Origin: an uncultured Clostridia bacterium
GTDB taxonomy: Bacteria; Bacillota; Clostridia; Christensenellales; UBA1242
NCBI GenBank assembly: GCA_947632645.1
Contig: CANRQB010000001.1
Span: 1 to 64,000, forward strand
Direction: 5' to 3'
DNA: 64,000 bases
In this document: piece after piece, positions 1 to 64,000 of the stretch
How the letters are laid out: each line of letters opens with the position of its first letter
Numbering within the stretch: position 1 is the first letter of the stretch
Position numbers and translations under genes: made by a program
Notes under the pieces: generated by a model
What the model saw: only the letters and a program-made list of their open reading frames with translations
Told to the model about the DNA's origin: nothing
Databases searched by the model: none

Positions 1-2
1 CC

Positions 3-1583
3 GATTTTGGTGGCGAGGTGGAGCGCGTGTTAAAAATGGTGGATGGCGTGTTGCTTGTGGTGGATGCTTTTGAGGGCCCAATGCCACAAACCCGCTTTGT
101 GCTAGAAAAGGCGCTTGCGCTTAATTTAAAGGTTATTATTGTTATAAATAAAATTGACCGCCCAGATGCTAGGTTAGATGTGGTGGCGGATGAAGTGCTA
201 GAACTTATGCTGGACCTTAACGCAACCGACGAGCAGTTAAACAGCCCAATTATATATTGTTCGGCACGCGAGGGCAGTTCTACCACCGACTATCACGTTA
301 AGGGCAAGGATATGACCGCGCTTTTTGAAGCCATAATTTCGCATATCGACCCACCAAAAGCCGAACTAAATAAGCCATTTCAAATGCTGGTGTCTTCTAC
401 CGAGCAAAACGATTATCTTGGCAAACTGGCTGTGGGCAAGGTGGAAACGGGCAAACTTAAACTTAACCAAACGGTGTGGGTTAAAAACTATTTTGATCAC
501 TCCAAGCGCATTATGGGCAAGGTGGTTAATATATTCAACTTTAACGGCCTAAAGCGCGACCCGATTGAAGAGGGCACGGCGGGCGACATAATTTGCCTTG
601 CCGGCATACCAGAGATTACAATCGGCGACACGGTTAGCGAAACGGATGAACTTGAGCCAATCCCATTTGTTAAGATTAGCGAGCCAAGTGTGGAGATGAC
701 CTTTATGGTTAACGATAGCCCATTCGCCGGGCGCGAAGGCAAGTACGTAACCAGCCGTCACATAAAGGATAGATTGTACAAAGAGGCGGTTAAAGATTTG
801 TCGCTTCAGGTGGCGGATGGCGACACTGCCGACCAGTTTAAAGTGCGCGGCCGTGGCGAAATGCACCTTAGCATTCTAATAGAAAATATGCGCCGCGATG
901 GCTACGAATTTCAGGTTAGCCGCCCACGCGTGCTGTTTAAGCAGATAGACGGGGTTAAGTGCGAGCCAATCGATAAGGTGGTTTTGGACGTGCCAGAAGA
1001 TTCGGTGGGCACTGTTATTCAATCCATGGGCGTTAAGCGCGGCGAACTGCTAGACATGAATCCGATTGGTAGCCGTATGCGTTTGCAATTTTTGGTGCCA
1101 AGCCGTGGTTTGTTTGGGTACAAATCGCAGTTGTTAACCGACACGCGCGGCGAGGGAGTTATCTCTAGTGTGTTTGACAGTTATCAGCCATACAAGGGCG
1201 CAATTGAGGGGCGTAACACTGGCTCGCTTATAAGTTACGAAACGGGCGAGGCAGTAACCTACGGTTTGTTTAACGCACAAGGGCGCGGCCGCTTGCTTGT
1301 ACGCCCGGGCGACCAAGTGTATTTAGGGCAAGTGGTTGGCATTAACCCAAAAATGGAGGATATTGTGGTTAACGTGTGCAAGAAAAAGCAACTTACCAAC
1401 ACCCGCAGTTCGGCTAGTGACGAGGCACTTAAACTTACTCCAGTGCAGGATATGAGTTTGGAACAAGCGTTAGAATTTATTGCCGATGACGAGTTGGTGG
1501 AAATCACTCCAAAATCTATCCGCATACGCAAAATGATTCTCGACCATCAACTCCGCGCCAAAAGCAAAAAGCCAGTTGTATAA
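3..1583 (+). CDS. typA: Ribosome-associated GTPase TypA/BipA, 5' end cut by window
   Basis: Translational GTPase of the TypA/BipA family, which binds the ribosome and helps assembly and stress or cold adaptation. The reading frame is open from base 3 and begins inside the G domain (DFGGEVERVLKMVDG), so the first GTG at 18 is not the start; about 80 N-terminal residues, including the P-loop, lie upstream. Visible parts are the NKID guanine-binding motif (near residue 50 of the visible part), an EF-Tu-like domain II, an EF-G-like domain (GRGEMHLSIL) and the TypA-specific C-terminal domain (SRGLFGYKSQLLTDTRGEG). 526 residues are present of the usual ~607. No strong terminator hairpin follows the stop; the gene runs into a long AT-rich gap. 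Confidence 0.96.
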   Translation, partial: DFGGEVERVLKMVDGVLLVVDAFEGPMPQTRFVLEKALALNLKVIIVINKIDRPDARLDVVADEVLELMLDLNATDEQLNSPIIYCSAREGSSTTDYHVKGKDMTALFEAIISHIDPPKAELNKPFQMLVSSTEQNDYLGKLAVGKVETGKLKLNQTVWVKNYFDHSKRIMGKVVNIFNFNGLKRDPIEEGTAGDIICLAGIPEITIGDTVSETDELEPIPFVKISEPSVEMTFMVNDSPFAGREGKYVTSRHIKDRLYKEAVKDLSLQVADGDTADQFKVRGRGEMHLSILIENMRRDGYEFQVSRPRVLFKQIDGVKCEPIDKVVLDVPEDSVGTVIQSMGVKRGELLDMNPIGSRMRLQFLVPSRGLFGYKSQLLTDTRGEGVISSVFDSYQPYKGAIEGRNTGSLISYETGEAVTYGLFNAQGRGRLLVRPGDQVYLGQVVGINPKMEDIVVNVCKKKQLTNTRSSASDEALKLTPVQDMSLEQALEFIADDELVEITPKSIRIRKMILDHQLRAKSKKPVV

Positions 1584-1777
1584 GGGTAATTTATAATTTT
1601 AATTAATTAATTTATTTTATTTTGTTTATTATTTAATTTTATTAATATTTTTATAACATTATTTATTTACTTTTTGCGGTGCAAAGTCACCAAAAAACAA
1701 GTGTAAAAAACCAAGATAAAATTAGATTAAAAAATAACAAAATTTAATAGAAATATATTAAAAAAATTATTAAATAA

Positions 1778-2343
1778 CCTTAATTACAATAATAATTAAA
1801 TCCATAAAAAATAACATAAATAAAATAATATAAAAAATAATCATAATTACAATAGTAATTAAAACAAAATCTATCATTATAAAAATTAACATTAAAATTA
1901 ATAAATATAAACAATCTTAATTACAATAGTAATTAAAACAAATTAATAAATATTTAATTATTAAATATCAAAAAACAACCAAATAGTATAGCCTTAATTA
2001 CAATAGTAATTAAAACAAATAAAATAGTGTAAATTAATTTTTATGCTATTTTTTAATATTTAAACAATATCTTAATAACTATAGTTATTACGGATTATTA
2101 ATAATTTTAGTTATAATGGGTGCGCTGTTATTTGACATAAAAAAAACATCTTCTATTATAGCGCAGATTATTGATGATGTCCTTAATTAAAATATTGCTT
2201 TAATAACTTTAGTTATAATGAAAGAGTGATATTAATATAATAATAAACATCTTAATAACTATAGTTATTATGGTATTTAAATAATTTATTTAAAAATGAT
2301 TATTTTATTTATTTTTTGGTTTTAATAACTATAGTTATAATGG
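1778..2343. repeat. Array of nine 18-bp palindromes, irregular spacing
   Basis: Copies start at 1781, 1844, 1918, 1995, 2073, 2099, 2201, 2253 and 2323. The first four read TAATTACAATAGTAATTA (or one base different), three of them followed by AAAAC. The last five are variants of TAATAACTATAGTTATTA, a perfect palindrome, mostly followed by (A)TGG. Flanking bases show that the first four are inverted relative to the last five, so two sub-arrays face each other. Steps between copies are 63, 74, 77, 78, 26, 102, 52 and 70 nt, and the DNA between copies is not conserved. The same family occurs again at 25521-25731. Function unknown; a protein-binding array is one possibility. Confidence 0.8.
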
Positions 2344-2543
2344 ACATATTTTAATTTATATTTTTTAGCATAATAATTTATTTTTAATAAATATTATTTT
2401 AAAATAAAATTATTTATTTTACATTTTATTTTTAAACTATTTTTATATAATTAACATTTTATTATTTTTAATTATTTTATATTTAATTTAAACAATTATT
2501 TTCACATTTTAATTTATTATTTTTAATATTTATATTAATTTAT

Positions 2544-2572
2544 TTGATTATATTTTAATTTTGTGATATAAT
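2544..2572 (+). promoter_or_regulatory. Promoter, leaderless type, for gene at 2579
   Basis: TTGATT (2544-2549), 17-nt spacer, TATAAT (2567-2572). Only 6 nt separate the -10 box from the ATG at 2579, which puts the expected transcription start on the start codon. Confidence 0.75.
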
Positions 2573-2578
2573 ATTTTT

Positions 2579-2842
2579 ATGTTAAGGGATAACAATAATT
2601 TTGATGTTCATAATTTTATACGTGTGGCAAAGCGCATAGCAATAACAGTTGTTTGTTGCATCCCGTTTTTGTTGGTGTTCAGTTTTCTTATGCGCAACAA
2701 GTTAACCGCATCGTGGGCATACATTTTAATTTATCTTGGAGTGTTTTTAATTGCCGTTGGCATAGAAGAGGTTATCGTTCGCCGCAAAGAAAAGGTTAAG
2801 GCAGAAAAAGAAAAACTAGGCAAACGCGATGTATTTAAATAA
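2579..2842 (+). CDS. Small two-helix membrane protein, function unknown
   Basis: 87-residue protein not recognised as a named family. Two hydrophobic stretches (about residues 20-38 and 45-64) suggest two membrane segments, followed by a strongly charged Lys/Glu tail. There is no Shine-Dalgarno sequence before the ATG, and the promoter's -10 box ends 6 nt upstream, so a leaderless mRNA is expected. A terminator follows at 2907. It stands alone between the palindrome array and dnaB. Confidence 0.7.
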   Translation: MLRDNNNFDVHNFIRVAKRIAITVVCCIPFLLVFSFLMRNKLTASWAYILIYLGVFLIAVGIEEVIVRRKEKVKAEKEKLGKRDVFK

Positions 2843-2906
2843 AAATATTAAATATAATCCATCTCTTACACTTTGCCATGATGCTGAAATGTAAACATAT
2901 TATATA

Positions 2907-2934
2907 GAACTGAATTTGTTTCGGTTCTTTTTTA
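2907..2934 (+). terminator. Intrinsic terminator
   Basis: AGAACTGAA / TTCGGTTCT stem (9 bp with one G-T pair), 5-nt loop, followed by a T run. It lies between the small membrane protein gene and dnaB. Confidence 0.85.
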
Positions 2935-3026
2935 ATAATAAATTTATAGTAAATTTATTTTGTGCCCGTTTTTAATTTACAAATTTTTTATTTTGTTGTA
3001 AAATGTTTTTATTATAAGGAGTTTTT

Positions 3027-4469
3027 ATGCCTAACAATAACGAACCTAAAAAACCTCGCATTTTGCCAAATAATCTAGAGGCCGAGCAAAGTTTACTGGG
3101 CTGCTTGTTTATTTCGCCCGATGTGTGTGCTGATATTTTTCCACTTTTAGAGAGTGCAGATTTTTATAGTTTGGCGCATCAAAAAATATATCAGGCCATG
3201 TACGATAACTACATTAAAGATGTGGCAGTGGACTATATAACGGTAAGTAACACGCTTGAAACAAAAGGCGAGTTAGAAGAAGTTGGGGGGCTTAACTACA
3301 TAACTGACTTAACCAACTATGTTGCCAGCACTGCCAACTATAAGGACTATTATCAAATTATAAAAAGCAACAGTGTGTTGCGCAAAATTATTGAGGTTAG
3401 CCAATCCACAATCAACAAAGCATTTGAAACGGGCGATGCCGAGCAAGTGCTTAATTTTGCCGAAGATGGTATATTCAAAATTTCGCAAGCCAAGCAAAAC
3501 AAGATGCTTCAGCACCTAAGTGTGGGTGTTAACGAAGCGGTGGATTTAATGGAGAAGGTTTCTTCTGACCCCAACTACAACTTGGGCATTAAGGTGGGCT
3601 TCCCAACCCTTGACCGCATAACCAACGGGTTTAAGCCGGGCGAACTTATTATTATCGCCGCCCGCCCAGGTATTGGCAAAACCACACTTGCAGTAAACTT
3701 TGCGGTTAACGCCGCGCTTAAATACAAAAAAACGGTGGCAATGTTCGACCTAGAAATGAGTACCCTTCAAGTTGCGCAGCGCTTTTTGTGCTCTACCGGC
3801 CGCGTGCCAATGGACTATGTTAAGGGTGGCACTAAGGACGATAACATTTGGGCAACGCTTTTAGAAACCAAAAAGATTTTGGAAGATAGCAATATTTATA
3901 TAGACGATACAACCTCAATCAAACCCGCCGACATTTTGTCGCGCTGCAGGCGCTTGAAAGCAAAATCTGGGCTGGATATGGTGATTATTGACTATCTGCA
4001 GCTTATGAAGGCAGAAAAGCAGACCAAGGACGGCAACCGCCAGCAAGAAGTGGCAGATTTAACCCGCAACATCAAACTTGCCGCGCGTGAGTTGGGTGTG
4101 CCAATACTGCTGCTTAGCCAGCTTAATCGTGAAAGTGAAAAGCGCAGCGATCACACTCCGCAACTTAGCGACCTTAGGGAAAGCGGCAGTATAGAGCAAG
4201 ATGCGGATATCGTTATGTTTATTTCTGACCAGGCAGTTGAAGGGCAAGAGCAATCGGGCGACGACGATGCGGTTGATTATAGTTTGGTTATTGCCAAGCA
4301 CCGCAACGGGCCACGCGGCACAATCCCTATTAAGTGGAAAAGCGAATTTACCCAATTTTACGAGCCAAATAAAGACAATCGCTACACCAAAAACACAGCC
4401 AAGGTGCAAGATAAGGCAGTGCTCACTCCGGCTGAGTCGGACGACATCAATGACGTGTTTAAGGATTAG
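3027..4469 (+). CDS. dnaB: Replicative DNA helicase DnaB
   Basis: Hexameric 5'-3' helicase that unwinds DNA at the replication fork and recruits primase. The 480-residue length is normal. The N-terminal domain begins with LPNNLEAEQSLLGCLF; the RecA-like domain has Walker A ARPGIGKTT (about residues 210-219), Walker B-like MVIIDYLQLM and the C-terminal signature SDLRESGSIEQDADIVMF. No intein is present. ATG follows TATAAGGAG at a good distance. yqeY follows 31 nt later, so the two are probably co-transcribed. Called DnaC in Bacillus. Confidence 0.97.
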   Translation: MPNNNEPKKPRILPNNLEAEQSLLGCLFISPDVCADIFPLLESADFYSLAHQKIYQAMYDNYIKDVAVDYITVSNTLETKGELEEVGGLNYITDLTNYVASTANYKDYYQIIKSNSVLRKIIEVSQSTINKAFETGDAEQVLNFAEDGIFKISQAKQNKMLQHLSVGVNEAVDLMEKVSSDPNYNLGIKVGFPTLDRITNGFKPGELIIIAARPGIGKTTLAVNFAVNAALKYKKTVAMFDLEMSTLQVAQRFLCSTGRVPMDYVKGGTKDDNIWATLLETKKILEDSNIYIDDTTSIKPADILSRCRRLKAKSGLDMVIIDYLQLMKAEKQTKDGNRQQEVADLTRNIKLAARELGVPILLLSQLNRESEKRSDHTPQLSDLRESGSIEQDADIVMFISDQAVEGQEQSGDDDAVDYSLVIAKHRNGPRGTIPIKWKSEFTQFYEPNKDNRYTKNTAKVQDKAVLTPAESDDINDVFKD

Positions 4470-4500
4470 TTAATTTGTAAAAAATTTTATAGGAGTTAAT

Positions 4501-4920
4501 ATGATTATAGACGAAATTAAAAAGGACAATATTCAAGCGATGAAGGACCATGATGCTGTGGCGCGCGCTATCTATGGCGTGGTTATGAATAAGGTGCTGC
4601 TTAATAGCATCGAACTTAAAAAAGACGGCAAAGCGCAGACCGATAACGATGTGGTGCAAATCTTGCAAAAAACCATGAAAGAGCTTGTTGAGGAAAAAGA
4701 AAACTACATTAAGGTGGGCAACAAAACTGAAGCGGACAATATAGAAAAACAAAAAACCATATTAGAAAAATATATGCCCAAGATGCTAAGCGAAGCCGAA
4801 ATTAAGGCGATTATTGATACCTTGCCAGACAAAAGTTTGCCTAGCATAATGAAGCACTTTAAGGCCGAGTATGCGGGCAAAGTGGATATGGGTTTAGTTA
4901 ACAAAATTGCGCGTGGGTAA
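4501..4920 (+). CDS. yqeY: GatB/YqeY domain protein
   Basis: 139-residue member of the YqeY family, related to the C-terminal tRNA-binding domain of amidotransferase subunit GatB. Typical features are the Lys/Glu-rich helices, the LEKYMPKMLSEAEI segment near residue 88 and the short KVDMGLVNKIARG tail. It is slightly shorter than the usual ~148 residues. Start ATG follows TAGGAG. Members are often next to rpsU or dnaG; here it follows dnaB. The precise cellular role is not established. Confidence 0.9.
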   Translation: MIIDEIKKDNIQAMKDHDAVARAIYGVVMNKVLLNSIELKKDGKAQTDNDVVQILQKTMKELVEEKENYIKVGNKTEADNIEKQKTILEKYMPKMLSEAEIKAIIDTLPDKSLPSIMKHFKAEYAGKVDMGLVNKIARG

Positions 4921-4964
4921 AACACAATTTTAATTTAAAAATACAAAACTAAAAAGGAGAAATT

Positions 4965-5561
4965 TTGGAACATTTAGTTAACACCAGCCATTTGGTGCAA
5001 GATAAGGCCTTTAAAAAACTTATTAAAAAACTTAAGGGCGAAAATATTAAAAAGATGATAGATGCGGGCAGCGGCAAAAACTCTGCCAGTATTTTGCTTA
5101 AATATTTTCCTACGGCCGAACTGGATGCAATAATCTATCCGGGGGATAATCGCAAAAAAAATCCGCTATCATCCACCATTGGCAGCGACCGAATTGACGT
5201 TATCGAACTGGATTTGTGTGCTTCGTGCATCCGCAAAAAATACGACCTTTGTGCTGCTATGTTAACACTGGGCGAGGCGCAAAATTTTGGATATCATTTT
5301 CAACTTTTGTTCCAACGCATAATGGATATCCGCGCAAAATATTTTGTGCTGATCGACATTTTGGAGGACCCAACTATAAACTATAAATATATGGACGCTT
5401 ATTTTAAAGAAAAGGGCTTTAAGGTGCTAGCCAAAAAGAAGTGCAAAAACCCATATCCTGAGCACTATCCAAAAGTTAAGTTCGACAAGTACAAACTAGA
5501 ATTTGATAGCAAGCACTATGTTGCTTATTTAATAAAAAATCTTAATATGTTTAATGTTTAA
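4965..5561 (+). CDS. Possible methyltransferase-fold protein, unknown role
   Basis: 198 residues, starting with TTG at 4965 after AAAAGGAG. A glycine-containing segment (KKMIDAGSGKNSASILLKYF, residues about 29-48) followed by acidic and hydrophobic strands looks like the SAM-binding start of a class I methyltransferase, but the catalytic part is not recognisable. A C-rich piece (CASCIRKK, near residue 88) and a very basic C-terminal half are also visible. It follows yqeY by 44 nt and ends in its own terminator. Function unassigned. Confidence 0.75.
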   Translation: MEHLVNTSHLVQDKAFKKLIKKLKGENIKKMIDAGSGKNSASILLKYFPTAELDAIIYPGDNRKKNPLSSTIGSDRIDVIELDLCASCIRKKYDLCAAMLTLGEAQNFGYHFQLLFQRIMDIRAKYFVLIDILEDPTINYKYMDAYFKEKGFKVLAKKKCKNPYPEHYPKVKFDKYKLEFDSKHYVAYLIKNLNMFNV

Positions 5562-5564
5562 AAG

Positions 5565-5590
5565 AAGTGAATTAAAATTTCACTTTTTTT
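5565..5590 (+). terminator. Intrinsic terminator
   Basis: AGTGAA / TTCACT stem with an AT-rich loop, followed by seven T. It ends the dnaB-yqeY-4965 transcription unit directly after the stop codon. Confidence 0.85.
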
Positions 5591-5600
5591 AATTTGGGTA

Positions 5601-5629
5601 TTGACAAACGCCCAACTTGGTGGTATAAT
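5601..5629 (+). promoter_or_regulatory. Strong consensus promoter for the 22-codon gene
   Basis: TTGACA (5601-5606), 17-nt spacer, TATAAT (5624-5629): consensus at both hexamers and at the ideal distance. Confidence 0.85.
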
Positions 5630-5648
5630 CATATTAAAGAGGTGGGGT

Positions 5649-5717
5649 ATGAGTATAGTTTCGTTAATTGTGGCGGTTGGCTTTGTTTGGTTGTTTGTGC
5701 CAAAGCCAAAAAAATAA
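5649..5717 (+). CDS. 22-residue hydrophobic peptide
   Basis: A complete miniature gene: consensus promoter at 5601-5629, ribosome site AAAGAGGTGG 3 nt before the ATG, 22 codons, TAA, then a terminator at 5729. The peptide is a single membrane-length hydrophobic stretch (MSIVSLIVAVGFVWLF) with a short VPKPKK tail, which would leave the positive end in the cytoplasm. This shape fits small bacterial membrane peptides (KdpF-like or CydX-like accessory subunits) and type I toxins; the sequence alone does not decide. No antisense RNA promoter was identified. Confidence 0.7.
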   Translation: MSIVSLIVAVGFVWLFVPKPKK

Positions 5718-5728
5718 TTTGTTAATGC

Positions 5729-5750
5729 GGTGCAGTTATGCACCTTTTTT
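5729..5750 (+). terminator. Intrinsic terminator of the 22-codon gene
   Basis: GGTGCA-GTTA-TGCACC perfect 6-bp stem with a 4-nt loop and six T. Confidence 0.92.
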
Positions 5751-5793
5751 ATTGCCCGCTATAATTTAAGTTGAAATAAATTGTAAATTTAGT

Positions 5794-5821
5794 TTGCAAA
5801 ATGTGTATTTTGTGATATAAT
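5794..5821 (+). promoter_or_regulatory. Likely metG promoter
   Basis: TTGCAA (5794-5799), 16-nt spacer, TATAAT (5816-5821), about 200 nt upstream of metG. The spacer is occupied by a palindrome (CAAAATGTGTATTTTG, 5797-5812). A 16-codon frame starting with GTG at 5828 begins 6 nt after the -10 box. Confidence 0.65.
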
Positions 5822-5884
5822 ATCTTTGTGAAAAATTTTTATCGATTTAATTCCAAATATCTGATGTGCAAAATGTAAATTTTG
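5797..5884 (+). promoter_or_regulatory. Two operator-like palindromes upstream of metG
   Basis: CAAAATGTGTATTTTG at 5797-5812 and CAAAATGTAAATTTTG at 5869-5884 share the form CAAAAT-N4-ATTTTG. The first sits between the -35 and -10 boxes, the second 48 nt beyond the expected transcript start. This is the arrangement of a repressor with two sites. The regulator is unknown. Confidence 0.5.
5828..5878 (+). CDS. Possible 16-codon leader peptide before metG
   Basis: GTG at 5828 opens 16 codons and stops with TAA at 5876-5878. The GTG is at the expected transcript start, so it could be read without a leader. Two of the last four sense codons are ATG (LMCKM), as expected for a leader peptide sensing Met-tRNA ahead of the methionyl-tRNA synthetase gene. 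Downstream, GTTTTGCGC and GTGCAAAAC (about 5893-5933) can pair. The frame is so short that it may be chance. Confidence 0.25.
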   Translation: MKNFYRFNSKYLMCKM

Positions 5885-6021
5885 TTTATGTTTTGCGCGC
5901 TACAATATTATAGAAAAATTTGTGCAAAACTTAAAAACGATTAAAAATTTTAAAAAATTAAATAAAAAACAATAAAATTTTATAAAAAACAATAAAAAAA
6001 ATTAAAAATTAGGAGATTTTC

Positions 6022-7593
6022 ATGAAAAATACATTTTATATAACCACACCAATTTACTATCCAAGCAACAAGATGACGCTTGGCAATTGCTACACCACAA
6101 TCTTGTGCGATAGTTTGGCACGTTTTAATAGATTAAGCGGCAAAGAGGTGTTTTATCTAACTGGCACGGACGAGCACGGGCAAAAAATTCAAAAGATAGC
6201 AAACGAGCAGGGGGTGGACGAACTTACCTATTTGCAACCCGTTATAGACGATACAAAAAATTTGTGGCAACTGCTGGATATCAGCTACGATAAATTTATC
6301 CGCACAACCGACGAAAGCCACGTTAAAACCGTGCAGCGCATTTTTAAAAAGTTGTACGACAATGGCTACATTTATAAATCCAAATATCAGGGGCTATATT
6401 GCACCCCATGCGAAAGTTTTTGGACGGAGGAACAACTTGTTAACGGCAACTGCCCAGATTGCGGCCGCCCGGTTGAGCCAATGGCTGAAGAAGCATACTT
6501 TTTTCGCCTAAGCGAATTTCAAGATAAAATTTTAAAGTTGTATCAAGACAATCCAAACTTTTTGCGCCCACAATCGCGCGTTAACGAAATGGTTAACAAC
6601 TTTATAAAGCCCGGGCTTAAAGATTTGTGTGTAAGCCGCACCTCAGTTAAGTGGGGTGTGCCTGTGGATTTTGACCCTAAACACACCATTTATGTTTGGA
6701 TAGACGCACTGCCAAACTATGTTTCCGCGCTTGGTTTTTTAAGTGAAAACGATAGTGCTTACAAAAAATTTTGGCCATGCGATGTGCATGTTGTGGGCAA
6801 AGAAATTGTGCGCTTTCATGCAATAATTTGGCCGGCAATTTTAATGGCGCTTGGCGAGCCACTGCCAAAGCAAATTTTTGGGCATGGCTGGCTGCTGTTT
6901 GGCAACGATAAACTTAGTAAATCCAAGGCGCTTGCCAACAAAGAGGTTATCGACCCACGCATCTTGGTAGCTCGCTACGGGGTGGATGCGGTTAGGATGT
7001 TTTTAATTAAAGAGATTATCTTTGGGCAAGATGGGCCATACAATCAAGAACTTTTCTTAAATAGTTTTAACACCAACCTATCAAACGAATATGGCAACTT
7101 GGTTAGCCGCACTTGTGGCATGGTGCAAAAATATTTGGGCGGTAGTTTAAATGCAGCCGAAAATTTAACCGAGCAGGATAATCAATTTAAACAGTACATT
7201 TTATCTTGCCGCAAACAAGTGTTCGATTTTATGGACGACATCAATCCAACCGGCGCAATCAACAAGATATTTGAAATGTTCTCGCGCTGCAACAAGTTTA
7301 TAGACGAAACCACTCCGTGGGTGCTTTATAAAGAGGGCAACACTGCACGAATTAACACCGTGCTGTGTCTAATTAGTGAGGCACTGCTTATTGCCAACAC
7401 TCTGCTTACCGCCTTTTTAACCGACAAGCCAAAAACCATCTACGCCAACTGGGGTTTAAAAGCACCAACTTCGTTTAACGATTATGCCGATTTTGGCTTT
7501 ATTAAAAATGGCACTTTAGTTACAAAAGGCGACAACCTATATCAGCGCCTAGATGTAGCAAAAGAAATGCAAGCGCTTTACGAACTGGCGTAA
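6022..7593 (+). CDS. metG: Methionyl-tRNA synthetase
   Basis: Class I enzyme charging tRNA-Met. 523 residues: the catalytic domain begins TFYITTPIYYPSNK, a four-cysteine zinc knuckle is visible (CTPCESF...CPDCGRP, residues about 131-153), the KMSKS loop is KLSKSKA (about residue 297), then a helical anticodon-binding domain. The C-terminal tRNA-binding (EMAP-like) domain present in many Bacillota enzymes is absent. The HIGH signature reads TLGN, losing both histidines; the second change is common in this family, the first less so. Start ATG follows TAGGAG. Upstream lie two palindromes and a promoter; no T-box features were found. Confidence 0.95.
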   Translation: MKNTFYITTPIYYPSNKMTLGNCYTTILCDSLARFNRLSGKEVFYLTGTDEHGQKIQKIANEQGVDELTYLQPVIDDTKNLWQLLDISYDKFIRTTDESHVKTVQRIFKKLYDNGYIYKSKYQGLYCTPCESFWTEEQLVNGNCPDCGRPVEPMAEEAYFFRLSEFQDKILKLYQDNPNFLRPQSRVNEMVNNFIKPGLKDLCVSRTSVKWGVPVDFDPKHTIYVWIDALPNYVSALGFLSENDSAYKKFWPCDVHVVGKEIVRFHAIIWPAILMALGEPLPKQIFGHGWLLFGNDKLSKSKALANKEVIDPRILVARYGVDAVRMFLIKEIIFGQDGPYNQELFLNSFNTNLSNEYGNLVSRTCGMVQKYLGGSLNAAENLTEQDNQFKQYILSCRKQVFDFMDDINPTGAINKIFEMFSRCNKFIDETTPWVLYKEGNTARINTVLCLISEALLIANTLLTAFLTDKPKTIYANWGLKAPTSFNDYADFGFIKNGTLVTKGDNLYQRLDVAKEMQALYELA

Positions 7594-7617
7594 ATTTAAA
7601 ATAAGCAGATTTAAAAA

Positions 7618-7646
7618 TGGGTAAACTAAAAATTTGCCCGTTTTTT
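7618..7646 (+). terminator. Intrinsic terminator after metG
   Basis: GGGTAAA / TTTGCCC stem (one T-G pair) with an A-rich loop and six T. Confidence 0.85.
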
Positions 7647-7657
7647 AATTTTTAATA

Positions 7658-7686
7658 TTGACAAATTTTTGGTTTTGTGATATATC
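7658..7686 (+). promoter_or_regulatory. Promoter for gene at 7704
   Basis: TTGACA (7658-7663), 17-nt spacer with TGTGA before the -10, TATATC (7681-7686). It places the transcript start downstream of an earlier in-frame ATA/ATG-like start, supporting ATG 7704. Confidence 0.75.
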
Positions 7687-7703
7687 TTAATAAGGAGATT
7701 TTT

Positions 7704-8156
7704 ATGGGAACTATTGAAGAGGACAAAATGAACAATGCAAAAAAACATGCATATGAACTTTATGAATATATTTATTCTATCGATGTAATTAATAGGTTGA
7801 TAGAAAAATTTAACTGTGAAATTGATTATGACACTGCTGAGCAGTTGGCTGTTAAATTTGATAAAAAACAAAAAAAGAAATTTGCTCGTGCGGTCAAAAT
7901 TAATAAAATTCCGCTGATTAGAAGCATATATCACTTTATTATGGGTTTTAAGGCAGCATCGCTTAAGGACGGAGATATTGCGCATTTCTGCCTTGCCATG
8001 ATGGATGCTTTGGGTGTTGATAATTTAACAGTGGAAGACATTGATTCTGCGCTGAGAGATAAAGAAGTTTACAACCGCTATTTTAAAGACGATTTTGAGT
8101 TTTTGCAATTTAATAGCGGAGCGACTTTTGACGATACTAAAATGTTTAATATTTAA
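7704..8156 (+). CDS. Hypothetical protein, 150 residues
   Basis: Not recognised. The start is ATG 7704, 5 nt after AATAAGGAG; a longer frame from 7677 would begin upstream of the -10 box. The protein is soluble-looking, helical and charged, with a Lys-rich stretch (KFDKKQKKKFARA) near residues 53-65 and a more hydrophobic middle. No signal peptide or membrane segment. It has its own promoter and is followed by a terminator-like hairpin at 8187, so it is probably a single-gene unit. Confidence 0.75.
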   Translation: MGTIEEDKMNNAKKHAYELYEYIYSIDVINRLIEKFNCEIDYDTAEQLAVKFDKKQKKKFARAVKINKIPLIRSIYHFIMGFKAASLKDGDIAHFCLAMMDALGVDNLTVEDIDSALRDKEVYNRYFKDDFEFLQFNSGATFDDTKMFNI

Positions 8157-8186
8157 CTTACAACCAAAAAATTATGTTAATTAAAA

Positions 8187-8237
8187 TAAAATGGGCAAAA
8201 TTCGTGCAAAAAATGCAGGTTTTGCCATTTTTTATTG
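8187..8237 (+). terminator. Terminator-like hairpin
   Basis: AATGGGCAAAA pairs with TTTTGCCATT across a ~19-nt loop, followed by a T run. One bulged G. Ends the 7704 gene. Confidence 0.65.
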
Positions 8238-8300
8238 CGTTTTCTGCTTGGTGGCGGCAAGTTTTGTGTGATAAACTTAAATTGATTTTAGGGGGAAAAT

Positions 8301-8870
8301 ATGTACGATACGGACGATGTTAACAATTGGGTAGTTAATGCGGACAAACTAACGGAGTCGATAAAGCAGATTAACGATGCAAAAAATGGTGCGTGGCAAT
8401 ATCACGAGCATAAAAAGTTGGCGGGCGAGGATGCAAGCATTGCCTCGGCAATTTTAAACCGCAGCAACGAGTTGTTTTTTCTTATATACAAAAACGCAAA
8501 AAAGCACAACCAGGCATGGATAAAAATTAACGATCTGTCGGTGGAGGAGGGCGAAGGTGAACTTTCAAACGAGCAGCAAGCTAGTTACAATCTAAACCAA
8601 ACCATACTAGACACAAAAACCACCAGTTTAGCAGATAACGGGGTGGGCAGTTGGCTTATAACCGTGTACGATTTGGTTTCTGCTGCGATGGAGGACGAAA
8701 ATGACGAAAGCTATCAAAAGCTTTTGGAAGATAAAATTTTAACTAACCTTAGCGACACAGCCGCGCTTTTCGATTGCGAATTTGCACTAATTCAATCGGG
8801 CGAAAAACAAGAAACTAACCTTGTAAAAAAGGGCACAAATACACCACTTGTTAAACACCAAAAGGCATAA
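8301..8870 (+). CDS. Hypothetical protein, 189 residues
   Basis: Not recognised. Start ATG follows a strong AGGGGGAAA ribosome site. The sequence is acidic and helical without a signal peptide or membrane segment; residues about 86-97 are glutamate-rich (VEEGEGELSNEQ). It lies between two terminators and upstream of gyrB, so it is probably transcribed alone. Base composition matches its neighbours. No function can be inferred from context. Confidence 0.72.
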   Translation: MYDTDDVNNWVVNADKLTESIKQINDAKNGAWQYHEHKKLAGEDASIASAILNRSNELFFLIYKNAKKHNQAWIKINDLSVEEGEGELSNEQQASYNLNQTILDTKTTSLADNGVGSWLITVYDLVSAAMEDENDESYQKLLEDKILTNLSDTAALFDCEFALIQSGEKQETNLVKKGTNTPLVKHQKA

Positions 8871-8883
8871 TCGCCTTTTTTGT
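8860..8883 (+). terminator. Intrinsic terminator
   Basis: AAAGGC-ATAATC-GCCTTT stem and T run. The stem contains the TAA stop codon of the 8301 gene. Confidence 0.88.
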
Positions 8884-8898
8884 TTTGCAAAATATTAT

Positions 8899-8925
8899 AT
8901 TACTTTTTTTCGCGAAAAAAGTAAT
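8899..8925. repeat. Hairpin element ATTACTTTTTT-CGCG-AAAAAAGTAAT
   Basis: Near-perfect inverted repeat of 11 bp arms around CGCG, followed by CAAAAAAGCGCG. A degraded relative is at 1663-1700 (TTACTTTTTGC GGT GCAAAGTCACC). From general knowledge, similar TTACTTTTTTG...AAAAAAGTAACCAAAAAA elements occur between genes in many bacteria; their role is not known to me. Confidence 0.55.
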
Positions 8926-9071
8926 CAAAAAAGCGCGTTAAAAAATTTTATTTTTATGCGTTTTTAGTTGCTTTAAAATTTGGTTTTTGGTAAAATATAT
9001 TATATATAAAATATATAATATATATTTTTTTATTTTTGGTTAGTTTAACCTAAAAATTTTAAAGGAGAAGT

Positions 9072-11021
9072 ATGACAGACGATTTAAAAGTTACAGGTAG
9101 TTATGGCGCCGAGGCCATCCAAGTGCTTGAGGGGCTAGAGCCAGTACGTAAGCGCCCCGGCATGTACATTGGCAGCACGGACGAGCGCGGGCTTCATCAT
9201 TTGGTTACCGAAATTGTGGATAACTCTATCGACGAGGCGCTGGCTGGCTATTGCAACGAAATTAGCGTTACCATTTTGGAGGATGGCTCGGTTAGCGTTA
9301 TAGATAACGGGCGTGGCATCCCAACCGGCATTCACGAAAAAGAGGGGATAAGCGCGGCCGAACTGGTGCTAACTAAACTTCACGCAGGTGGCAAGTTTGG
9401 CGGTGGCGGATACAAAATCTCGGGCGGTTTGCACGGGGTTGGTTTGAGTGTGGTTAACGCGCTTAGCGAAACGCTTACGCTGGATATTTTTCAAAACGGC
9501 AAGCACTATCACCAGGTGTACCATCGCGGTGTGCCAACTCTTCATCTGGAGGTGGTTGGCGATGCGGACAAAACCGGCACCCAAATCACTTTTAAACCGG
9601 ACTACGAAATTTTTCCGGTAACCGATTTTAACTACGATGTGCTAAAATCTCGTTTGCGCGAAATTGCCTTTCTAAACAAGGGGCTGATTATCAACCTAAA
9701 GGACGAGCGCGAGGGCAAACAGCAAGAAAATAAATATCAATTTATGGGCGGCATACGCGAATTTGTTAGCGATTTAACCGAAAACAAAAATTGCATTTTT
9801 GCCGAGCCAATCTACATCGATAAGGTGTATAAATACAAACGTAAGGACGAAAATGGCAACAGCGTGGATGCAACCACCGAAATTGAAATCAGTTTTCAAT
9901 ACACCGATAGTTATAACGAAAACATCCACACCTATTGCAACAACATCAACACGGAAGAAGGCGGCAAGCACCTAGACGGCTTTAAGGCAAGTTTGTTAAA
10001 GATAGTTAACGACTACGCGGTTAATAACAACATCATTAAGGAAAAGGACAAGTTTAGCGGCGAGGATACGCGCGAGGGCATAATTGCAGTGGTGTCGGTT
10101 AAGGTGGAAGAGCCACAATTTGAAGGCCAAACCAAAACCAAACTAGGCACGGAAGAAATCCGCGGATTCACCGCCAAAGCCATGGAAGAGGTGTTTAAGG
10201 ACTATCTAGAAGAGCATCCAAAAGAGAGTAAGGATTTAGTTAACAAATGCGCGGCAGGTAAGCGCGCGCGTGAAGCGGCAAGGAATGCGCGTGATGAAAC
10301 TAGACGCAAAAGTGCACTAGAGAACTCCACTTTGCCGGGTAAACTTGCCGATTGTTCTAGCCGAAATGCCAAAGATTGTGAAATATTTATTGTAGAAGGT
10401 GATTCGGCAGGCGGCACAGCAAAATCGGGCAGGGATAGGCGATTCCAAGCCATACTTCCACTGCGCGGCAAGATATTGAATGTAGAAAAAACCCGCTTAG
10501 CCCGTGCGCTAGAAAACGAAGAGATAAACGCCATGATAACCGCTTTTGGTTGTGGCATTCATGAAAATTGCGATACAAGCAAACTGCGTTATGATAAAAT
10601 TGTTATCATGACAGATGCCGATGTGGATGGCAGCCATATAGAAATTTTGATGCTTACCTTCCTATACCGATATATGCCAAAACTGGTGGAAGAAGGGCAT
10701 GTGTATGTTGCCCAACCACCACTATATAAAATAACACGCGGCAAGCAGACACTATACTTCTACACTGAGGAAGAAAAGGATCGCGCCGGCATAAACGAAA
10801 ACGATAAAAATGTTCAACGCTATAAAGGGCTTGGAGAGATGAACGCCGAACAACTTTGGGAAACAACTATGAACCCAGAAACTCGCACACTAAAACGCGT
10901 TACAATCAACGATTTGGTGGCGGTTAACGAAGTGTTTGAAATGCTTATGGGCGACAATCCAGAGATTAGGCGCGAATTTATCGAGCAAAATGCCAACCTA
11001 GTAGAAGATTTGGATGTGTAG
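9072..11021 (+). CDS. gyrB: DNA gyrase subunit B
   Basis: ATPase subunit of gyrase, which introduces negative supercoils. 649 residues. Seen in order: GHKL ATPase ([13 protein letters not shown] near residue 47, [22 protein letters not shown] near 119), the transducer domain, the TOPRIM domain with EGDSAGG (about 441) and DADVDGSHI (about 513), and the C-terminal [19 protein letters not shown]. The usual HIRTLLLTFFYR reads [12 protein letters not shown] here. Start ATG follows AAAGGAGAAG. gyrA follows 15 nt after the stop, so this is a gyrBA operon. A small GGTTA-GTT-TAACC hairpin lies just before the ribosome site (9037-9049). Confidence 0.98.
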
Positions 11022-11036
11022 GCAAGGAGAAATTAG

Positions 11037-13595
11037 ATGAGTAATAAAACAGTTTTTGAAAAGATAGACAACACCCGCTATATCGACATCGATGTAGAGC
11101 ACGAGATGAAAAAATCGTTTATCGCCTATGCCATGGCGGTTAACGTTTCGCGCGCGATACCAGATGTTAGGGATGGCTTAAAACCAGTGCACAGGCGCAT
11201 ACTTTACAGCATGAACGAAACCGGCCTAACAAGCGACAAACCAACCAGAAAATGTGCAAAAATTGTGGGTGAAGTGTTAGGTAAATATCATCCGCATGGC
11301 GATAGTTCGGTGTACGATGCGCTGGTGCGTTTGGCGCAAGATTTCACAATTAATGAGCCGCTTGTGGATGGCCAAGGCAACTTTGGTAGTGTGGATGGCG
11401 ACCCGGCCGCTGCCTATCGTTACACTGAGGCAAGATTAAGCAAAATTGCGGGCGAACTATTGCGCGATATCGATAAAAACACGGTGGATTTTTACCCCAA
11501 CTTCGATAACAGCACACTTCAGCCAGTGGTTTTGCCAAGCAGATTTCCAAACCTACTTGTAAACGGTAGTGACGGCATTGCAGTGGGTATGGCAACCAAC
11601 ATTCCGCCACACAACCTAAATGAAGTTATCGATGCGGTTGTTGCCATGATAGACAACCCAAATATAACAATCGACGAGTTGATGGAGATTATCCCTGCAC
11701 CAGACTTCCCAACCGGGGCGGAGATTTTGGGCAACGCTGCGGTTAAAGAAGCTTATCGCACCGGGCATGGTGCGGTTATAATGCGCGCGAAAACCGACAT
11801 TGAAAGTTACGATGACGGCAAGCGCTGGCGCATTATTGCCACCGAAATCCCATATCAAGTTAACAAAGCGCGCCTTATTAAGCAGATTGCCGATTTGGTT
11901 AAGGATAAGCGCCTAGAGGGCATATCCGACATCCGCGACGAATCTGGCCGCGAGGGCATGCGCATAGTTATCGAGGTTAAAAAGGATGCAAACCCACATG
12001 TTGTGCTAAACCATTTGTTTAAAATGACGCAGTTGCAACTTAGTAGCGGCATCAACTTTTTGGCACTTGTAAATAAAGAGCCTAAAGTGCTTAACTTGCA
12101 AGAAATGATATACTACTATCTAGATTTCCAACGCGAAGTTGTAACTCGCCGCACCCAGTACGATCTAACCAAGGCAGAAGAGCGCGAGCATATTATCGCC
12201 GGCTTGGTGGTTGCGGTTAACAATATCGATGAGGTTATAAAGATCATTAAACAGAGTGCGGATAAAAACGTGGCACAAGCCAAATTGCAAGAGGTGTTCA
12301 ATCTTTCTGAGCGCCAAGCAAACGCAATTTTGGAGATGAAATTAAGCCGCCTAACCGGGCTGGAAGTTGAAAAACTTAAAGAAGAGTTAGCGGAACTAGA
12401 AATCACTATTGCCGACCTTAAAGCCATTTTGGCAGACCCACAAAAAATCAGCGATATAATAAAAACCGAACTGCTAGAAATTAAGGCGAAATATCCAACC
12501 CCACGCAAATCGCAGATTATTATGGACTACGACGACATCGACATTGGCGACCTTATTGCGCGGCATGAAGTTATTGTTTCGCTTACCAACGAGGGATACA
12601 TTAAGCGCTTGCCAGTTAGCGAATATAAATCGCAAAATAGGGGCGGGCGCGGTGTAAATTCGCACAAGACAAAAGAAGAAGATTTTGTTATAGATATGTA
12701 CGCGTTTAACAGCCACGACGATTTGATGTTCTTCTCCAACTATGGCAAAGTGTATGTGCTTAAGGCATACAACATCCCAGAAGCGGGCAGGCAAACCAAG
12801 GGTAGAGCGCTTATAAACTTGCTGCCACTAGAAGCGGAAGAAAAAATAAATACCATCCTTAAATTTGACCACAGCGAAGGCGCATCACTTATGCTTGCAA
12901 CCCGCCAGGGCATAATTAAAAAGACGCCGCTAACCGAGTACGAAAGCATACGCAAAAATGGTAAAATTGCTATAAAACTGCTAGAAGGCGACAGTTTGGT
13001 TAGTGCGGCAATTGTTAAGCCGGGCGACGAATTATTGCTTGCCAGCGATAACGGCAAATGCCTGCGCTTTAACGAAAACAATGTGCGCCCAATGGGCAGA
13101 ACATCGCACGGCGTGCGCAGCATGAAGATGGAAGCGGGCGAAAACCTTATCAATATGATTGTGCTTAATAAGGATATGGATTTGTTGACAGTCACCGAAA
13201 AGGGATACGCAAAGCGCAGCAATGTGGATGACTATCGTTTGCAATCGCGCCGCGGCAAAGGCATTAAGGCGGGTGTGTTCAACGATAAAACTGGCAAGGT
13301 GGTTTGTATGCGCCCAGTAACCAAGGATAACGATATATTGGCAATTTCGGGCGAAGGCGTTATGATACGCACGCACGCGGATAGTATAAATCTTGTTAGC
13401 CGCACCAGTTTGGGTGTAAGGTTGATGCGTGTTGCCGAAAACGATAAAGTGGTTAGTGTTGCCGTTGTGGATAGGCAAGAAGACGAGCCAACCGAGACCG
13501 AAGTTGGTGACGAAACAGCAAACCCAGTTGAAACACCGATTGAAAATGCGGCTGAAAACAACACCAACGCCGAACAAAACAACACAGAAGAATAA
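11037..13595 (+). CDS. gyrA: DNA gyrase subunit A
   Basis: DNA-cleaving subunit of gyrase. 852 residues. Visible are [16 protein letters not shown] (about 45), the quinolone-region [20 protein letters not shown] with the wild-type Ser and Asp, and the active-site tyrosine in [11 protein letters not shown] (about 128). The GyrA box QNRGGRG (about 532) identifies it as GyrA rather than ParC, and is followed by a six-bladed C-terminal DNA-wrapping domain. The last ~45 residues are an acidic, Asn/Glu-rich tail. ATG follows GGCAAGGAG; co-transcribed with gyrB. Confidence 0.98.
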
Positions 13596-13599
13596 TTAT

Positions 13600-13761
13600 A
13601 AAGTTTTAGTAAAATAAATAGATAAAATTGCAAAAAAATTAAATAAAAATAAATTTATTTAAAACAAATAGCAAAAAAAATTTAAAATTTTCAAAAATTA
13701 ATAAATATTTTGTGAAAATATTAAAAAAATACGAAAAAAATCTATATTTTACTAAAACTTT
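13600..13761. repeat. 17-bp perfect inverted repeat after gyrA
   Basis: AAAGTTTTAGTAAAATA at 13600-13616 is exactly complementary to TATTTTACTAAAACTTT at 13745-13761, about 130 nt apart. The first arm starts a few bases after the gyrA stop. No conventional terminator is present here, so this long-range stem may form the 3' end of the gyrBA transcript. The rest of the 13596-13872 gap is A/T-rich without a gene. Confidence 0.6.
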
Positions 13762-13872
13762 TAATTTTTATAAATATTTTTTAATAATTTTTATTTAATT
13801 TTTGAGCTTTTAATTTATTTATAAAAAAATAATTAAAATTCATAAAATAATGCGGGAAAAATATATTAAAAT

Positions 13873-14673
13873 ATGGTTAAATTTGCAAAAAAATTCCTAT
13901 TAATTGTGCTTATGTTGTTTACAACTATAACTTTTTGCGCATGCTCTACCACCCGTTTAGAAACCATTTTTAACGATGATGGCAGCATAGAGGAGCGGCT
14001 TTATGTTACGATAGATAAGGGTGCGGTGGGCGAAAATTTTATTGAAGTGCGAAACAATATAATCTCACTTGCCCAGCAAGAAGTGGAGCGTGAACGCAGC
14101 AAATTTTTGATTTATAATGTGGAATACGGGAACGACATTAAGCCTATCAAAACCGAGATTATCGATGACGAAAACTTTATGATTGGCTTATGGTTTGCCG
14201 ATTCGGATTGCTACAACGCATTTTACAATTTAGGGAGCAGCAACAAGGCGGAATATCAATATCAAAAACATTTTTTGTACACAAAAGTTTACAAGCAGGG
14301 GCTAACAATGCTAACGCACCCTAAGTTAGAGGAAGTGTACAATCGGGTGGAAGCAAAAATACTTAATATGTATCCCGAATTTTCTGGCATGGAAAAGCAA
14401 AACGAAATGCGCTATACTATGATTGCAGATCTGCGGCGGGAAAAATCCAATGCCGATATCGTGCAAAAAATTAATGGCAAGTACTATCACACTTGGGTGG
14501 TGGATATGGAAGATCAGCAGCCGATAGAAATTTACTATATTGTTGCCAACCGATCCAACTGGATTTTAATCTGCTTGGGCGTAGTCGTTGTGGTGTGCGC
14601 AATTCTGTGCGCAGTTGGCTTAAATATTTTAAACAAGCAAAAAAGGAAAAGTGATGAAAGTAAAAGTGCTTAA
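13873..14673 (+). CDS. Lipoprotein with C-terminal membrane anchor, unknown
   Basis: 266 residues. The N-terminus is a lipoprotein signal (KKFLLIVLMLF...TFCAC followed by STT; lipid-modified Cys about residue 25), then an extracytoplasmic domain, then a membrane segment (about 236-257) and a basic tail (KQKRKSDES). The opening after the Cys (TRLETIFNDDGSIEERLYVTID) is of the kind seen in LppM-like lipoproteins, but this is weak. No clear ribosome site precedes the ATG; a possible TATATT -10 box ends 5 nt before it. The end overlaps the next small frame by 20 nt. Confidence 0.75.
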   Translation: MVKFAKKFLLIVLMLFTTITFCACSTTRLETIFNDDGSIEERLYVTIDKGAVGENFIEVRNNIISLAQQEVERERSKFLIYNVEYGNDIKPIKTEIIDDENFMIGLWFADSDCYNAFYNLGSSNKAEYQYQKHFLYTKVYKQGLTMLTHPKLEEVYNRVEAKILNMYPEFSGMEKQNEMRYTMIADLRREKSNADIVQKINGKYYHTWVVDMEDQQPIEIYYIVANRSNWILICLGVVVVVCAILCAVGLNILNKQKRKSDESKSA

Positions 14674-14812
14674 AAAACTGCCAAAATCTAAAGGCAAAAA
14701 AGTGGTTGCAAAAAATAAAGTTGCGCCGGCAAATGTGAACAACGAGCGCGAAAAATATCTTAGATTTTATGATGATATTAAGATTGAGGGGAACGGGCGA
14801 AACGATTGGTGA
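14654..14812 (+). CDS. Small basic protein, 52 residues
   Basis: ATG at 14654 follows AAAAGGAAAAGTG and overlaps the end of the lipoprotein gene; stop TGA at 14810. The first half is very rich in lysine (KVKVLKKLPKSKGKKVVAKN), the second half is acidic and ends GRNDW. The good ribosome site and the overlap suggest translational coupling with the lipoprotein. Not recognised. The family A repeat begins about 20 nt downstream. Confidence 0.55.
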   Translation: MKVKVLKKLPKSKGKKVVAKNKVAPANVNNEREKYLRFYDDIKIEGNGRNDW

Positions 14813-14830
14813 AGTTGGCTAGTTGGGATT

Positions 14831-15170
14831 TGTTTAGGTGGGCATAAAGGATATTGCGTCTACACTTAGGTGCTAACGCAAGGCGTGTATCCACAATACC
14901 CTTTACACCCAATTGCACAATAACCCAATCAAACTGCACGTTTATGCTCCTCGTAAGTTATTTCAAGCGGGAAAAGTTTGAAAGTAAGGCAAGTTGGCAT
15001 AGATGCTTCTCAAGGCGTGTATCTGCAACACCCCTTATACTCAAAGGCACCGTACACCAATCAAACTGCGCTTTGGAACTCCTCGTAAGCGGTTCCAAGT
15101 GGGTAAAATATTTTGTGCGTAAGGCAGGCGGGTAGAAAAGGACAAACTGCGCTTTGGAAAACACTTCATT
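14831..15170 (+). repeat. Family A repeats, two tandem copies plus fragment
   Basis: Copy A1 (about 14831-14986) and copy A2 (about 14990-15130) share AAGGCGTGTATC, CAATCAAACTGC, CTCCTCGTAAG and AAG(C/T)GGG in the same order; a fragment (ACAAACTGCGCTTTGG) follows at 15141. In A2 the conserved CTCCTCGTAAG is enclosed by TTGGAA/TTCCAA, a possible stem. A third copy (A3) lies inverted at 16087-16224, on the far side of nrdG. There is no convincing reading frame: the frame through A1/A2 has no start context. The 14813-15243 gap otherwise holds only the terminator at 15178. Confidence 0.8.
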
Positions 15171-15177
15171 TTTAACA

Positions 15178-15206
15178 AAAAAACTCATAAAGTTATGAGT
15201 TTTTTT
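15178..15206. terminator. Bidirectional terminator downstream of nrdG
   Basis: AAAAAACTCATAA-AG-TTATGAGTTTTTT, a perfect stem with A/T tails on both sides; it can serve nrdG (minus) and the plus-strand repeat region. Confidence 0.9.
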
Positions 15207-15243
15207 AATAATTTATTTAAAAATTTGCAAATGTTTGTATAAA

Positions 15244-15804
15244 TTAATCTAGGTTTTTAAAATCTTTGCTGCGTTTTTCGTTTAGGTGGCTTAGCACTAT
15301 GTGGCCGGATTTTAGTGTGGCGGGCACATCTATAACGCGCTGGTTGCTGCTGCCTTTAAAGCGCAGGGTGATATCTTTAAGTTGATACTTAAATTCGCCG
15401 TCCACCAAAATGTCTATGTATTTTAAAAACTCGGGCGTGATATCTTTGTTGTAGGCGCGGCTTGGCTTTTGCAGTTCTTCATCCAGCAGATAGCCAGTAT
15501 AGCACCAAATGGTTTTGTTCGGATACAGTTCTTTAACCCGCTTAACAAACGGCAACAGCACTTGTTGATTTACAACTTCCATCGGCTCGCCACCCAGCAG
15601 TGTTAGGCCGTTTACATAGCCGGGCTTAAGTGCCTCGATAATTTTGTCTTCAACTTCGCGCGTGAAAGGTTTGCCATAGTTAAAATCCCAAGTTTCTGGG
15701 TTAAAACATTGTTGGCAGTGATGAGTGCACCCGCTAACAAACAGGCTAACGCGCACCCCTTCTCCATTTGCAATGTCGTAATATTTAATGTTACCATAAT
15801 TCAT
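15244..15804 (-). CDS. nrdG: Anaerobic NTP reductase activating enzyme
   Basis: Radical-SAM activase that places the glycyl radical on NrdD. 186 residues. The CX3CX2C iron-sulfur motif is C26-T-H-H-C30-Q-Q-C33; the following FNPETWDF and the LTLLGGEPM segment (SAM binding) are typical. Length is a little above the common ~155-175. ATG follows AAAAGGAGCGG. nrdD lies 429 nt upstream on the same strand; the gap contains an inverted repeat at 15974-16032 and the family A copy, so nrdG may be transcribed separately. Confidence 0.95.
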   Translation of the reverse strand: MNYGNIKYYDIANGEGVRVSLFVSGCTHHCQQCFNPETWDFNYGKPFTREVEDKIIEALKPGYVNGLTLLGGEPMEVVNQQVLLPFVKRVKELYPNKTIWCYTGYLLDEELQKPSRAYNKDITPEFLKYIDILVDGEFKYQLKDITLRFKGSSNQRVIDVPATLKSGHIVLSHLNEKRSKDFKNLD

Positions 15805-15973
15805 AAGCCGCTCCTTTTAAGCAAACATGCTTGATTAATTTCTGTTTTTAAAATTTTAGTTAAGTTAGTAAAACTTTTTGACTATTTTGTAATTTTATTG
15901 TTTAAGTGCTAGTTGTTGAAATTTTAATTAAAAAGTTTAAAAAATATTAAAATTTTATGATTTTTTGATAAAA

Positions 15974-16040
15974 TAAGGCAGGTTTGAATAATTTTTATTT
16001 AAAATTGATATCATTTTCAAACTTGCCTCACTTTATTTTT
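15974..16040 (-). terminator. Hairpin between nrdD and nrdG
   Basis: AGGCAGGTTTGA (about 15977-15988) pairs imperfectly with TCAAACTTGCCT (about 16017-16028) across a 28-nt AT-rich loop. It could be a weak terminator or RNA-processing site in the nrdD-nrdG transcript. The remainder of the 15805-16233 gap is AT-rich DNA plus the family A copy. Confidence 0.45.
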
Positions 16041-16086
16041 ATTAATCTTTTTGCCTTATTCTTCTTGAAATTGCTTTCATTTTACC

Positions 16087-16224
16087 CGCTTGAAACTTCT
16101 TACGAGGAGCCCCAAAACGCAGCATGATTAGAGCTTGGTGCACTTGGGTGTAAAGGGCATTGTGGATACACGCCTTGCGAAGCACTAAGTGTAGACGCAA
16201 TATCCTTTATGCCCACCTAAACCA
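16087..16224 (-). repeat. Family A repeat, inverted copy next to nrdD
   Basis: Read on the minus strand this copy (A3) matches A1 almost base for base at its 5' end (TAGGTGGGCATAAAGG, then ATATTGCGTCTACACTTAG, then AAGGCGTGTATCCACAAT) and again at CTCCTCGTAAG ... TTTCAAGCGGG. It ends 10 nt from the nrdD stop codon. With A1/A2 it forms a 1.2 kb inverted pair around nrdG. Confidence 0.8.
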
Positions 16225-16233
16225 CACTGTAAC

Positions 16234-18399
16234 TTACAAGTGCAATACTCTATCCCTTATTTCTTGCGTACGCCCTTGGTTCCAGAATTGGCTGCCGATG
16301 TAGCCGCAGGTGCGGCGCGCAACATTCATTTTGGTTTGGTCGGTGTTGCCGCAATTCGGGCACTTCCAAATTAAGATGCCGTCTTTATCCTCTTCAATTT
16401 GAATTTCGCCGTCGTAACCGCAAACATGGCAGTAGTCCGATTTGGTGTTAAGTTCGGCGTACATAATATTGTCGTAAATAAACTTAATAACTTGCATAAC
16501 GGCTTCCAAATTGTCTTGCATATTAGGCACTTCTACATAACTTATTGCGCCGCCAGTTGATAGTGCTTGGAATTGGCTTTCAAATTTAAGTTTATCAAAC
16601 GCATCGATAGGCTCGGTTACGTGGATGTGATAGCTGTTGGTTATATAGTTTTTGTCGGTTACGCCTGGGATTATGCCAAATCTGCGCTGCAATGCTTTGG
16701 CAAATTTATATGTGGTGCTCTCCAGTGGGGTGCCATAGATTGCAAAGCCGATATTGGTTTCCTTTTTCCAACGCGCGCAGGCATCGTTCATGTGCTTCAT
16801 AATTTCTAGTGCAAGTGGGGTTGCCTCTGGGTCGGTCATGGATTTGCCGGTTAGATATTTTACGCATTCGTACAAGCCAGCGTATCCAAGCGAGATAGAA
16901 GAGTAGCCGCCATACAGCAGTTTATCTATTTTTTCACCTGGTTTTAAGCGGGCAATTGCGCCGTGTTGCCACAAAATTGGAGCAACATCACTGGTTGTGC
17001 CCTTTAGGCGATTGTGCCTGCACATCAAAGCGTCAAAGCAAAGTTGCAAACGCTCGTCGAATATCTTCCAGAAGGTTTTCATGTCCCCGCCACTAGAAAG
17101 TGCAACGTCTGGCAGATTGATAGTTACCACACCTTGGTTAAAGCGGCCATAGAATTTGTAGTTGCCATTTTCGTCCTTCCAAGGGGCAAGGTTACTACGG
17201 CAACCCATAACAGGGAAGCAGTTGCCTTCTTTAAGCTCCTTCATTTTCTTTTCGCTGATATAGTCTGGCACCAAGCGTTTTGCAGTGCATTTTGCAGCCA
17301 GCTTGGTTAGGTAGTAGTATTTGCTGTCCTCATGGATATTATCCTCTTCCAAAACGTAGATAATTTTTGGGAAGGCAGGGGTGATGTACACGCCCTTTTC
17401 GTTTTTAACACCCTGGTAGCGCTGCTCCAAAGTTTCCTCGATAATCATGGCAAGGTCGTCTTTTTCACGCTGATTTTTTGCCTCGCCAAGATACAAGAAC
17501 TCGGTTAAGAAAGGCGCTTGGCCGTTGGTGGTCATAAGGGTGATTATTTGATATTGTATGGTTTGCACACCGCGATTTATCTCGTCGCGAACGCGCTTTT
17601 CTACAATGGTGTTAAGCACTTTTTCATCAACTGTGCCAGTGGCAAGTTTAAGTTCTTTTTCCACATCTTTGCGGATGCGTTGGCGGCTTACATCAACAAA
17701 TGGTGCAAGGTGAGCCATGCTTATACTTTGCCCGCCATACTGGTTGGATGCAACTTGCGCAACAATCTGGGTTGCAATGTTGCAAGCGGTGGAAAATGAA
17801 TGTGGACGATCTATCTTTGTGCCGGATATAACCGTGCCATTTTGTAGCATATCCTCTAGGTTAACTAGATCGCAGTTGTGCATGCGCTGTGCATAGTAGT
17901 CAGCATCGTGGAAGTGAATTATCCCTTCCTCGTGCGCTTTCCAAATATAATTAGGGAGAAGAATACGCTTGGTAAGGTCTTTGCTGACTTCGCCCGCCAT
18001 ATAGTCGCGCTGAACGCTGTTTACAACTGGGTTTTTGTTGCTGTTTTCCTGCTTGATGTCCTCATTGCGGCAATCGATAAGCGACAAAATCTGTTTATCA
18101 GTGGTGCTGGCTTGGCGTGCCAAGTTGTGCTCGTACCTATAAATGATGTAGTTATACAAAATAGTATAATTATTTTGTTTCATAATGGCTTGCTGCACCA
18201 TATCCTGAATTTCTTCCACACCAGCTGCGCGCCCAAGTGCTTCACACTCGCGCGTAACAGTGTCGGTTATAGTCCTAATCTGCGATTCGCTGAGTTGCAA
18301 ATTAGGATTGTCAGTGCTTTGATTAGCCCTGCTAACTGCAGAAAAAATTTTGTCTGCAACAAAAGGTACTTTAGTGCCATCACGTTTAATTACAATCAT
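16234..18399 (-). CDS. nrdD: Anaerobic ribonucleoside-triphosphate reductase
   Basis: Oxygen-sensitive glycyl-radical enzyme that makes deoxyribonucleotides from NTPs. 721 residues. The N-terminal ATP cone (IVIKRDGTKVPF) is present, as are the catalytic core and a C-terminal zinc site (CHVCGYDG...CPNCGN). The glycyl-radical motif is RTCGYIG with the radical glycine at about residue 699. ATG follows AAAAGGAG. It is divergent from the Crp/Fnr-type gene; the shared region contains the palindrome AACAAAATTTTGTT (18542-18555). No NrdR box was recognised. Confidence 0.97.
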   Translation of the reverse strand: MIVIKRDGTKVPFVADKIFSAVSRANQSTDNPNLQLSESQIRTITDTVTRECEALGRAAGVEEIQDMVQQAIMKQNNYTILYNYIIYRYEHNLARQASTTDKQILSLIDCRNEDIKQENSNKNPVVNSVQRDYMAGEVSKDLTKRILLPNYIWKAHEEGIIHFHDADYYAQRMHNCDLVNLEDMLQNGTVISGTKIDRPHSFSTACNIATQIVAQVASNQYGGQSISMAHLAPFVDVSRQRIRKDVEKELKLATGTVDEKVLNTIVEKRVRDEINRGVQTIQYQIITLMTTNGQAPFLTEFLYLGEAKNQREKDDLAMIIEETLEQRYQGVKNEKGVYITPAFPKIIYVLEEDNIHEDSKYYYLTKLAAKCTAKRLVPDYISEKKMKELKEGNCFPVMGCRSNLAPWKDENGNYKFYGRFNQGVVTINLPDVALSSGGDMKTFWKIFDERLQLCFDALMCRHNRLKGTTSDVAPILWQHGAIARLKPGEKIDKLLYGGYSSISLGYAGLYECVKYLTGKSMTDPEATPLALEIMKHMNDACARWKKETNIGFAIYGTPLESTTYKFAKALQRRFGIIPGVTDKNYITNSYHIHVTEPIDAFDKLKFESQFQALSTGGAISYVEVPNMQDNLEAVMQVIKFIYDNIMYAELNTKSDYCHVCGYDGEIQIEEDKDGILIWKCPNCGNTDQTKMNVARRTCGYIGSQFWNQGRTQEIRDRVLHL

Positions 18400-18541
18400 G
18401 TTAATTTTCTCCTTTTAATTTGTGTATTTAATTCATTTTGTTCCTTTAGAAGTTAATTTGAAAACAATTTTTTGTTTGTCAAATGATGTAGAATTCTGTC
18501 AATCTTAATTTTGTTAGGACTTAATCTCTTTACTCTTTTGG

Positions 18542-18555
18542 AACAAAATTTTGTT
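18542..18555. promoter_or_regulatory. Operator-like palindrome between nrdD and crp-type gene
   Basis: AACAAAATTTTGTT is a perfect 14-bp palindrome in the divergent region, 33 nt upstream of the -35 box of the regulator gene. It differs from the classical Fnr box (TTGAT-N4-ATCAA). Confidence 0.4.
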
Positions 18556-18587
18556 TGAATTATCTTATAAAATTGCGCTCGTTTTAT

Positions 18588-18616
18588 TTGACAATTCACG
18601 AACATTATACTATAAT
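18588..18616 (+). promoter_or_regulatory. Consensus promoter of the crp/fnr-type gene
   Basis: TTGACA (18588-18593), 17-nt spacer, TATAAT (18611-18616). The -10 box lies inside the longer open frame, so translation must start downstream; TTG 18660 is the fitting start. Confidence 0.88.
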
Positions 18617-18659
18617 GATTGCAGAAAAAGTGTTGTTTTTACAACAAAAAGGGGAAAAT

Positions 18660-19343
18660 TTGGAACATTTTTTAGATTTAAAAGCCACAAAAATTTTTAA
18701 AGATTCGAGCGAACAAGATTGTCAAGCGATGATGTTTTGCTTTAAAACGAGGTTTAAAAATTTTAAGAAAAATGAATATATTGTCGAACAAGGAAAACCC
18801 ATACAAGATGTTGTGTTGATGGTTAAAGGATCGGCTAATGTGGAAAACTTGGATACGCTTGGAAATGTGTCAATTTTGATGCAGGTTAAAAAAGGGGACG
18901 TGTTTGGGTTGGAATCCGCTTTTGCGGGAGACATGGTGTATAAGGATAGTTTGCTTGCCAGTGAAAAATGCCTGGTGCTGTTTATGGATAGGTTTAGGTT
19001 AACTCGCCAGTGCGAAAACAGGTGTAAGCGGCACGACCAGGTTATTAAAAACCTTATGCAAGCGGTAGCAGAAACCAACAAAGAACTAATGGATAAACTT
19101 ATCCACATGTCGCAAAAGAGCACGCGGGATAAGCTGCTATCATATTTCAGCCTGATGAGCGAGCGCGCCAAATCCAGCTATTTTGAAATCCCGTTTAATG
19201 TAACCGAACTTGCCAACTATCTGTCTGTGGATAGAAGCGCCATGTCTAGCGAACTAAGCAAACTAAAAAAGGCGGGGATAATCGACTACGATAAAAAACA
19301 ATACCGCCTAATTAAGCACGGTAAAAAAGACGACATGTTTTAA
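18660..19343 (+). CDS. Crp/Fnr-family transcription regulator
   Basis: 227 residues. An N-terminal cyclic-nucleotide-type beta barrel (residues about 25-120; EQGKPIQDVVLMVKGSANV) is followed by a C-terminal winged helix-turn-helix (VTELANYLSVDRSAMSSEL, about 182-200). No N-terminal cysteine cluster for an iron-sulfur centre is seen, so it is not a classical Fnr. The open frame extends upstream to 18555, but a consensus promoter lies inside it; the TTG at 18660 follows AAAAAGGGGA and gives the usual family length. It is divergent from nrdD and may control anaerobic genes; that is inference. Confidence 0.9.
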   Translation: MEHFLDLKATKIFKDSSEQDCQAMMFCFKTRFKNFKKNEYIVEQGKPIQDVVLMVKGSANVENLDTLGNVSILMQVKKGDVFGLESAFAGDMVYKDSLLASEKCLVLFMDRFRLTRQCENRCKRHDQVIKNLMQAVAETNKELMDKLIHMSQKSTRDKLLSYFSLMSERAKSSYFEIPFNVTELANYLSVDRSAMSSELSKLKKAGIIDYDKKQYRLIKHGKKDDMF

Positions 19344-19455
19344 ATATTAGCCAAGTTGGATGTTTTTATGGGTTTTATAAAAATTTTAATGCAATATTAC
19401 AGGCAGATAAATTTTGCAAATATAGGATATATTATATAATATATATACTATAAAT

Positions 19456-19479
19456 AAAAAAAGGGCGGTTGCCCTTTTT
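19456..19479. terminator. Bidirectional terminator
   Basis: AAAAAGGGC-GGTT-GCCCTTTTT between the convergent regulator gene and the 19486 gene. The short AT-rich stretch before it has runs of TATA. Confidence 0.92.
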
Positions 19480-19485
19480 ACTATA

Positions 19486-21087
19486 TTATAACTTTTTCTC
19501 ATTTTCAGAAGAATCAAAATAATTTTTTATCAATTCCTGCTCTTCTTCAGTAAATCCATTTAACATTGCCTGAGCAGCCGCTTCATCAAGTTCGGCCACA
19601 CTATTTATAAACAATTCTTTTATAAACTTTTTTATTGTTTTTTCAGCTTTTGTTCTATCTTTTGGTGGAAGTGCTTTTACAAATTTGTCTATATCCCTGG
19701 TTAGTGGATTAGAATATAATTCTATTAATTGTGCAGTAACTGATTTTGGTTCTTTAACTATTTCCTGATGAGGAGTTTCGCCCTCTTTATTGATAGGTTG
19801 GTTTTTTTCTTTTCTCCTAAATAGATTTATTAACTTCCGAAAAATTCCAGGGTTCTCTGACTTAGAGCTTTCGCCGGTTTGTTCAACTTTTTCCTCAGTC
19901 TTTTCGGCTGGTTTTTCAACTGGAGGTTCAACTGGGTCTTTGGCTAAAATTTTTAAAGGTTCTTCGGTTGTGTCTTCTAAAGCAGGTTTTTCTGTTGGCA
20001 AAGGAATCCCTGTTTGTTCTGGTGTTAAACCAAGGCCATTTGCTATATAAGAGGTTAAAGTTGCAATATAACCTTCGCGATTAGCGGCTTCTTGTTTGCT
20101 AGCGCTGATTGCCTCCTTAGCGTCGTCTTGTTTTTTATCTACTGCGTTTCTGAATTGTGACATTGTTTCTTTTAATTCTTGCGCTTCGGCTTCGGTTACA
20201 ATTTCGCCCGCTTCTATTTTTGCAACATATTCGTTTACCATTTCGTAGAATTTATATATTAGCAAAGCGGATTTTACAGTTTGATTTAAAACATGTTTAT
20301 CTTCTAGTTGATCTAGCGAAATTTCGCCGTTTATATATTTGTACATAGCGGTGCCAACAGCGGTTTCATCATCGCTTACATTATCTAAGATGTCTACATA
20401 TTGTTTTTGGCCGTTTAAGGTTACTCTGCCAAAACCATTTTTATAGCTTTGTGCATGGGTAAATTCTTGAGAAAGCTCTTTAGATAGGTTAATGTATTGC
20501 CAGCCAGAGCTGGAATATTTTCTGCACAAGCCATGATTATCTACAAAATCTTCCGCTACAGCAAATTGGTCTGACATACTGCCGTCAGGGAAGCGATATC
20601 TAAAGCCGCCCTTGTCTTTTTCTAGTTTAACGCGCCTTACGCCGCAGCAAGAATCGCCTGCCCAAGCATACTCTTCTTGGCTTAAATCGCCAGTTTGTGC
20701 GTTGCGGATGCGATATTTGCCGCCAATTTCGTGCACAACCGAGCTGCCTTCTTTAACATCGGATGCAAATTCATATGAACCACGCGATACTGGTGTGTTT
20801 CCATTTCTTTCGAAAGATACATAGTGATAAACACCGGCTTTATCTCTAACCACGCTTTGATTGTGACGATAATCACCAATGTAGGCATATCTTTCTGGCA
20901 ACTCTTTGTCGTTTACAACAAAATAGTAGCCATTTTTGTCCTGCTTTATTTCTACTCTTACATTAGAGTCATTTTTCGATTGTCCGCCAATAAAATGATA
21001 CAATACAGCATTTTCTTTAGCTACTTGGATAGTGGCATCGTTGGTGTTCTTTGGTGCGTTATTTGTTACTTTTTTATTCTTTCCCAT
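19486..21087 (-). CDS. WG-repeat-like protein with proline/glutamate linker
   Basis: 533 residues. Start chosen at ATG 21087, which follows AAAGGAG; the frame is open 12 codons further. The N-terminal half (residues about 25-260) has repeated beta units with aromatic-glycine turns (GYYFVVNDKELPERYAYIGD, then GFRYRFPDGSMSDQFAVAED), resembling WG-type beta repeats. A helical middle, a Pro/Glu/Lys-rich linker (about 385-430) and a helical C-terminal domain follow. No signal peptide or membrane segment, so probably cytoplasmic. Own promoter at 21114-21142. Role unknown. Confidence 0.7.
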   Translation of the reverse strand: MGKNKKVTNNAPKNTNDATIQVAKENAVLYHFIGGQSKNDSNVRVEIKQDKNGYYFVVNDKELPERYAYIGDYRHNQSVVRDKAGVYHYVSFERNGNTPVSRGSYEFASDVKEGSSVVHEIGGKYRIRNAQTGDLSQEEYAWAGDSCCGVRRVKLEKDKGGFRYRFPDGSMSDQFAVAEDFVDNHGLCRKYSSSGWQYINLSKELSQEFTHAQSYKNGFGRVTLNGQKQYVDILDNVSDDETAVGTAMYKYINGEISLDQLEDKHVLNQTVKSALLIYKFYEMVNEYVAKIEAGEIVTEAEAQELKETMSQFRNAVDKKQDDAKEAISASKQEAANREGYIATLTSYIANGLGLTPEQTGIPLPTEKPALEDTTEEPLKILAKDPVEPPVEKPAEKTEEKVEQTGESSKSENPGIFRKLINLFRRKEKNQPINKEGETPHQEIVKEPKSVTAQLIELYSNPLTRDIDKFVKALPPKDRTKAEKTIKKFIKELFINSVAELDEAAAQAMLNGFTEEEQELIKNYFDSSENEKKL

Positions 21088-21113
21088 AATTTTCTCCTTT
21101 ATAATATATTCAA

Positions 21114-21142
21114 AGTGTAACACACAATATTCAGTTTGTCAA
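21114..21142 (-). promoter_or_regulatory. Promoter for the WG-repeat-like gene
   Basis: On the minus strand TTGACA (21142-21137), 17-nt spacer, TACACT (21119-21114). Confidence 0.8.
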
Positions 21143-21214
21143 TACCCAATTTAAAAATTTTTTAAAAAATTTATAAACAACCAGATTTGTTGCGGCGATA
21201 ATGCGGTCTGGCAA

Positions 21215-21238
21215 TAAAAAAACGCGCTAGGCGTTATT
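21215..21238 (-). terminator. Terminator after degV
   Basis: On the minus strand AACGCC-TA-GCGCGTTTTTTT follows immediately after, and overlaps, the degV stop. Confidence 0.75.
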
Positions 21239-22079
21239 TTGCAAAGAAGAACACTGCCAAAAGTTCCGGCCCGGTGTGACAGCCGATAACTTGGGTTAGG
21301 TCGGTTACTATTGGTGTTACATTAAGTTCGGTTTTTATTTTTTCTGCCAATTTTAGGGCATCATCTTCGCATACAGCGTGATTGATAATTATCATTTTAT
21401 CATCACCAATTTTTTCGGTTAAAATTTTGTAAAGCTCTTTTATGGCAAGTTTTCTGGAAATAATTTTTTTATAAGGCACAAGTTGGCCAAGCTCGCTTAC
21501 GCGCAAAACCGGTTTAATTTTAAGCAGGTTGCCAATTACGCCAGAAATTTTGCTTAACCTTCCGCCGCGCACAAGATATTTTAGGTCTTGCACTATAAAA
21601 AAGGCAGAGGCTTTATCGCGTAGCGCGGTTATTTCGGCGGCAATTTCGTCTATATTTTTACCTGCATTTTTAAGTGCCAACGCGCGCATAACCAACAGCC
21701 CTTCGCCAGCCGCAGCGTTTAAACTATCAATAACAACTATTTTGTTTTTGCCTTTGTTTTTTGTGTTAAGCTCGTCCGCTACGCGCAACATGGTGGCAGT
21801 TGTTCCGCTTAGTGCGCTAGAAAAGCTTATATGTAAAATATCCTCGCCGCTTTTTAATAGCTCGCTTAGATACTCGGTGGCGGCAAATTCGTTAATCTGC
21901 GCGGTGGTTGGGGTTGCACCTGCCTCCATTTTTGAATAAAACTCTTTCGGCGGCAAATCTGCGCTTAGGTCGTTGTACACTTTGCCGTCCAGATTAATTT
22001 GCATAGGTATCATTTTGATATCAAATTTTTTATAATATTCCACTGGCAAATTAGCAGTGGAGTCGGTAGATAAAATCAT
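21234..22079 (-). CDS. DegV family fatty-acid-binding protein (first of two)
   Basis: 281 residues. DegV proteins bind a fatty acid; in Gram-positive bacteria the related FakB hands it to the kinase FakA for phosphorylation. Family marks are the N-terminal ILSTDSTANLP, the ISFSSALSGTTATM segment (about 85-98), LKYLVRGGRLSKISG and the C-terminal QVIGCHTGPELLAVFF. The start overlaps the stop of the upstream methyltransferase gene by 4 nt, so the two are co-translated. A second, divergent relative is at 24049. Confidence 0.93.
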   Translation of the reverse strand: MILSTDSTANLPVEYYKKFDIKMIPMQINLDGKVYNDLSADLPPKEFYSKMEAGATPTTAQINEFAATEYLSELLKSGEDILHISFSSALSGTTATMLRVADELNTKNKGKNKIVVIDSLNAAAGEGLLVMRALALKNAGKNIDEIAAEITALRDKASAFFIVQDLKYLVRGGRLSKISGVIGNLLKIKPVLRVSELGQLVPYKKIISRKLAIKELYKILTEKIGDDKMIIINHAVCEDDALKLAEKIKTELNVTPIVTDLTQVIGCHTGPELLAVFFFAK

Positions 22080-23326
22080 AAATTCTCCTTTAATTTAAGT
22101 TTAACAACTGTTTCCACACTGGTTGTGTTTGGAAACATGTCAAAAGGTTGTACATCCTCTATTATATAATATTTTTCAATTTCGCGCAAATCTTTTGACA
22201 TGGAAATTGGGCTGCAACTTACGTAGATTAAATTTTTTACCCCAATAACCTTTTGCATAACCTGTTTGCCACAGCCGTGCTTGGCGGGGTCCAAAATTAG
22301 GGTATCGCACATCGATTGATTAAATTTTACTAAAAAATCGCCGCAAATATTTGTTAAATTTTGTATTTTATTGGCTTTTTTTAGATTTTCTGCCTCGTTA
22401 TGCGCAGATTTTTCTATTTCGATACCCACAACCTCGCTTGCTTTTTGGGCTGCTAAGGCAGATAAAAGCCCAACGCCGCTAAAACCATTTACAACTCGAG
22501 AGTTTGGCTTAATAAGGGATAAAACATGAGTGTATAGTTTGTTTTGTATATCCAAATTGGTTTGGTGGAACGAATTTATGCCCACGCTATATTTTATGCC
22601 AAAACTTTCGGTTTCTATTTGCTTTATGCCGTATAGGTGGGTTAGGTTGTTGGTTAAAACCACGCTATCCTTGCGCGTGTTTATAACCAGATACACGCCA
22701 ACTTTTTTAAAGGCATTTTTAAGTAATTGTATATATGGGGCAAGGGGTATGTGTTTAACACACACAACTGCCACCAAAACCTGATTATCAATAGAGCGCA
22801 CCACTAAATTTTTTATACCCGCAGGGGCATATTGCTTTATAAAATCATTAAACAAATTTAGTGCCAAATTAATGTTATTATCTACCAATTTGCACTCGGC
22901 AATCGGAACAATTTTGTTGCTGCCTTTTTTGTAAAATCCAATTAAAGAATTGCAGGCAAAACTGGCTTTATTTCGGTAGTTGAACTGGTTTTCTGCTGCA
23001 ATTGTTGGACTGACCAAAACATCTATTTTTGCTACTTTTTTAAGTGTTTTGCTAACAAGCAGCTGTTTAAACTTTAACTGCTCGCTATACGCCATGTGCA
23101 TAAGTTCACATCCGCCGCATTCGCTATACCCACATGGGGTATTCATCCGCATAGGGGAGGGGAGTATAACACTGTTTAATTTGGCTTGGGTGTAGTTTGG
23201 GTGCTCTTTTGTTATGTCCACATCCACTTGTTCGCCCATTAGTGCACCGGGCACAAGCACAATTTTGTTGTTTAGGCGGGCTACTCCTTCGCCAAACATT
23301 CCATAATCAAAAATGCTAACTTTCAT
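22076..23326 (-). CDS. rlmD: 23S rRNA (uracil-5-)-methyltransferase RlmD family
   Basis: 416 residues from ATG 23326. An N-terminal TRAM domain is followed by the iron-sulfur ligands CGYSECGGC and a fourth Cys in IAECKLVD, then the SAM-dependent core with FSGVGLLSALAA, LDPAKHGCGK and the catalytic Cys in YVSCSP. The RumA/RlmD/TrmA family methylates C5 of uridine in rRNA or tRNA; which position is not decided by sequence. The frame is open to 23377, but that part lies in the tetR gene; the chosen start overlaps the tetR stop by 11 nt, suggesting coupled translation. Confidence 0.9.
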   Translation of the reverse strand: MKVSIFDYGMFGEGVARLNNKIVLVPGALMGEQVDVDITKEHPNYTQAKLNSVILPSPMRMNTPCGYSECGGCELMHMAYSEQLKFKQLLVSKTLKKVAKIDVLVSPTIAAENQFNYRNKASFACNSLIGFYKKGSNKIVPIAECKLVDNNINLALNLFNDFIKQYAPAGIKNLVVRSIDNQVLVAVVCVKHIPLAPYIQLLKNAFKKVGVYLVINTRKDSVVLTNNLTHLYGIKQIETESFGIKYSVGINSFHQTNLDIQNKLYTHVLSLIKPNSRVVNGFSGVGLLSALAAQKASEVVGIEIEKSAHNEAENLKKANKIQNLTNICGDFLVKFNQSMCDTLILDPAKHGCGKQVMQKVIGVKNLIYVSCSPISMSKDLREIEKYYIIEDVQPFDMFPNTTSVETVVKLKLKENL

Positions 23327-23891
23327 AGCGCAGCACACCCTTAAGCCCAGTTTTAATAAGCTGAGATAAAAATCCATTAAGTTCGTCTAGCGAGCAGTTA
23401 AGTTCACCCATCAGCCAGTGCAAATAAACATCTATACCTCCGCCAACGATATAGCGCACCGCCATGGTAAATTTATCTATAGAAAACACGTATTGCATAA
23501 TTTTAAAGTTGTTAGATATCATTTTTACAACAGTGTTTTTTATATGCTCTATTAAATTATTGCTGTTGCTTGCCGAAATAACCAGCTTGTAATATTCCAC
23601 ATCCTTAAGCAAAATTTTGTTAAGTTCTGCCAAAATAAGCTCGGGATTTTGGCTTATATCGTACATTCTAAACGCATTTTCTAGTTTATTAAAGTTTGCG
23701 GACAAAGTGTCGGTAATATATCTAGATATATCTTCCATACACTTAAAATGCAAATAAAAAGTGCCGCGGTTAATTTCCGCATAGTTAACAAGATCGGTTA
23801 CGCTAAAATATTCCCCTTTGCTTAAAAGGGTTAGATATGCACGCGCAATCTTGTGTTTTGTGGCTAATCCATTTTTATACTCTTGCTTCAT
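23316..23891 (-). CDS. TetR-family transcription regulator
   Basis: 191 residues. The N-terminal helix-turn-helix is FSVTDLVNYAEINRGTFYLHF (about 29-49), with the C-terminal helical ligand domain of the TetR_C type common in Bacillota. No ribosome site precedes the ATG; the -10 box TAAAAT ends 6 nt before it, so the mRNA should be leaderless. An inverted repeat TATAAAC-N16-GTTTATA (23909-23938) overlaps the -35 box and is the likely autoregulatory operator. It is divergent from the second degV gene and is followed by rlmD and degV in one unit. Confidence 0.9.
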   Translation of the reverse strand: MKQEYKNGLATKHKIARAYLTLLSKGEYFSVTDLVNYAEINRGTFYLHFKCMEDISRYITDTLSANFNKLENAFRMYDISQNPELILAELNKILLKDVEYYKLVISASNSNNLIEHIKNTVVKMISNNFKIMQYVFSIDKFTMAVRYIVGGGIDVYLHWLMGELNCSLDELNGFLSQLIKTGLKGVLRYES

Positions 23892-23897
23892 ATTAAT

Positions 23898-23926
23898 ATT
23901 TTAGCAACTATAAACATAAATGTCAA
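23898..23926 (-). promoter_or_regulatory. Leaderless-type promoter of tetR
   Basis: Minus strand TTGACA (23926-23921), 17-nt spacer, TAAAAT (23903-23898), then 6 nt to the ATG at 23891. Confidence 0.8.
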
Positions 23927-23938
23927 CAACTGTTTATA
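23909..23938. promoter_or_regulatory. Probable TetR operator
   Basis: TATAAAC (23909-23915) and GTTTATA (23932-23938) form a perfect 7-bp inverted repeat, 16 nt apart, covering the -35 box of the tetR promoter. Confidence 0.55.
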
Positions 23939-23983
23939 ATTTTATCAAAATTTTGCCAAAATCGCAATTATTTTTCAAAATAT

Positions 23984-24012
23984 TTGGTTAAAACACACAA
24001 TTTTAATATAAT
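23984..24012 (+). promoter_or_regulatory. Promoter of the second degV gene
   Basis: TTGGTT (23984-23989), 17-nt spacer, TATAAT (24007-24012). Confidence 0.75.
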
Positions 24013-24048
24013 TTATGTGTATTAAATGTGATTTAAAAGGAGTTTAGA

Positions 24049-24957
24049 TTGAAAAAAGTTGCATTAGTTATGGATAACTCGGCTGGGCTAACAGAAGAGG
24101 ATGTAAAAAAATTAAATGTGGCAAAAATTGTGCCTATTTCATTTATCGTTAACGAGCAGGAATACTACGAGGGTGTAAATATGAGCTACAGCCAGTTCTA
24201 TGAATTTTTGCGCGATAAAAAAACCAACGTAAGCACCAGCCAACCTAGTATCGAAATGGTTAAAGATGCCTGGCGTGAGGTGCTTAAAAAATATGATGAA
24301 ATTATTTATATAATTTTGTCTAGCGGCTTAAGCGAAAGCTGCAACACTGCGCAAAATGCCAGCCACGAGCCAGAGTTTGAAGGGCGAGTTTTTGTTGCAA
24401 ACAATCAAGCAGTGTCGTATTCCAACAAAGTGGCAGCGTACGCCGCCGCAGCGCTTATAAAACAGGGCAAATCCGCCAAAGAAATTAAGGATTATCTAGA
24501 AAAAACCAAAACGGAAAGCGGCATCTACATCGCGGTGGATACGCTTAGATATCTAAAAAAAGGTGGGCGTGTAACCCCAGCCGCAGCAGCAATTGGCACA
24601 CTGCTTAACATAAAACCAATATTGCAAATTCATGGCGGAAAATTGGACGCATATGCAAAGGTTATGTCTATGCGCCAGGCCAGAAGCAAAATGATTGCAG
24701 CCACCAAAAAAGAGATTGACGAGCGCTTTTCTGAAGAGGCAAAACAAGGGCTTGTTACAATCAGCATTGCACACTCCATGCCAGATTTAAACGCAAAAGA
24801 GTTAAAAGAGTTTGAGGCAGAGGTTAAACAGGCATTTAAGAATTATCCATTTTTTGTGTGCGATCCGTTGCCACTATTCATCGTTTGCCACACCGGACCA
24901 AACGCACTTGCTATGGGCTATAGTGTGGATAGAATCGGCGCAACCAAACTAAAATAG
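24049..24957 (+). CDS. DegV family fatty-acid-binding protein (second)
   Basis: 302 residues, TTG start at 24049 after AAAAGGAG. Family marks: VMDNSAGLTEEDV at the N-terminus, NVSTSQPS (about 64-71), ILSSGLSESCNTAQ, LRYLKKGGRVTP and the C-terminal IVCHTGPNALAMGY. It has its own promoter and terminator, and is only distantly similar to the DegV at 21234, so the two may present different fatty acids. Divergent from tetR. Confidence 0.93.
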   Translation: MKKVALVMDNSAGLTEEDVKKLNVAKIVPISFIVNEQEYYEGVNMSYSQFYEFLRDKKTNVSTSQPSIEMVKDAWREVLKKYDEIIYIILSSGLSESCNTAQNASHEPEFEGRVFVANNQAVSYSNKVAAYAAAALIKQGKSAKEIKDYLEKTKTESGIYIAVDTLRYLKKGGRVTPAAAAIGTLLNIKPILQIHGGKLDAYAKVMSMRQARSKMIAATKKEIDERFSEEAKQGLVTISIAHSMPDLNAKELKEFEAEVKQAFKNYPFFVCDPLPLFIVCHTGPNALAMGYSVDRIGATKLK

Positions 24958-24976
24958 AGCGATTTGCTCTTTTTTT
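24955..24976 (+). terminator. Intrinsic terminator
   Basis: AGAGC-GATTT-GCTCT and a run of T, directly at the degV stop. Confidence 0.9.
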
Positions 24977-25059
24977 ATGCAATTTTTCGTTTTTTTATAG
25001 TGTATAGATAAAAACCAAAATTGAACATTATTTAGCGCAAGTTTATAAAAACTTTATAA

Positions 25060-25090
25060 AAAAATCACAAGTTTGGCTTGTGGTTTTTTA
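25060..25090 (-). terminator. Terminator of yigZ
   Basis: Minus strand ACCACAAG-CCAAA-CTTGTGAT followed by seven T; it overlaps the stop codon. Confidence 0.88.
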
Positions 25091-25435
25091 TGTAAATAGG
25101 CTGCCGGCGGTTTTGGCATAGGCACGGCTAAGGCCACCCGCACCAAGTTTTATTCCGCAAAAATATCGCACCACAGCAATTAGTGTGTTGGTTAACTTTT
25201 TCATTTTTATAACGTTTAAAATTGGATATCCCGCTGTGCCGTTTGGCTCGCCGTCATCGCACGCTTTTTCGCGCACACACTCGCGACTATATACATAGGC
25301 ATAGCAAATGTGGGTGGCTTTTTTGTGCTGCTTTTTTAGTTCAGCCAAAATTTTATTTACATCATCCAAACTATAAAGTTCAAATTTATAGCCATAAAAT
25401 TTGGACTTATTTATTTCAATTAAACACTCTTCCAT
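25088..25435 (-). CDS. yigZ: YigZ/IMPACT-family protein, N-terminal domain only
   Basis: 115 residues. The IMPACT fold is recognised by KATHICYAYVYS, DDGEPNGTAGYPILNVI (about 60-76) and VVRYFCGIKLGAGGLSRAYAKTA. Typical bacterial YigZ/YvyE proteins are ~200 residues with a second DUF1949 domain; here the stop follows the first domain. No ribosome site; TTGCAA-16-TAAAAT ends 6 nt before the ATG, so leaderless. Role of the family is unclear (ribosome- or translation-linked regulation has been proposed). Confidence 0.88.
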   Translation of the reverse strand: MEECLIEINKSKFYGYKFELYSLDDVNKILAELKKQHKKATHICYAYVYSRECVREKACDDGEPNGTAGYPILNVIKMKKLTNTLIAVVRYFCGIKLGAGGLSRAYAKTAGSLFT

Positions 25436-25441
25436 GCAATA

Positions 25442-25469
25442 ATTTTACCAAAAAATATAAAAATTGCAA
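25442..25469 (-). promoter_or_regulatory. Leaderless-type promoter of yigZ
   Basis: Minus strand TTGCAA (25469-25464), 16-nt spacer, TAAAAT (25447-25442), 6 nt to ATG. Confidence 0.75.
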
Positions 25470-25520
25470 AACATATTTACTTTTCTATGCTAGGATTATC
25501 CTTACTTTTCTATGTTAGAA

Positions 25521-25731
25521 ATTAAAACAATGGGCATTATTACAATAGTAATTAAAACACTTGTTACTATAGTAGTTAAAACAATCTGAATTAATAGTGT
25601 TTAAACTAATAATAATTCCGTTATAACTATAGTTATTAAAACGCCAATAGCATAATAACAATAAAAATTAAAACGATGGGCATTATTACAATAGTAATTA
25701 AAATTTTTATTATAACTATAGTTATTAAAAA
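25521..25731 (-). repeat. Second palindrome array, head-to-tail units of 24-36 bp
   Basis: Read on the minus strand, units begin GTTTTAAT(T/A)ACTAT(T/A)GT(A/T)AT. Unit borders (the base paired to the first G) fall at 25528, 25558, 25582, 25606, 25642, 25674, 25704 and 25731, giving steps of 30, 24, 24, 36, 32, 30 and 27 nt. Two units carry an identical segment (ATGGGCATTATTACAATAG, near 25529 and 25676). The palindromic core is the one seen at 1778-2343 but packed more tightly. This array fills the gap between yigZ and radC; no gene is present in it. Confidence 0.8.
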
Positions 25732-25751
25732 AATTGCCTAGGCAATTTTTA
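25731..25751 (-). terminator. Terminator of radC
   Basis: AAAATTGCC-TA-GGCAATTTTT, overlapping the radC stop codon; the last palindrome unit runs directly into it. Confidence 0.8.
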
Positions 25752-26567
25752 CTTTTTTGGCTTTTCTGGTTTGTTAAACTCTTCTATCGCTTGCTGCTGC
25801 AAACGCAGGTTGGCACGTCGCAAGTTAGGGAACACTTGGCACAGATAATCCATCATTTTTGTAAGTTCGCCATGCTGATTAAACGAATAGTATTCGGTTT
25901 CGTTTAAAATTATGTGGTCGTACATCTTAACCTGAATCATGCAACATAAATTTAGGATATTTTGTGTGGTTATCAAATCGTCCGCGCTAGGAAAAACATT
26001 GCCGTTTGGATGAGTGTGATAGATTACTATGCTATCCACATTTTCGCCAGTTATTTTGCTTGTTATGTATGGCATATCCAGGGTTATGCTGCAATCGTCA
26101 TTACCCTCTATTGCAAAGCTACGAATAACTCGTTTTAGTTTGTTTAAAAGCACAAAGTATAGATATTCGCGCGAACGAACCTCAAAATTAGCTCTAAAAT
26201 AATCCACGCAATCTTGGGTGTGCCGTAGGGTGGAATTTCTATTTTCAAGTTTGCTGGACTTATACAATTCCACATAAGAGGGAAGGGTGGATAAAAACAA
26301 TGCAGTTTCCGCGCCCACGCCCTTAACTTTGCATAAATTTTCATAACTGGCATCTAGGATGTTGGCAAAATTTCCAAATTCGTTTAAAAGAGTATGCGCT
26401 AGGTGGTTTGTATCCTTTTGCGGTATGGTGTATGTAAGCAAAAGTTCTACTGCCTCGTGGGTAGAAAGTGATTTTAGCCCATTTTCTTTAACCTTGCTTT
26501 TTAACCGCTGCCTATGCCCAGTGTGAACATTCTCTTTTTTAATGATTTCGTTTGCTTTTTCTTTCAT
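25749..26567 (-). CDS. radC: RadC-family JAMM protein
   Basis: 272 residues. An N-terminal helix-hairpin-helix domain (about 45-95, NLCKVKGVGAETALFL) precedes the MPN/JAMM domain with the metal motif YHTHPNGNVFPSADD (about 181-195). RadC was once linked to repair; its true biochemical role is unsettled. No ribosome site precedes the ATG. A possible promoter TTGAAA-17-TATTTT ends 7 nt before it, again suggesting a leaderless mRNA. Confidence 0.92.
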   Translation of the reverse strand: MKEKANEIIKKENVHTGHRQRLKSKVKENGLKSLSTHEAVELLLTYTIPQKDTNHLAHTLLNEFGNFANILDASYENLCKVKGVGAETALFLSTLPSYVELYKSSKLENRNSTLRHTQDCVDYFRANFEVRSREYLYFVLLNKLKRVIRSFAIEGNDDCSITLDMPYITSKITGENVDSIVIYHTHPNGNVFPSADDLITTQNILNLCCMIQVKMYDHIILNETEYYSFNQHGELTKMMDYLCQVFPNLRRANLRLQQQAIEEFNKPEKPKK

Positions 26568-26574
26568 TTTATAT

Positions 26575-26603
26575 AAAATACCACAAATTTATAAAATTTT
26601 CAA
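26575..26603 (-). promoter_or_regulatory. Possible leaderless promoter of radC
   Basis: Minus strand TTGAAA (26603-26598), 17-nt spacer, TATTTT (26580-26575), 7 nt to the ATG. Confidence 0.5.
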
Positions 26604-26620
26604 CAAATTTTTTAATAAAA

Positions 26621-28282
26621 TTACATTTCTTTTAAACTGTCAATGCAAATTAGGTTAAATCCTGCATCTAATGTGTCGCGCAGTGCGCGCACCAAATTTA
26701 CCTTTGCCTGAGTGGTGCTGTCGTTTCCATCCAACACACGGGTGTTAACATAAAATTTATTAAATAAGCTGCACAAATCCATTAGATAGTTGGTAAGCAC
26801 ACTGCTATCGCGCTTATTTAGTGCGGTTTCCACCACCGAAACAAAGTTATTTATTTGAATAACTAGGTTAAATGCCTCGCGATTGAAACAGCTGTAATCC
26901 GGTTTTGTGTTTGTGGTGTGCTTGCGCAAAATGCTTTCTAGCCGAGTGAAAGTGTACTGCATATAAGGTGCGGTTTCGCCATCAAAATTAAATGCCTTTT
27001 CCACATCAAACACGCAATCCTTAATTCGCTCCACTTTAAGTACGCTAAAGTTTAAAACCGCGCGCGCCACTTTTGCCACTACATCCTCTGGCTTTTCTAT
27101 CGTAAAGGTGCGGGTGGAAATAACTTCTTTGGCCTTGGCACGCACGTAGTCAATTAGGTCGATAAGCACGGCTTGTTTTCCGCGGCGCGAACTTATTTTG
27201 CCGTCTGGCAAACTAAAGCGGCCATATGGCACGTGCTCCATATTTTTGGCGTAATCAAAGCCACACAACTCTAGTGTTTTAAACACTTGGGCAAAATGTA
27301 GCGATTGTGCCACGTCGGTTACATACAAAAGTTTATCAAATTTATATTCGTTGTAACGTATCATGGCGGCCGCCAAATCGTGCGAGGCGTAGTTGGACGT
27401 GCCGTCCGATTTTTCCACCAACGCCACACCCAAATTGTAGGCAGACAAATCCACAATTTTTGCCCCTTCGCTTTCGGTTAAAAGGTGGTGGTCATTCAGC
27501 ACTTTTTTAACCTCGGGCGCAAATTGGCTAAAGTACATCTCGCCGCGATAGTCATCGAAGGTTAGGCCAAGGAAATTAAACATCTCGGTGGTCTCTTTTA
27601 TGGCAATTTTTATAATTTTTTCATATATTGGATAGATTTTTTTATCTTTTTCTTCAATTTTTTTAAACAAATCGCGCGCATACTGGCTAAGTTCGGGGTC
27701 GGTTTCCTCTGCTTGATTAAACTTTACATAATACTCTTGCAAGGCATCTATGCCGCGCTTTTCCACTTCGCCCATACTGCCCCATTTAATAAGTCCGCCA
27801 ATAATTTTGCCAAATGGGGTGCCAAAATCGCCGTAGAAATTTAGCCGTTTAACCGTGTATCCGCAAAAGGTGAACATGCGCGCCAAACTTTCGCCAATAA
27901 TGGCTGTTTTAAGGTGGCCGATGTGCAAAAATTTGGCAAGGTTTGGGCTGGCGTAGTCTATAAGCACAAGTTGATTTTTATTTTGTGGTTTTTCTATTTT
28001 AAAATCGGTTAAAATTTCGCTTGCAATATATGCACTATTTAAAAAAAAGTTTACATAGCCATTAACCGCTTCCACGCGCTCAATTTCGCTATTTAAGTTT
28101 ACTTTTGCCGCGATGTCGTTGGCAATTTGAACTGGGCTTAGGTGCAAAATTTTGGCAAAAGCAAAACATGGCATGCTGTAGTCGCCCTTATCTAGCGAGG
28201 CGGACATGGTTAAATAATCGCCAAAATTAACATCTGGGATAGAGTAGTTTATGTTTTTAACTATAAGGTTTTTAATATCCAA
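26621..28282 (-). CDS. argS: Arginyl-tRNA synthetase
   Basis: Class I enzyme charging tRNA-Arg, 553 residues. The start is TTG 28282, preceded by TAAGGAG. Present are the N-terminal Add-1 domain, the intact HIGH signature in FLHIGHLKTAIIGESLARM (about 116), a KMSKS-equivalent in GKISSRRGKQAVLIDL (about 358) and a DALR anticodon domain (APYMQYTFTRLESIL, about 435). It is probably transcribed on its own; 120 nt separate it from dus. Confidence 0.96.
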   Translation of the reverse strand: MDIKNLIVKNINYSIPDVNFGDYLTMSASLDKGDYSMPCFAFAKILHLSPVQIANDIAAKVNLNSEIERVEAVNGYVNFFLNSAYIASEILTDFKIEKPQNKNQLVLIDYASPNLAKFLHIGHLKTAIIGESLARMFTFCGYTVKRLNFYGDFGTPFGKIIGGLIKWGSMGEVEKRGIDALQEYYVKFNQAEETDPELSQYARDLFKKIEEKDKKIYPIYEKIIKIAIKETTEMFNFLGLTFDDYRGEMYFSQFAPEVKKVLNDHHLLTESEGAKIVDLSAYNLGVALVEKSDGTSNYASHDLAAAMIRYNEYKFDKLLYVTDVAQSLHFAQVFKTLELCGFDYAKNMEHVPYGRFSLPDGKISSRRGKQAVLIDLIDYVRAKAKEVISTRTFTIEKPEDVVAKVARAVLNFSVLKVERIKDCVFDVEKAFNFDGETAPYMQYTFTRLESILRKHTTNTKPDYSCFNREAFNLVIQINNFVSVVETALNKRDSSVLTNYLMDLCSLFNKFYVNTRVLDGNDSTTQAKVNLVRALRDTLDAGFNLICIDSLKEM

Positions 28283-28402
28283 AATTTCTCCTTAATATTT
28301 TTTTATGTGGCTATGGGCTTAAACCAATAAGATAATTTTTTTAAAAATTTGCTTAATATAATAAATTTTAACATAAAAACAATATTTTTGCAACAAATTT
28401 TG

Positions 28403-29344
28403 CTATTTCAAACTATCTATTAGCGAATTTATTTCTGCTAAGCTGGTAAAACGCAAAATCTCCTGTTTAATTTGGCTGGCATTTTTGCTTGCGCGCACAT
28501 ACCACATAAGGTGTTTTTTAAAGTATGCCACCAGTGTTTTCTCGTTTCTAAAATAAGTTTTTAAAAGTGCCAGATGGGTTTTTATTGCATCAATCTTGCT
28601 ATAGGGTGGGGTGGTATCTTTAAGCGTACAAAAAATTTCGGGGTTGCCAAGTGCGGCGCGGCCAATCATAACACCCGCGCAACCTATTCTGCGCGCGTAT
28701 TCGGCGTCCGCTTTGGTTACAATATCGCCGCTCCAAAACACGGGGATTTTAACCGCATCAATCAGTTTTTTATAGGCGGATTTATCCACTTCGCCTGCGT
28801 AGCCCTGCTCGCGTGTGCGGGCATGTAGGGTTAAAAAACTTACCCCGCACTCTTCGCACATTTTAGCAAACTCTATGTAGTTTAAGTTGTTATTAATGCC
28901 CAGCCTAAACTTAACCGACACTGGCTTGTTGGCATTATTAACCACTGCGGAAATAACTTTTCGCGCATTGTCTAAATCGCTCATCATGGCGCAGCCGTCC
29001 TTATTTTTTACAATTTTAGGCGCGGGGCAACCGCAATTTATATCGATTACATCAAAATCTTTAAACAAATCGGATTTTAACACAGGCGCAACAATATCCG
29101 CTTCGTGCATGAAAATTTGGCAGCATTTGGTAGCACTGCTAATTTCTTTTAGCATCTTTTGGGTAAGCGCGCTTTTGTTATATATCGCCTTTAAACTTAT
29201 CATCTCGGTTACCACCATATCCGCGCCAAAATCAGCACAAATTTTTCTAAAGGCAAAATCGGTTACGCCAGCCATTGGGGCAAGCGCAACAATAAAGCGG
29301 TTGAACTTGATTTGGTTGTTTTTAATTTCGATTGCTGCTTTCAT
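28403..29344 (-). CDS. dus: tRNA-dihydrouridine synthase
   Basis: FMN enzyme reducing uridine to dihydrouridine in tRNA D-loops. 313 residues, TIM barrel opening with ALAPMAGVTDFAFR, then DINCGCPAPKIVKNKDGCAMM (catalytic Cys) and VMIGRAALGNPEIF at the phosphate site. The position modified (DusB type is most common in Bacillota) is not decided. No ribosome site; TTGAAA-16-TATAAT ends 6 nt before the ATG, so leaderless. Divergent from the flippase gene. Confidence 0.93.
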   Translation of the reverse strand: MKAAIEIKNNQIKFNRFIVALAPMAGVTDFAFRKICADFGADMVVTEMISLKAIYNKSALTQKMLKEISSATKCCQIFMHEADIVAPVLKSDLFKDFDVIDINCGCPAPKIVKNKDGCAMMSDLDNARKVISAVVNNANKPVSVKFRLGINNNLNYIEFAKMCEECGVSFLTLHARTREQGYAGEVDKSAYKKLIDAVKIPVFWSGDIVTKADAEYARRIGCAGVMIGRAALGNPEIFCTLKDTTPPYSKIDAIKTHLALLKTYFRNEKTLVAYFKKHLMWYVRASKNASQIKQEILRFTSLAEINSLIDSLK

Positions 29345-29350
29345 GCAAAA

Positions 29351-29378
29351 ATTATATAAAAAATGTGCAAAATTTCAA
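29351..29378 (-). promoter_or_regulatory. Leaderless-type promoter of dus
   Basis: Minus strand TTGAAA (29378-29373), 16-nt spacer, TATAAT (29356-29351), 6 nt to the ATG at 29344. Confidence 0.75.
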
Positions 29379-29411
29379 AATATTTTTATATATTTTACAA
29401 AAAATAAGCGT

Positions 29412-30902
29412 ATGAAAACAAAAAGTTTGCTGTCAGGCGCAATTATGCTTACAATCGGCGGGGTACTAGCAAAAATTTTTAGTGCGCTGTATCGAATAGT
29501 TTTAACGCGAATTTTAGGGGTGGACGGCATTGGTTTATACCAACTGGTTTTTCCGCTTTATTCGCTGTGCGTGGTGTTATCTAGCGCGGGCATACCGCTT
29601 GCAATAAGCAAGGTTATAGCAAAAAATAAGGATGCAGATGGCGCTATTATAAAAAAGTGTTTATTACTTATAATTGGTGTGGCACTTTTGCTAAGCTTAG
29701 CACTTATACTATTTTGCAAACCACTAGCCAACCTGCAAGGGGACGGGGGCATATGGATTTGCTATGTTTTGCTAGCACCAAGTATAGTGGTAGTTGGTAT
29801 AGCAAGCGTTTTGCGCGGATATTTTCAGGGCAAACAATATTATACCCCTACCGCTATATCTAACATAACCGAACAACTAGCCAAATTTGTGGTGGGTGTG
29901 GGGGTATGTTCGGCACTAAGTAGATTAAGCCTAATGTGGTCCATTTGTGGCGCAATGATTGCTATTATTGTAAGCGAAGTTATAAGTTTAGGTGTGTTGC
30001 TAATTTATTTAAAAAAGTGCAAATTTAGTTTTAAAAGCACAAAAAAAGTGGCACTAAAGCCCATAATTAAGGATGTTCTGCCAATAACAATCACCAGTGC
30101 AATTATGCCCATTGCAACCTTTATAGATAGCTTAATTGTGGTAAATTTGCTATGCCTAAATTTTACGAAAGCACACAGCATATATCTGTATGGCTTATCC
30201 ACAGGCGCGGTTGGCAGTTTGGTGGGGTTGCCTACAATATTTTCGTTTGCGCTTTCTAGTGTAATTCTGCCTAACATAGTGGGACGAGTTGGCGCCAACA
30301 GCCAATATAAACTAAACTTTTTAATAAAGCTTGTACTGGCACTAACCTTGCCGTGCGTGCTACTATTTATTTTTGCCGGCAAACCAATACTAAAAATACT
30401 ATATGGCAATATAGATGGTGGGGGTATGATTATTGCAACAAATTTGCTTGCTATTTCCTCGCTTGGAATTATATTTTTGGCAATACAACAAATTTTATCC
30501 AGCGGCTTGCAGGCAGCAGAAAAACGCCGCGCCACAATTAAAAATTTGCTTTTAGCGGTGGTAATAAAATTTATTGTAGAAGTTGTGCTTATGCCAATAA
30601 AGCAAATTAACATTTATGCGCTAGCAATTGGCAATGTTGTGTGCTATTTTGTGGCGATGGTGCTTAATTTAGTTGATTTAAAGCCAGTGTACAAAATAGG
30701 TTTAAAGCCCGATTTTGTGGGCAAGTTATCGTTTGCCAACTTTGTTTTGGCGGCGGTTGTGCTTGTGTTTACTGCCTTTAGTTCGGGCTTAATTTATAGT
30801 TTGCTAGTAATAATTGTTGCGGTTTTAATTTACATTATTACACTATATTTAACAAATATTATTACAATAAAAGATATGGCATATTTTAAATATCGCGTTT
30901 AA
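29412..30902 (+). CDS. SpoVB/MurJ-type lipid flippase (MOP superfamily)
   Basis: 496 residues from ATG 29412; the frame stays open far upstream through dus, but that part is antisense to dus. About 14 hydrophobic segments; the opening KSLLSGAIMLTIGGVLAKIFSALYRIVLTRILG and GIGLYQLVFPLYSLCVVLSSAGIPLAISK are typical of the polysaccharide-biosynthesis/SpoVB group of the MOP exporter superfamily, which move lipid-linked cell-wall or spore-cortex precursors. No clear ribosome site. HU follows 37 nt downstream. Confidence 0.85.
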   Translation: MKTKSLLSGAIMLTIGGVLAKIFSALYRIVLTRILGVDGIGLYQLVFPLYSLCVVLSSAGIPLAISKVIAKNKDADGAIIKKCLLLIIGVALLLSLALILFCKPLANLQGDGGIWICYVLLAPSIVVVGIASVLRGYFQGKQYYTPTAISNITEQLAKFVVGVGVCSALSRLSLMWSICGAMIAIIVSEVISLGVLLIYLKKCKFSFKSTKKVALKPIIKDVLPITITSAIMPIATFIDSLIVVNLLCLNFTKAHSIYLYGLSTGAVGSLVGLPTIFSFALSSVILPNIVGRVGANSQYKLNFLIKLVLALTLPCVLLFIFAGKPILKILYGNIDGGGMIIATNLLAISSLGIIFLAIQQILSSGLQAAEKRRATIKNLLLAVVIKFIVEVVLMPIKQINIYALAIGNVVCYFVAMVLNLVDLKPVYKIGLKPDFVGKLSFANFVLAAVVLVFTAFSSGLIYSLLVIIVAVLIYIITLYLTNIITIKDMAYFKYRV

Positions 30903-30939
30903 ATTTGCTTTTATAGGCAAACATTTTAGCGGAGGAATT

Positions 30940-31221
30940 ATGAATAAAAATCAATTTGTAAACGAAGTGTACAGCAAAACAAAGCTTAGCAAAAAAGATT
31001 GTCGCCTGTGCCTGGATGCAATTTTGGCGGTTATAACCGATGCGCTGTCGTCTGGTGAGGCGGTTACACTTTCCAACTTTGGCAAGTTTAAAGTTAGCGA
31101 AACAAAAAGCAAGCCGATGTACAGTTTTAAAACGGGAAAAACTCAAATGTTTGCCGCCCGCCGCATACCAAGTTTTAAGGCGAGCGACAGTTTAAAGAAA
31201 AAAACCAGCGGTGGCTGGTAA
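30940..31221 (+). CDS. HU-family DNA-binding protein
   Basis: 93 residues of the HU/IHF family: NKNQFVNEVYSKTKLSKKDC, then GEAVTLSNFGKFKVSETKSK and a beta-arm region (about 60-80) where the usual RNPxTG is replaced by SFKTGKTQMFAARRIPSFK. It dimerises and bends DNA. ATG follows GCGGAGGAA. HU proteins in this group often follow SpoVB-type genes in Bacillota (as hupA beside spoVB-related genes), which fits the order here. Confidence 0.92.
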   Translation: MNKNQFVNEVYSKTKLSKKDCRLCLDAILAVITDALSSGEAVTLSNFGKFKVSETKSKPMYSFKTGKTQMFAARRIPSFKASDSLKKKTSGGW

Positions 31222-31239
31222 TTTTTTTGTTTTATGGTA

Positions 31240-31268
31240 TTGACATTATACAAAAAATATATTATAAT
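31240..31268 (+). promoter_or_regulatory. Promoter of the macro-like gene
   Basis: TTGACA (31240-31245), 17-nt spacer, TATAAT (31263-31268). It excludes the upstream in-frame start at 31234. Confidence 0.85.
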
Positions 31269-31290
31269 ATATAACAATTACGGAGTTTAT

Positions 31291-31758
31291 ATGATAAATA
31301 CAACACAAAAAGGCGATATATTTGAAACAAGCGCAAAACATATAGCATTTGCAATAAATGCCGAAGGGATTAACGATGCCGGATTTGCTGGGCAGGTTGC
31401 AGCAAAATGGCCCGAACTAAAAAATTTGGGCAAACATAAAATTGGCGAGGTGCTATCCAAAAAAATTGGCGATGTAACCTACCATGCGCTGGTTTGCCAC
31501 TCGCTTAAAAATGGTTGGGGAGATAATCAAGCTGAGGTTATTTGCAACTGCTTTAATGCAATCCCGGTAGATAATAGCGAGCCAATTGCCAGCATTATGA
31601 TAGGCACAGGTTTTGTGGGCATGCTAAGCGGCGCAAACCCAAGGCAAATTGTGGTTGGCATGTGCAATTCGGATAAAAACATTGTACTGTATGGCTGCAC
31701 CTTAGAAGCAGTTGAAAGATGTTATGAAGAAGAAACCGGCAAGGGATTAAAAAGGTAA
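31291..31758 (+). CDS. Possible macro-domain protein
   Basis: 155 residues from ATG 31291 (after ACGGAG). The pattern HIAFAINAEGINDAGFAGQVAA (about 17-38) followed by WPEL, and a later IASIMIGTGFVGMLSGANPRQI ending in NIVLYG, is arranged like the ADP-ribose-binding loops of macro domains, but several usual residues are missing. If right, it would bind or hydrolyse ADP-ribose derivatives. No signal peptide. Transcribed alone from its own promoter; the terminator is shared with tadA on the other strand. Confidence 0.6.
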   Translation: MINTTQKGDIFETSAKHIAFAINAEGINDAGFAGQVAAKWPELKNLGKHKIGEVLSKKIGDVTYHALVCHSLKNGWGDNQAEVICNCFNAIPVDNSEPIASIMIGTGFVGMLSGANPRQIVVGMCNSDKNIVLYGCTLEAVERCYEEETGKGLKR

Positions 31759-31761
31759 ATT

Positions 31762-31790
31762 AAAAAAAGTAGATTTAAATCTACTTTTTT
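31762..31790. terminator. Bidirectional terminator
   Basis: AAAAGTAGATTTAAATCTACTTTT is a perfect palindromic stem with A and T tails; it overlaps the tadA stop. Confidence 0.92.
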
Positions 31791-32221
31791 CGTTTATCTT
31801 TAAAAAATTTTTGAATTAGCACCTTGTTTTCGGCTTCGTACTGGCTTTCGTGCACGGCAGTGGTGGTGTGGTTTAGCGTGCTGTTTAATATGTTAAAGCG
31901 GGATATCCCGCCGCTTAGTTCGTCCTTAACCGCGTAGTGCACTTCTTTTATGCGCGCGTTAACAATCGCCCCCGCACACATTGGGCATGGCTCGAGCGTT
32001 ACATACATAACGCAATCATCCAGCCGCCACGATTTTAGTTTTCTGTTTGCCTTTTCAATTGCGCGTATCTCGGCATGATGGGTGGCAAGGTTATCCTTTT
32101 CCCGCGTGTTGTAAGCGGATGCAATAATTTTGTTATCTTTAACTATCACCGCGCCAATCGGCACTTCGCCCAAACAGGCGGCTGTGTAGCCTAGCGTGGT
32201 AGCCCTTTTCATAAAGTCCAT
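31781..32221 (-). CDS. tadA: tRNA-specific adenosine deaminase TadA
   Basis: Zinc enzyme converting A34 to inosine in tRNA-Arg(ACG). 146 residues. The zinc and catalytic residues are H49-A-E51 and P78-C79-P-M-C82. ATG 32221 follows AGAGGGG; a second ATG three codons in is also possible. The first 83 nt lie within the end of the M14 peptidase frame (different frame), an unusually long same-strand overlap. Confidence 0.95.
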   Translation of the reverse strand: MDFMKRATTLGYTAACLGEVPIGAVIVKDNKIIASAYNTREKDNLATHHAEIRAIEKANRKLKSWRLDDCVMYVTLEPCPMCAGAIVNARIKEVHYAVKDELSGGISRFNILNSTLNHTTTAVHESQYEAENKVLIQKFFKDKRKK

Positions 32222-33128
32222 AATTTACCCCTCTATCTAATTTTTGCACATTTGGGGATAAAAAGTCAATCCTATTTGTGTACTCTTTTGCAAGTTCCAG
32301 CGCTTTTAGTGGAATATCTTTGTTTCGCGCATAGATTTCGGGCAAAACATCTTCACCAAGTGGATGCGGCAAATCCTCACTGCCCACCTCAAAGGTGTAG
32401 GCAGGAATTTTTAGCGAATTTATGCACCAATCCTTATACCCACCCGAGCTATTTTCGGTAAACACAAGAGGATAGCCGGTTATGGCACTAAACTGCTCGC
32501 CAATAGCGCGGTCGCGCTCAAGATTTTGTTCGCTCATGCCCTCAAATCCCCAATAGATAATGTTGCCTTTGGTGTGATAGGATATGGTTATAAGCGGCTT
32601 GTTTTTAAGCGTAAAATTTATAAGCGCTTGCACTTCGCGCTCGCTTTCTGGGTAAAACCCAACAAAATCCTCGGTGGCTGGGCAAAACACATTTTGGCTG
32701 CCCGTACCCCAAAGTGCATTAAAGTTGGTGTTAAGGTCAACCAAATTTATGTTGGCTTTATACTGGCTAAAATCGCTGCTGCCGCCGTTGGCATCTAGTA
32801 GATAGTTTTTGGTTATTTGGCAAGGCACGTTATTAAGGCCATCCAGCACCAGCTCGGCGCCATCTGGATCTACTAAAAAAATAAAGTATATACCCCCACC
32901 CCGTACGGTATCGTTTAAAAATAAATTGCGTGCTTGCTCCACCATAAGCAGCGAGGTTATATATTCGCGCGCGTGTATGCCGCCCTGAATAACCACTTGC
33001 GGGCCAGAGTATTCGCCAACATGCGTGGCTAGCAGGTTTTTGCCTAAAACCGATTTGCCCGCATTAAAAAGTTCTAGCCCGTCTTCTTGCAGTGCAACAA
33101 TTTTTCCAATAAGTTCGCTATATGTCAT
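32139..33128 (-). CDS. M14-family zinc carboxypeptidase
   Basis: 329 residues. Zinc ligands: H52-A-R-E55 in QGGIHAREY and a His in ISYHTKGN (about 180); the catalytic Glu is in AYTFEVGSEDLPHPL (about 237). M14 enzymes of this size in Bacillota often cut the D-Glu-DAP bond of peptidoglycan peptides. No signal peptide is visible, so the site of action is unclear. The C-terminal ~28 residues (NYGLYEKGYHARLHSRLFG...) are read through tadA in another frame and look unlike the family; loss of an earlier stop is possible. ATG follows AAGGAG. Confidence 0.85.
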   Translation of the reverse strand: MTYSELIGKIVALQEDGLELFNAGKSVLGKNLLATHVGEYSGPQVVIQGGIHAREYITSLLMVEQARNLFLNDTVRGGGIYFIFLVDPDGAELVLDGLNNVPCQITKNYLLDANGGSSDFSQYKANINLVDLNTNFNALWGTGSQNVFCPATEDFVGFYPESEREVQALINFTLKNKPLITISYHTKGNIIYWGFEGMSEQNLERDRAIGEQFSAITGYPLVFTENSSGGYKDWCINSLKIPAYTFEVGSEDLPHPLGEDVLPEIYARNKDIPLKALELAKEYTNRIDFLSPNVQKLDRGVNYGLYEKGYHARLHSRLFGRSADWRGDS

Positions 33129-33169
33129 AATTCTCCTTATGTTTATTTATGTTTTGCGCGCTTTTTTGT

Positions 33170-33193
33170 TAAAAAAACAGCATTTGCGTGCTA
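33170..33193 (-). terminator. Terminator of the YjbR gene
   Basis: Minus strand AGCA-CGCAAA-TGCT followed by a T run; short stem, overlaps the stop. Confidence 0.6.
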
Positions 33194-33841
33194 TTTTTTA
33201 ACCGAATTATAACTTATATCTATAAGTTCCATTAACTTTTCTAGCTTAATGCCCTTATTTAAAACCACCGTGTACCAGTGAATTTTGTTCATATGGTAGG
33301 CGGGGAAAATGTTTTTATTATCTATAATTTTTTCCACAAAAGTTGGCGGTGCTTTAAGGTTTATTATATCCACAACATAGTTTTTGTTCTTAACTAGTTT
33401 GTCCATATTAACATCCATAATAAGCGCAAACCATTTATCCGATTTTGGGTGTTTAAAGGTTAGGTAGTGGGGGTATTCGTCCCATGGGGCCTGGGGTATA
33501 ACATTATACCTTTCTTTTATATGGTTTACAACAGCGGATTTTATATTGATGTTATCTAAACAATTTTTAACAATTTCTGCCGCTAAATTTTCCACCTGTT
33601 TTCTAAGCGATGCAACAAAGGCGGTGTTTATGCTTAAAATATTTAGCATCTCGTACTGCTCGTTAAAATTGTTATCAATAAGATTAATGTTAAAATTTTG
33701 GCTATCTATTTCAATTTCGACAGTAAAATCGTCGTTTAGTGGTTTTTTTAACAAGAATTTGCCTTTAGTTAAATTAAACCCACACTTCTTAAGCTTTTGT
33801 TCGTTTAACTGGTTATCGTTAAAGTAAAAACTAAAATCCAT
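33191..33841 (-). CDS. YjbR/MmcQ-family protein
   Basis: 216 residues. The C-terminal ~120 residues show the MmcQ/YjbR fold (PHYLTFKHPKSDKWFALIMDV, then NLKAPP and YHMNKIHWYTVVLN), a CyaY-like alpha/beta domain sometimes linked to DNA binding. The N-terminal ~95 residues are an extra domain seen in longer members. ATG follows AAGGAG. Followed upstream by rlmH on the same strand with a 14-nt gap, so probably one unit with rlmH and the CPBP genes. Confidence 0.85.
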   Translation of the reverse strand: MDFSFYFNDNQLNEQKLKKCGFNLTKGKFLLKKPLNDDFTVEIEIDSQNFNINLIDNNFNEQYEMLNILSINTAFVASLRKQVENLAAEIVKNCLDNINIKSAVVNHIKERYNVIPQAPWDEYPHYLTFKHPKSDKWFALIMDVNMDKLVKNKNYVVDIINLKAPPTFVEKIIDNKNIFPAYHMNKIHWYTVVLNKGIKLEKLMELIDISYNSVKK

Positions 33842-33855
33842 ACTTTCTCCTTAGA

Positions 33856-34311
33856 TTACTTGTGGTAGGCGATGTTGTTGTTTATTGTAAATGCGCGGTA
33901 TAGCTGCTCTAAAAATATAACGCGCATAAGCTGGTGCGGAAAGGTTAGGTTAGAAAAACTTATCCGCTCGTCCGCCACATTTTTTATCTTTTCGCTAAGC
34001 CCATTGGATGCGCCAATAACAAAGGTTATTTCGCTTGTGGTGCTAGAAAGCGCCGATAATTTTTTTGCAAACTCTGGGCTAGATAACTGCGTGCCCAACA
34101 CATCCAAAACAATAACATACCCCTTTAGGTATGGGCTAATCTTTTTTGCGTCCTTTTCTAGGGCTAAATTTATGTTGGCGTTTATAGTTTCGTCCACTTC
34201 AACAATTTTAAGCGAACAAAACCTGGTTAACCGCTTGCTGTATTCGCCAACTGCGTCCTGCCAATATTTTTCCTTTAAACTGCCCACGCAAACCAGATTT
34301 ATCTTTATCAT
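33856..34311 (-). CDS. rlmH: 23S rRNA pseudouridine1915 N3-methyltransferase
   Basis: SPOUT methyltransferase acting on pseudouridine 1915 of assembled ribosomes. 151 residues from ATG 34311, which overlaps the CPBP stop as ATGA; an upstream ATG at 34323 is less likely. Signatures: VGSLKEKYW, VLDVLGTQLSSPEFA, the SAM-binding FVIGASNGLS (about 100) and the C-terminal FPHQLMRVIFLEQLYRAF..NNIAYHK, all complete. Confidence 0.95.
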   Translation of the reverse strand: MIKINLVCVGSLKEKYWQDAVGEYSKRLTRFCSLKIVEVDETINANINLALEKDAKKISPYLKGYVIVLDVLGTQLSSPEFAKKLSALSSTTSEITFVIGASNGLSEKIKNVADERISFSNLTFPHQLMRVIFLEQLYRAFTINNNIAYHK

Positions 34312-35372
34312 AACACACCCCAAATAAAGCTAGAAATTGTTATAAGCCCGCCCAGCACAATGCTAGAAATTATAAATATGTTATCCACAAACCTAAATTT
34401 AAACTTTTGTTTTGTATCTACTATTGTCATTTTTTTTGCCTGCGACATAATGTAGTTGGTTTGCTTAACCCTTTGTGCCATTTCTTCAGGCTGCAAATTT
34501 TCAAAATTAAGGTGCTTTATAATGTTTATAACTTGCATTTTTGCGCGCTGTTTTTTAAGTTGATTTAACAGCACAAAATATAATCCAATAATTGCAGCCA
34601 TAAACATCAGCGAATAAAGCGCGTACAAAATTGGGTTAGAAATCAAAAAGTTTACAAATGTCTGATACATAACGGCAGGGCGCCATCCATAAACTATGCC
34701 GTACGCCATGTAGGTGCTTATTGCGTTGTTCATAAAGTGGATGATCATAGTTGGATATATGCTTTTGCTTACAAGAGCAACCATACCCATAAAAAATCCT
34801 AAAATTGCCGCGTAAAAGAATTGCTCGATGTTAAGGTGAATAAGCCCAAACAGCAAACTGGAAATATATAAACAATAGCGCGGATGGGCATATTTTTTGC
34901 CTGCATTAAGCATTATGCCGCGATGCAAAAACTCTTCACACAAGCCGGGCAGTGCGCAACTTAAAAGCAAATCTTTAAAAAACTCGCCATACTTCACCTT
35001 TGCCACAGCACCAACTGCGCTAGTAGTAAAGCCTATCGACTCGTACCCCAACATGGTTAACACACTGTGGAAAAAGTTTGCAACAAACGAGTTTAAAAAG
35101 TATAGCAAAAATCCCAAAACAACCGATATCAAAAGCATGTTTAAGCTTATTTTTTTAAAGCCAGTGTCGCGTAATGTCTGTTTTAAACTTTTGGATACAA
35201 AAATTGTGTATAGCAGCATTGGCACAGATAGCATGGTTACAATTTGTATAAGGGCGGTGGATATAAAATCATTTGCAAAAGCGCCCGAATACCCCAAAAC
35301 AAAACAACATGCAACCATAACAAGTGCAATAAAGTAAATTATATTAATTTTAAAAAAGTTTTTGCTTTCCAT
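34308..35372 (-). CDS. CPBP-family intramembrane metalloprotease (first)
   Basis: 354 residues from ATG 35372, which follows AAAGGAG; the longer frame to 35444 is rejected. Eight or so membrane segments. Active-site motifs: EEFLHRGIML (about 142), FGLIHLNIEQFFYAA and HFMNNAIS. CPBP (Abi/Rce1-like) proteases process prenylated or small peptide substrates, in some cases for bacteriocin self-protection. A ~75-residue cytoplasmic segment (KKQRAKMQVI..., about 270-335) precedes the last membrane helix. ATGA overlap with rlmH. Confidence 0.9.
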   Translation of the reverse strand: MESKNFFKINIIYFIALVMVACCFVLGYSGAFANDFISTALIQIVTMLSVPMLLYTIFVSKSLKQTLRDTGFKKISLNMLLISVVLGFLLYFLNSFVANFFHSVLTMLGYESIGFTTSAVGAVAKVKYGEFFKDLLLSCALPGLCEEFLHRGIMLNAGKKYAHPRYCLYISSLLFGLIHLNIEQFFYAAILGFFMGMVALVSKSIYPTMIIHFMNNAISTYMAYGIVYGWRPAVMYQTFVNFLISNPILYALYSLMFMAAIIGLYFVLLNQLKKQRAKMQVINIIKHLNFENLQPEEMAQRVKQTNYIMSQAKKMTIVDTKQKFKFRFVDNIFIISSIVLGGLITISSFIWGVL

Positions 35373-35380
35373 GCTCTCCT

Positions 35381-36271
35381 TTAAGCGGTTGCAACCGAAA
35401 TTATCCAAAATACAACCATTATTGCAAATGAACCAATCACCCAATATTTATCTTTGCCAAAATTTTTGGTTTTGCTGCCTTTGTTTTTGTTAAAGGCAAA
35501 CCATAAAACAGCGGCCAAAAATGCTGCACACAAAACTATTGCAAGTATAATAAAGCTAAAATGATTGTAACTTAGCGGTATGTTTAAATAGTTTACAACT
35601 AGCGCCAAAAGGTTGTTTATAAAGTGCACCGCCATGGTATATATTATGTTGTTTTCCTTATACATTATGCCGCTAAGCAGCAAGCCAAACAGCATTGGAT
35701 ACACTAATTGATAGGGCGACATATGGAATATGGCAAAGCATAAACTGGTTAAAATTATGGATGCCGCCTTGCCATAGCCCTTAAATCCGCGCAAAATTAT
35801 GCCCCTAAACAAAAGCTCTTCCCCGATGGCGGGCAAAATTCCAAGCGAAAATATACCAATAATAAATTCTTCCAAATTGTTTATATCCACACCCTTAGCG
35901 TAAAATCCCCAGCGTATTAAAAGATTGTTTACGCAGGTGATAATAGGTGCCAAGCAGAAAAACGAAACCACGCCAACGGCAATATAAATTAGCATTTTTT
36001 TAATAGATGGCTTGGCAATAATTTTTTCTGAAGTGGGCTTGTTAAAGAAGATAAATATTCCTATAAAAATAAGTTCCATAATTATGGTTTGAATAAGAAT
36101 TGCCCACGCACTGCTTTCTATAAATACAGAAAACCACTCGCTGTTGCCCGAAATCATTTGATTTACCGACAAACCAATAAGGGTAAAAATTGCACCGGCA
36201 ATTTGGCAAAAAACAAAACCTAGCACAAATGCTAGCGAAGATTGTTTTGCACCCAGTTCTATTTTTCCCAT
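35381..36271 (-). CDS. CPBP-family intramembrane metalloprotease (second)
   Basis: 296 residues from ATG 36271. Motifs GEELLFRGIILRGF (about 150), FAIFHMSPYQLVYP and HFINNLLAL match the CPBP catalytic residues. Eight membrane segments; basic loop KNKGSKTKNFGKDK before the last. It is 8 nt upstream of the first CPBP gene and so probably in the same operon with rlmH. No ribosome site; TTGATT-17-TATAAT ends 6 nt before the ATG, so the operon mRNA should be leaderless. Confidence 0.9.
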   Translation of the reverse strand: MGKIELGAKQSSLAFVLGFVFCQIAGAIFTLIGLSVNQMISGNSEWFSVFIESSAWAILIQTIIMELIFIGIFIFFNKPTSEKIIAKPSIKKMLIYIAVGVVSFFCLAPIITCVNNLLIRWGFYAKGVDINNLEEFIIGIFSLGILPAIGEELLFRGIILRGFKGYGKAASIILTSLCFAIFHMSPYQLVYPMLFGLLLSGIMYKENNIIYTMAVHFINNLLALVVNYLNIPLSYNHFSFIILAIVLCAAFLAAVLWFAFNKNKGSKTKNFGKDKYWVIGSFAIMVVFWIISVATA

Positions 36272-36277
36272 AAAGTT

Positions 36278-36306
36278 ATTATACAAAATTTTTAATTATT
36301 AATCAA
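36278..36306 (-). promoter_or_regulatory. Leaderless-type promoter of the CPBP-rlmH operon
   Basis: Minus strand TTGATT (36306-36301), 17-nt spacer, TATAAT (36283-36278), 6 nt to the ATG at 36271. Confidence 0.8.
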
Positions 36307-36378
36307 TTTAATACGGCAAGTTTTTTTGTTATTATTCATATATTTTAGTAAAAATAGTAATTTAATGGGGTGGATAAT

Positions 36379-36999
36379 ATGGAATATGGTGTGCTAAATG
36401 GCGCTATAGAGGACACTTTTATAAAAGATTTAAACATAGTAATAAAAAATTCTAAATTGGGCAAGGGGGTTAAGCTATACCCAAATGTCTGCTTAAAAGA
36501 GTGCGTTTTGGGCGATAATGTTTGCGTGGAGGAAAACAGTTATTTAACTAAGGCAAAAATAGGTGACTTTAGTGTTGTAACCTCTAGTTTTGTAGAGAAC
36601 TCGAGTGTGGGCAAAAATTGTACAGTAGGGCCGTTTGCACATATTAGGGATAATAGTGCGGTGGGCGATGGCTGCAGGGTGGGCAATTTTGTGGAAATTA
36701 AAAATTCGCTTATAGGCAATGACTGCAAAATGGCACACCTGGCGTACATAGGCGATGTTACAATGGGAAATAATTGCAATATCGGCTGTGGTGTGGTGTT
36801 TTGCAATTTTAATGGAAAAATAAAGCAGCGCTCGACGCTAAAGGATAATGTTTTTGTTGGCTCTAATGTTAATATCATCGCTCCGCTAACAATAGGCAAC
36901 GATGTGTTTATTGCAGCGGGTAGCACACTGGATAAAGATGTGCCAGATAATAATTTTGTTATTGCACGTGCAAGGCAAGAAAATAAATTAAAAAAATAA
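36379..36999 (+). CDS. Stand-alone GlmU-type acetyltransferase domain
   Basis: 206 residues from ATG 36379 (GGGGTG ribosome site; GTG 36370 is an alternative). Left-handed beta-helix hexapeptide repeats from end to end. The middle matches the acetyltransferase half of GlmU: VGPFAHIRDNSAVGDGCRVGNFVEIK, then MAHLAYIGDV with the catalytic His, GCGVVFCNFNGK and VFVGSNVNIIAPLTIG. The N-terminal uridylyltransferase half of GlmU is absent, so UDP-GlcNAc synthesis would need a separate pyrophosphorylase. Another sugar acetyltransferase role is possible. Confidence 0.8.
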   Translation: MEYGVLNGAIEDTFIKDLNIVIKNSKLGKGVKLYPNVCLKECVLGDNVCVEENSYLTKAKIGDFSVVTSSFVENSSVGKNCTVGPFAHIRDNSAVGDGCRVGNFVEIKNSLIGNDCKMAHLAYIGDVTMGNNCNIGCGVVFCNFNGKIKQRSTLKDNVFVGSNVNIIAPLTIGNDVFIAAGSTLDKDVPDNNFVIARARQENKLKK

Positions 37000-37259
37000 A
37001 AAAATCTATAAAAAATAAGCAAAAAACATTAATTTTTGCGTAATTTTTAAAAAAATTAATAAAAACCAATAAAAAATGCAAAAATAAACCAATAGAAAAT
37101 GCAAAATAATACTATAATACAGTTTTTATTTAAAATTTTTGATGTTGCGCTTTTAAAAATAAAATAAAATTTTAAAAAATAGTCAAAAAATAGTTAAAAA
37201 TGCGCAAAAAATTATAAATTTTTATTATTTTTTATTAAAATTAAAAAATAGGCGGCTGC
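37000..37259. other. AT-rich gap without a gene
   Basis: Only A/T-rich sequence with loose repeats of ACCAATA(A/G)AAAATGCAAAA near 37062-37105. It ends in the kinase terminator. No promoter for a gene or frame was recognised. Confidence 0.6.
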
Positions 37260-37268
37260 CTATTTAGT
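37243..37268 (-). terminator. Terminator of the kinase gene
   Basis: Minus strand AAATAGGC-AGCC-GCCTATTTTTT, overlapping the stop. Confidence 0.9.
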
Positions 37269-37802
37269 AAATTTTTTATACTCGTTATATATTTGCTCGG
37301 CTATTTCATTTGGAGTTTTGTTGGTGGTGTTTATAACCAGATTGTAATTTTCACTATGCAAATTATCCACATTATACAATTCTTGATATCGAGTGTTTTC
37401 CATATCCCAGCGCTGCTTTAAATGCTGTATGGCGTCTGACAAATTTTTTACCTGTTCGCCTTGCCTATTGGCATTTAATAATCGTCGGCCAGCTTCTTGC
37501 CAATCCACATCTAAAAACACTTTAAAACTATCTGAAATAAAATGCCATGCAAGGCGACTATCCAAAATTAAATTTTCGTTTGCACGCGCCTTGCCAATTT
37601 CCACTATGGTTGCATCCACAATTTTATCTATTTGCTTAAGTTGACTAATAGAAAGCTTATTAAGGTTATTATAAGCAAGCTTTAAAGAGGCTTGGCGATA
37701 GATATTGCCGACCGATATGCGCTCAAACCCGTAATTGTCGCTTAAAATGCGGCTAACTTCACCCTTGCCGCTGCATGGTTTGCCCGTTATAGTTATTATC
37801 AT
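37260..37802 (-). CDS. Cytidylate-kinase-like nucleoside monophosphate kinase
   Basis: 180 residues. P-loop GKPCSGKGE (about 7-15), followed by ILDSRLAWHF (about 79) and a lid-like region with arginines (GRRLLNANRQGEQ). The layout matches the short (archaeal-type) CMP-kinase-like AAA_18 group rather than the 220-residue Cmk. Its start overlaps the DivIC stop by 4 nt (ATGA). It closes the yabP-yabQ-divIC unit. Substrate unproven. Confidence 0.8.
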   Translation of the reverse strand: MIITITGKPCSGKGEVSRILSDNYGFERISVGNIYRQASLKLAYNNLNKLSISQLKQIDKIVDATIVEIGKARANENLILDSRLAWHFISDSFKVFLDVDWQEAGRRLLNANRQGEQVKNLSDAIQHLKQRWDMENTRYQELYNVDNLHSENYNLVINTTNKTPNEIAEQIYNEYKKFTK

Positions 37803-38014
37803 AAGCTAACCTCTATGTTGCCAAAATGATAGCTTATGTTCGCAGCGCTAGAAACTTTATCTTTAAGTTCTTCGAGTTGCTTTTCTTGCTTATCCAATTT
37901 GTTTTGCACCACGCGGTTGCTTATAATTAGTGCAATATTTACAGCCAAAAGTAAGGCAATAATGGCAATTGCAGCAAATATAAATAATTTAGCTTTTGTT
38001 GATAGATTTTTCAT
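37799..38014 (-). CDS. divIC: DivIC/FtsB-like septum protein, short
   Basis: 71 residues: a cytoplasmic basic start (KNLSTKAK), one membrane helix (about 10-31), then a coiled coil (VQNKLDKQEKQLEELKDKV). This is the septum-initiator DivIC/FtsB shape, though much shorter than Bacillus DivIC (~125). The call rests on gene order: yabP-yabQ-divIC is the order in Bacillus and Clostridia. A GAGGAT ribosome site precedes the ATG; the start overlaps yabQ by 26 nt. Confidence 0.7.
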   Translation of the reverse strand: MKNLSTKAKLFIFAAIAIIALLLAVNIALIISNRVVQNKLDKQEKQLEELKDKVSSAANISYHFGNIEVSL

Positions 38015-38342
38015 GATTTTTTATCCTCTTGATGCAATTATACCATTTATTTTGCAAAAAAACAACTAAATTGCACAAAAGTTTTTTAATCCATAAAAAT
38101 CCAAGCAAAAAGGCAAGGGCTAGTGCAAGCGGAAATTTGCCAAAATTAAAAATATTTATTAAAAATATATAAAAAATGCAAAAAAATGCGCAAAAAATGC
38201 CATCAAATATGGTTTTTATAATATTTTTTTGATATTTTTTTAAAAATAACACGCAAAAAAATTGATATGCAATTCCACAGATTAAGCCAAAAAACAAAAA
38301 CACTAAAAAACAATTTAATTGGTTATTTGTAATAAAAATCAT
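37989..38342 (-). CDS. yabQ: YabQ-like spore-cortex membrane protein
   Basis: 117 residues with about four hydrophobic segments (FLVFLFFGLICGIAYQFF; FDGIFCAFFCIFYIFLINIF; FPLALALAFLLGF). Length, topology and the position between yabP and divIC agree with YabQ, needed for spore cortex formation in Bacillus. ATG overlaps the yabP stop as ATGA. Sequence similarity alone would not be decisive. Confidence 0.7.
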   Translation of the reverse strand: MIFITNNQLNCFLVFLFFGLICGIAYQFFCVLFLKKYQKNIIKTIFDGIFCAFFCIFYIFLINIFNFGKFPLALALAFLLGFLWIKKLLCNLVVFLQNKWYNCIKRIKNHEKSINKS

Positions 38343-38602
38343 TTAAACAATTTCCTAAAAAATGGAATTTTTTCCGATTTATCCAAATATTTTATCGAGA
38401 TTATTTCGCCCGATATTTCCGCTTTTAAACTGTTGTTGTCTAGCGTTATTAACTCTAAATTTTTGCCAGTTACCATAATGCCACCCAAAACGGTGTCTAA
38501 CTGAATTAAATCGCTTTTTAGCGATATTATTTTATTTGTGCCGCCAACAACCAAATATTTTTTGTCGGTTAAGGTTATTATTTGACTTTTATTTTCTTCC
38601 AT
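38339..38602 (-). CDS. yabP: YabP-family sporulation protein
   Basis: 87 residues, beta-rich. The pattern ITLTDKKYLVVGGTNKIISLKSDLIQLDTVLGGIMVTGKNL followed by ISGEIISIKYLD matches the YabP family (YabP/YqfC), which in Bacillus acts in spore coat and cortex assembly. First gene of yabP-yabQ-divIC-kinase. No ribosome site: TATAAT ends 5 nt before the ATG, but no good -35 box was seen. Suggests the lineage sporulates or descends from spore formers. Confidence 0.8.
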   Translation of the reverse strand: MEENKSQIITLTDKKYLVVGGTNKIISLKSDLIQLDTVLGGIMVTGKNLELITLDNNSLKAEISGEIISIKYLDKSEKIPFFRKLFK

Positions 38603-38653
38603 AATTTATTATATAATTTTTTTTATTTTTTATGTTTTTTAATTAAAATTTAT

Positions 38654-38683
38654 TTGACAAATTATTGCAATTATATTTATAAT
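38654..38683 (+). promoter_or_regulatory. Promoter of the giant lipoprotein gene
   Basis: TTGACA (38654-38659), 18-nt spacer, TATAAT (38678-38683). It gives a ~60-nt leader with a TTAAGGGG ribosome site. Confidence 0.8.
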
Positions 38684-38748
38684 ATAATTAAATAGCACAA
38701 AATTAAATATATTTTGCAATTTTGGTTAAAATTAAATTAAGGGGTAAT

Positions 38749-41700
38749 ATGAAAAAATTTAATACTATATTAATAGTGATTTTAGCACTATTTTGTGGTG
38801 TAATTTTTTCTGCATGTAAAAACAGCTATAAGTTTAATGTTAAATTTTATTTAGAAGATAGCCAAATTTCTCAACTAAATTTGTATATAGACGAAAATGA
38901 TACCACCGCTACCCAACATCTATCCGTAAAATTTTCGCACATAAAATCAAGTAAAATTGGGCCGATAGAAATTACAATAGATCAAATGGGTGTGGCTAGC
39001 ATAAGCACTCCGGTAAAATCGGGCACAACCTTTAATTTTGATGTAACCGCACTTGCCCCAACAAGCGATGCAAATTTAATTGTGCGCCACCTATCATCCA
39101 ACAAAACAGCGCAAATAAAGCTTAATATACAAAAGCGCTCGTCCAAAGTGGTTAATCTTAACAAAACCTACGTGGTGGAAATTCCAAGCGAGGGCGTAAA
39201 AACAAGCTATATAAACACAAAACAGCTATTAAATTATAACGGCACGGAAAGGGTGTATTTTGCACTTGCAAACAACTCTACACTTCCTGCGGGCATAACC
39301 CCTGTTTATGAGGAGGTGGAGGGCAAATCTGTAATCGCTGGTTTTAATGTGCCTAGCCAAACAGTTGCCACAAGCCAAGATAGCAGCGACGTTTTATTAA
39401 ACCCAGTGTTTTATATCCCAAATTATTATAACCAAACCCAAACCGATATGGTTATTCACCTAAAATTTTTAAACCTGCTTTCTAAGGATAAAATCAATTT
39501 ACAAATAAACAACAGCGCCCAAAACTACAAAAGTGACGCATATCAAACTTTGTACGAGCAAAACAAGCCAATAATGTTGCTTTATAACGACGAAAATTTT
39601 AAAACTATAACGGCAAAATTCAGTTTTAATGCAGCTCTAACGGACTATAATAAATATTATAAAGCGCCAACCCTGGTTGCAAACAACGGGCAAAATGCAA
39701 ATTCCTTTAGTTTGGCACCAGCGGGCGAGGATAACAGCTACAATATATCGGCACAAAGTGTGGCGGATGCAAGCGTTATAAATTTTGTGTTTAACCCTAA
39801 CGAACAATACGTGGGCGATATTGTGCCATTTAACACAGGCATACAGCTTTCTAGTTCTAAGCGCGCCACCGATGTTGAAGTTCGCATGGACGATAGCGCT
39901 GTAGCGGACGAAGATCTTAACTATATTAACATTTTTGATAAATATTATGACGCTTCTTATGGCGAAAAGCTGGGCGCAAAATTCAACTTTGTGCCACAAA
40001 ACGGCGCGATAGAAGAGTTTGATTTTATGCGCATAACTATCCCAATGGGTATGCTGTTTAACGAAAATAACATCTATTCGCAACACGAGTTTGATTTAAT
40101 CGGAAACGAAACATTTTCTGGATTAATAGAAAGCGATGATAGGTTGCAAACCAACAATAATCTATTGCAAATTTACCTTAAAAACCAACCAATGCGCTTT
40201 TATTTAGATTCATATCTTGGTAGGCTCGTATCCGAAGTGTACTCTAGGGACGATAACATATTTATTAAATACTGCAAAAACACCTCGGGCGGAAATGCAG
40301 ACACACTTAATATGTCGGTGGAAAATGTGTATAAATACATGGGCAGCAGTTACGATGCTGGCTATGCTTATTTTAATAACTCGTCCGCTATATCTAGCTG
40401 CAACATAACATTTAGCGCACAAGAAGGGGTGCAAAGTGTTATAATTAAAGCAGGGTTTTCGTCTAACGGGTTGGTAACTTTTTATGACGGCGATGTTAAT
40501 CAAATTAGTATTGCTCGTTCGGATGAACGCCAATATGCTTTAAAAATAAATTCGGTTTTGGGTGGTTTGGGTGCACCTATATTAAATACAAAGTTTAATG
40601 TTTCTATTTTACCTAAAAACGATCAAGACAATTTGGTAAAATTAAAAATTGGCGATAATGGGGAAGAAAAAACCCAGCTAGAGTATAACTACACAAGTGC
40701 ATCTGCTAGCGACACAAGGCAATTTTTATATCTAAGTTTAAGCGGTGCAGATTTGGGCTATTATAACCTAACCATTTCGCATGCCAATGGCTATACCTTA
40801 ACCATCCCGCTGTTTGTTTACGACGAGGTTAGCGCTTCTGACCTATCATATACGCTACAAACTACATCTGGGCTAGATTTTGCAAACGAGGACGAAAATT
40901 ACTTGGCGGATTATCTTGTGCCTGCCGACGAAAACAGAAAACTTGGCTTGTTTATAGAAAACAACAATAAACTAGGTTTAAAGTTAAATTTAGATCAAAC
41001 TAGCCAACCTTTCTATAGCTTCCAATTGGATTTTGGCATGGAATACTCTTCACACGAAGTGCCAACCACCAATCGGCAGGCAAGAGATTTTGTTACAACA
41101 CAAAACTTCAGCAATCAAGACATGCAAGATTATAACAGCGCGTTTGGCAATTTTATAACCTTTAAAACCAATGCCAATGGCGAGGCAGGGTATTTTGAAA
41201 ACGGCAAAAACTATGTTATTGCAACAATAAAAATAAAAAGAAATTTCAGCTTTGATAATATAATATCCAATCCAGTGGCACAAAGCGAATACACTCAACA
41301 AAAACAAATACGTTTTTATATCTACAAAAAATTTAACAAAAATTTATTAACTCTACAATTTAGCAATAGAGATATTTTCTTTAACGATTATCTAGCGTAT
41401 GGTTTGCAGGAACAATCCACAACCGATCTAACCTTATCGTACCAAGCCGATGCGGATATTTGGAATTATGTGGACGAGGTGGTTTGGTCGTGCGATAGAG
41501 AGGTCGAGCAGGGCACAAGCTATCAGTTAACCAACACAAACAACAACAGCATTCAAATACAATTTTTACAGCACACTCTAAATAACTATTTTACATTTAT
41601 CGCAACAATAACTCAATTTGGCGTAAGTTCTTCGGTTGCGTCATCCATCCAAGTAAAAACTCCTGTTGTAACAACAGATTTGTTGGTTGACGATGTAAGT

Positions 41701-44700
41701 TACGATTACAACGGCAACTTTTATATAGATATACAGGCGGGCAAATCGCTAACATTAGGTTATCAACTATCAGCAAATGGCCAAATAACCAATCCGGGCG
41801 TGTTTATATATGTTGTAAATCGCAGCTATAACACGGGCAGCACACAATACGAGGTTAGCTTAAATAGGGAAAGCGTATACATAGATGGCAATCGAATCAA
41901 TGCCATTTCAAGCGAGCAAAACCTTAGTTTAATTGTAGTGGCAAGCGATGTGCTGAGTGCCGATTTAGCGGGCAACTACGCTGATTTAAACCAAATTACA
42001 AGCAAATTTTTGAACCCTAATAACGAGGATATTAGTCCATACTTAAATGCCTACAAAATTATAGATTTGCACATAACCGACGGCAACAGCGAGCAAACAG
42101 CGTTTATTATAGATAGCGTGCAGGATTTTGAGGGTATTAACGATTATGCAAATCAAGAAAAATACTTTGTTTTGCTAAACAACTTAAACTTATCTAGCAT
42201 ATCTGCGCCAATAACACACTTTAAAGGGCATCTATTTAGTTTAAACGGATACAACTTTAGTTTGGCAGAACTTACCTTAAGTGCTAGCTTGCCATATCTG
42301 TTTGAAAGCATTTTAGAGGGTGCAAGTGTAAAAAACATTAATATACAAGCAAACTTTAACTACAACAATCTTAGCAATTTAAATCTTGGTGTAATAGCAG
42401 AAAATGCGGGCGAGCTAACCGATGTAACAATAAATTTTGCGGGCAGCGCCGTTTTAAATAGATCGGCAAATTTTGGTGCTCTTGTTGGCGAAAATAGGGG
42501 CACAATAACTTACACTTCGGCACGCACAGCAGCTAGCGGCAACATAAGTTTAAGCGGTGGCGGACAGGCAGTGTTTGGTGGCTTGGTTGGGCTTAACAGC
42601 GGCAGTGTTACTGGATATAAATATCAACCACAACAAAGCGAAAGTTATGTGGTGTTTGCCGATGGTTTATATAATGGTGCAACTGCAGATATTAGCATAA
42701 CCTCTAGCTTAAGCAACGCGGATAGCGCAGTTGGTGGCTTAGTGGGCAAAAACACAGGCAAAATTAATCAAGTGCTTGTGTGCGGCACAATAAACGCAAC
42801 AAATAATGTTGGTGGTATAATTGGCATAAATCAACTTAGTGAAAAATCTGCACAAATCACCTATAACCGAACATCAGAGGGCAACCATATATCCAACATC
42901 TCATTTGAGCCAAACGAGTTTGAAGTACAAAATGCAATCAGTCAAGTTATAATTGTTGGCAGCCAAAATGTTGGCGGTGTGGTAGGGCGCGATAGATTTG
43001 GTAGATATTATAATTGCGCGTATCAAATTTATCAGCCAAATAAGGTGGCAGTGTCGGGCAGCACAAATGTTGGTGGTTTTGCCGGGCAATCGGCAGATGG
43101 CTGGTTTAACTATTGCTATGTTTATAGCTATAGGTGGAACTATGCTAGCTTAAGCAATATTGGTAGCACTAGTGAAAACCCAGCCGACATAACTGGCGCA
43201 AATAATGTTGGCGGGCTAGTTGGACAGGGTAGTTCTAGTTGGAGTGAACCAGTGCCGGATATCGCTAACACAACCGCCGCCCTTATAATTGCAAACTGCA
43301 GCGTTAATGCCTATGTTGGCGCCTTGGATGCAAACACTTTAACCGCGGGCTTAATAAATATTCAAACCGATGCTAACCAGCAACACAGCGCTATAACAAA
43401 TGCTTACTTCCTAGGCAGATTGTCGGGTAAAATTGTTAGCGATAACCACAGTTTGGCGCTAACAAACATAGCAGATACAGCAAATTTACTTCCTTTTTAT
43501 GGCGATGTGTATTCTAAATACTTTAATCAATCAACCACTACTTCGGGCAACTATCCAACCGAATTTAATCCAGATACAGCCAGTGGCGATGTTTGGGACA
43601 TAGATAATAGCGGCGAAACTAATGATGGCAGAATTAATGGCGGCAATGCTTATTTAAAATTTAATGGCAAACCACTGTTTGAACTTGCACCAACCAGTGT
43701 AAGCGCATCCGCAATAGAAAAAGAAAATATATTTGGCGCATATAAGTTAGATGACCACACCATATATTTAAACTACTATAACTTTAACTTAGATGCCAAC
43801 GAGCCAAATTATCAAGACATTTATAACCGCTTGCAAGAGCAGTACAACACATATAACATATTAGAACTATTTAATTTAACCTGCTTGCCAAGCAACATAA
43901 AAGTGCTTCAACTAACCACAAACTCTACTGGCAACTGCATATATATTCAAAACGAAAAACTTATCGTTCGTGGGGTTGGCCAAGCACAAGTTACCTTTAC
44001 AAGTTTAATAAATCCAAACGCACAAGACAGCGTTAAAATTATTGTCGGCTATCCATTTGGCAATTCGTTTATGCTAAAAGAAAGCACAACTGCAATAGGC
44101 GAGCTGGAAAATTTTGGCGTGGGCAGAAACCAAACCAAAGAGGTTACTGTGTCTTTCAGCGGCAATTTGGGCTTAAGCGACCACAACAACAAAAAATATA
44201 GCTATCAAACTAACAGCGAGGTTAAATATATTGTGGTTGCAAGTTTAATTGAAGGCGCAACCGATAGCGAATTTGAAGATTTTGTTGCAAACAGTTTGTT
44301 TATTGGCGGCAAAAACCTTATTAAAGAGGGTGGCACATGGACTGCAAATGTTAGCAATTTAACCATAAATGTAAAAGCAGATTTTAAAGGGATAATTAAT
44401 ATTAAGGTGCAACCTTATATAGAAATTAGTTCTTATAATAAGCAAATAATCTATAGCACCACAAAACAATTTAATTTAACCACGCTTATTGGTGCCCGTG
44501 CCGTAGAGATGCAAACCAGAGGTGGTTGGGTGTATCCAAACACATCGCTAACCAAAGAAAATAGCTTTGAAGTGGATATCTTAACCGATTTTGCCTATAC
44601 GGAAGATCAACTGGATTTTGCGTTAGATAGCGAACTTAAAATATACATTTCCATCGATGGCGAACGCATAAATATAGGCAACATAAAGGATATAATCGAT

Positions 44701-47700
44701 TTTGAGCTGGATAGCTTGGGCAACAAACTTATTTCGTACGATGATAGTTTGCAAAAACAAACCATAAAATTTAAAATAAAATTTGCAAAATTCGAAGATA
44801 TTATAGCAGAGTACAATCTAGATAAATCTGCTGCACACATATTGCTATTTGAATTTGAAATAAACAATAAAATGGGTTGGGTGGCATTTAACCTTGCACC
44901 TCAACAAATATTTGATGTAAATTTAAGAAATTATGTTGTAGAAAATAACGAACTAGTGGAAAGCCCACTTTTATATCGTGGAAAATCGGGCGTGGTTATT
45001 ATAGATATGTATCCAAAAAATGGTTATTTTGACTTTTTGGAGATACGCGACATAACCCCAAATGCCGACACACTTATCCAATTTATTCAGGTAAATCACA
45101 ATTTGGTTAAAGACAACGTTAACATCGGCGACGATATAGAAACTGAGGATGGTCTGGGCATAGAGCTTAACAAAAATGCCTTTAATGCGGATGATAATAA
45201 AATTTATGCACTTACCCAAATATTAAATAATCAGTTAGAAATAGACCATCAAATAGAAGTGATTGCCTATGTTGGCAGCAGGGAAAATAAATTAAAAGTT
45301 GGCCGCAGTGTGCTAGAACTTACCATTAGGCTGCAACCTGAGTTAGAAGTGGATTATCTAAAACCAGACGGCTCTAAATATATTTCGGTAGACGAAAGCA
45401 AGCAGATGGATTCTAACGAAATTGCTTATGGCACTAATGTTGATTTTAGAACAATAACCCAATATGTGGATGGCTTGCGTGCCGAAATTAGTTTTACTAG
45501 CGACTATGGCTTGGGCGATGTTAATCAGTACTTTAATTTAGTTCAACTTAACAATGGCTATTTTAGGCTTAATAGCATCTTACGTGACGAGCGGCTTATA
45601 AATAAGGAAATAACCTTAAAATTTACTGGCGTGCGTGCAACCAACACGGGCGAGGAGATAACCACAGAAAGATCATTCAACTTAAAGATTGCAAGACTAA
45701 AGGTGTTTAATGTAAGCATACGCCAAAACAGCCATATGGTGGGCGATAGTTTAGAAGTGTATGGCAACTTTAACATTCCTATCGATTTAGAGTTCTATTT
45801 TGCGCCAACCGATGTTAGCTACTATATGTATCCAAACACCGAATTTAGGTTTAATAGCCAGTTTAACGACGATGGCGCTACATCACTTGTAAACATATTA
45901 AAAACGCTTAACGGGTTTAACGGCGACGAATTTGATGTGACAAGCATTTTAAGTTGGTACGGACAAAAGCAAGGAGAAACGGTTAAAGTTAACGAAGATG
46001 AGTTAATAGAAGGTGGCGAGTATGGTGTAGTTGTATCCAGAAGCGGAACAACTCCGCCACAAATAACAGTTAAATCCAACTACACTATAAGTTATTTGCA
46101 GCTTAAATTTAATTTGGTGGATGATAGCAATTACAACAAAATGGTGGCGGCTTTATCTGAGGAAGATAGCGTGGCCGAATTTGTTATTATTGCACGGCTA
46201 AACTTCCAGCGCATAACCCCTGTATTTGATGCAATACTAATTAAAAACAATGCCGATTTGCTAAACATGGCAGGTGCCGAAAGCCGATACATTTTGGGCT
46301 GCGATTTAACCTTTGACGAAAACAATCCATACACTCCGTTCGATTTGGATGTGGCTTCGTTTGACGGCAATGGGCATACAATTAATATTTCTGCCTTTAA
46401 TCTTTTAGACGGCAACACAATAAATGCTGGCTTGTTTACAAGCATATCTGCAACATCAGTTGTGCAAAATGTACAAGTGAATTATAACTTAGGCAAAATT
46501 TCAGTTGGGCGTCAACTATTCTCTACCGAAAGCGTGGCGCTTGGCAATCCAAATGGCAACTATGACGCTATCAATTTTGGCGGAATAGCGGTGCAAAACC
46601 ATGGCGTTATAACCAATTGCAAAGTGGTTGGCAGCACAATATTCAGCCAAGCAAACATCAATATAGCAGCAGTAATTAAACAAGATAACAAAAACATAAG
46701 TCCATTTAACATAGGCGGAGTGGCATACATCAACGATAGCAATGCCTTTATAACCAACACGATTAGCGAACTTAAAATTGCGGCAATGGCAAACACTGGT
46801 GCGCTGGTGCACACAAATAATGGCACAATAACCAGTTCGTACTACAATGCGATGGACGAGGCTGGGTTAATGTATATGTATCAAACCGAGCAAATAGATG
46901 ACGGCAGTGGCAACACAATAGCACTGGATGCAAACTCGGCTGGATTTGTGCTTAACAATAATGGCAGAATTGATATGTGCTATGTAATTTCGGGCAAAAC
47001 CACGTTTGATAATGGCAATATAGGCAACCTATCTGCCAATAACGATTTTGCTGGCTTTGTGTACAACAACAACAACGCTAGCATAACAAACTGCTACACA
47101 AATGTGGAATTAATGGGCAGAAGCGAAAGCCAATTTGCAGGGTTTGTTATCGATAACCGCAATGGCACAATACAAAATTGCTATAGTTATATAAATCAAG
47201 GTGAAAACCTAGATAGGCGCTATTTGGCATTTGTTCCAGCGGCCAACGACGGCGAGCTGATCAATTGCTACACAATAAGAAACAACGGCGCAAGGCCAGA
47301 GTACGATAGCAATAAAGTTACAACTATAAATAAAAACGAGCTGTATGGTTCGCAAGCGGATGCAAGCTTTGCAGGGTTTAGTTTTGGCGACCATAAGTCG
47401 GGCATCTGGCAAATGCAATTTAACGTGATTGCTTTGCCACAGCTATCCGCTACGCTAGAAACCATACCATTCACCCAGCAAGATGAACCAGACATACTAG
47501 AAACCGTTACTCACTATTATGGCTGGAAGGATATCGATCTTTACGAAGACGGCAGCAATGAAATTATTGTTAAAAACGATGGCAGCGAAAAAAACCCTTA
47601 TGTAATATACGACATACAAACCTGGAATGCCTATTTTGAATCAGATAACTATAAAAATGGCTATTATAGGTTGGTTGCAGATATTAACTTTAATGGAACT

Positions 47701-49626
47701 GCACCTTATACAAGCGGGGTAGAATTTTCTGGCAACATTCAGGGCAACGGGCTAACCATAAGCAACTTTGCGCTTAGCACCGAGCAGGATTTAAACTCTA
47801 TCGGTTTGTTTAGCGCCCTAAATGGCGAATATAACAACTACGATAACAACGCAATACGAAATCTAAACATAAAGGATGTTAGCATCTCGGCAATAAAAAC
47901 CCAGTCGGTGGGTGTGCTTGCCGGTGTTATATCCAACTACAAACTATACAACATCACACTAGATAGCACACAAATTTTGCTAGGTGAAAATGTGGTTGGT
48001 GGCTTAAGTGGCATCATCTCCAACCGATTTGATATCGAGCATATTTCGTCCAACATAAGTGCGCATAATGACTTTGCTGTTAAGCCGGGCAACTACGAGG
48101 TTTACACTTCTAGAATAAATGGACTAACACAAAATTTAAACAGAGTATACTATGCGGGCAGCGTGGCAGGTATTGTGGATGCAATTCCTGTTGGCACTAC
48201 GTTTGATATAACCAGTCGCAACACCACGGACGGCTATTCTATAAGGGATATATCCGTTGCGGGCGATATAACCCTTATATCCAACACGGTAGGTGGGGCG
48301 TTTGGCTTAATTAACGAATACACCAACCTAACCGATGTTATAGTAAATTTAACTGAGGGCACAGGTAAACTGGCTGGCTATCAATATAGCGCGGGTGTGG
48401 TTGGTGAAAATCGCGGCGTTATAAAGGGCGCAACCTTTGAAAGTGCAAACGACCAAGTGTTTAACTCGGCGCGCGCAACGGCAGCCGGATTGGTCGGCTT
48501 AAATTTGGGTTACATTAAAAATGCTTCAACCAAATTTAACGCAATACGAACCAATTTTGAAAACAACAACTACCGCAATGTAAACACCATTCTTGCTGGC
48601 TTGGTTGGCAGAAATGCAGAAGGGTATATTGTGGATTCTAGCTTTGACGGAAAAATTATTTCGGCTTGGAGCAACCCTAACGAGGTTACTGCCGGCATAA
48701 TTGGCACGGATTACACGCTAAGCAGTTTTGTTGGCGAAAACGAAAATCAACAGGTAAACAACAGCGTGTTTAGCCCATACTCCAAGTTTACATATAACGA
48801 TCCAGACACAACGCTAAATAGCCATATAATAAATGTTAGTGTATCAAAAAATGCAGTGGATTTCTGGTTGGATAATTTAAATTACATCTATGATGTTAAA
48901 AGTGTCAGCGAACAAAATCCATTTGAAATAAAAACTGGCAGAGTGCTTGCTGCAGGAATTGGCTTAAAATTAACAAACGATAGCTATCCATCATATAGCG
49001 ACAATAACTATAACTTTGGTTTTGATTCTAACTACAACTTTGTTATGAATGCTACTTTAGAAGTTACAATGCCGCAATTTGGTGCGCTTCAAAACATTAC
49101 AATGTATAACGACGAAGTGTGCTCTACCCCTTATGCAAACATATTTAACTACACAACTAAGGATAACAAGGTGTACATCCTAAATGCGCTGGGTAGTTAT
49201 GTGCTTAGCTTTGACTATTTTGAAGCCAATAGCTACACCTGCGAGATGATGATTTTAGCAAACAATCTAGACATCAAGAAAATTTCAATTAAGGCAGTGG
49301 TTGAAAACACCGAAACACAAGTGCAAGAAACTAAAGATGTAATCATTTATAAAATTGCTACGACTTTGGTTAGCACTAGCGATTGGACATTTGTAATCTA
49401 TTCTAACTTATCCGAATATAAAGGTGCAAGTTATCAAACGAGTGTGGATTTGTTCTTTGTTGGCAGCATTACAGACGAAAATATTTCGGGTGCAACAATA
49501 AATAAAAATCAATCTTCAGGCACAACATACGTGTTTGATGAACAAAAAGGAGAAGACCCTAATATAACTTCTAACATAACAATCACTACCACTTCGGGCA
49601 CTATTATTAACTTTAGATTTATGTAA
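38749..49626 (+). CDS. Giant GLUG-repeat surface lipoprotein, 3,625 residues
   Basis: Single uninterrupted frame of 10.9 kb. Start ATG 38749 follows AAGGGG; an upstream ATG-like start at 38722 is less likely. The signal ends in a lipobox (FSAC, Cys23). Residues ~25-1100 look like beta-sandwich extracellular domains. Three blocks of GLUG-type beta-helix repeats follow at about 1230-1560 (FGALVGENRGTIT, FGGLVGLNSGSVTG, VGGLVGKNTGKIN), 2530-2890 and 2950-3330 (VVGGLSGIISN, LAGLVGRNAEGYI). Each block opens with a YxVLxxDLxF-like strand and a 'xFxGNGHTI' turn. Few cysteines and many Asn, Asp, Ser. Probably a surface adhesin or glycan-binding protein; function not proven. Confidence 0.9.
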   Translation: MKKFNTILIVILALFCGVIFSACKNSYKFNVKFYLEDSQISQLNLYIDENDTTATQHLSVKFSHIKSSKIGPIEITIDQMGVASISTPVKSGTTFNFDVTALAPTSDANLIVRHLSSNKTAQIKLNIQKRSSKVVNLNKTYVVEIPSEGVKTSYINTKQLLNYNGTERVYFALANNSTLPAGITPVYEEVEGKSVIAGFNVPSQTVATSQDSSDVLLNPVFYIPNYYNQTQTDMVIHLKFLNLLSKDKINLQINNSAQNYKSDAYQTLYEQNKPIMLLYNDENFKTITAKFSFNAALTDYNKYYKAPTLVANNGQNANSFSLAPAGEDNSYNISAQSVADASVINFVFNPNEQYVGDIVPFNTGIQLSSSKRATDVEVRMDDSAVADEDLNYINIFDKYYDASYGEKLGAKFNFVPQNGAIEEFDFMRITIPMGMLFNENNIYSQHEFDLIGNETFSGLIESDDRLQTNNNLLQIYLKNQPMRFYLDSYLGRLVSEVYSRDDNIFIKYCKNTSGGNADTLNMSVENVYKYMGSSYDAGYAYFNNSSAISSCNITFSAQEGVQSVIIKAGFSSNGLVTFYDGDVNQISIARSDERQYALKINSVLGGLGAPILNTKFNVSILPKNDQDNLVKLKIGDNGEEKTQLEYNYTSASASDTRQFLYLSLSGADLGYYNLTISHANGYTLTIPLFVYDEVSASDLSYTLQTTSGLDFANEDENYLADYLVPADENRKLGLFIENNNKLGLKLNLDQTSQPFYSFQLDFGMEYSSHEVPTTNRQARDFVTTQNFSNQDMQDYNSAFGNFITFKTNANGEAGYFENGKNYVIATIKIKRNFSFDNIISNPVAQSEYTQQKQIRFYIYKKFNKNLLTLQFSNRDIFFNDYLAYGLQEQSTTDLTLSYQADADIWNYVDEVVWSCDREVEQGTSYQLTNTNNNSIQIQFLQHTLNNYFTFIATITQFGVSSSVASSIQVKTPVVTTDLLVDDVSYDYNGNFYIDIQAGKSLTLGYQLSANGQITNPGVFIYVVNRSYNTGSTQYEVSLNRESVYIDGNRINAISSEQNLSLIVVASDVLSADLAGNYADLNQITSKFLNPNNEDISPYLNAYKIIDLHITDGNSEQTAFIIDSVQDFEGINDYANQEKYFVLLNNLNLSSISAPITHFKGHLFSLNGYNFSLAELTLSASLPYLFESILEGASVKNINIQANFNYNNLSNLNLGVIAENAGELTDVTINFAGSAVLNRSANFGALVGENRGTITYTSARTAASGNISLSGGGQAVFGGLVGLNSGSVTGYKYQPQQSESYVVFADGLYNGATADISITSSLSNADSAVGGLVGKNTGKINQVLVCGTINATNNVGGIIGINQLSEKSAQITYNRTSEGNHISNISFEPNEFEVQNAISQVIIVGSQNVGGVVGRDRFGRYYNCAYQIYQPNKVAVSGSTNVGGFAGQSADGWFNYCYVYSYRWNYASLSNIGSTSENPADITGANNVGGLVGQGSSSWSEPVPDIANTTAALIIANCSVNAYVGALDANTLTAGLINIQTDANQQHSAITNAYFLGRLSGKIVSDNHSLALTNIADTANLLPFYGDVYSKYFNQSTTTSGNYPTEFNPDTASGDVWDIDNSGETNDGRINGGNAYLKFNGKPLFELAPTSVSASAIEKENIFGAYKLDDHTIYLNYYNFNLDANEPNYQDIYNRLQEQYNTYNILELFNLTCLPSNIKVLQLTTNSTGNCIYIQNEKLIVRGVGQAQVTFTSLINPNAQDSVKIIVGYPFGNSFMLKESTTAIGELENFGVGRNQTKEVTVSFSGNLGLSDHNNKKYSYQTNSEVKYIVVASLIEGATDSEFEDFVANSLFIGGKNLIKEGGTWTANVSNLTINVKADFKGIINIKVQPYIEISSYNKQIIYSTTKQFNLTTLIGARAVEMQTRGGWVYPNTSLTKENSFEVDILTDFAYTEDQLDFALDSELKIYISIDGERINIGNIKDIIDFELDSLGNKLISYDDSLQKQTIKFKIKFAKFEDIIAEYNLDKSAAHILLFEFEINNKMGWVAFNLAPQQIFDVNLRNYVVENNELVESPLLYRGKSGVVIIDMYPKNGYFDFLEIRDITPNADTLIQFIQVNHNLVKDNVNIGDDIETEDGLGIELNKNAFNADDNKIYALTQILNNQLEIDHQIEVIAYVGSRENKLKVGRSVLELTIRLQPELEVDYLKPDGSKYISVDESKQMDSNEIAYGTNVDFRTITQYVDGLRAEISFTSDYGLGDVNQYFNLVQLNNGYFRLNSILRDERLINKEITLKFTGVRATNTGEEITTERSFNLKIARLKVFNVSIRQNSHMVGDSLEVYGNFNIPIDLEFYFAPTDVSYYMYPNTEFRFNSQFNDDGATSLVNILKTLNGFNGDEFDVTSILSWYGQKQGETVKVNEDELIEGGEYGVVVSRSGTTPPQITVKSNYTISYLQLKFNLVDDSNYNKMVAALSEEDSVAEFVIIARLNFQRITPVFDAILIKNNADLLNMAGAESRYILGCDLTFDENNPYTPFDLDVASFDGNGHTINISAFNLLDGNTINAGLFTSISATSVVQNVQVNYNLGKISVGRQLFSTESVALGNPNGNYDAINFGGIAVQNHGVITNCKVVGSTIFSQANINIAAVIKQDNKNISPFNIGGVAYINDSNAFITNTISELKIAAMANTGALVHTNNGTITSSYYNAMDEAGLMYMYQTEQIDDGSGNTIALDANSAGFVLNNNGRIDMCYVISGKTTFDNGNIGNLSANNDFAGFVYNNNNASITNCYTNVELMGRSESQFAGFVIDNRNGTIQNCYSYINQGENLDRRYLAFVPAANDGELINCYTIRNNGARPEYDSNKVTTINKNELYGSQADASFAGFSFGDHKSGIWQMQFNVIALPQLSATLETIPFTQQDEPDILETVTHYYGWKDIDLYEDGSNEIIVKNDGSEKNPYVIYDIQTWNAYFESDNYKNGYYRLVADINFNGTAPYTSGVEFSGNIQGNGLTISNFALSTEQDLNSIGLFSALNGEYNNYDNNAIRNLNIKDVSISAIKTQSVGVLAGVISNYKLYNITLDSTQILLGENVVGGLSGIISNRFDIEHISSNISAHNDFAVKPGNYEVYTSRINGLTQNLNRVYYAGSVAGIVDAIPVGTTFDITSRNTTDGYSIRDISVAGDITLISNTVGGAFGLINEYTNLTDVIVNLTEGTGKLAGYQYSAGVVGENRGVIKGATFESANDQVFNSARATAAGLVGLNLGYIKNASTKFNAIRTNFENNNYRNVNTILAGLVGRNAEGYIVDSSFDGKIISAWSNPNEVTAGIIGTDYTLSSFVGENENQQVNNSVFSPYSKFTYNDPDTTLNSHIINVSVSKNAVDFWLDNLNYIYDVKSVSEQNPFEIKTGRVLAAGIGLKLTNDSYPSYSDNNYNFGFDSNYNFVMNATLEVTMPQFGALQNITMYNDEVCSTPYANIFNYTTKDNKVYILNALGSYVLSFDYFEANSYTCEMMILANNLDIKKISIKAVVENTETQVQETKDVIIYKIATTLVSTSDWTFVIYSNLSEYKGASYQTSVDLFFVGSITDENISGATINKNQSSGTTYVFDEQKGEDPNITSNITITTTSGTIINFRFM

Positions 49627-49652
49627 AGGCAGGCCATATGGCTTGCTTTTTC
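49624..49652 (+). terminator. Terminator of the giant gene
   Basis: AAAGGCAGGCC-ATAT-GGCTTGCTTTTT, an imperfect stem with T run; its end touches the -35 box of the next promoter. Confidence 0.8.
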
Positions 49653-49680
49653 TTGACAAAAATTTTAACTGTGATATAAT
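49653..49680 (+). promoter_or_regulatory. Leaderless-type promoter of queH
   Basis: TTGACA (49653-49658), 16-nt spacer with TGTGA, TATAAT (49675-49680), 6 nt to the ATG at 49687. Confidence 0.85.
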
Positions 49681-49686
49681 ATAGGC

Positions 49687-50262
49687 ATGCAAAACTACAA
49701 CTCAATCTTTCATCAGCAGATTAACGGGCTTAAGGGTAAGCCCAAACTTTTGCTGCATGTGTGTTGTGCACCATGTTCTAGCGGGGTTATTAATAGGTTG
49801 GTTGATCATTTTGATATAACATATCTATATTACAATCCAAATATCTATCCGCTAAGCGAGTTCGAGTTAAGGAAACAGCAGTTTGATAAACTTGGCATAA
49901 AGGTGGTGGATTTGGGCTACAATCACGATGAATATCTAAAAAATGTGTCGGGCTTAGAACAGGCAAAAGAGGGCGGTGCGCGCTGCCAAAACTGCATAGA
50001 AATGCGCCTTAGACAATCGTTTATATATGCAAAACAACACGGATACGATTATGTGTCCACCACGCTTACAATCAGCCCGCATAAGGATTGCGAATTTATA
50101 AACCAAACGGGCAAAAAATTGCAAGAGGAGTATGGCGTTAACTATCTGTTTGCCGATTTTAAAAAAGAAAACGGATTTTTGCTTAGCACCCTAAACAGCA
50201 AAAAAGCGGGAATGTATAGGCAAACCTATTGCGGATGCGAATTTTCACTGCCTAAGCAATAG
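49687..50262 (+). CDS. queH: Epoxyqueuosine reductase QueH
   Basis: Iron-sulfur enzyme of the DUF208 family that performs the last step of queuosine synthesis, reducing epoxyqueuosine in tRNA. 191 residues. Cysteine motifs: HVCCAPCSS (about 24-32), GARCQNCIEMR (about 97-107) and YCGCEFS at the C-terminus (about 180-186). Also TLTISPHKD. No ribosome site; the promoter implies a leaderless mRNA. alr follows 45 nt downstream. It replaces the cobalamin-dependent QueG. Confidence 0.95.
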   Translation: MQNYNSIFHQQINGLKGKPKLLLHVCCAPCSSGVINRLVDHFDITYLYYNPNIYPLSEFELRKQQFDKLGIKVVDLGYNHDEYLKNVSGLEQAKEGGARCQNCIEMRLRQSFIYAKQHGYDYVSTTLTISPHKDCEFINQTGKKLQEEYGVNYLFADFKKENGFLLSTLNSKKAGMYRQTYCGCEFSLPKQ

Positions 50263-50307
50263 GCTTGTTTTTTTAACTAAAAATTTGCAAAAAAAATATA
50301 TAAATAT

Positions 50308-51345
50308 ATGCAAAACAAAATAGTGTTAAATGCAAATAATCTTATATATAATTTAAATTTAATAAAGCAGCAAAATCCATCTAGTTTGGTGTGCGCTATG
50401 GTTAAGGCAAACGCGTACGGACATGGGCTTAAGCAGGTTGTGTCTGTACTGAGTGGGCGGGTGGATTTTTTTGGTGTGGCAAATTCGTACGAGGCCAAAC
50501 TGGTAAAAAAATATACCGATACTAAAATATTAATTGTAGGCGCGCTAGATTATATTGGTGACGAGTTTTCTTACACCTGTTTTGATGTAGACGACGTTAA
50601 AAAACTAGCCAGTTTAAACAAAAACATAAACATCCACCTAAAGGTTAACACGGGCATGAATAGGTATGGATTTAAAACTATTAAATCGTTTAAAACTGCA
50701 CTGGAAATAATAAAAAACAGTGCGCTTAACTTGCAAGGGGTGTTCACTCACTTTGCCACTAGCGATAGCTATGTTAAAAACCAATATCTGCAGTTTAAAA
50801 AGTTTATGCGCGCAGCAAAAAGTTATGGTTTTAATCCCATTTTTCATGCGGACAACAGCGCGGTTAATTTAAAATTTAACCACAATTTAAACATGGTTAG
50901 GGTGGGCTTTAGTTTGTATGGGCTTGCTCCGCCAAACAAGCCGGTGTTTAATTTGCTTGCGCGCGTGCAGCAAATAAATAGCGTAAAAAAGGGTGAGCTG
51001 GTGGGTTACGATAGGCGCTTTACTGCAAGCAAACCTACCAATATAGCAGTGATAAGCTTAGGCTATGCCGACGGGTTAGATTTAAAATATATCGGCATGG
51101 ATATAAACATAAAGAACAGCCCATGCAAAATTGTTAATATCTGTATGGATTGCTGCATGTTGGATATAGGCAATTTAAAACTAAAAAAGGGCAGCTTAAT
51201 ATCCATAATAGGAAAAGCCAACCCAATAATCAACTATTCAAATTATATAAATACCAGCCCATATCAGGTTGCTTGCCATTTTGGTTGGGCACGTGCAAAT
51301 AGGCTACTCTCGCCCGTTGCCACGCACCATAAAAATCATAAGTAG
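50308..51345 (+). CDS. alr: Alanine racemase
   Basis: PLP enzyme interconverting L- and D-alanine for peptidoglycan. 345 residues. The PLP lysine is in MVKANAYGHG (about residue 33), and the catalytic tyrosine is in ISLGYADGLD (about 251); the C-terminal domain keeps GELVGYDRRFTASK and NICMDCCMLDI. It is a little shorter than the usual 370-380. The N-terminal ATG has no ribosome site; a weak TATATA box ends 5 nt before it. The last 42 nt overlap, on the opposite strand, the end of the zinc peptidase gene. Confidence 0.94.
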   Translation: MQNKIVLNANNLIYNLNLIKQQNPSSLVCAMVKANAYGHGLKQVVSVLSGRVDFFGVANSYEAKLVKKYTDTKILIVGALDYIGDEFSYTCFDVDDVKKLASLNKNINIHLKVNTGMNRYGFKTIKSFKTALEIIKNSALNLQGVFTHFATSDSYVKNQYLQFKKFMRAAKSYGFNPIFHADNSAVNLKFNHNLNMVRVGFSLYGLAPPNKPVFNLLARVQQINSVKKGELVGYDRRFTASKPTNIAVISLGYADGLDLKYIGMDINIKNSPCKIVNICMDCCMLDIGNLKLKKGSLISIIGKANPIINYSNYINTSPYQVACHFGWARANRLLSPVATHHKNHK

Positions 51346-52032
51346 CATTCTAATTAGCGACAAAACACTGGTTAAAAGTGCGGCAACATATGTCCACGCA
51401 GCGGCGGATAAAACCTTTTTTGCAGCGGCCGCTTCATCCACATCCATTTCTCCTGTGGCAAGCAGCATTTTGTAGGCGCGCTTGCTGGCGTTTAACTCGA
51501 TAGGTAGGGTTATTAAGCAAAACAATATATTAAGCGAATACAGCCCAAGCCCAATATAAACTAGCCAATCGGCTGCGGTGTTGGCGTAAATCATTTCCAA
51601 AATTAAACCAATTAAAATTGTTGGCCAAACAAAATACCCAACAAAGTTAATTAGTGGCACCAAAATGTTTCTTAGTTTAATAAGCCCATAGCCGGTTTTG
51701 TGTTGGATAACATGTCCAATTTCGTGCGCGGTTACCCCAACGGCAGAAATTGTGCTTTGCTCGTACACACTGTCGGATAAACTTATTGTGTTGGTTTGCG
51801 GATTAAAATTATCTGTTAGCTCGCCCTTTATGTGCGTTATTTTTACATCGCTATAGCCCGCGCCGTCTAGCATATATCGCGCAACATTTTTTGCCGTTAA
51901 GCCATGCTTTGTTTGCACCTTGCTATATTCATTAAAAGTGGTGTACACTTTGGTTTGCGCCCAAATACCCAAAATAATACCGGGCAACATAACAAAACCT
52001 AAAATCCAATAAATGGTGTAAATTCCAAACAT
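51304..52032 (-). CDS. YugP-type zinc membrane peptidase
   Basis: 242 residues. Metal motif HEIGHVIQH (about 111-119) within VGVTAHEIG, flanked by membrane segments at the N-terminus (IYWILGFVMLPGIILGIWA) and in the C-terminal half. Belongs to the Zn-dependent protease_2 (YugP) family, of unknown substrate. Start ATG follows TAGGAG; promoter at 52086-52114. The 3' end overlaps alr on the other strand by 42 nt, with no terminator between. Confidence 0.9.
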   Translation of the reverse strand: MFGIYTIYWILGFVMLPGIILGIWAQTKVYTTFNEYSKVQTKHGLTAKNVARYMLDGAGYSDVKITHIKGELTDNFNPQTNTISLSDSVYEQSTISAVGVTAHEIGHVIQHKTGYGLIKLRNILVPLINFVGYFVWPTILIGLILEMIYANTAADWLVYIGLGLYSLNILFCLITLPIELNASKRAYKMLLATGEMDVDEAAAAKKVLSAAAWTYVAALLTSVLSLIRMLLMIFMVRGNGRE

Positions 52033-52336
52033 AAATTCTCCTATATTTATTTTATTTTAAATAATTAAAATTATCCTATAAATATATAATAGCAAAAATA
52101 TTAAAAAAAGTCAATAATTTAAATTAATATTAAAATAAATTTTTTATATTACAAAATAAAATAGCAATAAATGTATATAAATACTAAAAAATAGGTTTTT
52201 TAATTAATTTATTATATTTTAGGTTTATAAAATTAAAATATTTTTAAAAAATATTAAAAAAATGTTAAAAAATATTAGTATTTAATATTTATTTGTGTTA
52301 TAATAAAATTAATAAATTATTTATTAAGGGGTTTTT
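52033..52336. other. AT-rich divergent promoter region
   Basis: No gene. On the minus strand TTGACT-17-TATTAT (52114-52086) serves the YugP gene; on the plus strand TGTGTTATAAT (TATAAT 52299-52304) probably serves the AT-hook gene. The middle is low-complexity A/T sequence. Confidence 0.65.
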
Positions 52337-54673
52337 ATGAATAATTTTATTTTCACCTTTTTTGATAGCATAAGCAGCTACATAAGTTTTAATCAAATTT
52401 TGTTTATAACTTTGGGCTTGTTTTTGTTTACTATGTTTGTGGTTATAATCACCACCTCTCGCAGTTACGAGGCAAAGCTTATCAAATCGATAAACCGATT
52501 TAACAACTATTTCAGCAACAACCCTCAACTTACCGAAGATAACCTGCTGCAATTTAACAAGATGATGAAAAGCTCTAGGGTGCCTCGCCTAATTTGCAAG
52601 CAATGGCAACAATTTGTGCTATATCGCGAGGGCAAAGCAAGCAGCTATCTTTCATACGAAATCTGCGTTAACAATCCACTTAAAAACAGCTCGTACAAAC
52701 GCGATGTTAAGGTTATGAATTTGGTTAGCTATCTAATTGCATTTTTGTCGTTTATAGTAAATGTCTTTTGCGCTTACGAGCTAGATGTTGTAACTATGTT
52801 CCAGTTTATATTCTTAGGCCCAGTTATTGTGCTTATATTAAACTGGCTTGTAAGTGTAATATTAACAATAAAGTATAACGCAATTGTAAACGATGTAAAC
52901 CAAACATTTGCCTTTTTCCAAGTTAATATAGATAAGGCCACGCAAACCATTCCAGAGTATGTGGATTACGAAGTGTTGTTTGAAAAATCCGAAATTAAAC
53001 GTGGCATACCAATTTTGTACGCGTATCTTCAAAAGCGTGCAGAGGACGAAAAGCGTGAGTTAGAGCGTGCTAGGCTTAAAAATGTAGAGCACGAAAAATT
53101 TAACTTTGACGAAGCGGGTGTGGAATCCAGCTTGGTGCTAGAGCGTGCCATGCAAGAGGCAGAAAATTATATTGCCGAGCGTAAAAAGTACATGGAGGAC
53201 ACCTCGCAGGTTAACAACGAAATTAATCAGGAAGATTTAAACTATCGCGAAATTACCAAAGAGTATCAACGTCAAATGCAGGTTAGTAAAGAAAGCTTTA
53301 ACAACTTTAAAGATCAGCTAAGCGAAGCATCCTCTACAATCGAAGCAAACTACCTTAAAAAGCAACAACAACAAGAGTTGGATCGTCAGCGCAATTTGGA
53401 GCGTGACTACGATGCAGCAACCGAGCGTCATAAAAAGGCAATCGAAAGCCTACAGCAGGAGTTAAGCGAACTGGAAAAAAGCATAAATGCTTCCCGCTCG
53501 GCACTGGAAAAAGCCATGATGAGCGAGTTTGCAACTTATGGCAGCAAGGTGTACGATGCAGCACATAAACTGGCAACCTATCGCGAGCAAGAAAAGGTTA
53601 CCGATCTTAAAAAAGAAATTAAGCAGTTAGAAGAAAAGATTGTGCTACTAAATCAAAACAAACCAACCGATGCAGATGACGGAAGTGCTACTGTAGATCA
53701 AAATTTAATTTGGCCAACAGTAGAGGACGAGCAAATAGAATCTGCCAAGCAAGAGGAAGAGGTTACCAAACAACCAACCGAGCCAATAGTGGATAAGCCA
53801 GCCGAGCCAGTGGTACAGCCAGTTGGTGAGGCACAAAAGGTAGAACCGCTAGAGGAAGATGATAGCGATGACTGGGATTTTGAGTTTGACGACGACGAAG
53901 ACAATACCGAGCCACAACAAGAGCAAGTGGAAAATGATGCGCCAAATGCTTTAGAGGCAGGCATAACCTTTAATTATTTGGATGAGGCCCCAACTTCTAA
54001 TTCAACTTATACTCCAGCGCAAGAGCAACCAGTTGAACAACCAGTCGAAGAGGTTGAGCAGTCAGCCGAACAAGTTAACGAGCAGCCAGTCGAAGAGGTT
54101 GAGCAGTCAGCCGAACAAGCAATTGAGCAGACAACAGAAGAGGTTAAGCAAGAGCCAACCGAAGTTAAGCCAAGGAAAAAGGCAGGGCGGCCAAGAAAAG
54201 AGGTTTCTCCAGACGAACTAAATAAGCCAAAACGCCCACGCGGCAGGCCCAAAAAAGAAGTTGACGAGGCAGAGCTAGAAAAACCAAAACGTCCACGTGG
54301 CAGGCCTAAAAAACAAGAAGTGGTAAGCGAGCCAGCCAATACTGTGGCAAAGCGTGGCAGGCCCAAAAAGGAAGAGGCAGTAAGCGAACTAACAACCGAG
54401 CAGGCCGCACCGGCTAAAAAACGTGGTAGACCAAGAAAGGTTATAATAATAGAAGAAGAGACACCAGCCGAAGCACCTAAAAAACGCGGCCGGCCAAGAA
54501 AGATAGTTGTGCGCGAAATACCAAAAGATAGCACAATTTTGCCACCATCTATAACCGATATAGACGAATATTTAAAGGCAATAGATAACCAAATTGCCGA
54601 GGAAAATTTAAAAATAGAGCAGTCACAAAAAGAGTTGGAAAAAAATTCAACCATTAGGCGCAGAAAAAAATAA
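52337..54673 (+). CDS. Membrane-anchored coiled-coil protein with six AT-hooks
   Basis: 778 residues, ATG after TTAAGGGG. Order: membrane helix 1 (about 20-40); a ~90-residue loop; helices 2 and 3 (about 128-147 and 152-179); a long charged helical/coiled-coil region (about 230-450, KRAEDEKRELERARL...); an acidic stretch (DDSDDWDFEFDDDEDN, about 515-530); Glu/Gln/Val repeats (about 560-605); then six AT-hook cores between about 611 and 725 (AGRPRK, RGRPKK three times, RGRPRK twice). AT-hooks bind the minor groove of A/T-rich DNA; the layout suggests tethering of this AT-rich chromosome to the membrane. The combination is inferred to be unusual; no named family recognised. Confidence 0.85.
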   Translation: MNNFIFTFFDSISSYISFNQILFITLGLFLFTMFVVIITTSRSYEAKLIKSINRFNNYFSNNPQLTEDNLLQFNKMMKSSRVPRLICKQWQQFVLYREGKASSYLSYEICVNNPLKNSSYKRDVKVMNLVSYLIAFLSFIVNVFCAYELDVVTMFQFIFLGPVIVLILNWLVSVILTIKYNAIVNDVNQTFAFFQVNIDKATQTIPEYVDYEVLFEKSEIKRGIPILYAYLQKRAEDEKRELERARLKNVEHEKFNFDEAGVESSLVLERAMQEAENYIAERKKYMEDTSQVNNEINQEDLNYREITKEYQRQMQVSKESFNNFKDQLSEASSTIEANYLKKQQQQELDRQRNLERDYDAATERHKKAIESLQQELSELEKSINASRSALEKAMMSEFATYGSKVYDAAHKLATYREQEKVTDLKKEIKQLEEKIVLLNQNKPTDADDGSATVDQNLIWPTVEDEQIESAKQEEEVTKQPTEPIVDKPAEPVVQPVGEAQKVEPLEEDDSDDWDFEFDDDEDNTEPQQEQVENDAPNALEAGITFNYLDEAPTSNSTYTPAQEQPVEQPVEEVEQSAEQVNEQPVEEVEQSAEQAIEQTTEEVKQEPTEVKPRKKAGRPRKEVSPDELNKPKRPRGRPKKEVDEAELEKPKRPRGRPKKQEVVSEPANTVAKRGRPKKEEAVSELTTEQAAPAKKRGRPRKVIIIEEETPAEAPKKRGRPRKIVVREIPKDSTILPPSITDIDEYLKAIDNQIAEENLKIEQSQKELEKNSTIRRRKK

Positions 54674-54698
54674 AGGAAGGGCAGCCTTCCTTTTTTAA
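54674..54698. terminator. Bidirectional terminator
   Basis: AAAGGAAGG-GCAG-CCTTCCTTT with T run, between convergent genes. Confidence 0.92.
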
Positions 54699-54714
54699 TT
54701 GTTAAAGTGATGTG

Positions 54715-55248
54715 CTAAATTACAAATTTTTTAATTTCTGCATTATTAAAATTCCAGCCACGGATGTTTTTATAATCTTTATCGTTACCACAAATTAAAT
54801 CCGCTAGTATAGATGCGGTTGCGTTGTGCGTAACAACAAGCACCGCATTATAGTTTTGTGTTTTTAGCTGTTGCAAAAATTTTTTGCACCTTAGTTTAAG
54901 CTCCTCAAAGTTTTCCATGCCGCAAGCTTTGCTTCTTTGTGCGCGAAGTTTTTGCTCCTCTAAGGTAAAACTATCCTTGTGGCGGCCGGCAAAAATACCC
55001 TGATCTATTTCGGTTAGCAAGTTGTTTTTTATAACTTTTTTATTGCTAACATTCATAATATTTGCAGTTTGCACCGCGCGAAATACTGGCGAGCAGATTA
55101 TAACATCAATAGGGGTGTTTTTAAATTGTTGTGCCTTTAAATACACTTCTTGTTTGCCACGCAAAGAAAGCCGATTTTGATTTCTGCCCTGGGTTATTCC
55201 TTTTTCGTTCCAAACGGTGGTGCCATGTCGCATAATGTAAACTATCAT
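54715..55248 (-). CDS. Histidine-phosphatase/phosphoglycerate-mutase-type enzyme
   Basis: 177 residues. Catalytic RHG in IMRHGTTVWNEKG (about 7-9), QGRNQNRLSLRG, the proton donor region ITEIDQGIFAGR and the second His in VVTHNATAS (about 140). Fits the cofactor-dependent phosphoglycerate mutase superfamily, often a phosphatase such as CobC-type or PhoE-type; substrate unknown. The ATG is 7 nt from the stop of the DUF1858 gene upstream, so co-transcribed with it. Confidence 0.9.
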   Translation of the reverse strand: MIVYIMRHGTTVWNEKGITQGRNQNRLSLRGKQEVYLKAQQFKNTPIDVIICSPVFRAVQTANIMNVSNKKVIKNNLLTEIDQGIFAGRHKDSFTLEEQKLRAQRSKACGMENFEELKLRCKKFLQQLKTQNYNAVLVVTHNATASILADLICGNDKDYKNIRGWNFNNAEIKKFVI

Positions 55249-55255
55249 TTTGCCT

Positions 55256-55459
55256 CTACGAATTTAAAGCTTTTAACAGTGCTTTACAATCTATATCATG
55301 CACTTCGCACGCTTCTTCCAGCGTTTCCATCTGGCTTGCTGGGCAACCAAAACAATGGAAGCCAAAACTAAAAAATATTTCTGCTGCATCTTCACGCGCA
55401 TTTAAAATATCTATTATAATATCTGTTTTTTTAAAGTTATATTTCTTTTTAGTAGCCAT
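55256..55459 (-). CDS. DUF1858-domain protein
   Basis: 67 residues with HCFGCPASQMETLEEACEVHD (about 34-54), the Cys-containing signature of the DUF1858 (ScdA N-terminal-like) family, usually linked to iron-sulfur repair or hybrid-cluster proteins. ATG follows AAAGGAG. Promoter on the minus strand TTGATT-16-TATAAT (55546-55519). Co-transcribed with the phosphatase gene downstream. Confidence 0.85.
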   Translation of the reverse strand: MATKKKYNFKKTDIIIDILNAREDAAEIFFSFGFHCFGCPASQMETLEEACEVHDIDCKALLKALNS

Positions 55460-55518
55460 AAATCTCCTTTAATAGTGCCCATTAGGTAGGCACAAACTAA
55501 ATTATCTTTAGTAATTAT

Positions 55519-55546
55519 ATTATAGCACAAATTTAAAATAAATCAA
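55519..55546 (-). promoter_or_regulatory. Promoter of the DUF1858-phosphatase pair
   Basis: Minus strand TTGATT (55546-55541), 16-nt spacer, TATAAT (55524-55519). Confidence 0.7.
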
Positions 55547-55581
55547 TTATTTTTAAATAATTTAAAAAAATCGTTTATTAT

Positions 55582-55610
55582 TTGACATTATTTCAAAAAC
55601 TAGATATACT
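55582..55610 (+). promoter_or_regulatory. Leaderless-type promoter of ltaS-like gene
   Basis: TTGACA (55582-55587), 17-nt spacer, TATACT (55605-55610), 6 nt to the ATG at 55617. Confidence 0.85.
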
Positions 55611-55616
55611 AATATT

Positions 55617-57839
55617 ATGTCAAAAACGCTTAGAAACAAGTTTTATTTGTTTTTATATTTTGTAATAGGCTCCATAATTTTGGAGTTTGTTAATTTTGTT
55701 ATATTAGATTTTGGCTTTTTTCCACAATATTTTTTGTACGATTTATCTATAGTGGCTGTAATTGCAATGATTGCATTTATTTTGCCGCACTATACAGCGC
55801 AATATATAGCTTCTACAATAATGCTGGGTGTGCATGCAGTGCTTATTTATGCCAACTATTCACTATACAATATATACACTGGCGATTTGCTTTCGTTTGA
55901 CCTTTTCACCTTGCTAAAGGAGGCAGGCGCAGCAATGACTACAAGTTTTGTATATTTTTCTATAGTCTTTCAAATAGTGTTGGTGTTTTTGTTTATAGCT
56001 ATAGTTGGCTTTTTAATTTTAAAATTTTGCCTTAAGGATAAATATAGTTTAAAAAATCAATTTTCTATTGCAACAGTGTTTACCTTTTTGGGCGTTCAGC
56101 TACTTTCGCTATCTGTGTGCGGTGCATATAGGGCAAAATTAAAGCCAAGCAGCTACAACAACAATATGCAGGATTATGTTTTTTCGGATTCGTTTTACAT
56201 GCACACCGACATTATTAAGGAAAATAGTTTTAAAAAATACGGTACTTACGGCTTTTACTTAAACATGATATTTAACACCAATCACAACCAAAACAAGGCA
56301 GTAAAAAGGGCAGCGTTAGATTATTTTAATAAAGGGGCAACCTACTCTAGCAGCGATGTTTTTGGTGTGGATAGGGGCAATAATGTTATTGTTATTATGA
56401 TGGAATCACTAGAGTGGTTTGCCTTTGAAAATGGCAATTATAATTATCCGGTTAGCGAATTTTCAGACGAGCTAACACCAAACATATATAGCTTAATTGC
56501 TGGCAGCAATAGCGAGCCAAACACGCCAGAGGATAAAAGGGCAATTGTTGCAAATCACTTTTTTGCGAAATCAAAAACCAATATATCAGAAGGGTATGGC
56601 ATTATAGGCAACTATCCAGTTGGGCAAAATTTATATAGCCTGATACAAAACGAACCAGACGAGGCATTTGGCTACACCCTTCCAAACATATTAAAACAAC
56701 AGGGATATGTAACAAACTATGTGCACTCCAACACACTCTCCTTTTACGATAGGGATAAAACTCATAAACACTTGGGCTTTGATAATTTGGTGGGTAAAGA
56801 AAGTATTTTAGACGAAGATGGCAAACAAAAATATGAAGATTTGGCATTCTATCACTGGATTAATGAAGAAACTTTTGTTTCCGAGGCGATGGATGGCATA
56901 GTGCCAAAACAGGCAAATGAAGTAGAGTTTGGGGATGATAAGCAAAAATTTTTTACCTATTATCTAAATGTATCTTCGCATGGCAACTATTACGATAACG
57001 CCAATAACCAAGACCAACTTAAATATAAAAATTATATCAAATATGGCAAAAATTGCGTGCTTGATGAGGATGGATATTACATTTTGGATCCGCTTTTAGA
57101 GGACACTCCAGCCAGTGAACTTTACACGGAATGGTACTCAAATGTGCTTAAAAATTATGGCAGTTTAGAAGATGACAAATATGTGGCAAACGATTTAACC
57201 AACCAAATTGTAAACTATATGTGCGGGGCAAAAGGGCTAGATGCCGCAATTGGGGTTATTATAAAACAGCTTAAGGATTATCAAATTTTGGATGATACCA
57301 CGCTGGTTTTGTATGCCGACCACTATGCGTATTATGATAGTTTAAGCAACAAAATAAAAAGTATATCGCTAACCGAAAGCGATAGGAGTGTAGAACTTAC
57401 TACAATTCCATTTATACTTTCTAGCCCAGGGCTTAAAAACATGAATACAGTGCCATATGTTTCGCATGGGCAGGGCTATGACTATATAGATAAATTTTGT
57501 TCGGCATACGATATAATTCCAACTGTGCTAGATTTACTTGGCATTCCATTTAACACAAGGCTGTATTTGGGTAACTCGCTGTTTAATCCAGAGCGCACAA
57601 CCTATAAAGCCTTAGTGGGCGATCATGAAGAGGTGCACACCATGAACGTGTACTATTCTAACATTGGCGGGCTTTATTGCCAAGATGTATTCACATCTAA
57701 TTTAAAGGATTACATCGCACAAAACAAAATAAGCCAGCAAACACTGTTGGAATTTATAAACCGTGTTACAGATAAGGTTGTTAATGTATTTTATCTAGAC
57801 ATTTTAAACAACAATAATCTATTCCCTTTGTTAACATAA
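55617..57839 (+). CDS. ltaS: LtaS-type lipoteichoic acid synthase / phosphoglycerol transferase
   Basis: 740 residues. Five N-terminal membrane segments (about 10-170), then an extracellular sulfatase-fold domain: metal-binding Glu in VIVIMMESLEWF (about 262), catalytic Thr likely in AKSKTNISEGYG (about 322), LYADHYAYY (about 563) and SHGQGYDYIDK. LtaS polymerises glycerol-phosphate on a glycolipid anchor; related enzymes add phosphoethanolamine or phosphoglycerol to other glycans, so the acceptor is uncertain. No ribosome site; leaderless mRNA expected. Confidence 0.9.
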   Translation: MSKTLRNKFYLFLYFVIGSIILEFVNFVILDFGFFPQYFLYDLSIVAVIAMIAFILPHYTAQYIASTIMLGVHAVLIYANYSLYNIYTGDLLSFDLFTLLKEAGAAMTTSFVYFSIVFQIVLVFLFIAIVGFLILKFCLKDKYSLKNQFSIATVFTFLGVQLLSLSVCGAYRAKLKPSSYNNNMQDYVFSDSFYMHTDIIKENSFKKYGTYGFYLNMIFNTNHNQNKAVKRAALDYFNKGATYSSSDVFGVDRGNNVIVIMMESLEWFAFENGNYNYPVSEFSDELTPNIYSLIAGSNSEPNTPEDKRAIVANHFFAKSKTNISEGYGIIGNYPVGQNLYSLIQNEPDEAFGYTLPNILKQQGYVTNYVHSNTLSFYDRDKTHKHLGFDNLVGKESILDEDGKQKYEDLAFYHWINEETFVSEAMDGIVPKQANEVEFGDDKQKFFTYYLNVSSHGNYYDNANNQDQLKYKNYIKYGKNCVLDEDGYYILDPLLEDTPASELYTEWYSNVLKNYGSLEDDKYVANDLTNQIVNYMCGAKGLDAAIGVIIKQLKDYQILDDTTLVLYADHYAYYDSLSNKIKSISLTESDRSVELTTIPFILSSPGLKNMNTVPYVSHGQGYDYIDKFCSAYDIIPTVLDLLGIPFNTRLYLGNSLFNPERTTYKALVGDHEEVHTMNVYYSNIGGLYCQDVFTSNLKDYIAQNKISQQTLLEFINRVTDKVVNVFYLDILNNNNLFPLLT

Positions 57840-57870
57840 AAAGCGCATTTTAGGTGCGTTTTTTTGTTGC
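57838..57870 (+). terminator. Intrinsic terminator
   Basis: AAAGCGCA-TTTTAGG-TGCGTTTT and T run, immediately after the stop. Confidence 0.82.
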
Positions 57871-57979
57871 TTATATTAATTTTTGGTGATATAATTATTT
57901 AAATAGACATATTTTGTTTTTTGTGTTGTTCAATTTTGTGTTTTGCCGCTATATAATTTAGGTGTAAAGGAGGTAGAAC

Positions 57980-58333
57980 ATGAATACAGATAAAATTTAT
58001 GCCGAACATATTGCAAACGAATATGCTCCAAAGGACACAACAAAGGTTAAGCAACTTAAAAAATTGGACAACAAAGCCAAACTGCCATCCACAATTTTTG
58101 CCTACACATTTGGTATAATTAGTGCGCTTGTGTTGGGTGTTGGCATGTGCCTGGCGATGAAAGTTATTGGCTCGTCTGTTGCTACTATGGTTGTTGGCAT
58201 TATTGTTGGTGTGCTTGGCATTGCTGGATGCGCGGTTAACTATTTTATCTACAAAAAAATGCGCGAACACGGCAAGGCAAAATATGGCTCGGATATTATG
58301 CAACTGGCAAAAGAAATTAGCGAAGAAGAATAG
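57980..58333 (+). CDS. Small two-helix membrane protein
   Basis: 117 residues. A charged N-terminus with a KQLKKLDNKAKLP motif (about 25-37) is followed by two membrane segments (about 41-60 and 67-86) and a helical tail (YKKMREHGKAKYGSDIMQLAKEI). It belongs to a family common in Bacillota, sometimes annotated as 'dihydropteridine reductase'; I see no nucleotide-binding motif to support that. ATG after AAAGGAGG. First gene of a three-gene unit with a TetR regulator. Confidence 0.75.
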   Translation: MNTDKIYAEHIANEYAPKDTTKVKQLKKLDNKAKLPSTIFAYTFGIISALVLGVGMCLAMKVIGSSVATMVVGIIVGVLGIAGCAVNYFIYKKMREHGKAKYGSDIMQLAKEISEEE

Positions 58334-58349
58334 TAAAGGAGAAAGTGCT

Positions 58350-58973
58350 ATGAATAAATCGGAAAGCAAATACTACAACACCTCACTTTTGATGAATCAG
58401 GCACTTATTGAATTATTAAACAAAAAGGAATACGAGTTTTTAACAATAAAAGAAATTTGCAAAAAGGCGGGGGTTAATCGCTCCACCTTTTATTTACATT
58501 ACGACAATATTGACGACCTGTTACAAGAAACCATCGAAAATTTAAACAAAGAATTCAACTCTTGTTTTAATAATGAGGATAAGGATTTACAGGGTAAAAT
58601 AAGCGGCAAACAAAAAGAGGATTTAATTTTAATCACTCCAAAATATTTAATGCCATATCTTAGCCATGTTAAACAGCATAAACTGGTGTATCAGGTGTCG
58701 GCAAAACACCCAGCGCTTATGAAATCTATAGAAAAATATGGTTATTTGCAAAACAAAGTGCTGTATCCTATATTTGATATTTTTAAAATTAATAAAGACG
58801 AGCAAAAATACCTTTCTGCCTATTATATCTCGGGTGTTTATGCAATTGTAAACGAGTGGATTAAGGGCGGCTGTAAGGATAGCGAAGATATGATTTGTGA
58901 TCTTATTATAAAATGCGTGCGACCTATTGAGGAGAGGGATGAGCTTAAAAGAGCGGATAAACAAGATAAATAA
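58350..58973 (+). CDS. TetR-family transcription regulator
   Basis: 207 residues from ATG 58350 (after AAAGGAG); the longer frame from 58167 lies in the previous gene. The helix-turn-helix is LTIKEICKKAGVNRSTFYLHY (about 31-51), with a C-terminal TetR_C domain as found in Bacillota regulators of this shape. It is 16 nt after the small membrane protein and overlaps the next gene by 35 nt, so it most likely regulates this operon. Confidence 0.9.
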   Translation: MNKSESKYYNTSLLMNQALIELLNKKEYEFLTIKEICKKAGVNRSTFYLHYDNIDDLLQETIENLNKEFNSCFNNEDKDLQGKISGKQKEDLILITPKYLMPYLSHVKQHKLVYQVSAKHPALMKSIEKYGYLQNKVLYPIFDIFKINKDEQKYLSAYYISGVYAIVNEWIKGGCKDSEDMICDLIIKCVRPIEERDELKRADKQDK

Positions 58974-59595
58974 CTTTAAGTATAAAACGGTGTTTATGCT
59001 TGTTTTTTCGCTTGCCATAAATTTTGGGTTTATTGGGTATAATGCATATTTGGGGTTTAGGTTTTCCGATGCGTTTGCAATTGGTATATCGGTTTATTAT
59101 TTTGTGCTGTTTTGGGTTAAGCTTGCTACGCTTATTGTGGAAAATAGTGTGGCAAATAAAGATGACGATATTAAGTATAAAAAACGGGTTACAAACTATA
59201 AAATTTCATCAATTTTTGTGTTTTTTATCGATTTTTGCCTAATTGCGCCCATAATTTTAATGGTGGTTAGGCCAAAAGATGTTAAATTTGGGCTTATACC
59301 CGCAATAGCCATGGCAACCTATTGCGTTTATAAAATTGTTATGGCGATAATAAACTATAGGCTCGCAAAAAAATCCAACAACCCAACCACTGTTTTATTA
59401 AAGGAAATAGATATTATTGGCGCAATTGTTTCAGTTTTAAACCTGCAACACACATTAATTATGGTTAACGGCGGCATGACAAAAAGTATGCAAACACTAT
59501 CGCTAATAACCAGCATTGGATTTATTGTGCTAATAATTGTGTTTTCAATACTATCATTTATAAAAAACAAAAACTATTTTAAAAATAGTTTGTAA
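58939..59595 (+). CDS. Five- or six-helix membrane protein, unknown
   Basis: 218 residues from ATG 58939 (after GAGGAGAGGG), inside the end of tetR. Hydrophobic segments at about 17-37, 43-66, 91-112, 120-138, 160-178 and 187-207; KSSIFV-type charged loops between. No known family recognised. As the last gene of a unit with a TetR repressor, it may be a transporter-like target, but there is no transport motif to prove it. Confidence 0.75.
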   Translation: MSLKERINKINNFKYKTVFMLVFSLAINFGFIGYNAYLGFRFSDAFAIGISVYYFVLFWVKLATLIVENSVANKDDDIKYKKRVTNYKISSIFVFFIDFCLIAPIILMVVRPKDVKFGLIPAIAMATYCVYKIVMAIINYRLAKKSNNPTTVLLKEIDIIGAIVSVLNLQHTLIMVNGGMTKSMQTLSLITSIGFIVLIIVFSILSFIKNKNYFKNSL

Positions 59596-59625
59596 TTTGC
59601 TGAATTTTAACAAAAAAACCAAATT

Positions 59626-59660
59626 GATTTCCAATTTGCATTTAAGATTGGAAATTTTTT
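59626..59660 (+). terminator. Terminator of the TetR operon
   Basis: TTTCCAAT / ATTGGAAA stem with an 11-nt loop and six T. Confidence 0.88.
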
Positions 59661-59674
59661 ATTTTAGCAAAGTT

Positions 59675-59890
59675 CCCATGCGTAGATAAACACAATTTAA
59701 ATACTTTACCCGCTGCAGTGCGTCACAAACTGCACATTTGCTAAATTTATTTGGCAAGCAAATAAATTGTAAGCCTATGCTTGCTTGTTCCTTTTACACT
59801 TCGAAAATTTTAAATTTTCTTGTGTATTTTATAGGCCTACGAAGTGCCCAAGCGTAGAGATGCACAATTCAAAACTTTGCCCACTGCAGT
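59675..59890 (+). repeat. Family B direct repeat unit, two copies
   Basis: Copy 1 at 59675-59719 and copy 2 at 59847-59890 share the frame CCCA-(T/A)GCGTAGA-...-CACAATT-...-ACTTT(A/G)CCC(G/A)CTGCAGT, about 80% identical over 45 nt. Copy 2 leads directly into the hairpin at 59928. Confidence 0.75.
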
Positions 59891-59983
59891 TCTCTAGCGC
59901 AGGAAAACACAATTCAGGAAAGGATTTATCAAGGGAAACCAGTAGGTGTCCCTTGATAGCACGGGCAACCGCCCAATAATGAA

Positions 59984-60012
59984 AAAAGCGATTTTTCATC
60001 GCTTTTGATAAA
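59984..60012 (-). terminator. Terminator of tRNA-Asn
   Basis: Minus strand AAAGCGAT-GAAAA-ATCGCTTTTTT, 20-50 nt downstream of the tRNA 3' end. Confidence 0.9.
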
Positions 60013-60032
60013 AAAGGGCGCGTTGCCCGCGC

Positions 60033-60107
60033 TGGCGCCCCGAGTAGGGCTCGAACCTACAACCTATCGGTTAACAGCCGAGTGCTCCACCATTGAGCTA
60101 TCGAGGC
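60033..60107 (-). tRNA. tRNA-Asn (GUU)
   Basis: On the minus strand the sequence folds into a full cloverleaf: acceptor GCCTCGA / TCGGGGC, anticodon stem TCGG-CTGTTAA-CCGA with anticodon GTT, T arm GTAGG-TTCGAGC-CCTAC, and an encoded CCA end. The promoter is at 60119-60147 and the terminator at 59984, so it is transcribed alone. Confidence 0.97.
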
Positions 60108-60118
60108 ATTGCGTTATG

Positions 60119-60147
60119 ATTATACTATAATATTTTTTTAATGTCAA
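60119..60147 (-). promoter_or_regulatory. Promoter of tRNA-Asn
   Basis: Minus strand TTGACA (60147-60142), 17-nt spacer, TATAAT (60124-60119): consensus on both boxes. Confidence 0.9.
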
Positions 60148-60407
60148 CAATTTTTTAAAAATTTTTTTAACTTTTTTATTTAATATATCCTTATATAATA
60201 TATTATATATAAAATGTATTATATATTAAAGTATTAAAGAGTGATTATAAGAGCATAATTCAAAAAATTTACTTACGGCAGTTCCCCTGCGCAGGAAGTC
60301 ACATTTCAGGAAAAGAAGTCATGAAGGAAAACCAGCTGGTGTTCCTTCATAGAGAAGGAGCAAACAAACTTCAGGCTTACAATTAATTTGCTTGCAAATT
60401 AATTTAG

Positions 60408-62627
60408 CTAAAGTGCAGTTTGCTCCGAAAATTCGTCTATAAGGAAATTCTTAAGTAGGGTGTAGCGCTTGGCGGTGTAGTTGTTGTGGATCATGCGGGC
60501 GAGCATTTGTTTGCTGCCAACTAGCACAACTGCTTTTTTTGCACGCGTTATGGCGGTGTATAATAGGTTGCGGGTTATAATAATTGGTGCGCCCGGCACA
60601 AGCGGAATAACCACGCAATCGAACTCGCTGCCTTGGCTTTTGTGTATGGTTATGGCGTAGGCAAGCGTAATTTGGCTAAGTTCGCTGGCTGGATAACGGC
60701 ATTCTTTGCCGTCATCAAACAGCACGGTTACATCGTGCGTGTCCGGCTCGATGCGGGTTATATAGCCAATATCGCCATTAAACACCCCGTCGCCAACCGA
60801 TGTGCTGCCATCCGCTTCGTACTTTGTGTAGCTCATTTGATAGTTGTTAACAATTTGCATAACCTTATCGCCAACGTGATATTTGCAAAAATCGCTTGAT
60901 AGTTCAATCCCGCTAAAATGCGGATTTATGGTTAGTTGCAGCCTACTATTTAAATTATCTATCCCACATGGGCCGGCCTTCATGGGCGCCAGTACTTGTA
61001 TCTCTTTAGGCTGATATCCAAAATATTTTGGCAGGCGGCTAGTCACCAGTTCAACAATGGTTTCGCTGTTTTGCTCCATATTGTTGCCCGAAATAAAGAA
61101 AAAGTCGCTGCTTTTGTTATCTATAATTGGCATTTTGCCGCTGTTAATCAAATGGGCATTGGTTATAATCAAACTGTTTTCACCCTGACGATATATGCTT
61201 TTTAGATGTGTGGTTGGTATGCGCCCGCAATCGATTAAATCGCGCAGCACGTTGCCCGCACCAACACTTGGCAGTTGGTCCTTATCGCCAACCAAAATAA
61301 GTTGGGTGGTGGATCTAAGCGCTTTTAAAAGGTGATAGAATAGCGAAACATCCACCATACTCATTTCGTCCACAATCACCACATCGGCATCAAGTGGATT
61401 GTCTTCGTTTCGATGGAAATATGCCGAATCTTCCCCAGTCATTTCTAGTGCGCGGTGTATGGTTTTGGCTTCCATACCACATGCTTCTGTCATGCGTTTG
61501 CTTGCCCGACCGGTTGGTGCGCACAAAAGCACTTTTTTATGCTGTTCTTTGTTCATCTCCAAAATGCAGCGCACAATTGTAGTTTTGCCCGTGCCTGGCC
61601 CGCCAGTTATAATGGATACGCCCTTGGTTAGCGCGGTTTGCACTGCATCGGTTTGCTCACCGTTAAGTATAATTTTATGCAGTCGCTGATAAAAATTTAC
61701 CCCGTCTAAAAAATTGTAGCCGCTATTAAACTGATTAAAGCTAAGTTTATATAACTTTTGGCTTATATATCGCTCTTGAAAATAAAACTTGGTAAGCACG
61801 CAAATATCCGTGCCTTTGTATGAAAAACTCCTTATAAGCCCTTCTATATTTAAAAAATCTATGCAATTTTCTATCAAATGGCGCTCGCCCTCGTCAAATT
61901 GCAAAATTTCCATGCAGCTAGAAATTAAATTTTCTTTTGGCAAAAAGGTGTGCCCCTCGCGCTCGCTTGCCAGTTTAAGCGTGTACACAAGCCCGGCCTT
62001 AATCCTATTTTCACCAAACACATCTATGCCCAGTTTAAGTGCCATTTTGTCCGCAGTTAAAAAGCCCACGCCGTCTATATCCTCCACCAGTTTGTATGGG
62101 TTGGATTTTACCTGCTCGATGGTTTTTTCCTGATAGGCATTGTACACCTTTATCGCCATATTGGTGGAAATATTGTGCGATTGCAAAAACATAATGGCGG
62201 CCTGCATCTGCTTCATATCGTTGTATGCGTTGGAAATTTCTATCGCTTTCTGCCGCGAAATGCCGCGTATTTTGCTAAGCTTAACTGGATTAAATTCTAG
62301 TATGGTTAAAGTGTCCGTGCCAAACTCGTTAACAATTTTTTTTGCGGTGGCGGGGCCAATGCCGTAGATTAGCCCGCTGGATAGATACCTTTCTATAGCG
62401 GGTAGGGTGGTGGGCTCGATAATGTGTGCCTCATTCACCTTAAACTGCTCGCCAAAGCGTTTGTTAACCACAAATTCGCCAGTAAGTTCCAGCGTTTGCC
62501 CTTCAAACACTTCGCTTAATGTGCCAACAGCGGTTATTTTTTTGTTGTCGCATGACAAATTAATAACGGAGTATCCGTTTTCGCTATTTCTAAATATTGT
62601 GTTAATAACGCTGCCAACAATTTTCAT
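60408..62627 (-). CDS. recD2: RecD2-type (RecD-like) SF1B DNA helicase
   Basis: 739 residues from ATG 62627. N-terminal region with an OB-like and helix-hairpin-helix part (FGTDTLTILEFNP..., LIYGIGPATAKKIV), then SF1 motifs: Walker A GGPGTGKTT (about 345), VVIVDEMSMVDVSLF, a Q/GD region LVGDKDQLPSVGAGNVL, and motif VI AYAITIHKSQGSEFDCVV. The 5'-3' helicase RecD2 acts in repair without RecBC. The frame is open 74 codons further upstream, but TTGCAA-17-TATAAT ends 6 nt before 62627 and there is no ribosome site, so leaderless. The 3' end overlaps the family B element. Confidence 0.94.
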   Translation of the reverse strand: MKIVGSVINTIFRNSENGYSVINLSCDNKKITAVGTLSEVFEGQTLELTGEFVVNKRFGEQFKVNEAHIIEPTTLPAIERYLSSGLIYGIGPATAKKIVNEFGTDTLTILEFNPVKLSKIRGISRQKAIEISNAYNDMKQMQAAIMFLQSHNISTNMAIKVYNAYQEKTIEQVKSNPYKLVEDIDGVGFLTADKMALKLGIDVFGENRIKAGLVYTLKLASEREGHTFLPKENLISSCMEILQFDEGERHLIENCIDFLNIEGLIRSFSYKGTDICVLTKFYFQERYISQKLYKLSFNQFNSGYNFLDGVNFYQRLHKIILNGEQTDAVQTALTKGVSIITGGPGTGKTTIVRCILEMNKEQHKKVLLCAPTGRASKRMTEACGMEAKTIHRALEMTGEDSAYFHRNEDNPLDADVVIVDEMSMVDVSLFYHLLKALRSTTQLILVGDKDQLPSVGAGNVLRDLIDCGRIPTTHLKSIYRQGENSLIITNAHLINSGKMPIIDNKSSDFFFISGNNMEQNSETIVELVTSRLPKYFGYQPKEIQVLAPMKAGPCGIDNLNSRLQLTINPHFSGIELSSDFCKYHVGDKVMQIVNNYQMSYTKYEADGSTSVGDGVFNGDIGYITRIEPDTHDVTVLFDDGKECRYPASELSQITLAYAITIHKSQGSEFDCVVIPLVPGAPIIITRNLLYTAITRAKKAVVLVGSKQMLARMIHNNYTAKRYTLLKNFLIDEFSEQTAL

Positions 62628-62633
62628 CACTAA

Positions 62634-62662
62634 ATTATACCTAATAAAAAAAATTTTTGCAA
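62634..62662 (-). promoter_or_regulatory. Leaderless-type promoter of recD2
   Basis: Minus strand TTGCAA (62662-62657), 17-nt spacer, TATAAT (62639-62634), 6 nt to the ATG at 62627. Confidence 0.8.
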
Positions 62663-62948
62663 GCAAATCGGTTGTTAATATATTTGGCAATATAATAAAA
62701 AAATTGTAATATATTATTATATATCGGCTTACTATCCGCTTGCAAGCCAAGCTAACGGCAAATTTTTGCCCCGTAGCCCACATAAAAAGACCCAATTTTT
62801 TGGTAAGGCAATCGGGTTTAAAATTTTTCGCCCAAGGCAAAAAGGTCAAAAATTTTTACAAAAAGCTAAAAATGCGCCCTAAATTGCAATTTTTTTAACT
62901 TTTTTGGCACAAAATAAAGAATTTTTTAAAAATTTTTTAAAAACACTA

Positions 62949-62976
62949 TTGACAAATTTGCAAAATGGGTTATAAT
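62949..62976 (+). promoter_or_regulatory. Promoter of the second GLUG gene
   Basis: TTGACA (62949-62954), 16-nt spacer, TATAAT (62971-62976), followed by AAAGGGGAG before the ATG at 63001. Confidence 0.82.
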
Positions 62977-63000
62977 AGCAATATATAAAGGGGAGATAAT

Positions 63001-64000
63001 ATGAAAAAGTTCTTAATTTTCCTTGTTGCAATCGTGGTTGTGGTGTGCTTAGGCGCTACTACATACTATTTCTTGCGCAATGATGAAGTTATTAAATTGG
63101 CAAAATACTCTTTGCAAATAAACAAAGAGGATTCATTTTCACTTCGCGGCAAAGATTATAAAGGTTTGGGCCTAACCGTAACCAGAAAAAACCGCAACAC
63201 CAAATATGGCTACGAAGTTTACCAAATTGTAGATGGCAAAAAGGTTAAAGCTGATGATTGCATTATTTACAATAGCGCATCGGATACATATTTGGCTAAA
63301 AAGGGTGGCAAATATATCTTTACAATAACCACCACTAACAAAAAATATAAAGAAATTGATGTAAACGTAACCATAGGTGACGGTAACGAAATTCCTTATT
63401 TCATTCGCACAGCACAAGAACTTAACAAATATCTTGGCGAAATGGAAATTGACGGCACTGGCGCAGTAAACTCCAATGCATCACTTTTAAACGATGTCAC
63501 TTTGGGGGCAGATTTTGTAAGCCTACCAAAATATGATGGCTATTTTAACGGCAACGGCTATGCTATCAATGGGCTAGATCTTACTGGCGAAAGCGCAAAT
63601 GCTGGTTTGTTCACCGAGCTTACTGGTGAAGTGTACAACCTAACTATAAACACTCCAAAAATTAATGGCTCGTTTGCCAACGCTGGTGCGCTTGCTGGCA
63701 CAATCAGCGACGATGCAGTTGTGTCTGGCGTGCAAGTTAAACAACCAACAATTGTAAACACCAACGATAATGGTGTAACTGGTGGTTTGGCAGGCACAAT
63801 TAAAGATGATGCTTTAATTGCAGTTTCCTACACCGACAAAGCAAACATAACTGTAAATTCAGCTTCGGCCGTTGCAACTTTGGCAGAAACAAGCAAAACT
63901 GTTGGTGGCTTGGTTGGTGTTAACGATAAGGCAGACATCAAAGCAAGCTATGCAAAAGCAGTAACAATTAACGCAACTGATGCAACCGTTGGTGGCTTGG
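63001..64000 (+). CDS. Second GLUG-repeat surface protein, 3' end beyond window
   Basis: Open from ATG 63001 (after AAAGGGGAG) to the last base; at least 333 residues. It opens with a signal or anchor (KKFLIFLVAIVVVVCLGATTYYFL) without a clear lipobox, then a ~105-residue domain, then the same beta-helix type as the 38749 gene: a YFNGNGYAINGLDL turn (about 180-193) and GLUG units (NAGLFTELTGEVYN, NAGALAGTISDDA, VTGGLAGTIKDD, VGGLVGVNDKAD). Likely a large exported surface protein. The domain order after the signal differs from the giant gene. Confidence 0.85.
   Translation, partial: MKKFLIFLVAIVVVVCLGATTYYFLRNDEVIKLAKYSLQINKEDSFSLRGKDYKGLGLTVTRKNRNTKYGYEVYQIVDGKKVKADDCIIYNSASDTYLAKKGGKYIFTITTTNKKYKEIDVNVTIGDGNEIPYFIRTAQELNKYLGEMEIDGTGAVNSNASLLNDVTLGADFVSLPKYDGYFNGNGYAINGLDLTGESANAGLFTELTGEVYNLTINTPKINGSFANAGALAGTISDDAVVSGVQVKQPTIVNTNDNGVTGGLAGTIKDDALIAVSYTDKANITVNSASAVATLAETSKTVGGLVGVNDKADIKASYAKAVTINATDATVGGL

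Follow-up and report, generated by a model that had tools for sequence, protein, structure and literature searches.

The BOX elements of Streptococcus pneumoniae are modular in make-up, being composed of boxA, boxB and boxC. These small interspersed intergenic repeats have extensive secondary structure, are almost absent beyond a few close relatives, sometimes modify neighbouring genes and are sometimes transcribed (PMC3049150). REPs, of 20-40 bp with tagged stems of 5-13 bp, form mosaic palindrome clusters that often lie near gene ends; those of the CGTC type are also without a known transposase, and CGTC tags are unreported for Firmicutes in the same source (PMC3733652). Hairpins of two other kinds are relevant here. 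The TM-ECO and ITxF triplex motifs are multi-copy intergenic hairpins with a tethered third tract, and purine-motif triplexes do not form in RNA, while pyrimidine-type triplexes can (PMC4666352). Integron attC sites are characterized by extrahelical bases, an unpaired central spacer and a variable terminal structure (PMC5371416, PMC8946536).

The cluster described here lies beside tRNA-Asn in a window of 64,000 nucleotides, the whole stretch of DNA that was analysed, and is one instance of a genus-wide, previously undescribed family of modular palindromic repeats; our literature search found no palindromic repeats described from Christensenellales. We regard it as a new family whose behaviour is akin to BOX and BIME. 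It resembles BOX, in behaviour, as an interspersed modular hairpin repeat (here with modules A, H, T, P and W/C) without a transposase of its own, but differs in its modules and lineage, its preference for stable-RNA ends, a mirror purine tract and freely replaced stems. As in REP/BIME, palindromes occur in mosaic clusters, often near gene ends, but these modules exceed the 20-40 bp of REPs (H is about 42 bp, T 68 bp, P 70 bp), have conserved internal loops, are nested, and lie mostly at the ends of RNA genes. The co-varying mirror tract and the strong preference for stable-RNA-gene ends are unusual in such a family.

Organization of the cluster

From left to right on the plus strand the cluster reads A, reversed P, C, A plus half A, H, T, tRNA-Asn (on the minus strand), half A, H and P:

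59671-59718, plus: A unit, copy 1 (AGTTCCCATGCGTAGA..CCCGCTGCAGT), an 82% direct repeat of 59843-59889, with more copies genome-wide
59722-59794, minus: P module in reverse orientation, an 86% inverted copy of 60355-60422 (alignment A2, 15 copies)
59796-59825, unstranded: C-type hairpin ACACTTCGAAAATTTTAAATTTTCTTGTGT, which again adjoins P at loci L034, L044 and L048
59843-59914, plus: A unit, copy 2, and a half A unit running into H; direct repeat with copies in the genome
59917-59958, plus: H module 1, with purine tract GGAAAGGATT ahead of a hairpin at 59927-59958 (covariance model R1, 90 bits)
59962-60029, plus: T module (DNA fold z -5.8), 3 nt from the CCA end of tRNA-Asn
60033-60107, minus: tRNA-Asn (GTT) (ARAGORN; Rfam RF00005, 66.5 bits)
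60280-60306, plus: half A unit running into H module 2 (direct repeats)
60309-60350, plus: H module 2, mirror purine tract GGAAAAGAAG at 60309-60318 and hairpin at 60321-60350 (R1, 96 bits; mirror covariation)
60357-60426, plus: P module 2 (DNA fold z -5.3), its right end overlapping the 3' end of recD2
60408-62849, minus: recD2 helicase gene (Pfam HHH_RecD2, OB_YrrC, SH3_13); the bounds are those of the open reading frame, and the real start is probably inside them

The tRNA-Asn promoter is a perfect TTGACA-17-TATAAT (60147-60119). An earlier note on this DNA had described two hairpins sharing the loop AACCAG..GGTG, with two stem positions altered in both arms; both hairpins are present (59927-59958 and 60321-60350) and exactly two pairs differ between them (C-G/G-C and G-C/A-T). 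Their fold z-scores against dinucleotide shuffles are -3.4 as RNA and -5.1 as DNA for copy 1, and -1.4 and -3.6 for copy 2. The note also had a direct and an inverted repeat framing the tRNA. Both repeats are real (45-50 bp at 82% identity, 59670-59719/59842-59890; about 68 bp at 86% identity, 59726-59793/60355-60422), and the inverted one does frame the gene, but both direct copies lie on one side of it. The modules contain no convincing open reading frame, as had been claimed, except that the right arm of the inverted repeat encodes the last codons of recD2.

Copies and distribution

The source genome (885 kb) contains about 25 full copies of H. The 781-bp stretch spanning the cluster gives 104 matches there, many of them to single modules, with E-values down to 1e-57; the weakest, in A/T-rich sequence, are probably chance. 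Model R1, which comprises the half A unit plus H, gives 36 matches in its own genome, some of which are one palindrome read on the opposite strand, and finds copies in 24 of 34 genomes of the genus. With units recurring about 25 times at home, at E-values to 1e-57, and in those 24 relatives, chance is excluded. Outside the genus, R1 matched none of 150 other genomes of the order, seven of them from the same family (E <= 0.001, stricter filters). These are draft genomes, the source genome being 88.5% complete; comparisons are between species, and loci of the source genome were analysed as stretches around matches. Among the named relatives reached by way of recD2 (72-76% identity) is Candidatus Onthoplasma (Clostridia, Christensenellales). 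Carriage by phage or plasmid was rejected: viral contigs held no exact H match, and phage and plasmid records showed no similarity.

The earlier note had named absence of copies in relatives and stem changes that break pairing as findings that would speak against it. Neither was seen, the covariance search it proposed having recovered further copies in the source genome and the relatives. Its suggestion of a palindromic, mobile-type element that the tRNA does not explain is supported by the dispersed modular family, by an insertion at the end of recD2 and by the copies in relatives.

Anatomy of the modules

Across the 20 loci that were read, the recurring orders are A(n)-H-T and A(n)-H-P, with additional W and T- or P-like modules. 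H consists of a purine tract, a 2-nt spacer and a hairpin with a purine-rich 5' arm and a pyrimidine-rich 3' arm; in 21 copies from the source genome only 2 of its 12 stem pairs vary, the same two that differ between the window copies, each with 8 both-side changes and at most one broken cell. T was compared in some fifteen genomes. Its outer helix measures about 9 bp and is followed, after a single bulged base on the 3' strand, by a second helix of 5 bp; then come an A-rich internal loop in which each side carries GA (AATAATGAA/GATAAAAAA in the window) and an inner helix whose sequence is unrelated from copy to copy (AAAAGCGAT..ATCGCTTTT in the window). Conservation of this internal loop is partly built in, since the pattern by which the T set was found fixes part of it. 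P has an outer helix, a conserved GGCTTAY/TAGCAWA internal loop and a variable inner helix, reading AATTAATTTG.. in some copies and GTTTGCC.. or GTCCGC.. in others. The structured modules studied (H, T and P) thus each combine a conserved unpaired part with stems that are freely replaced yet kept in Watson-Crick pairing.

Modules have been exchanged between loci, and some sit inside the hairpin loops of others. H arms enclose W plus a T- or P-like module (T-like at L034 and L040) and, at L050, an unrelated A/T-rich insert; L040 and L044 have an identical inner T stem (GGATGCACAC..GTGCATCC) within different outer stems; and relatives carry tandem arrays of a roughly 170-bp unit (W-P-A-H). Several P and T-like copies that follow W or C end in GACG, which is CGTC on the other strand; H does not, nor does P directly behind H. 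Separately, L072 and L088 contain, downstream of recD2, spaced GTCATTGCGAGCGAAGCGTGGCAATCTC-like repeats resembling CGTC-tagged REPs.

A mirror purine tract in H

Across the genus, the purine tract preceding H mirrors the purine arm of the stem and co-varies with it, as in the tract/arm pairs GGAAAAGAAG with GAAGGAAAA, GGAAAAGGAG with GAGGGAAAA, GGAAGGGGAG with GAGGGGAAA, GGAGAAGAAG with GAAGGAGAA, and GGAAGGGGAA with AAGGGGAAA. Over 29 distinct pairs the mirror score is 210, whereas shuffling the partners gives 184.5 +- 3.7 (p about 5e-5, as low as 20,000 shuffles can show, with kinship ignored); because of shared ancestry the independent mirror changes are fewer than counted, perhaps five. 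Of the 29 H types, 22 fit a rule of 7-8 triads that allows no more than one mismatch, compared with a shuffled mean of 6.7 and a shuffle maximum of 14. At least seven triads with at most one mismatch are found in 60 of 67 genome-level variants; the first H copy of the window falls outside this group. Lengths of G runs in tract and arm are correlated in the GAA subfamily (rho 0.72, p 0.02), with no significant correlation in the GAG subfamily.

Because a mirror repeat cannot pair by Watson-Crick rules, an intrastrand triplex is the natural reading, and the sequences suggest that H could form one, of class I on the plus strand and class III on the minus strand in the scheme of PMC4666352. The order of third strand, purine and pyrimidine matches class I of ITxF, and H shares with the TM-ECO and ITxF motifs a multi-copy, intergenic hairpin with a tethered third tract. 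It differs in its mixed G/A composition, in lying inside a modular composite and in being supported by covariation rather than biophysics; its second, purine-pyrimidine loop, moreover, is about 11 nt, longer than the ITxF setting of 1-6 nt for both loops, because the stem continues above the triads.

Placement at stable RNA genes

Of 29 T copies, 16 lie directly against a mature end, 5' or 3', of a tRNA, tmRNA, 5S or rnpB gene. In the source genome this holds for 9 of the 11 copies scored, which are found at the 3' ends of tRNA-Asn, tRNA-Arg, tRNA-Gly (a tail copy), 5S and rnpB, and at the 5' ends of tRNA-Gln (two), tRNA-Glu and tmRNA. The probability of this placement in the source genome is about 1e-18, given about 60 RNA-gene ends and a generous assumption of 100 kb of intergenic DNA. 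In relatives T abuts tRNA-Glu, -Gln, -Lys, -Gly and 5S. Inspection by eye added further cases, T or T-like modules behind the CCA of tRNA-Ile, Ser(cga), Leu(caa) and Leu(aag). Nor is the window's tRNA incidental, with T 3 nt from its CCA end and placement at RNA-gene ends recurring across the genus. T occurs in both orientations relative to the RNA gene.

Beside tRNA-Asn, T carries two terminator-like sites on the tRNA strand, and most relatives have a simple hairpin-plus-T terminator right behind the CCA; T has probably taken over termination here. In several relatives (L191, L198, L222 and others) the spacer that separates the 23S and 5S rRNA genes contains an H plus P-like unit, which is probably transcribed there.

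Pairing in the stems

Pairs were counted in strictly defined copies; an earlier count on loosely defined T and P matches, mostly spurious, was dropped. The inner helices of 29 T copies contain 260 Watson-Crick, no G-T and 3 A-C pairs, their outer helices 453, 3 and 4, and the H stems 701, 10 and 8, so that G-T and A-C are equally rare in T and H together (13 and 15 in about 1,440 pairs). By comparison, of 792 pairs in tRNAs of these loci 734 are Watson-Crick and 58 (7.3%) are G-U, the G-U share being the only comparable figure as the tRNA finder does not score A-C. If an RNA of one strand were under selection, G-U would be expected to outnumber A-C on that strand; with no such excess, the arms seem to be held paired as DNA rather than as one-strand RNA. 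According to two reports, compensatory changes have a known source in template switching at imperfect palindromes, in which one arm serves as template for the other (PMC8794818; PMC8604942); a need for a folded DNA strand would have the same effect.

These counts bear on the strongest rival, in which the modules are structured noncoding or cis-acting RNA, transcribed from the plus strand or by read-through of the RNA genes, that serves processing or termination of stable RNAs and was multiplied by duplication. The stems do covary, the T internal loop is of a tandem G-A or kink-turn-like kind, copies stand beside tRNA, 5S, tmRNA and rnpB, and T has its terminator-like sites on the tRNA strand; the copies in the transcribed 23S-5S spacer of several relatives also fit an RNA role and count against our own explanation. 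But G-U pairing at the level of the tRNAs is missing, and the equal rarity of G-T and A-C weakens an RNA function; T lies in either orientation to its gene; one insertion is at the end of recD2; and Rfam yields no match, its gathering score returning only the tRNA in the window and only known stable RNAs at 18 other loci, and relaxed thresholds nothing beyond known RNAs. We consider this account unlikely, and the noncoding RNA of the earlier note is accordingly not upheld.

Insertion and mobility

P supplies the recD2 C-terminus EQTAL*, a tail absent from the recD2 of 22 relatives. The H model finds no match at those 22 loci (one weak P-like match, L071, lies upstream of recD2), so the H-P pair arrived in this lineage. 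Likewise this species alone has A-H-T directly behind tRNA-Asn; the others have a simple terminator there or different inserts. In several species tRNA-Asn is followed by a module with an inverted T-arm fragment on one side and, on the other, a direct copy of the tRNA tail including its terminator, as if inserted into a duplicated T-arm loop; tRNA-Gly(gcc) of the source genome shows the same arrangement.

We found no transposase or other moving enzyme linked to the repeats in the source genome. A REP/RAYT origin was rejected, as the source genome has no Y1 transposase and Y1 elements of relatives look like ordinary IS200: matches occur in 7 of 34 genus genomes, and the four inspected have no H nearby. 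Reverse transcriptase was rejected as a source, there being none in the source genome (8 of 34 genus genomes have one). The source genome encodes two tyrosine recombinases (Phage_integrase) with no clear relation to the repeats.

T raises the possibility that the modules are attC-like sites of single-strand recombination, at which a tyrosine recombinase cuts the folded hairpin and blocks are exchanged. Like attC, T has an outer helix, a 1-nt bulge in its 3' strand, a short helix, an unpaired centre and a terminal helix that varies; its structure is fixed and its stem sequence free, and modules are exchanged and nested. This account is nevertheless improbable. The core R and L boxes (RYYYAAC/GTTRRRY) occur in 0 of 29 T copies, which speaks against attC identity; no gene cassettes lie between modules; and of just two tyrosine recombinases in the genome, one is beside a tRNA-Leu 3' fragment resembling its own att site. 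Equally hard to credit is an account without a mobile element, in which ordinary intergenic palindromes arise and stay perfect through template switching during replication and through local duplication close to tRNA genes. In its favour, the stems are near-perfect and without wobble, inverted T-arm fragments and direct tRNA-tail copies flank the tRNA-Asn inserts of several species, and template switching is described as homogenising inverted repeats and able to invert loops (PMC8794818; PMC8604942). It does not, however, carry A-H-P at 80-88% identity to many unlinked loci, and it does not make mirror repeats.

Several other arrangements were noted. Contig 16 of genome G000 has a full tRNA-Leu(tag) (1055-1137) and, about 13 kb away, a 3' fragment of it (about 14300-14365; about 1300-1366 in L040) adjoined by a tyrosine integrase (13717-14145; L245), together probably an integrated element. 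Genomes G001, G002, G011 and G018 have extra partial tRNA-Asn copies (positions 29-75), in some with integrase-like sequence behind tRNA-Asn, which suggests integration sites. At L104 (G000 contig 21) a tRNA-Glu 3' tail plus terminator is tandemly repeated downstream of the gene. In the window, long inverted repeats at 14832-16222 (38 bp exact plus about 100 bp at 77-80%), some 1.0-1.3 kb apart, may bound another element.

Discussion

Our preferred explanation, to which we assign a probability of roughly 60%, is that the cluster is part of a genus-wide modular family of non-autonomous palindromic DNA repeats, best read as a BOX/BIME-like mosaic of mobile DNA hairpins at the ends of stable RNA genes that may act as terminators. 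The identity of the repeats, their structure and their preference for RNA ends are demonstrated, while mobility, triplex formation and the enzyme are inferred. Copies would propagate in the form of DNA hairpins, which an enzyme of the host or of an element probably moves in trans or which are copied by template switching at hairpins, and would settle at the ends of highly transcribed RNA genes. Complementarity of the arms would be kept at the DNA level, by template-switch repair of imperfect palindromes, by a need for the folded single strand, or by both, giving compensatory changes without wobble intermediates. H would form a class I intrastrand triplex on the plus strand (class III on the other), and T, once settled, would act as a transcription terminator for the neighbouring tRNA. 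A further proposal, which we advance tentatively and think somewhat doubtful, is that single-stranded DNA hairpins make up a new kind of mobile system, inserting at mature stable-RNA ends and in hairpin loops, with recognition through the conserved unpaired loops and the triple-helical hairpin while the stems are left free.

Triplex motifs have until now been based mainly on pattern searches and in vitro work, and the mirror covariation offers comparative evidence of possible selection on an intrastrand triplex in the DNA of bacteria. Compensatory changes, commonly taken as proof of a functional RNA, can build up in a DNA element, and comparing G-T with A-C mismatches tells the two cases apart. 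The link to tRNA, tmRNA, 5S and rnpB genes in very small genomes of gut bacteria raises the questions of how such repeats choose their sites and whether their hosts use them as terminators.
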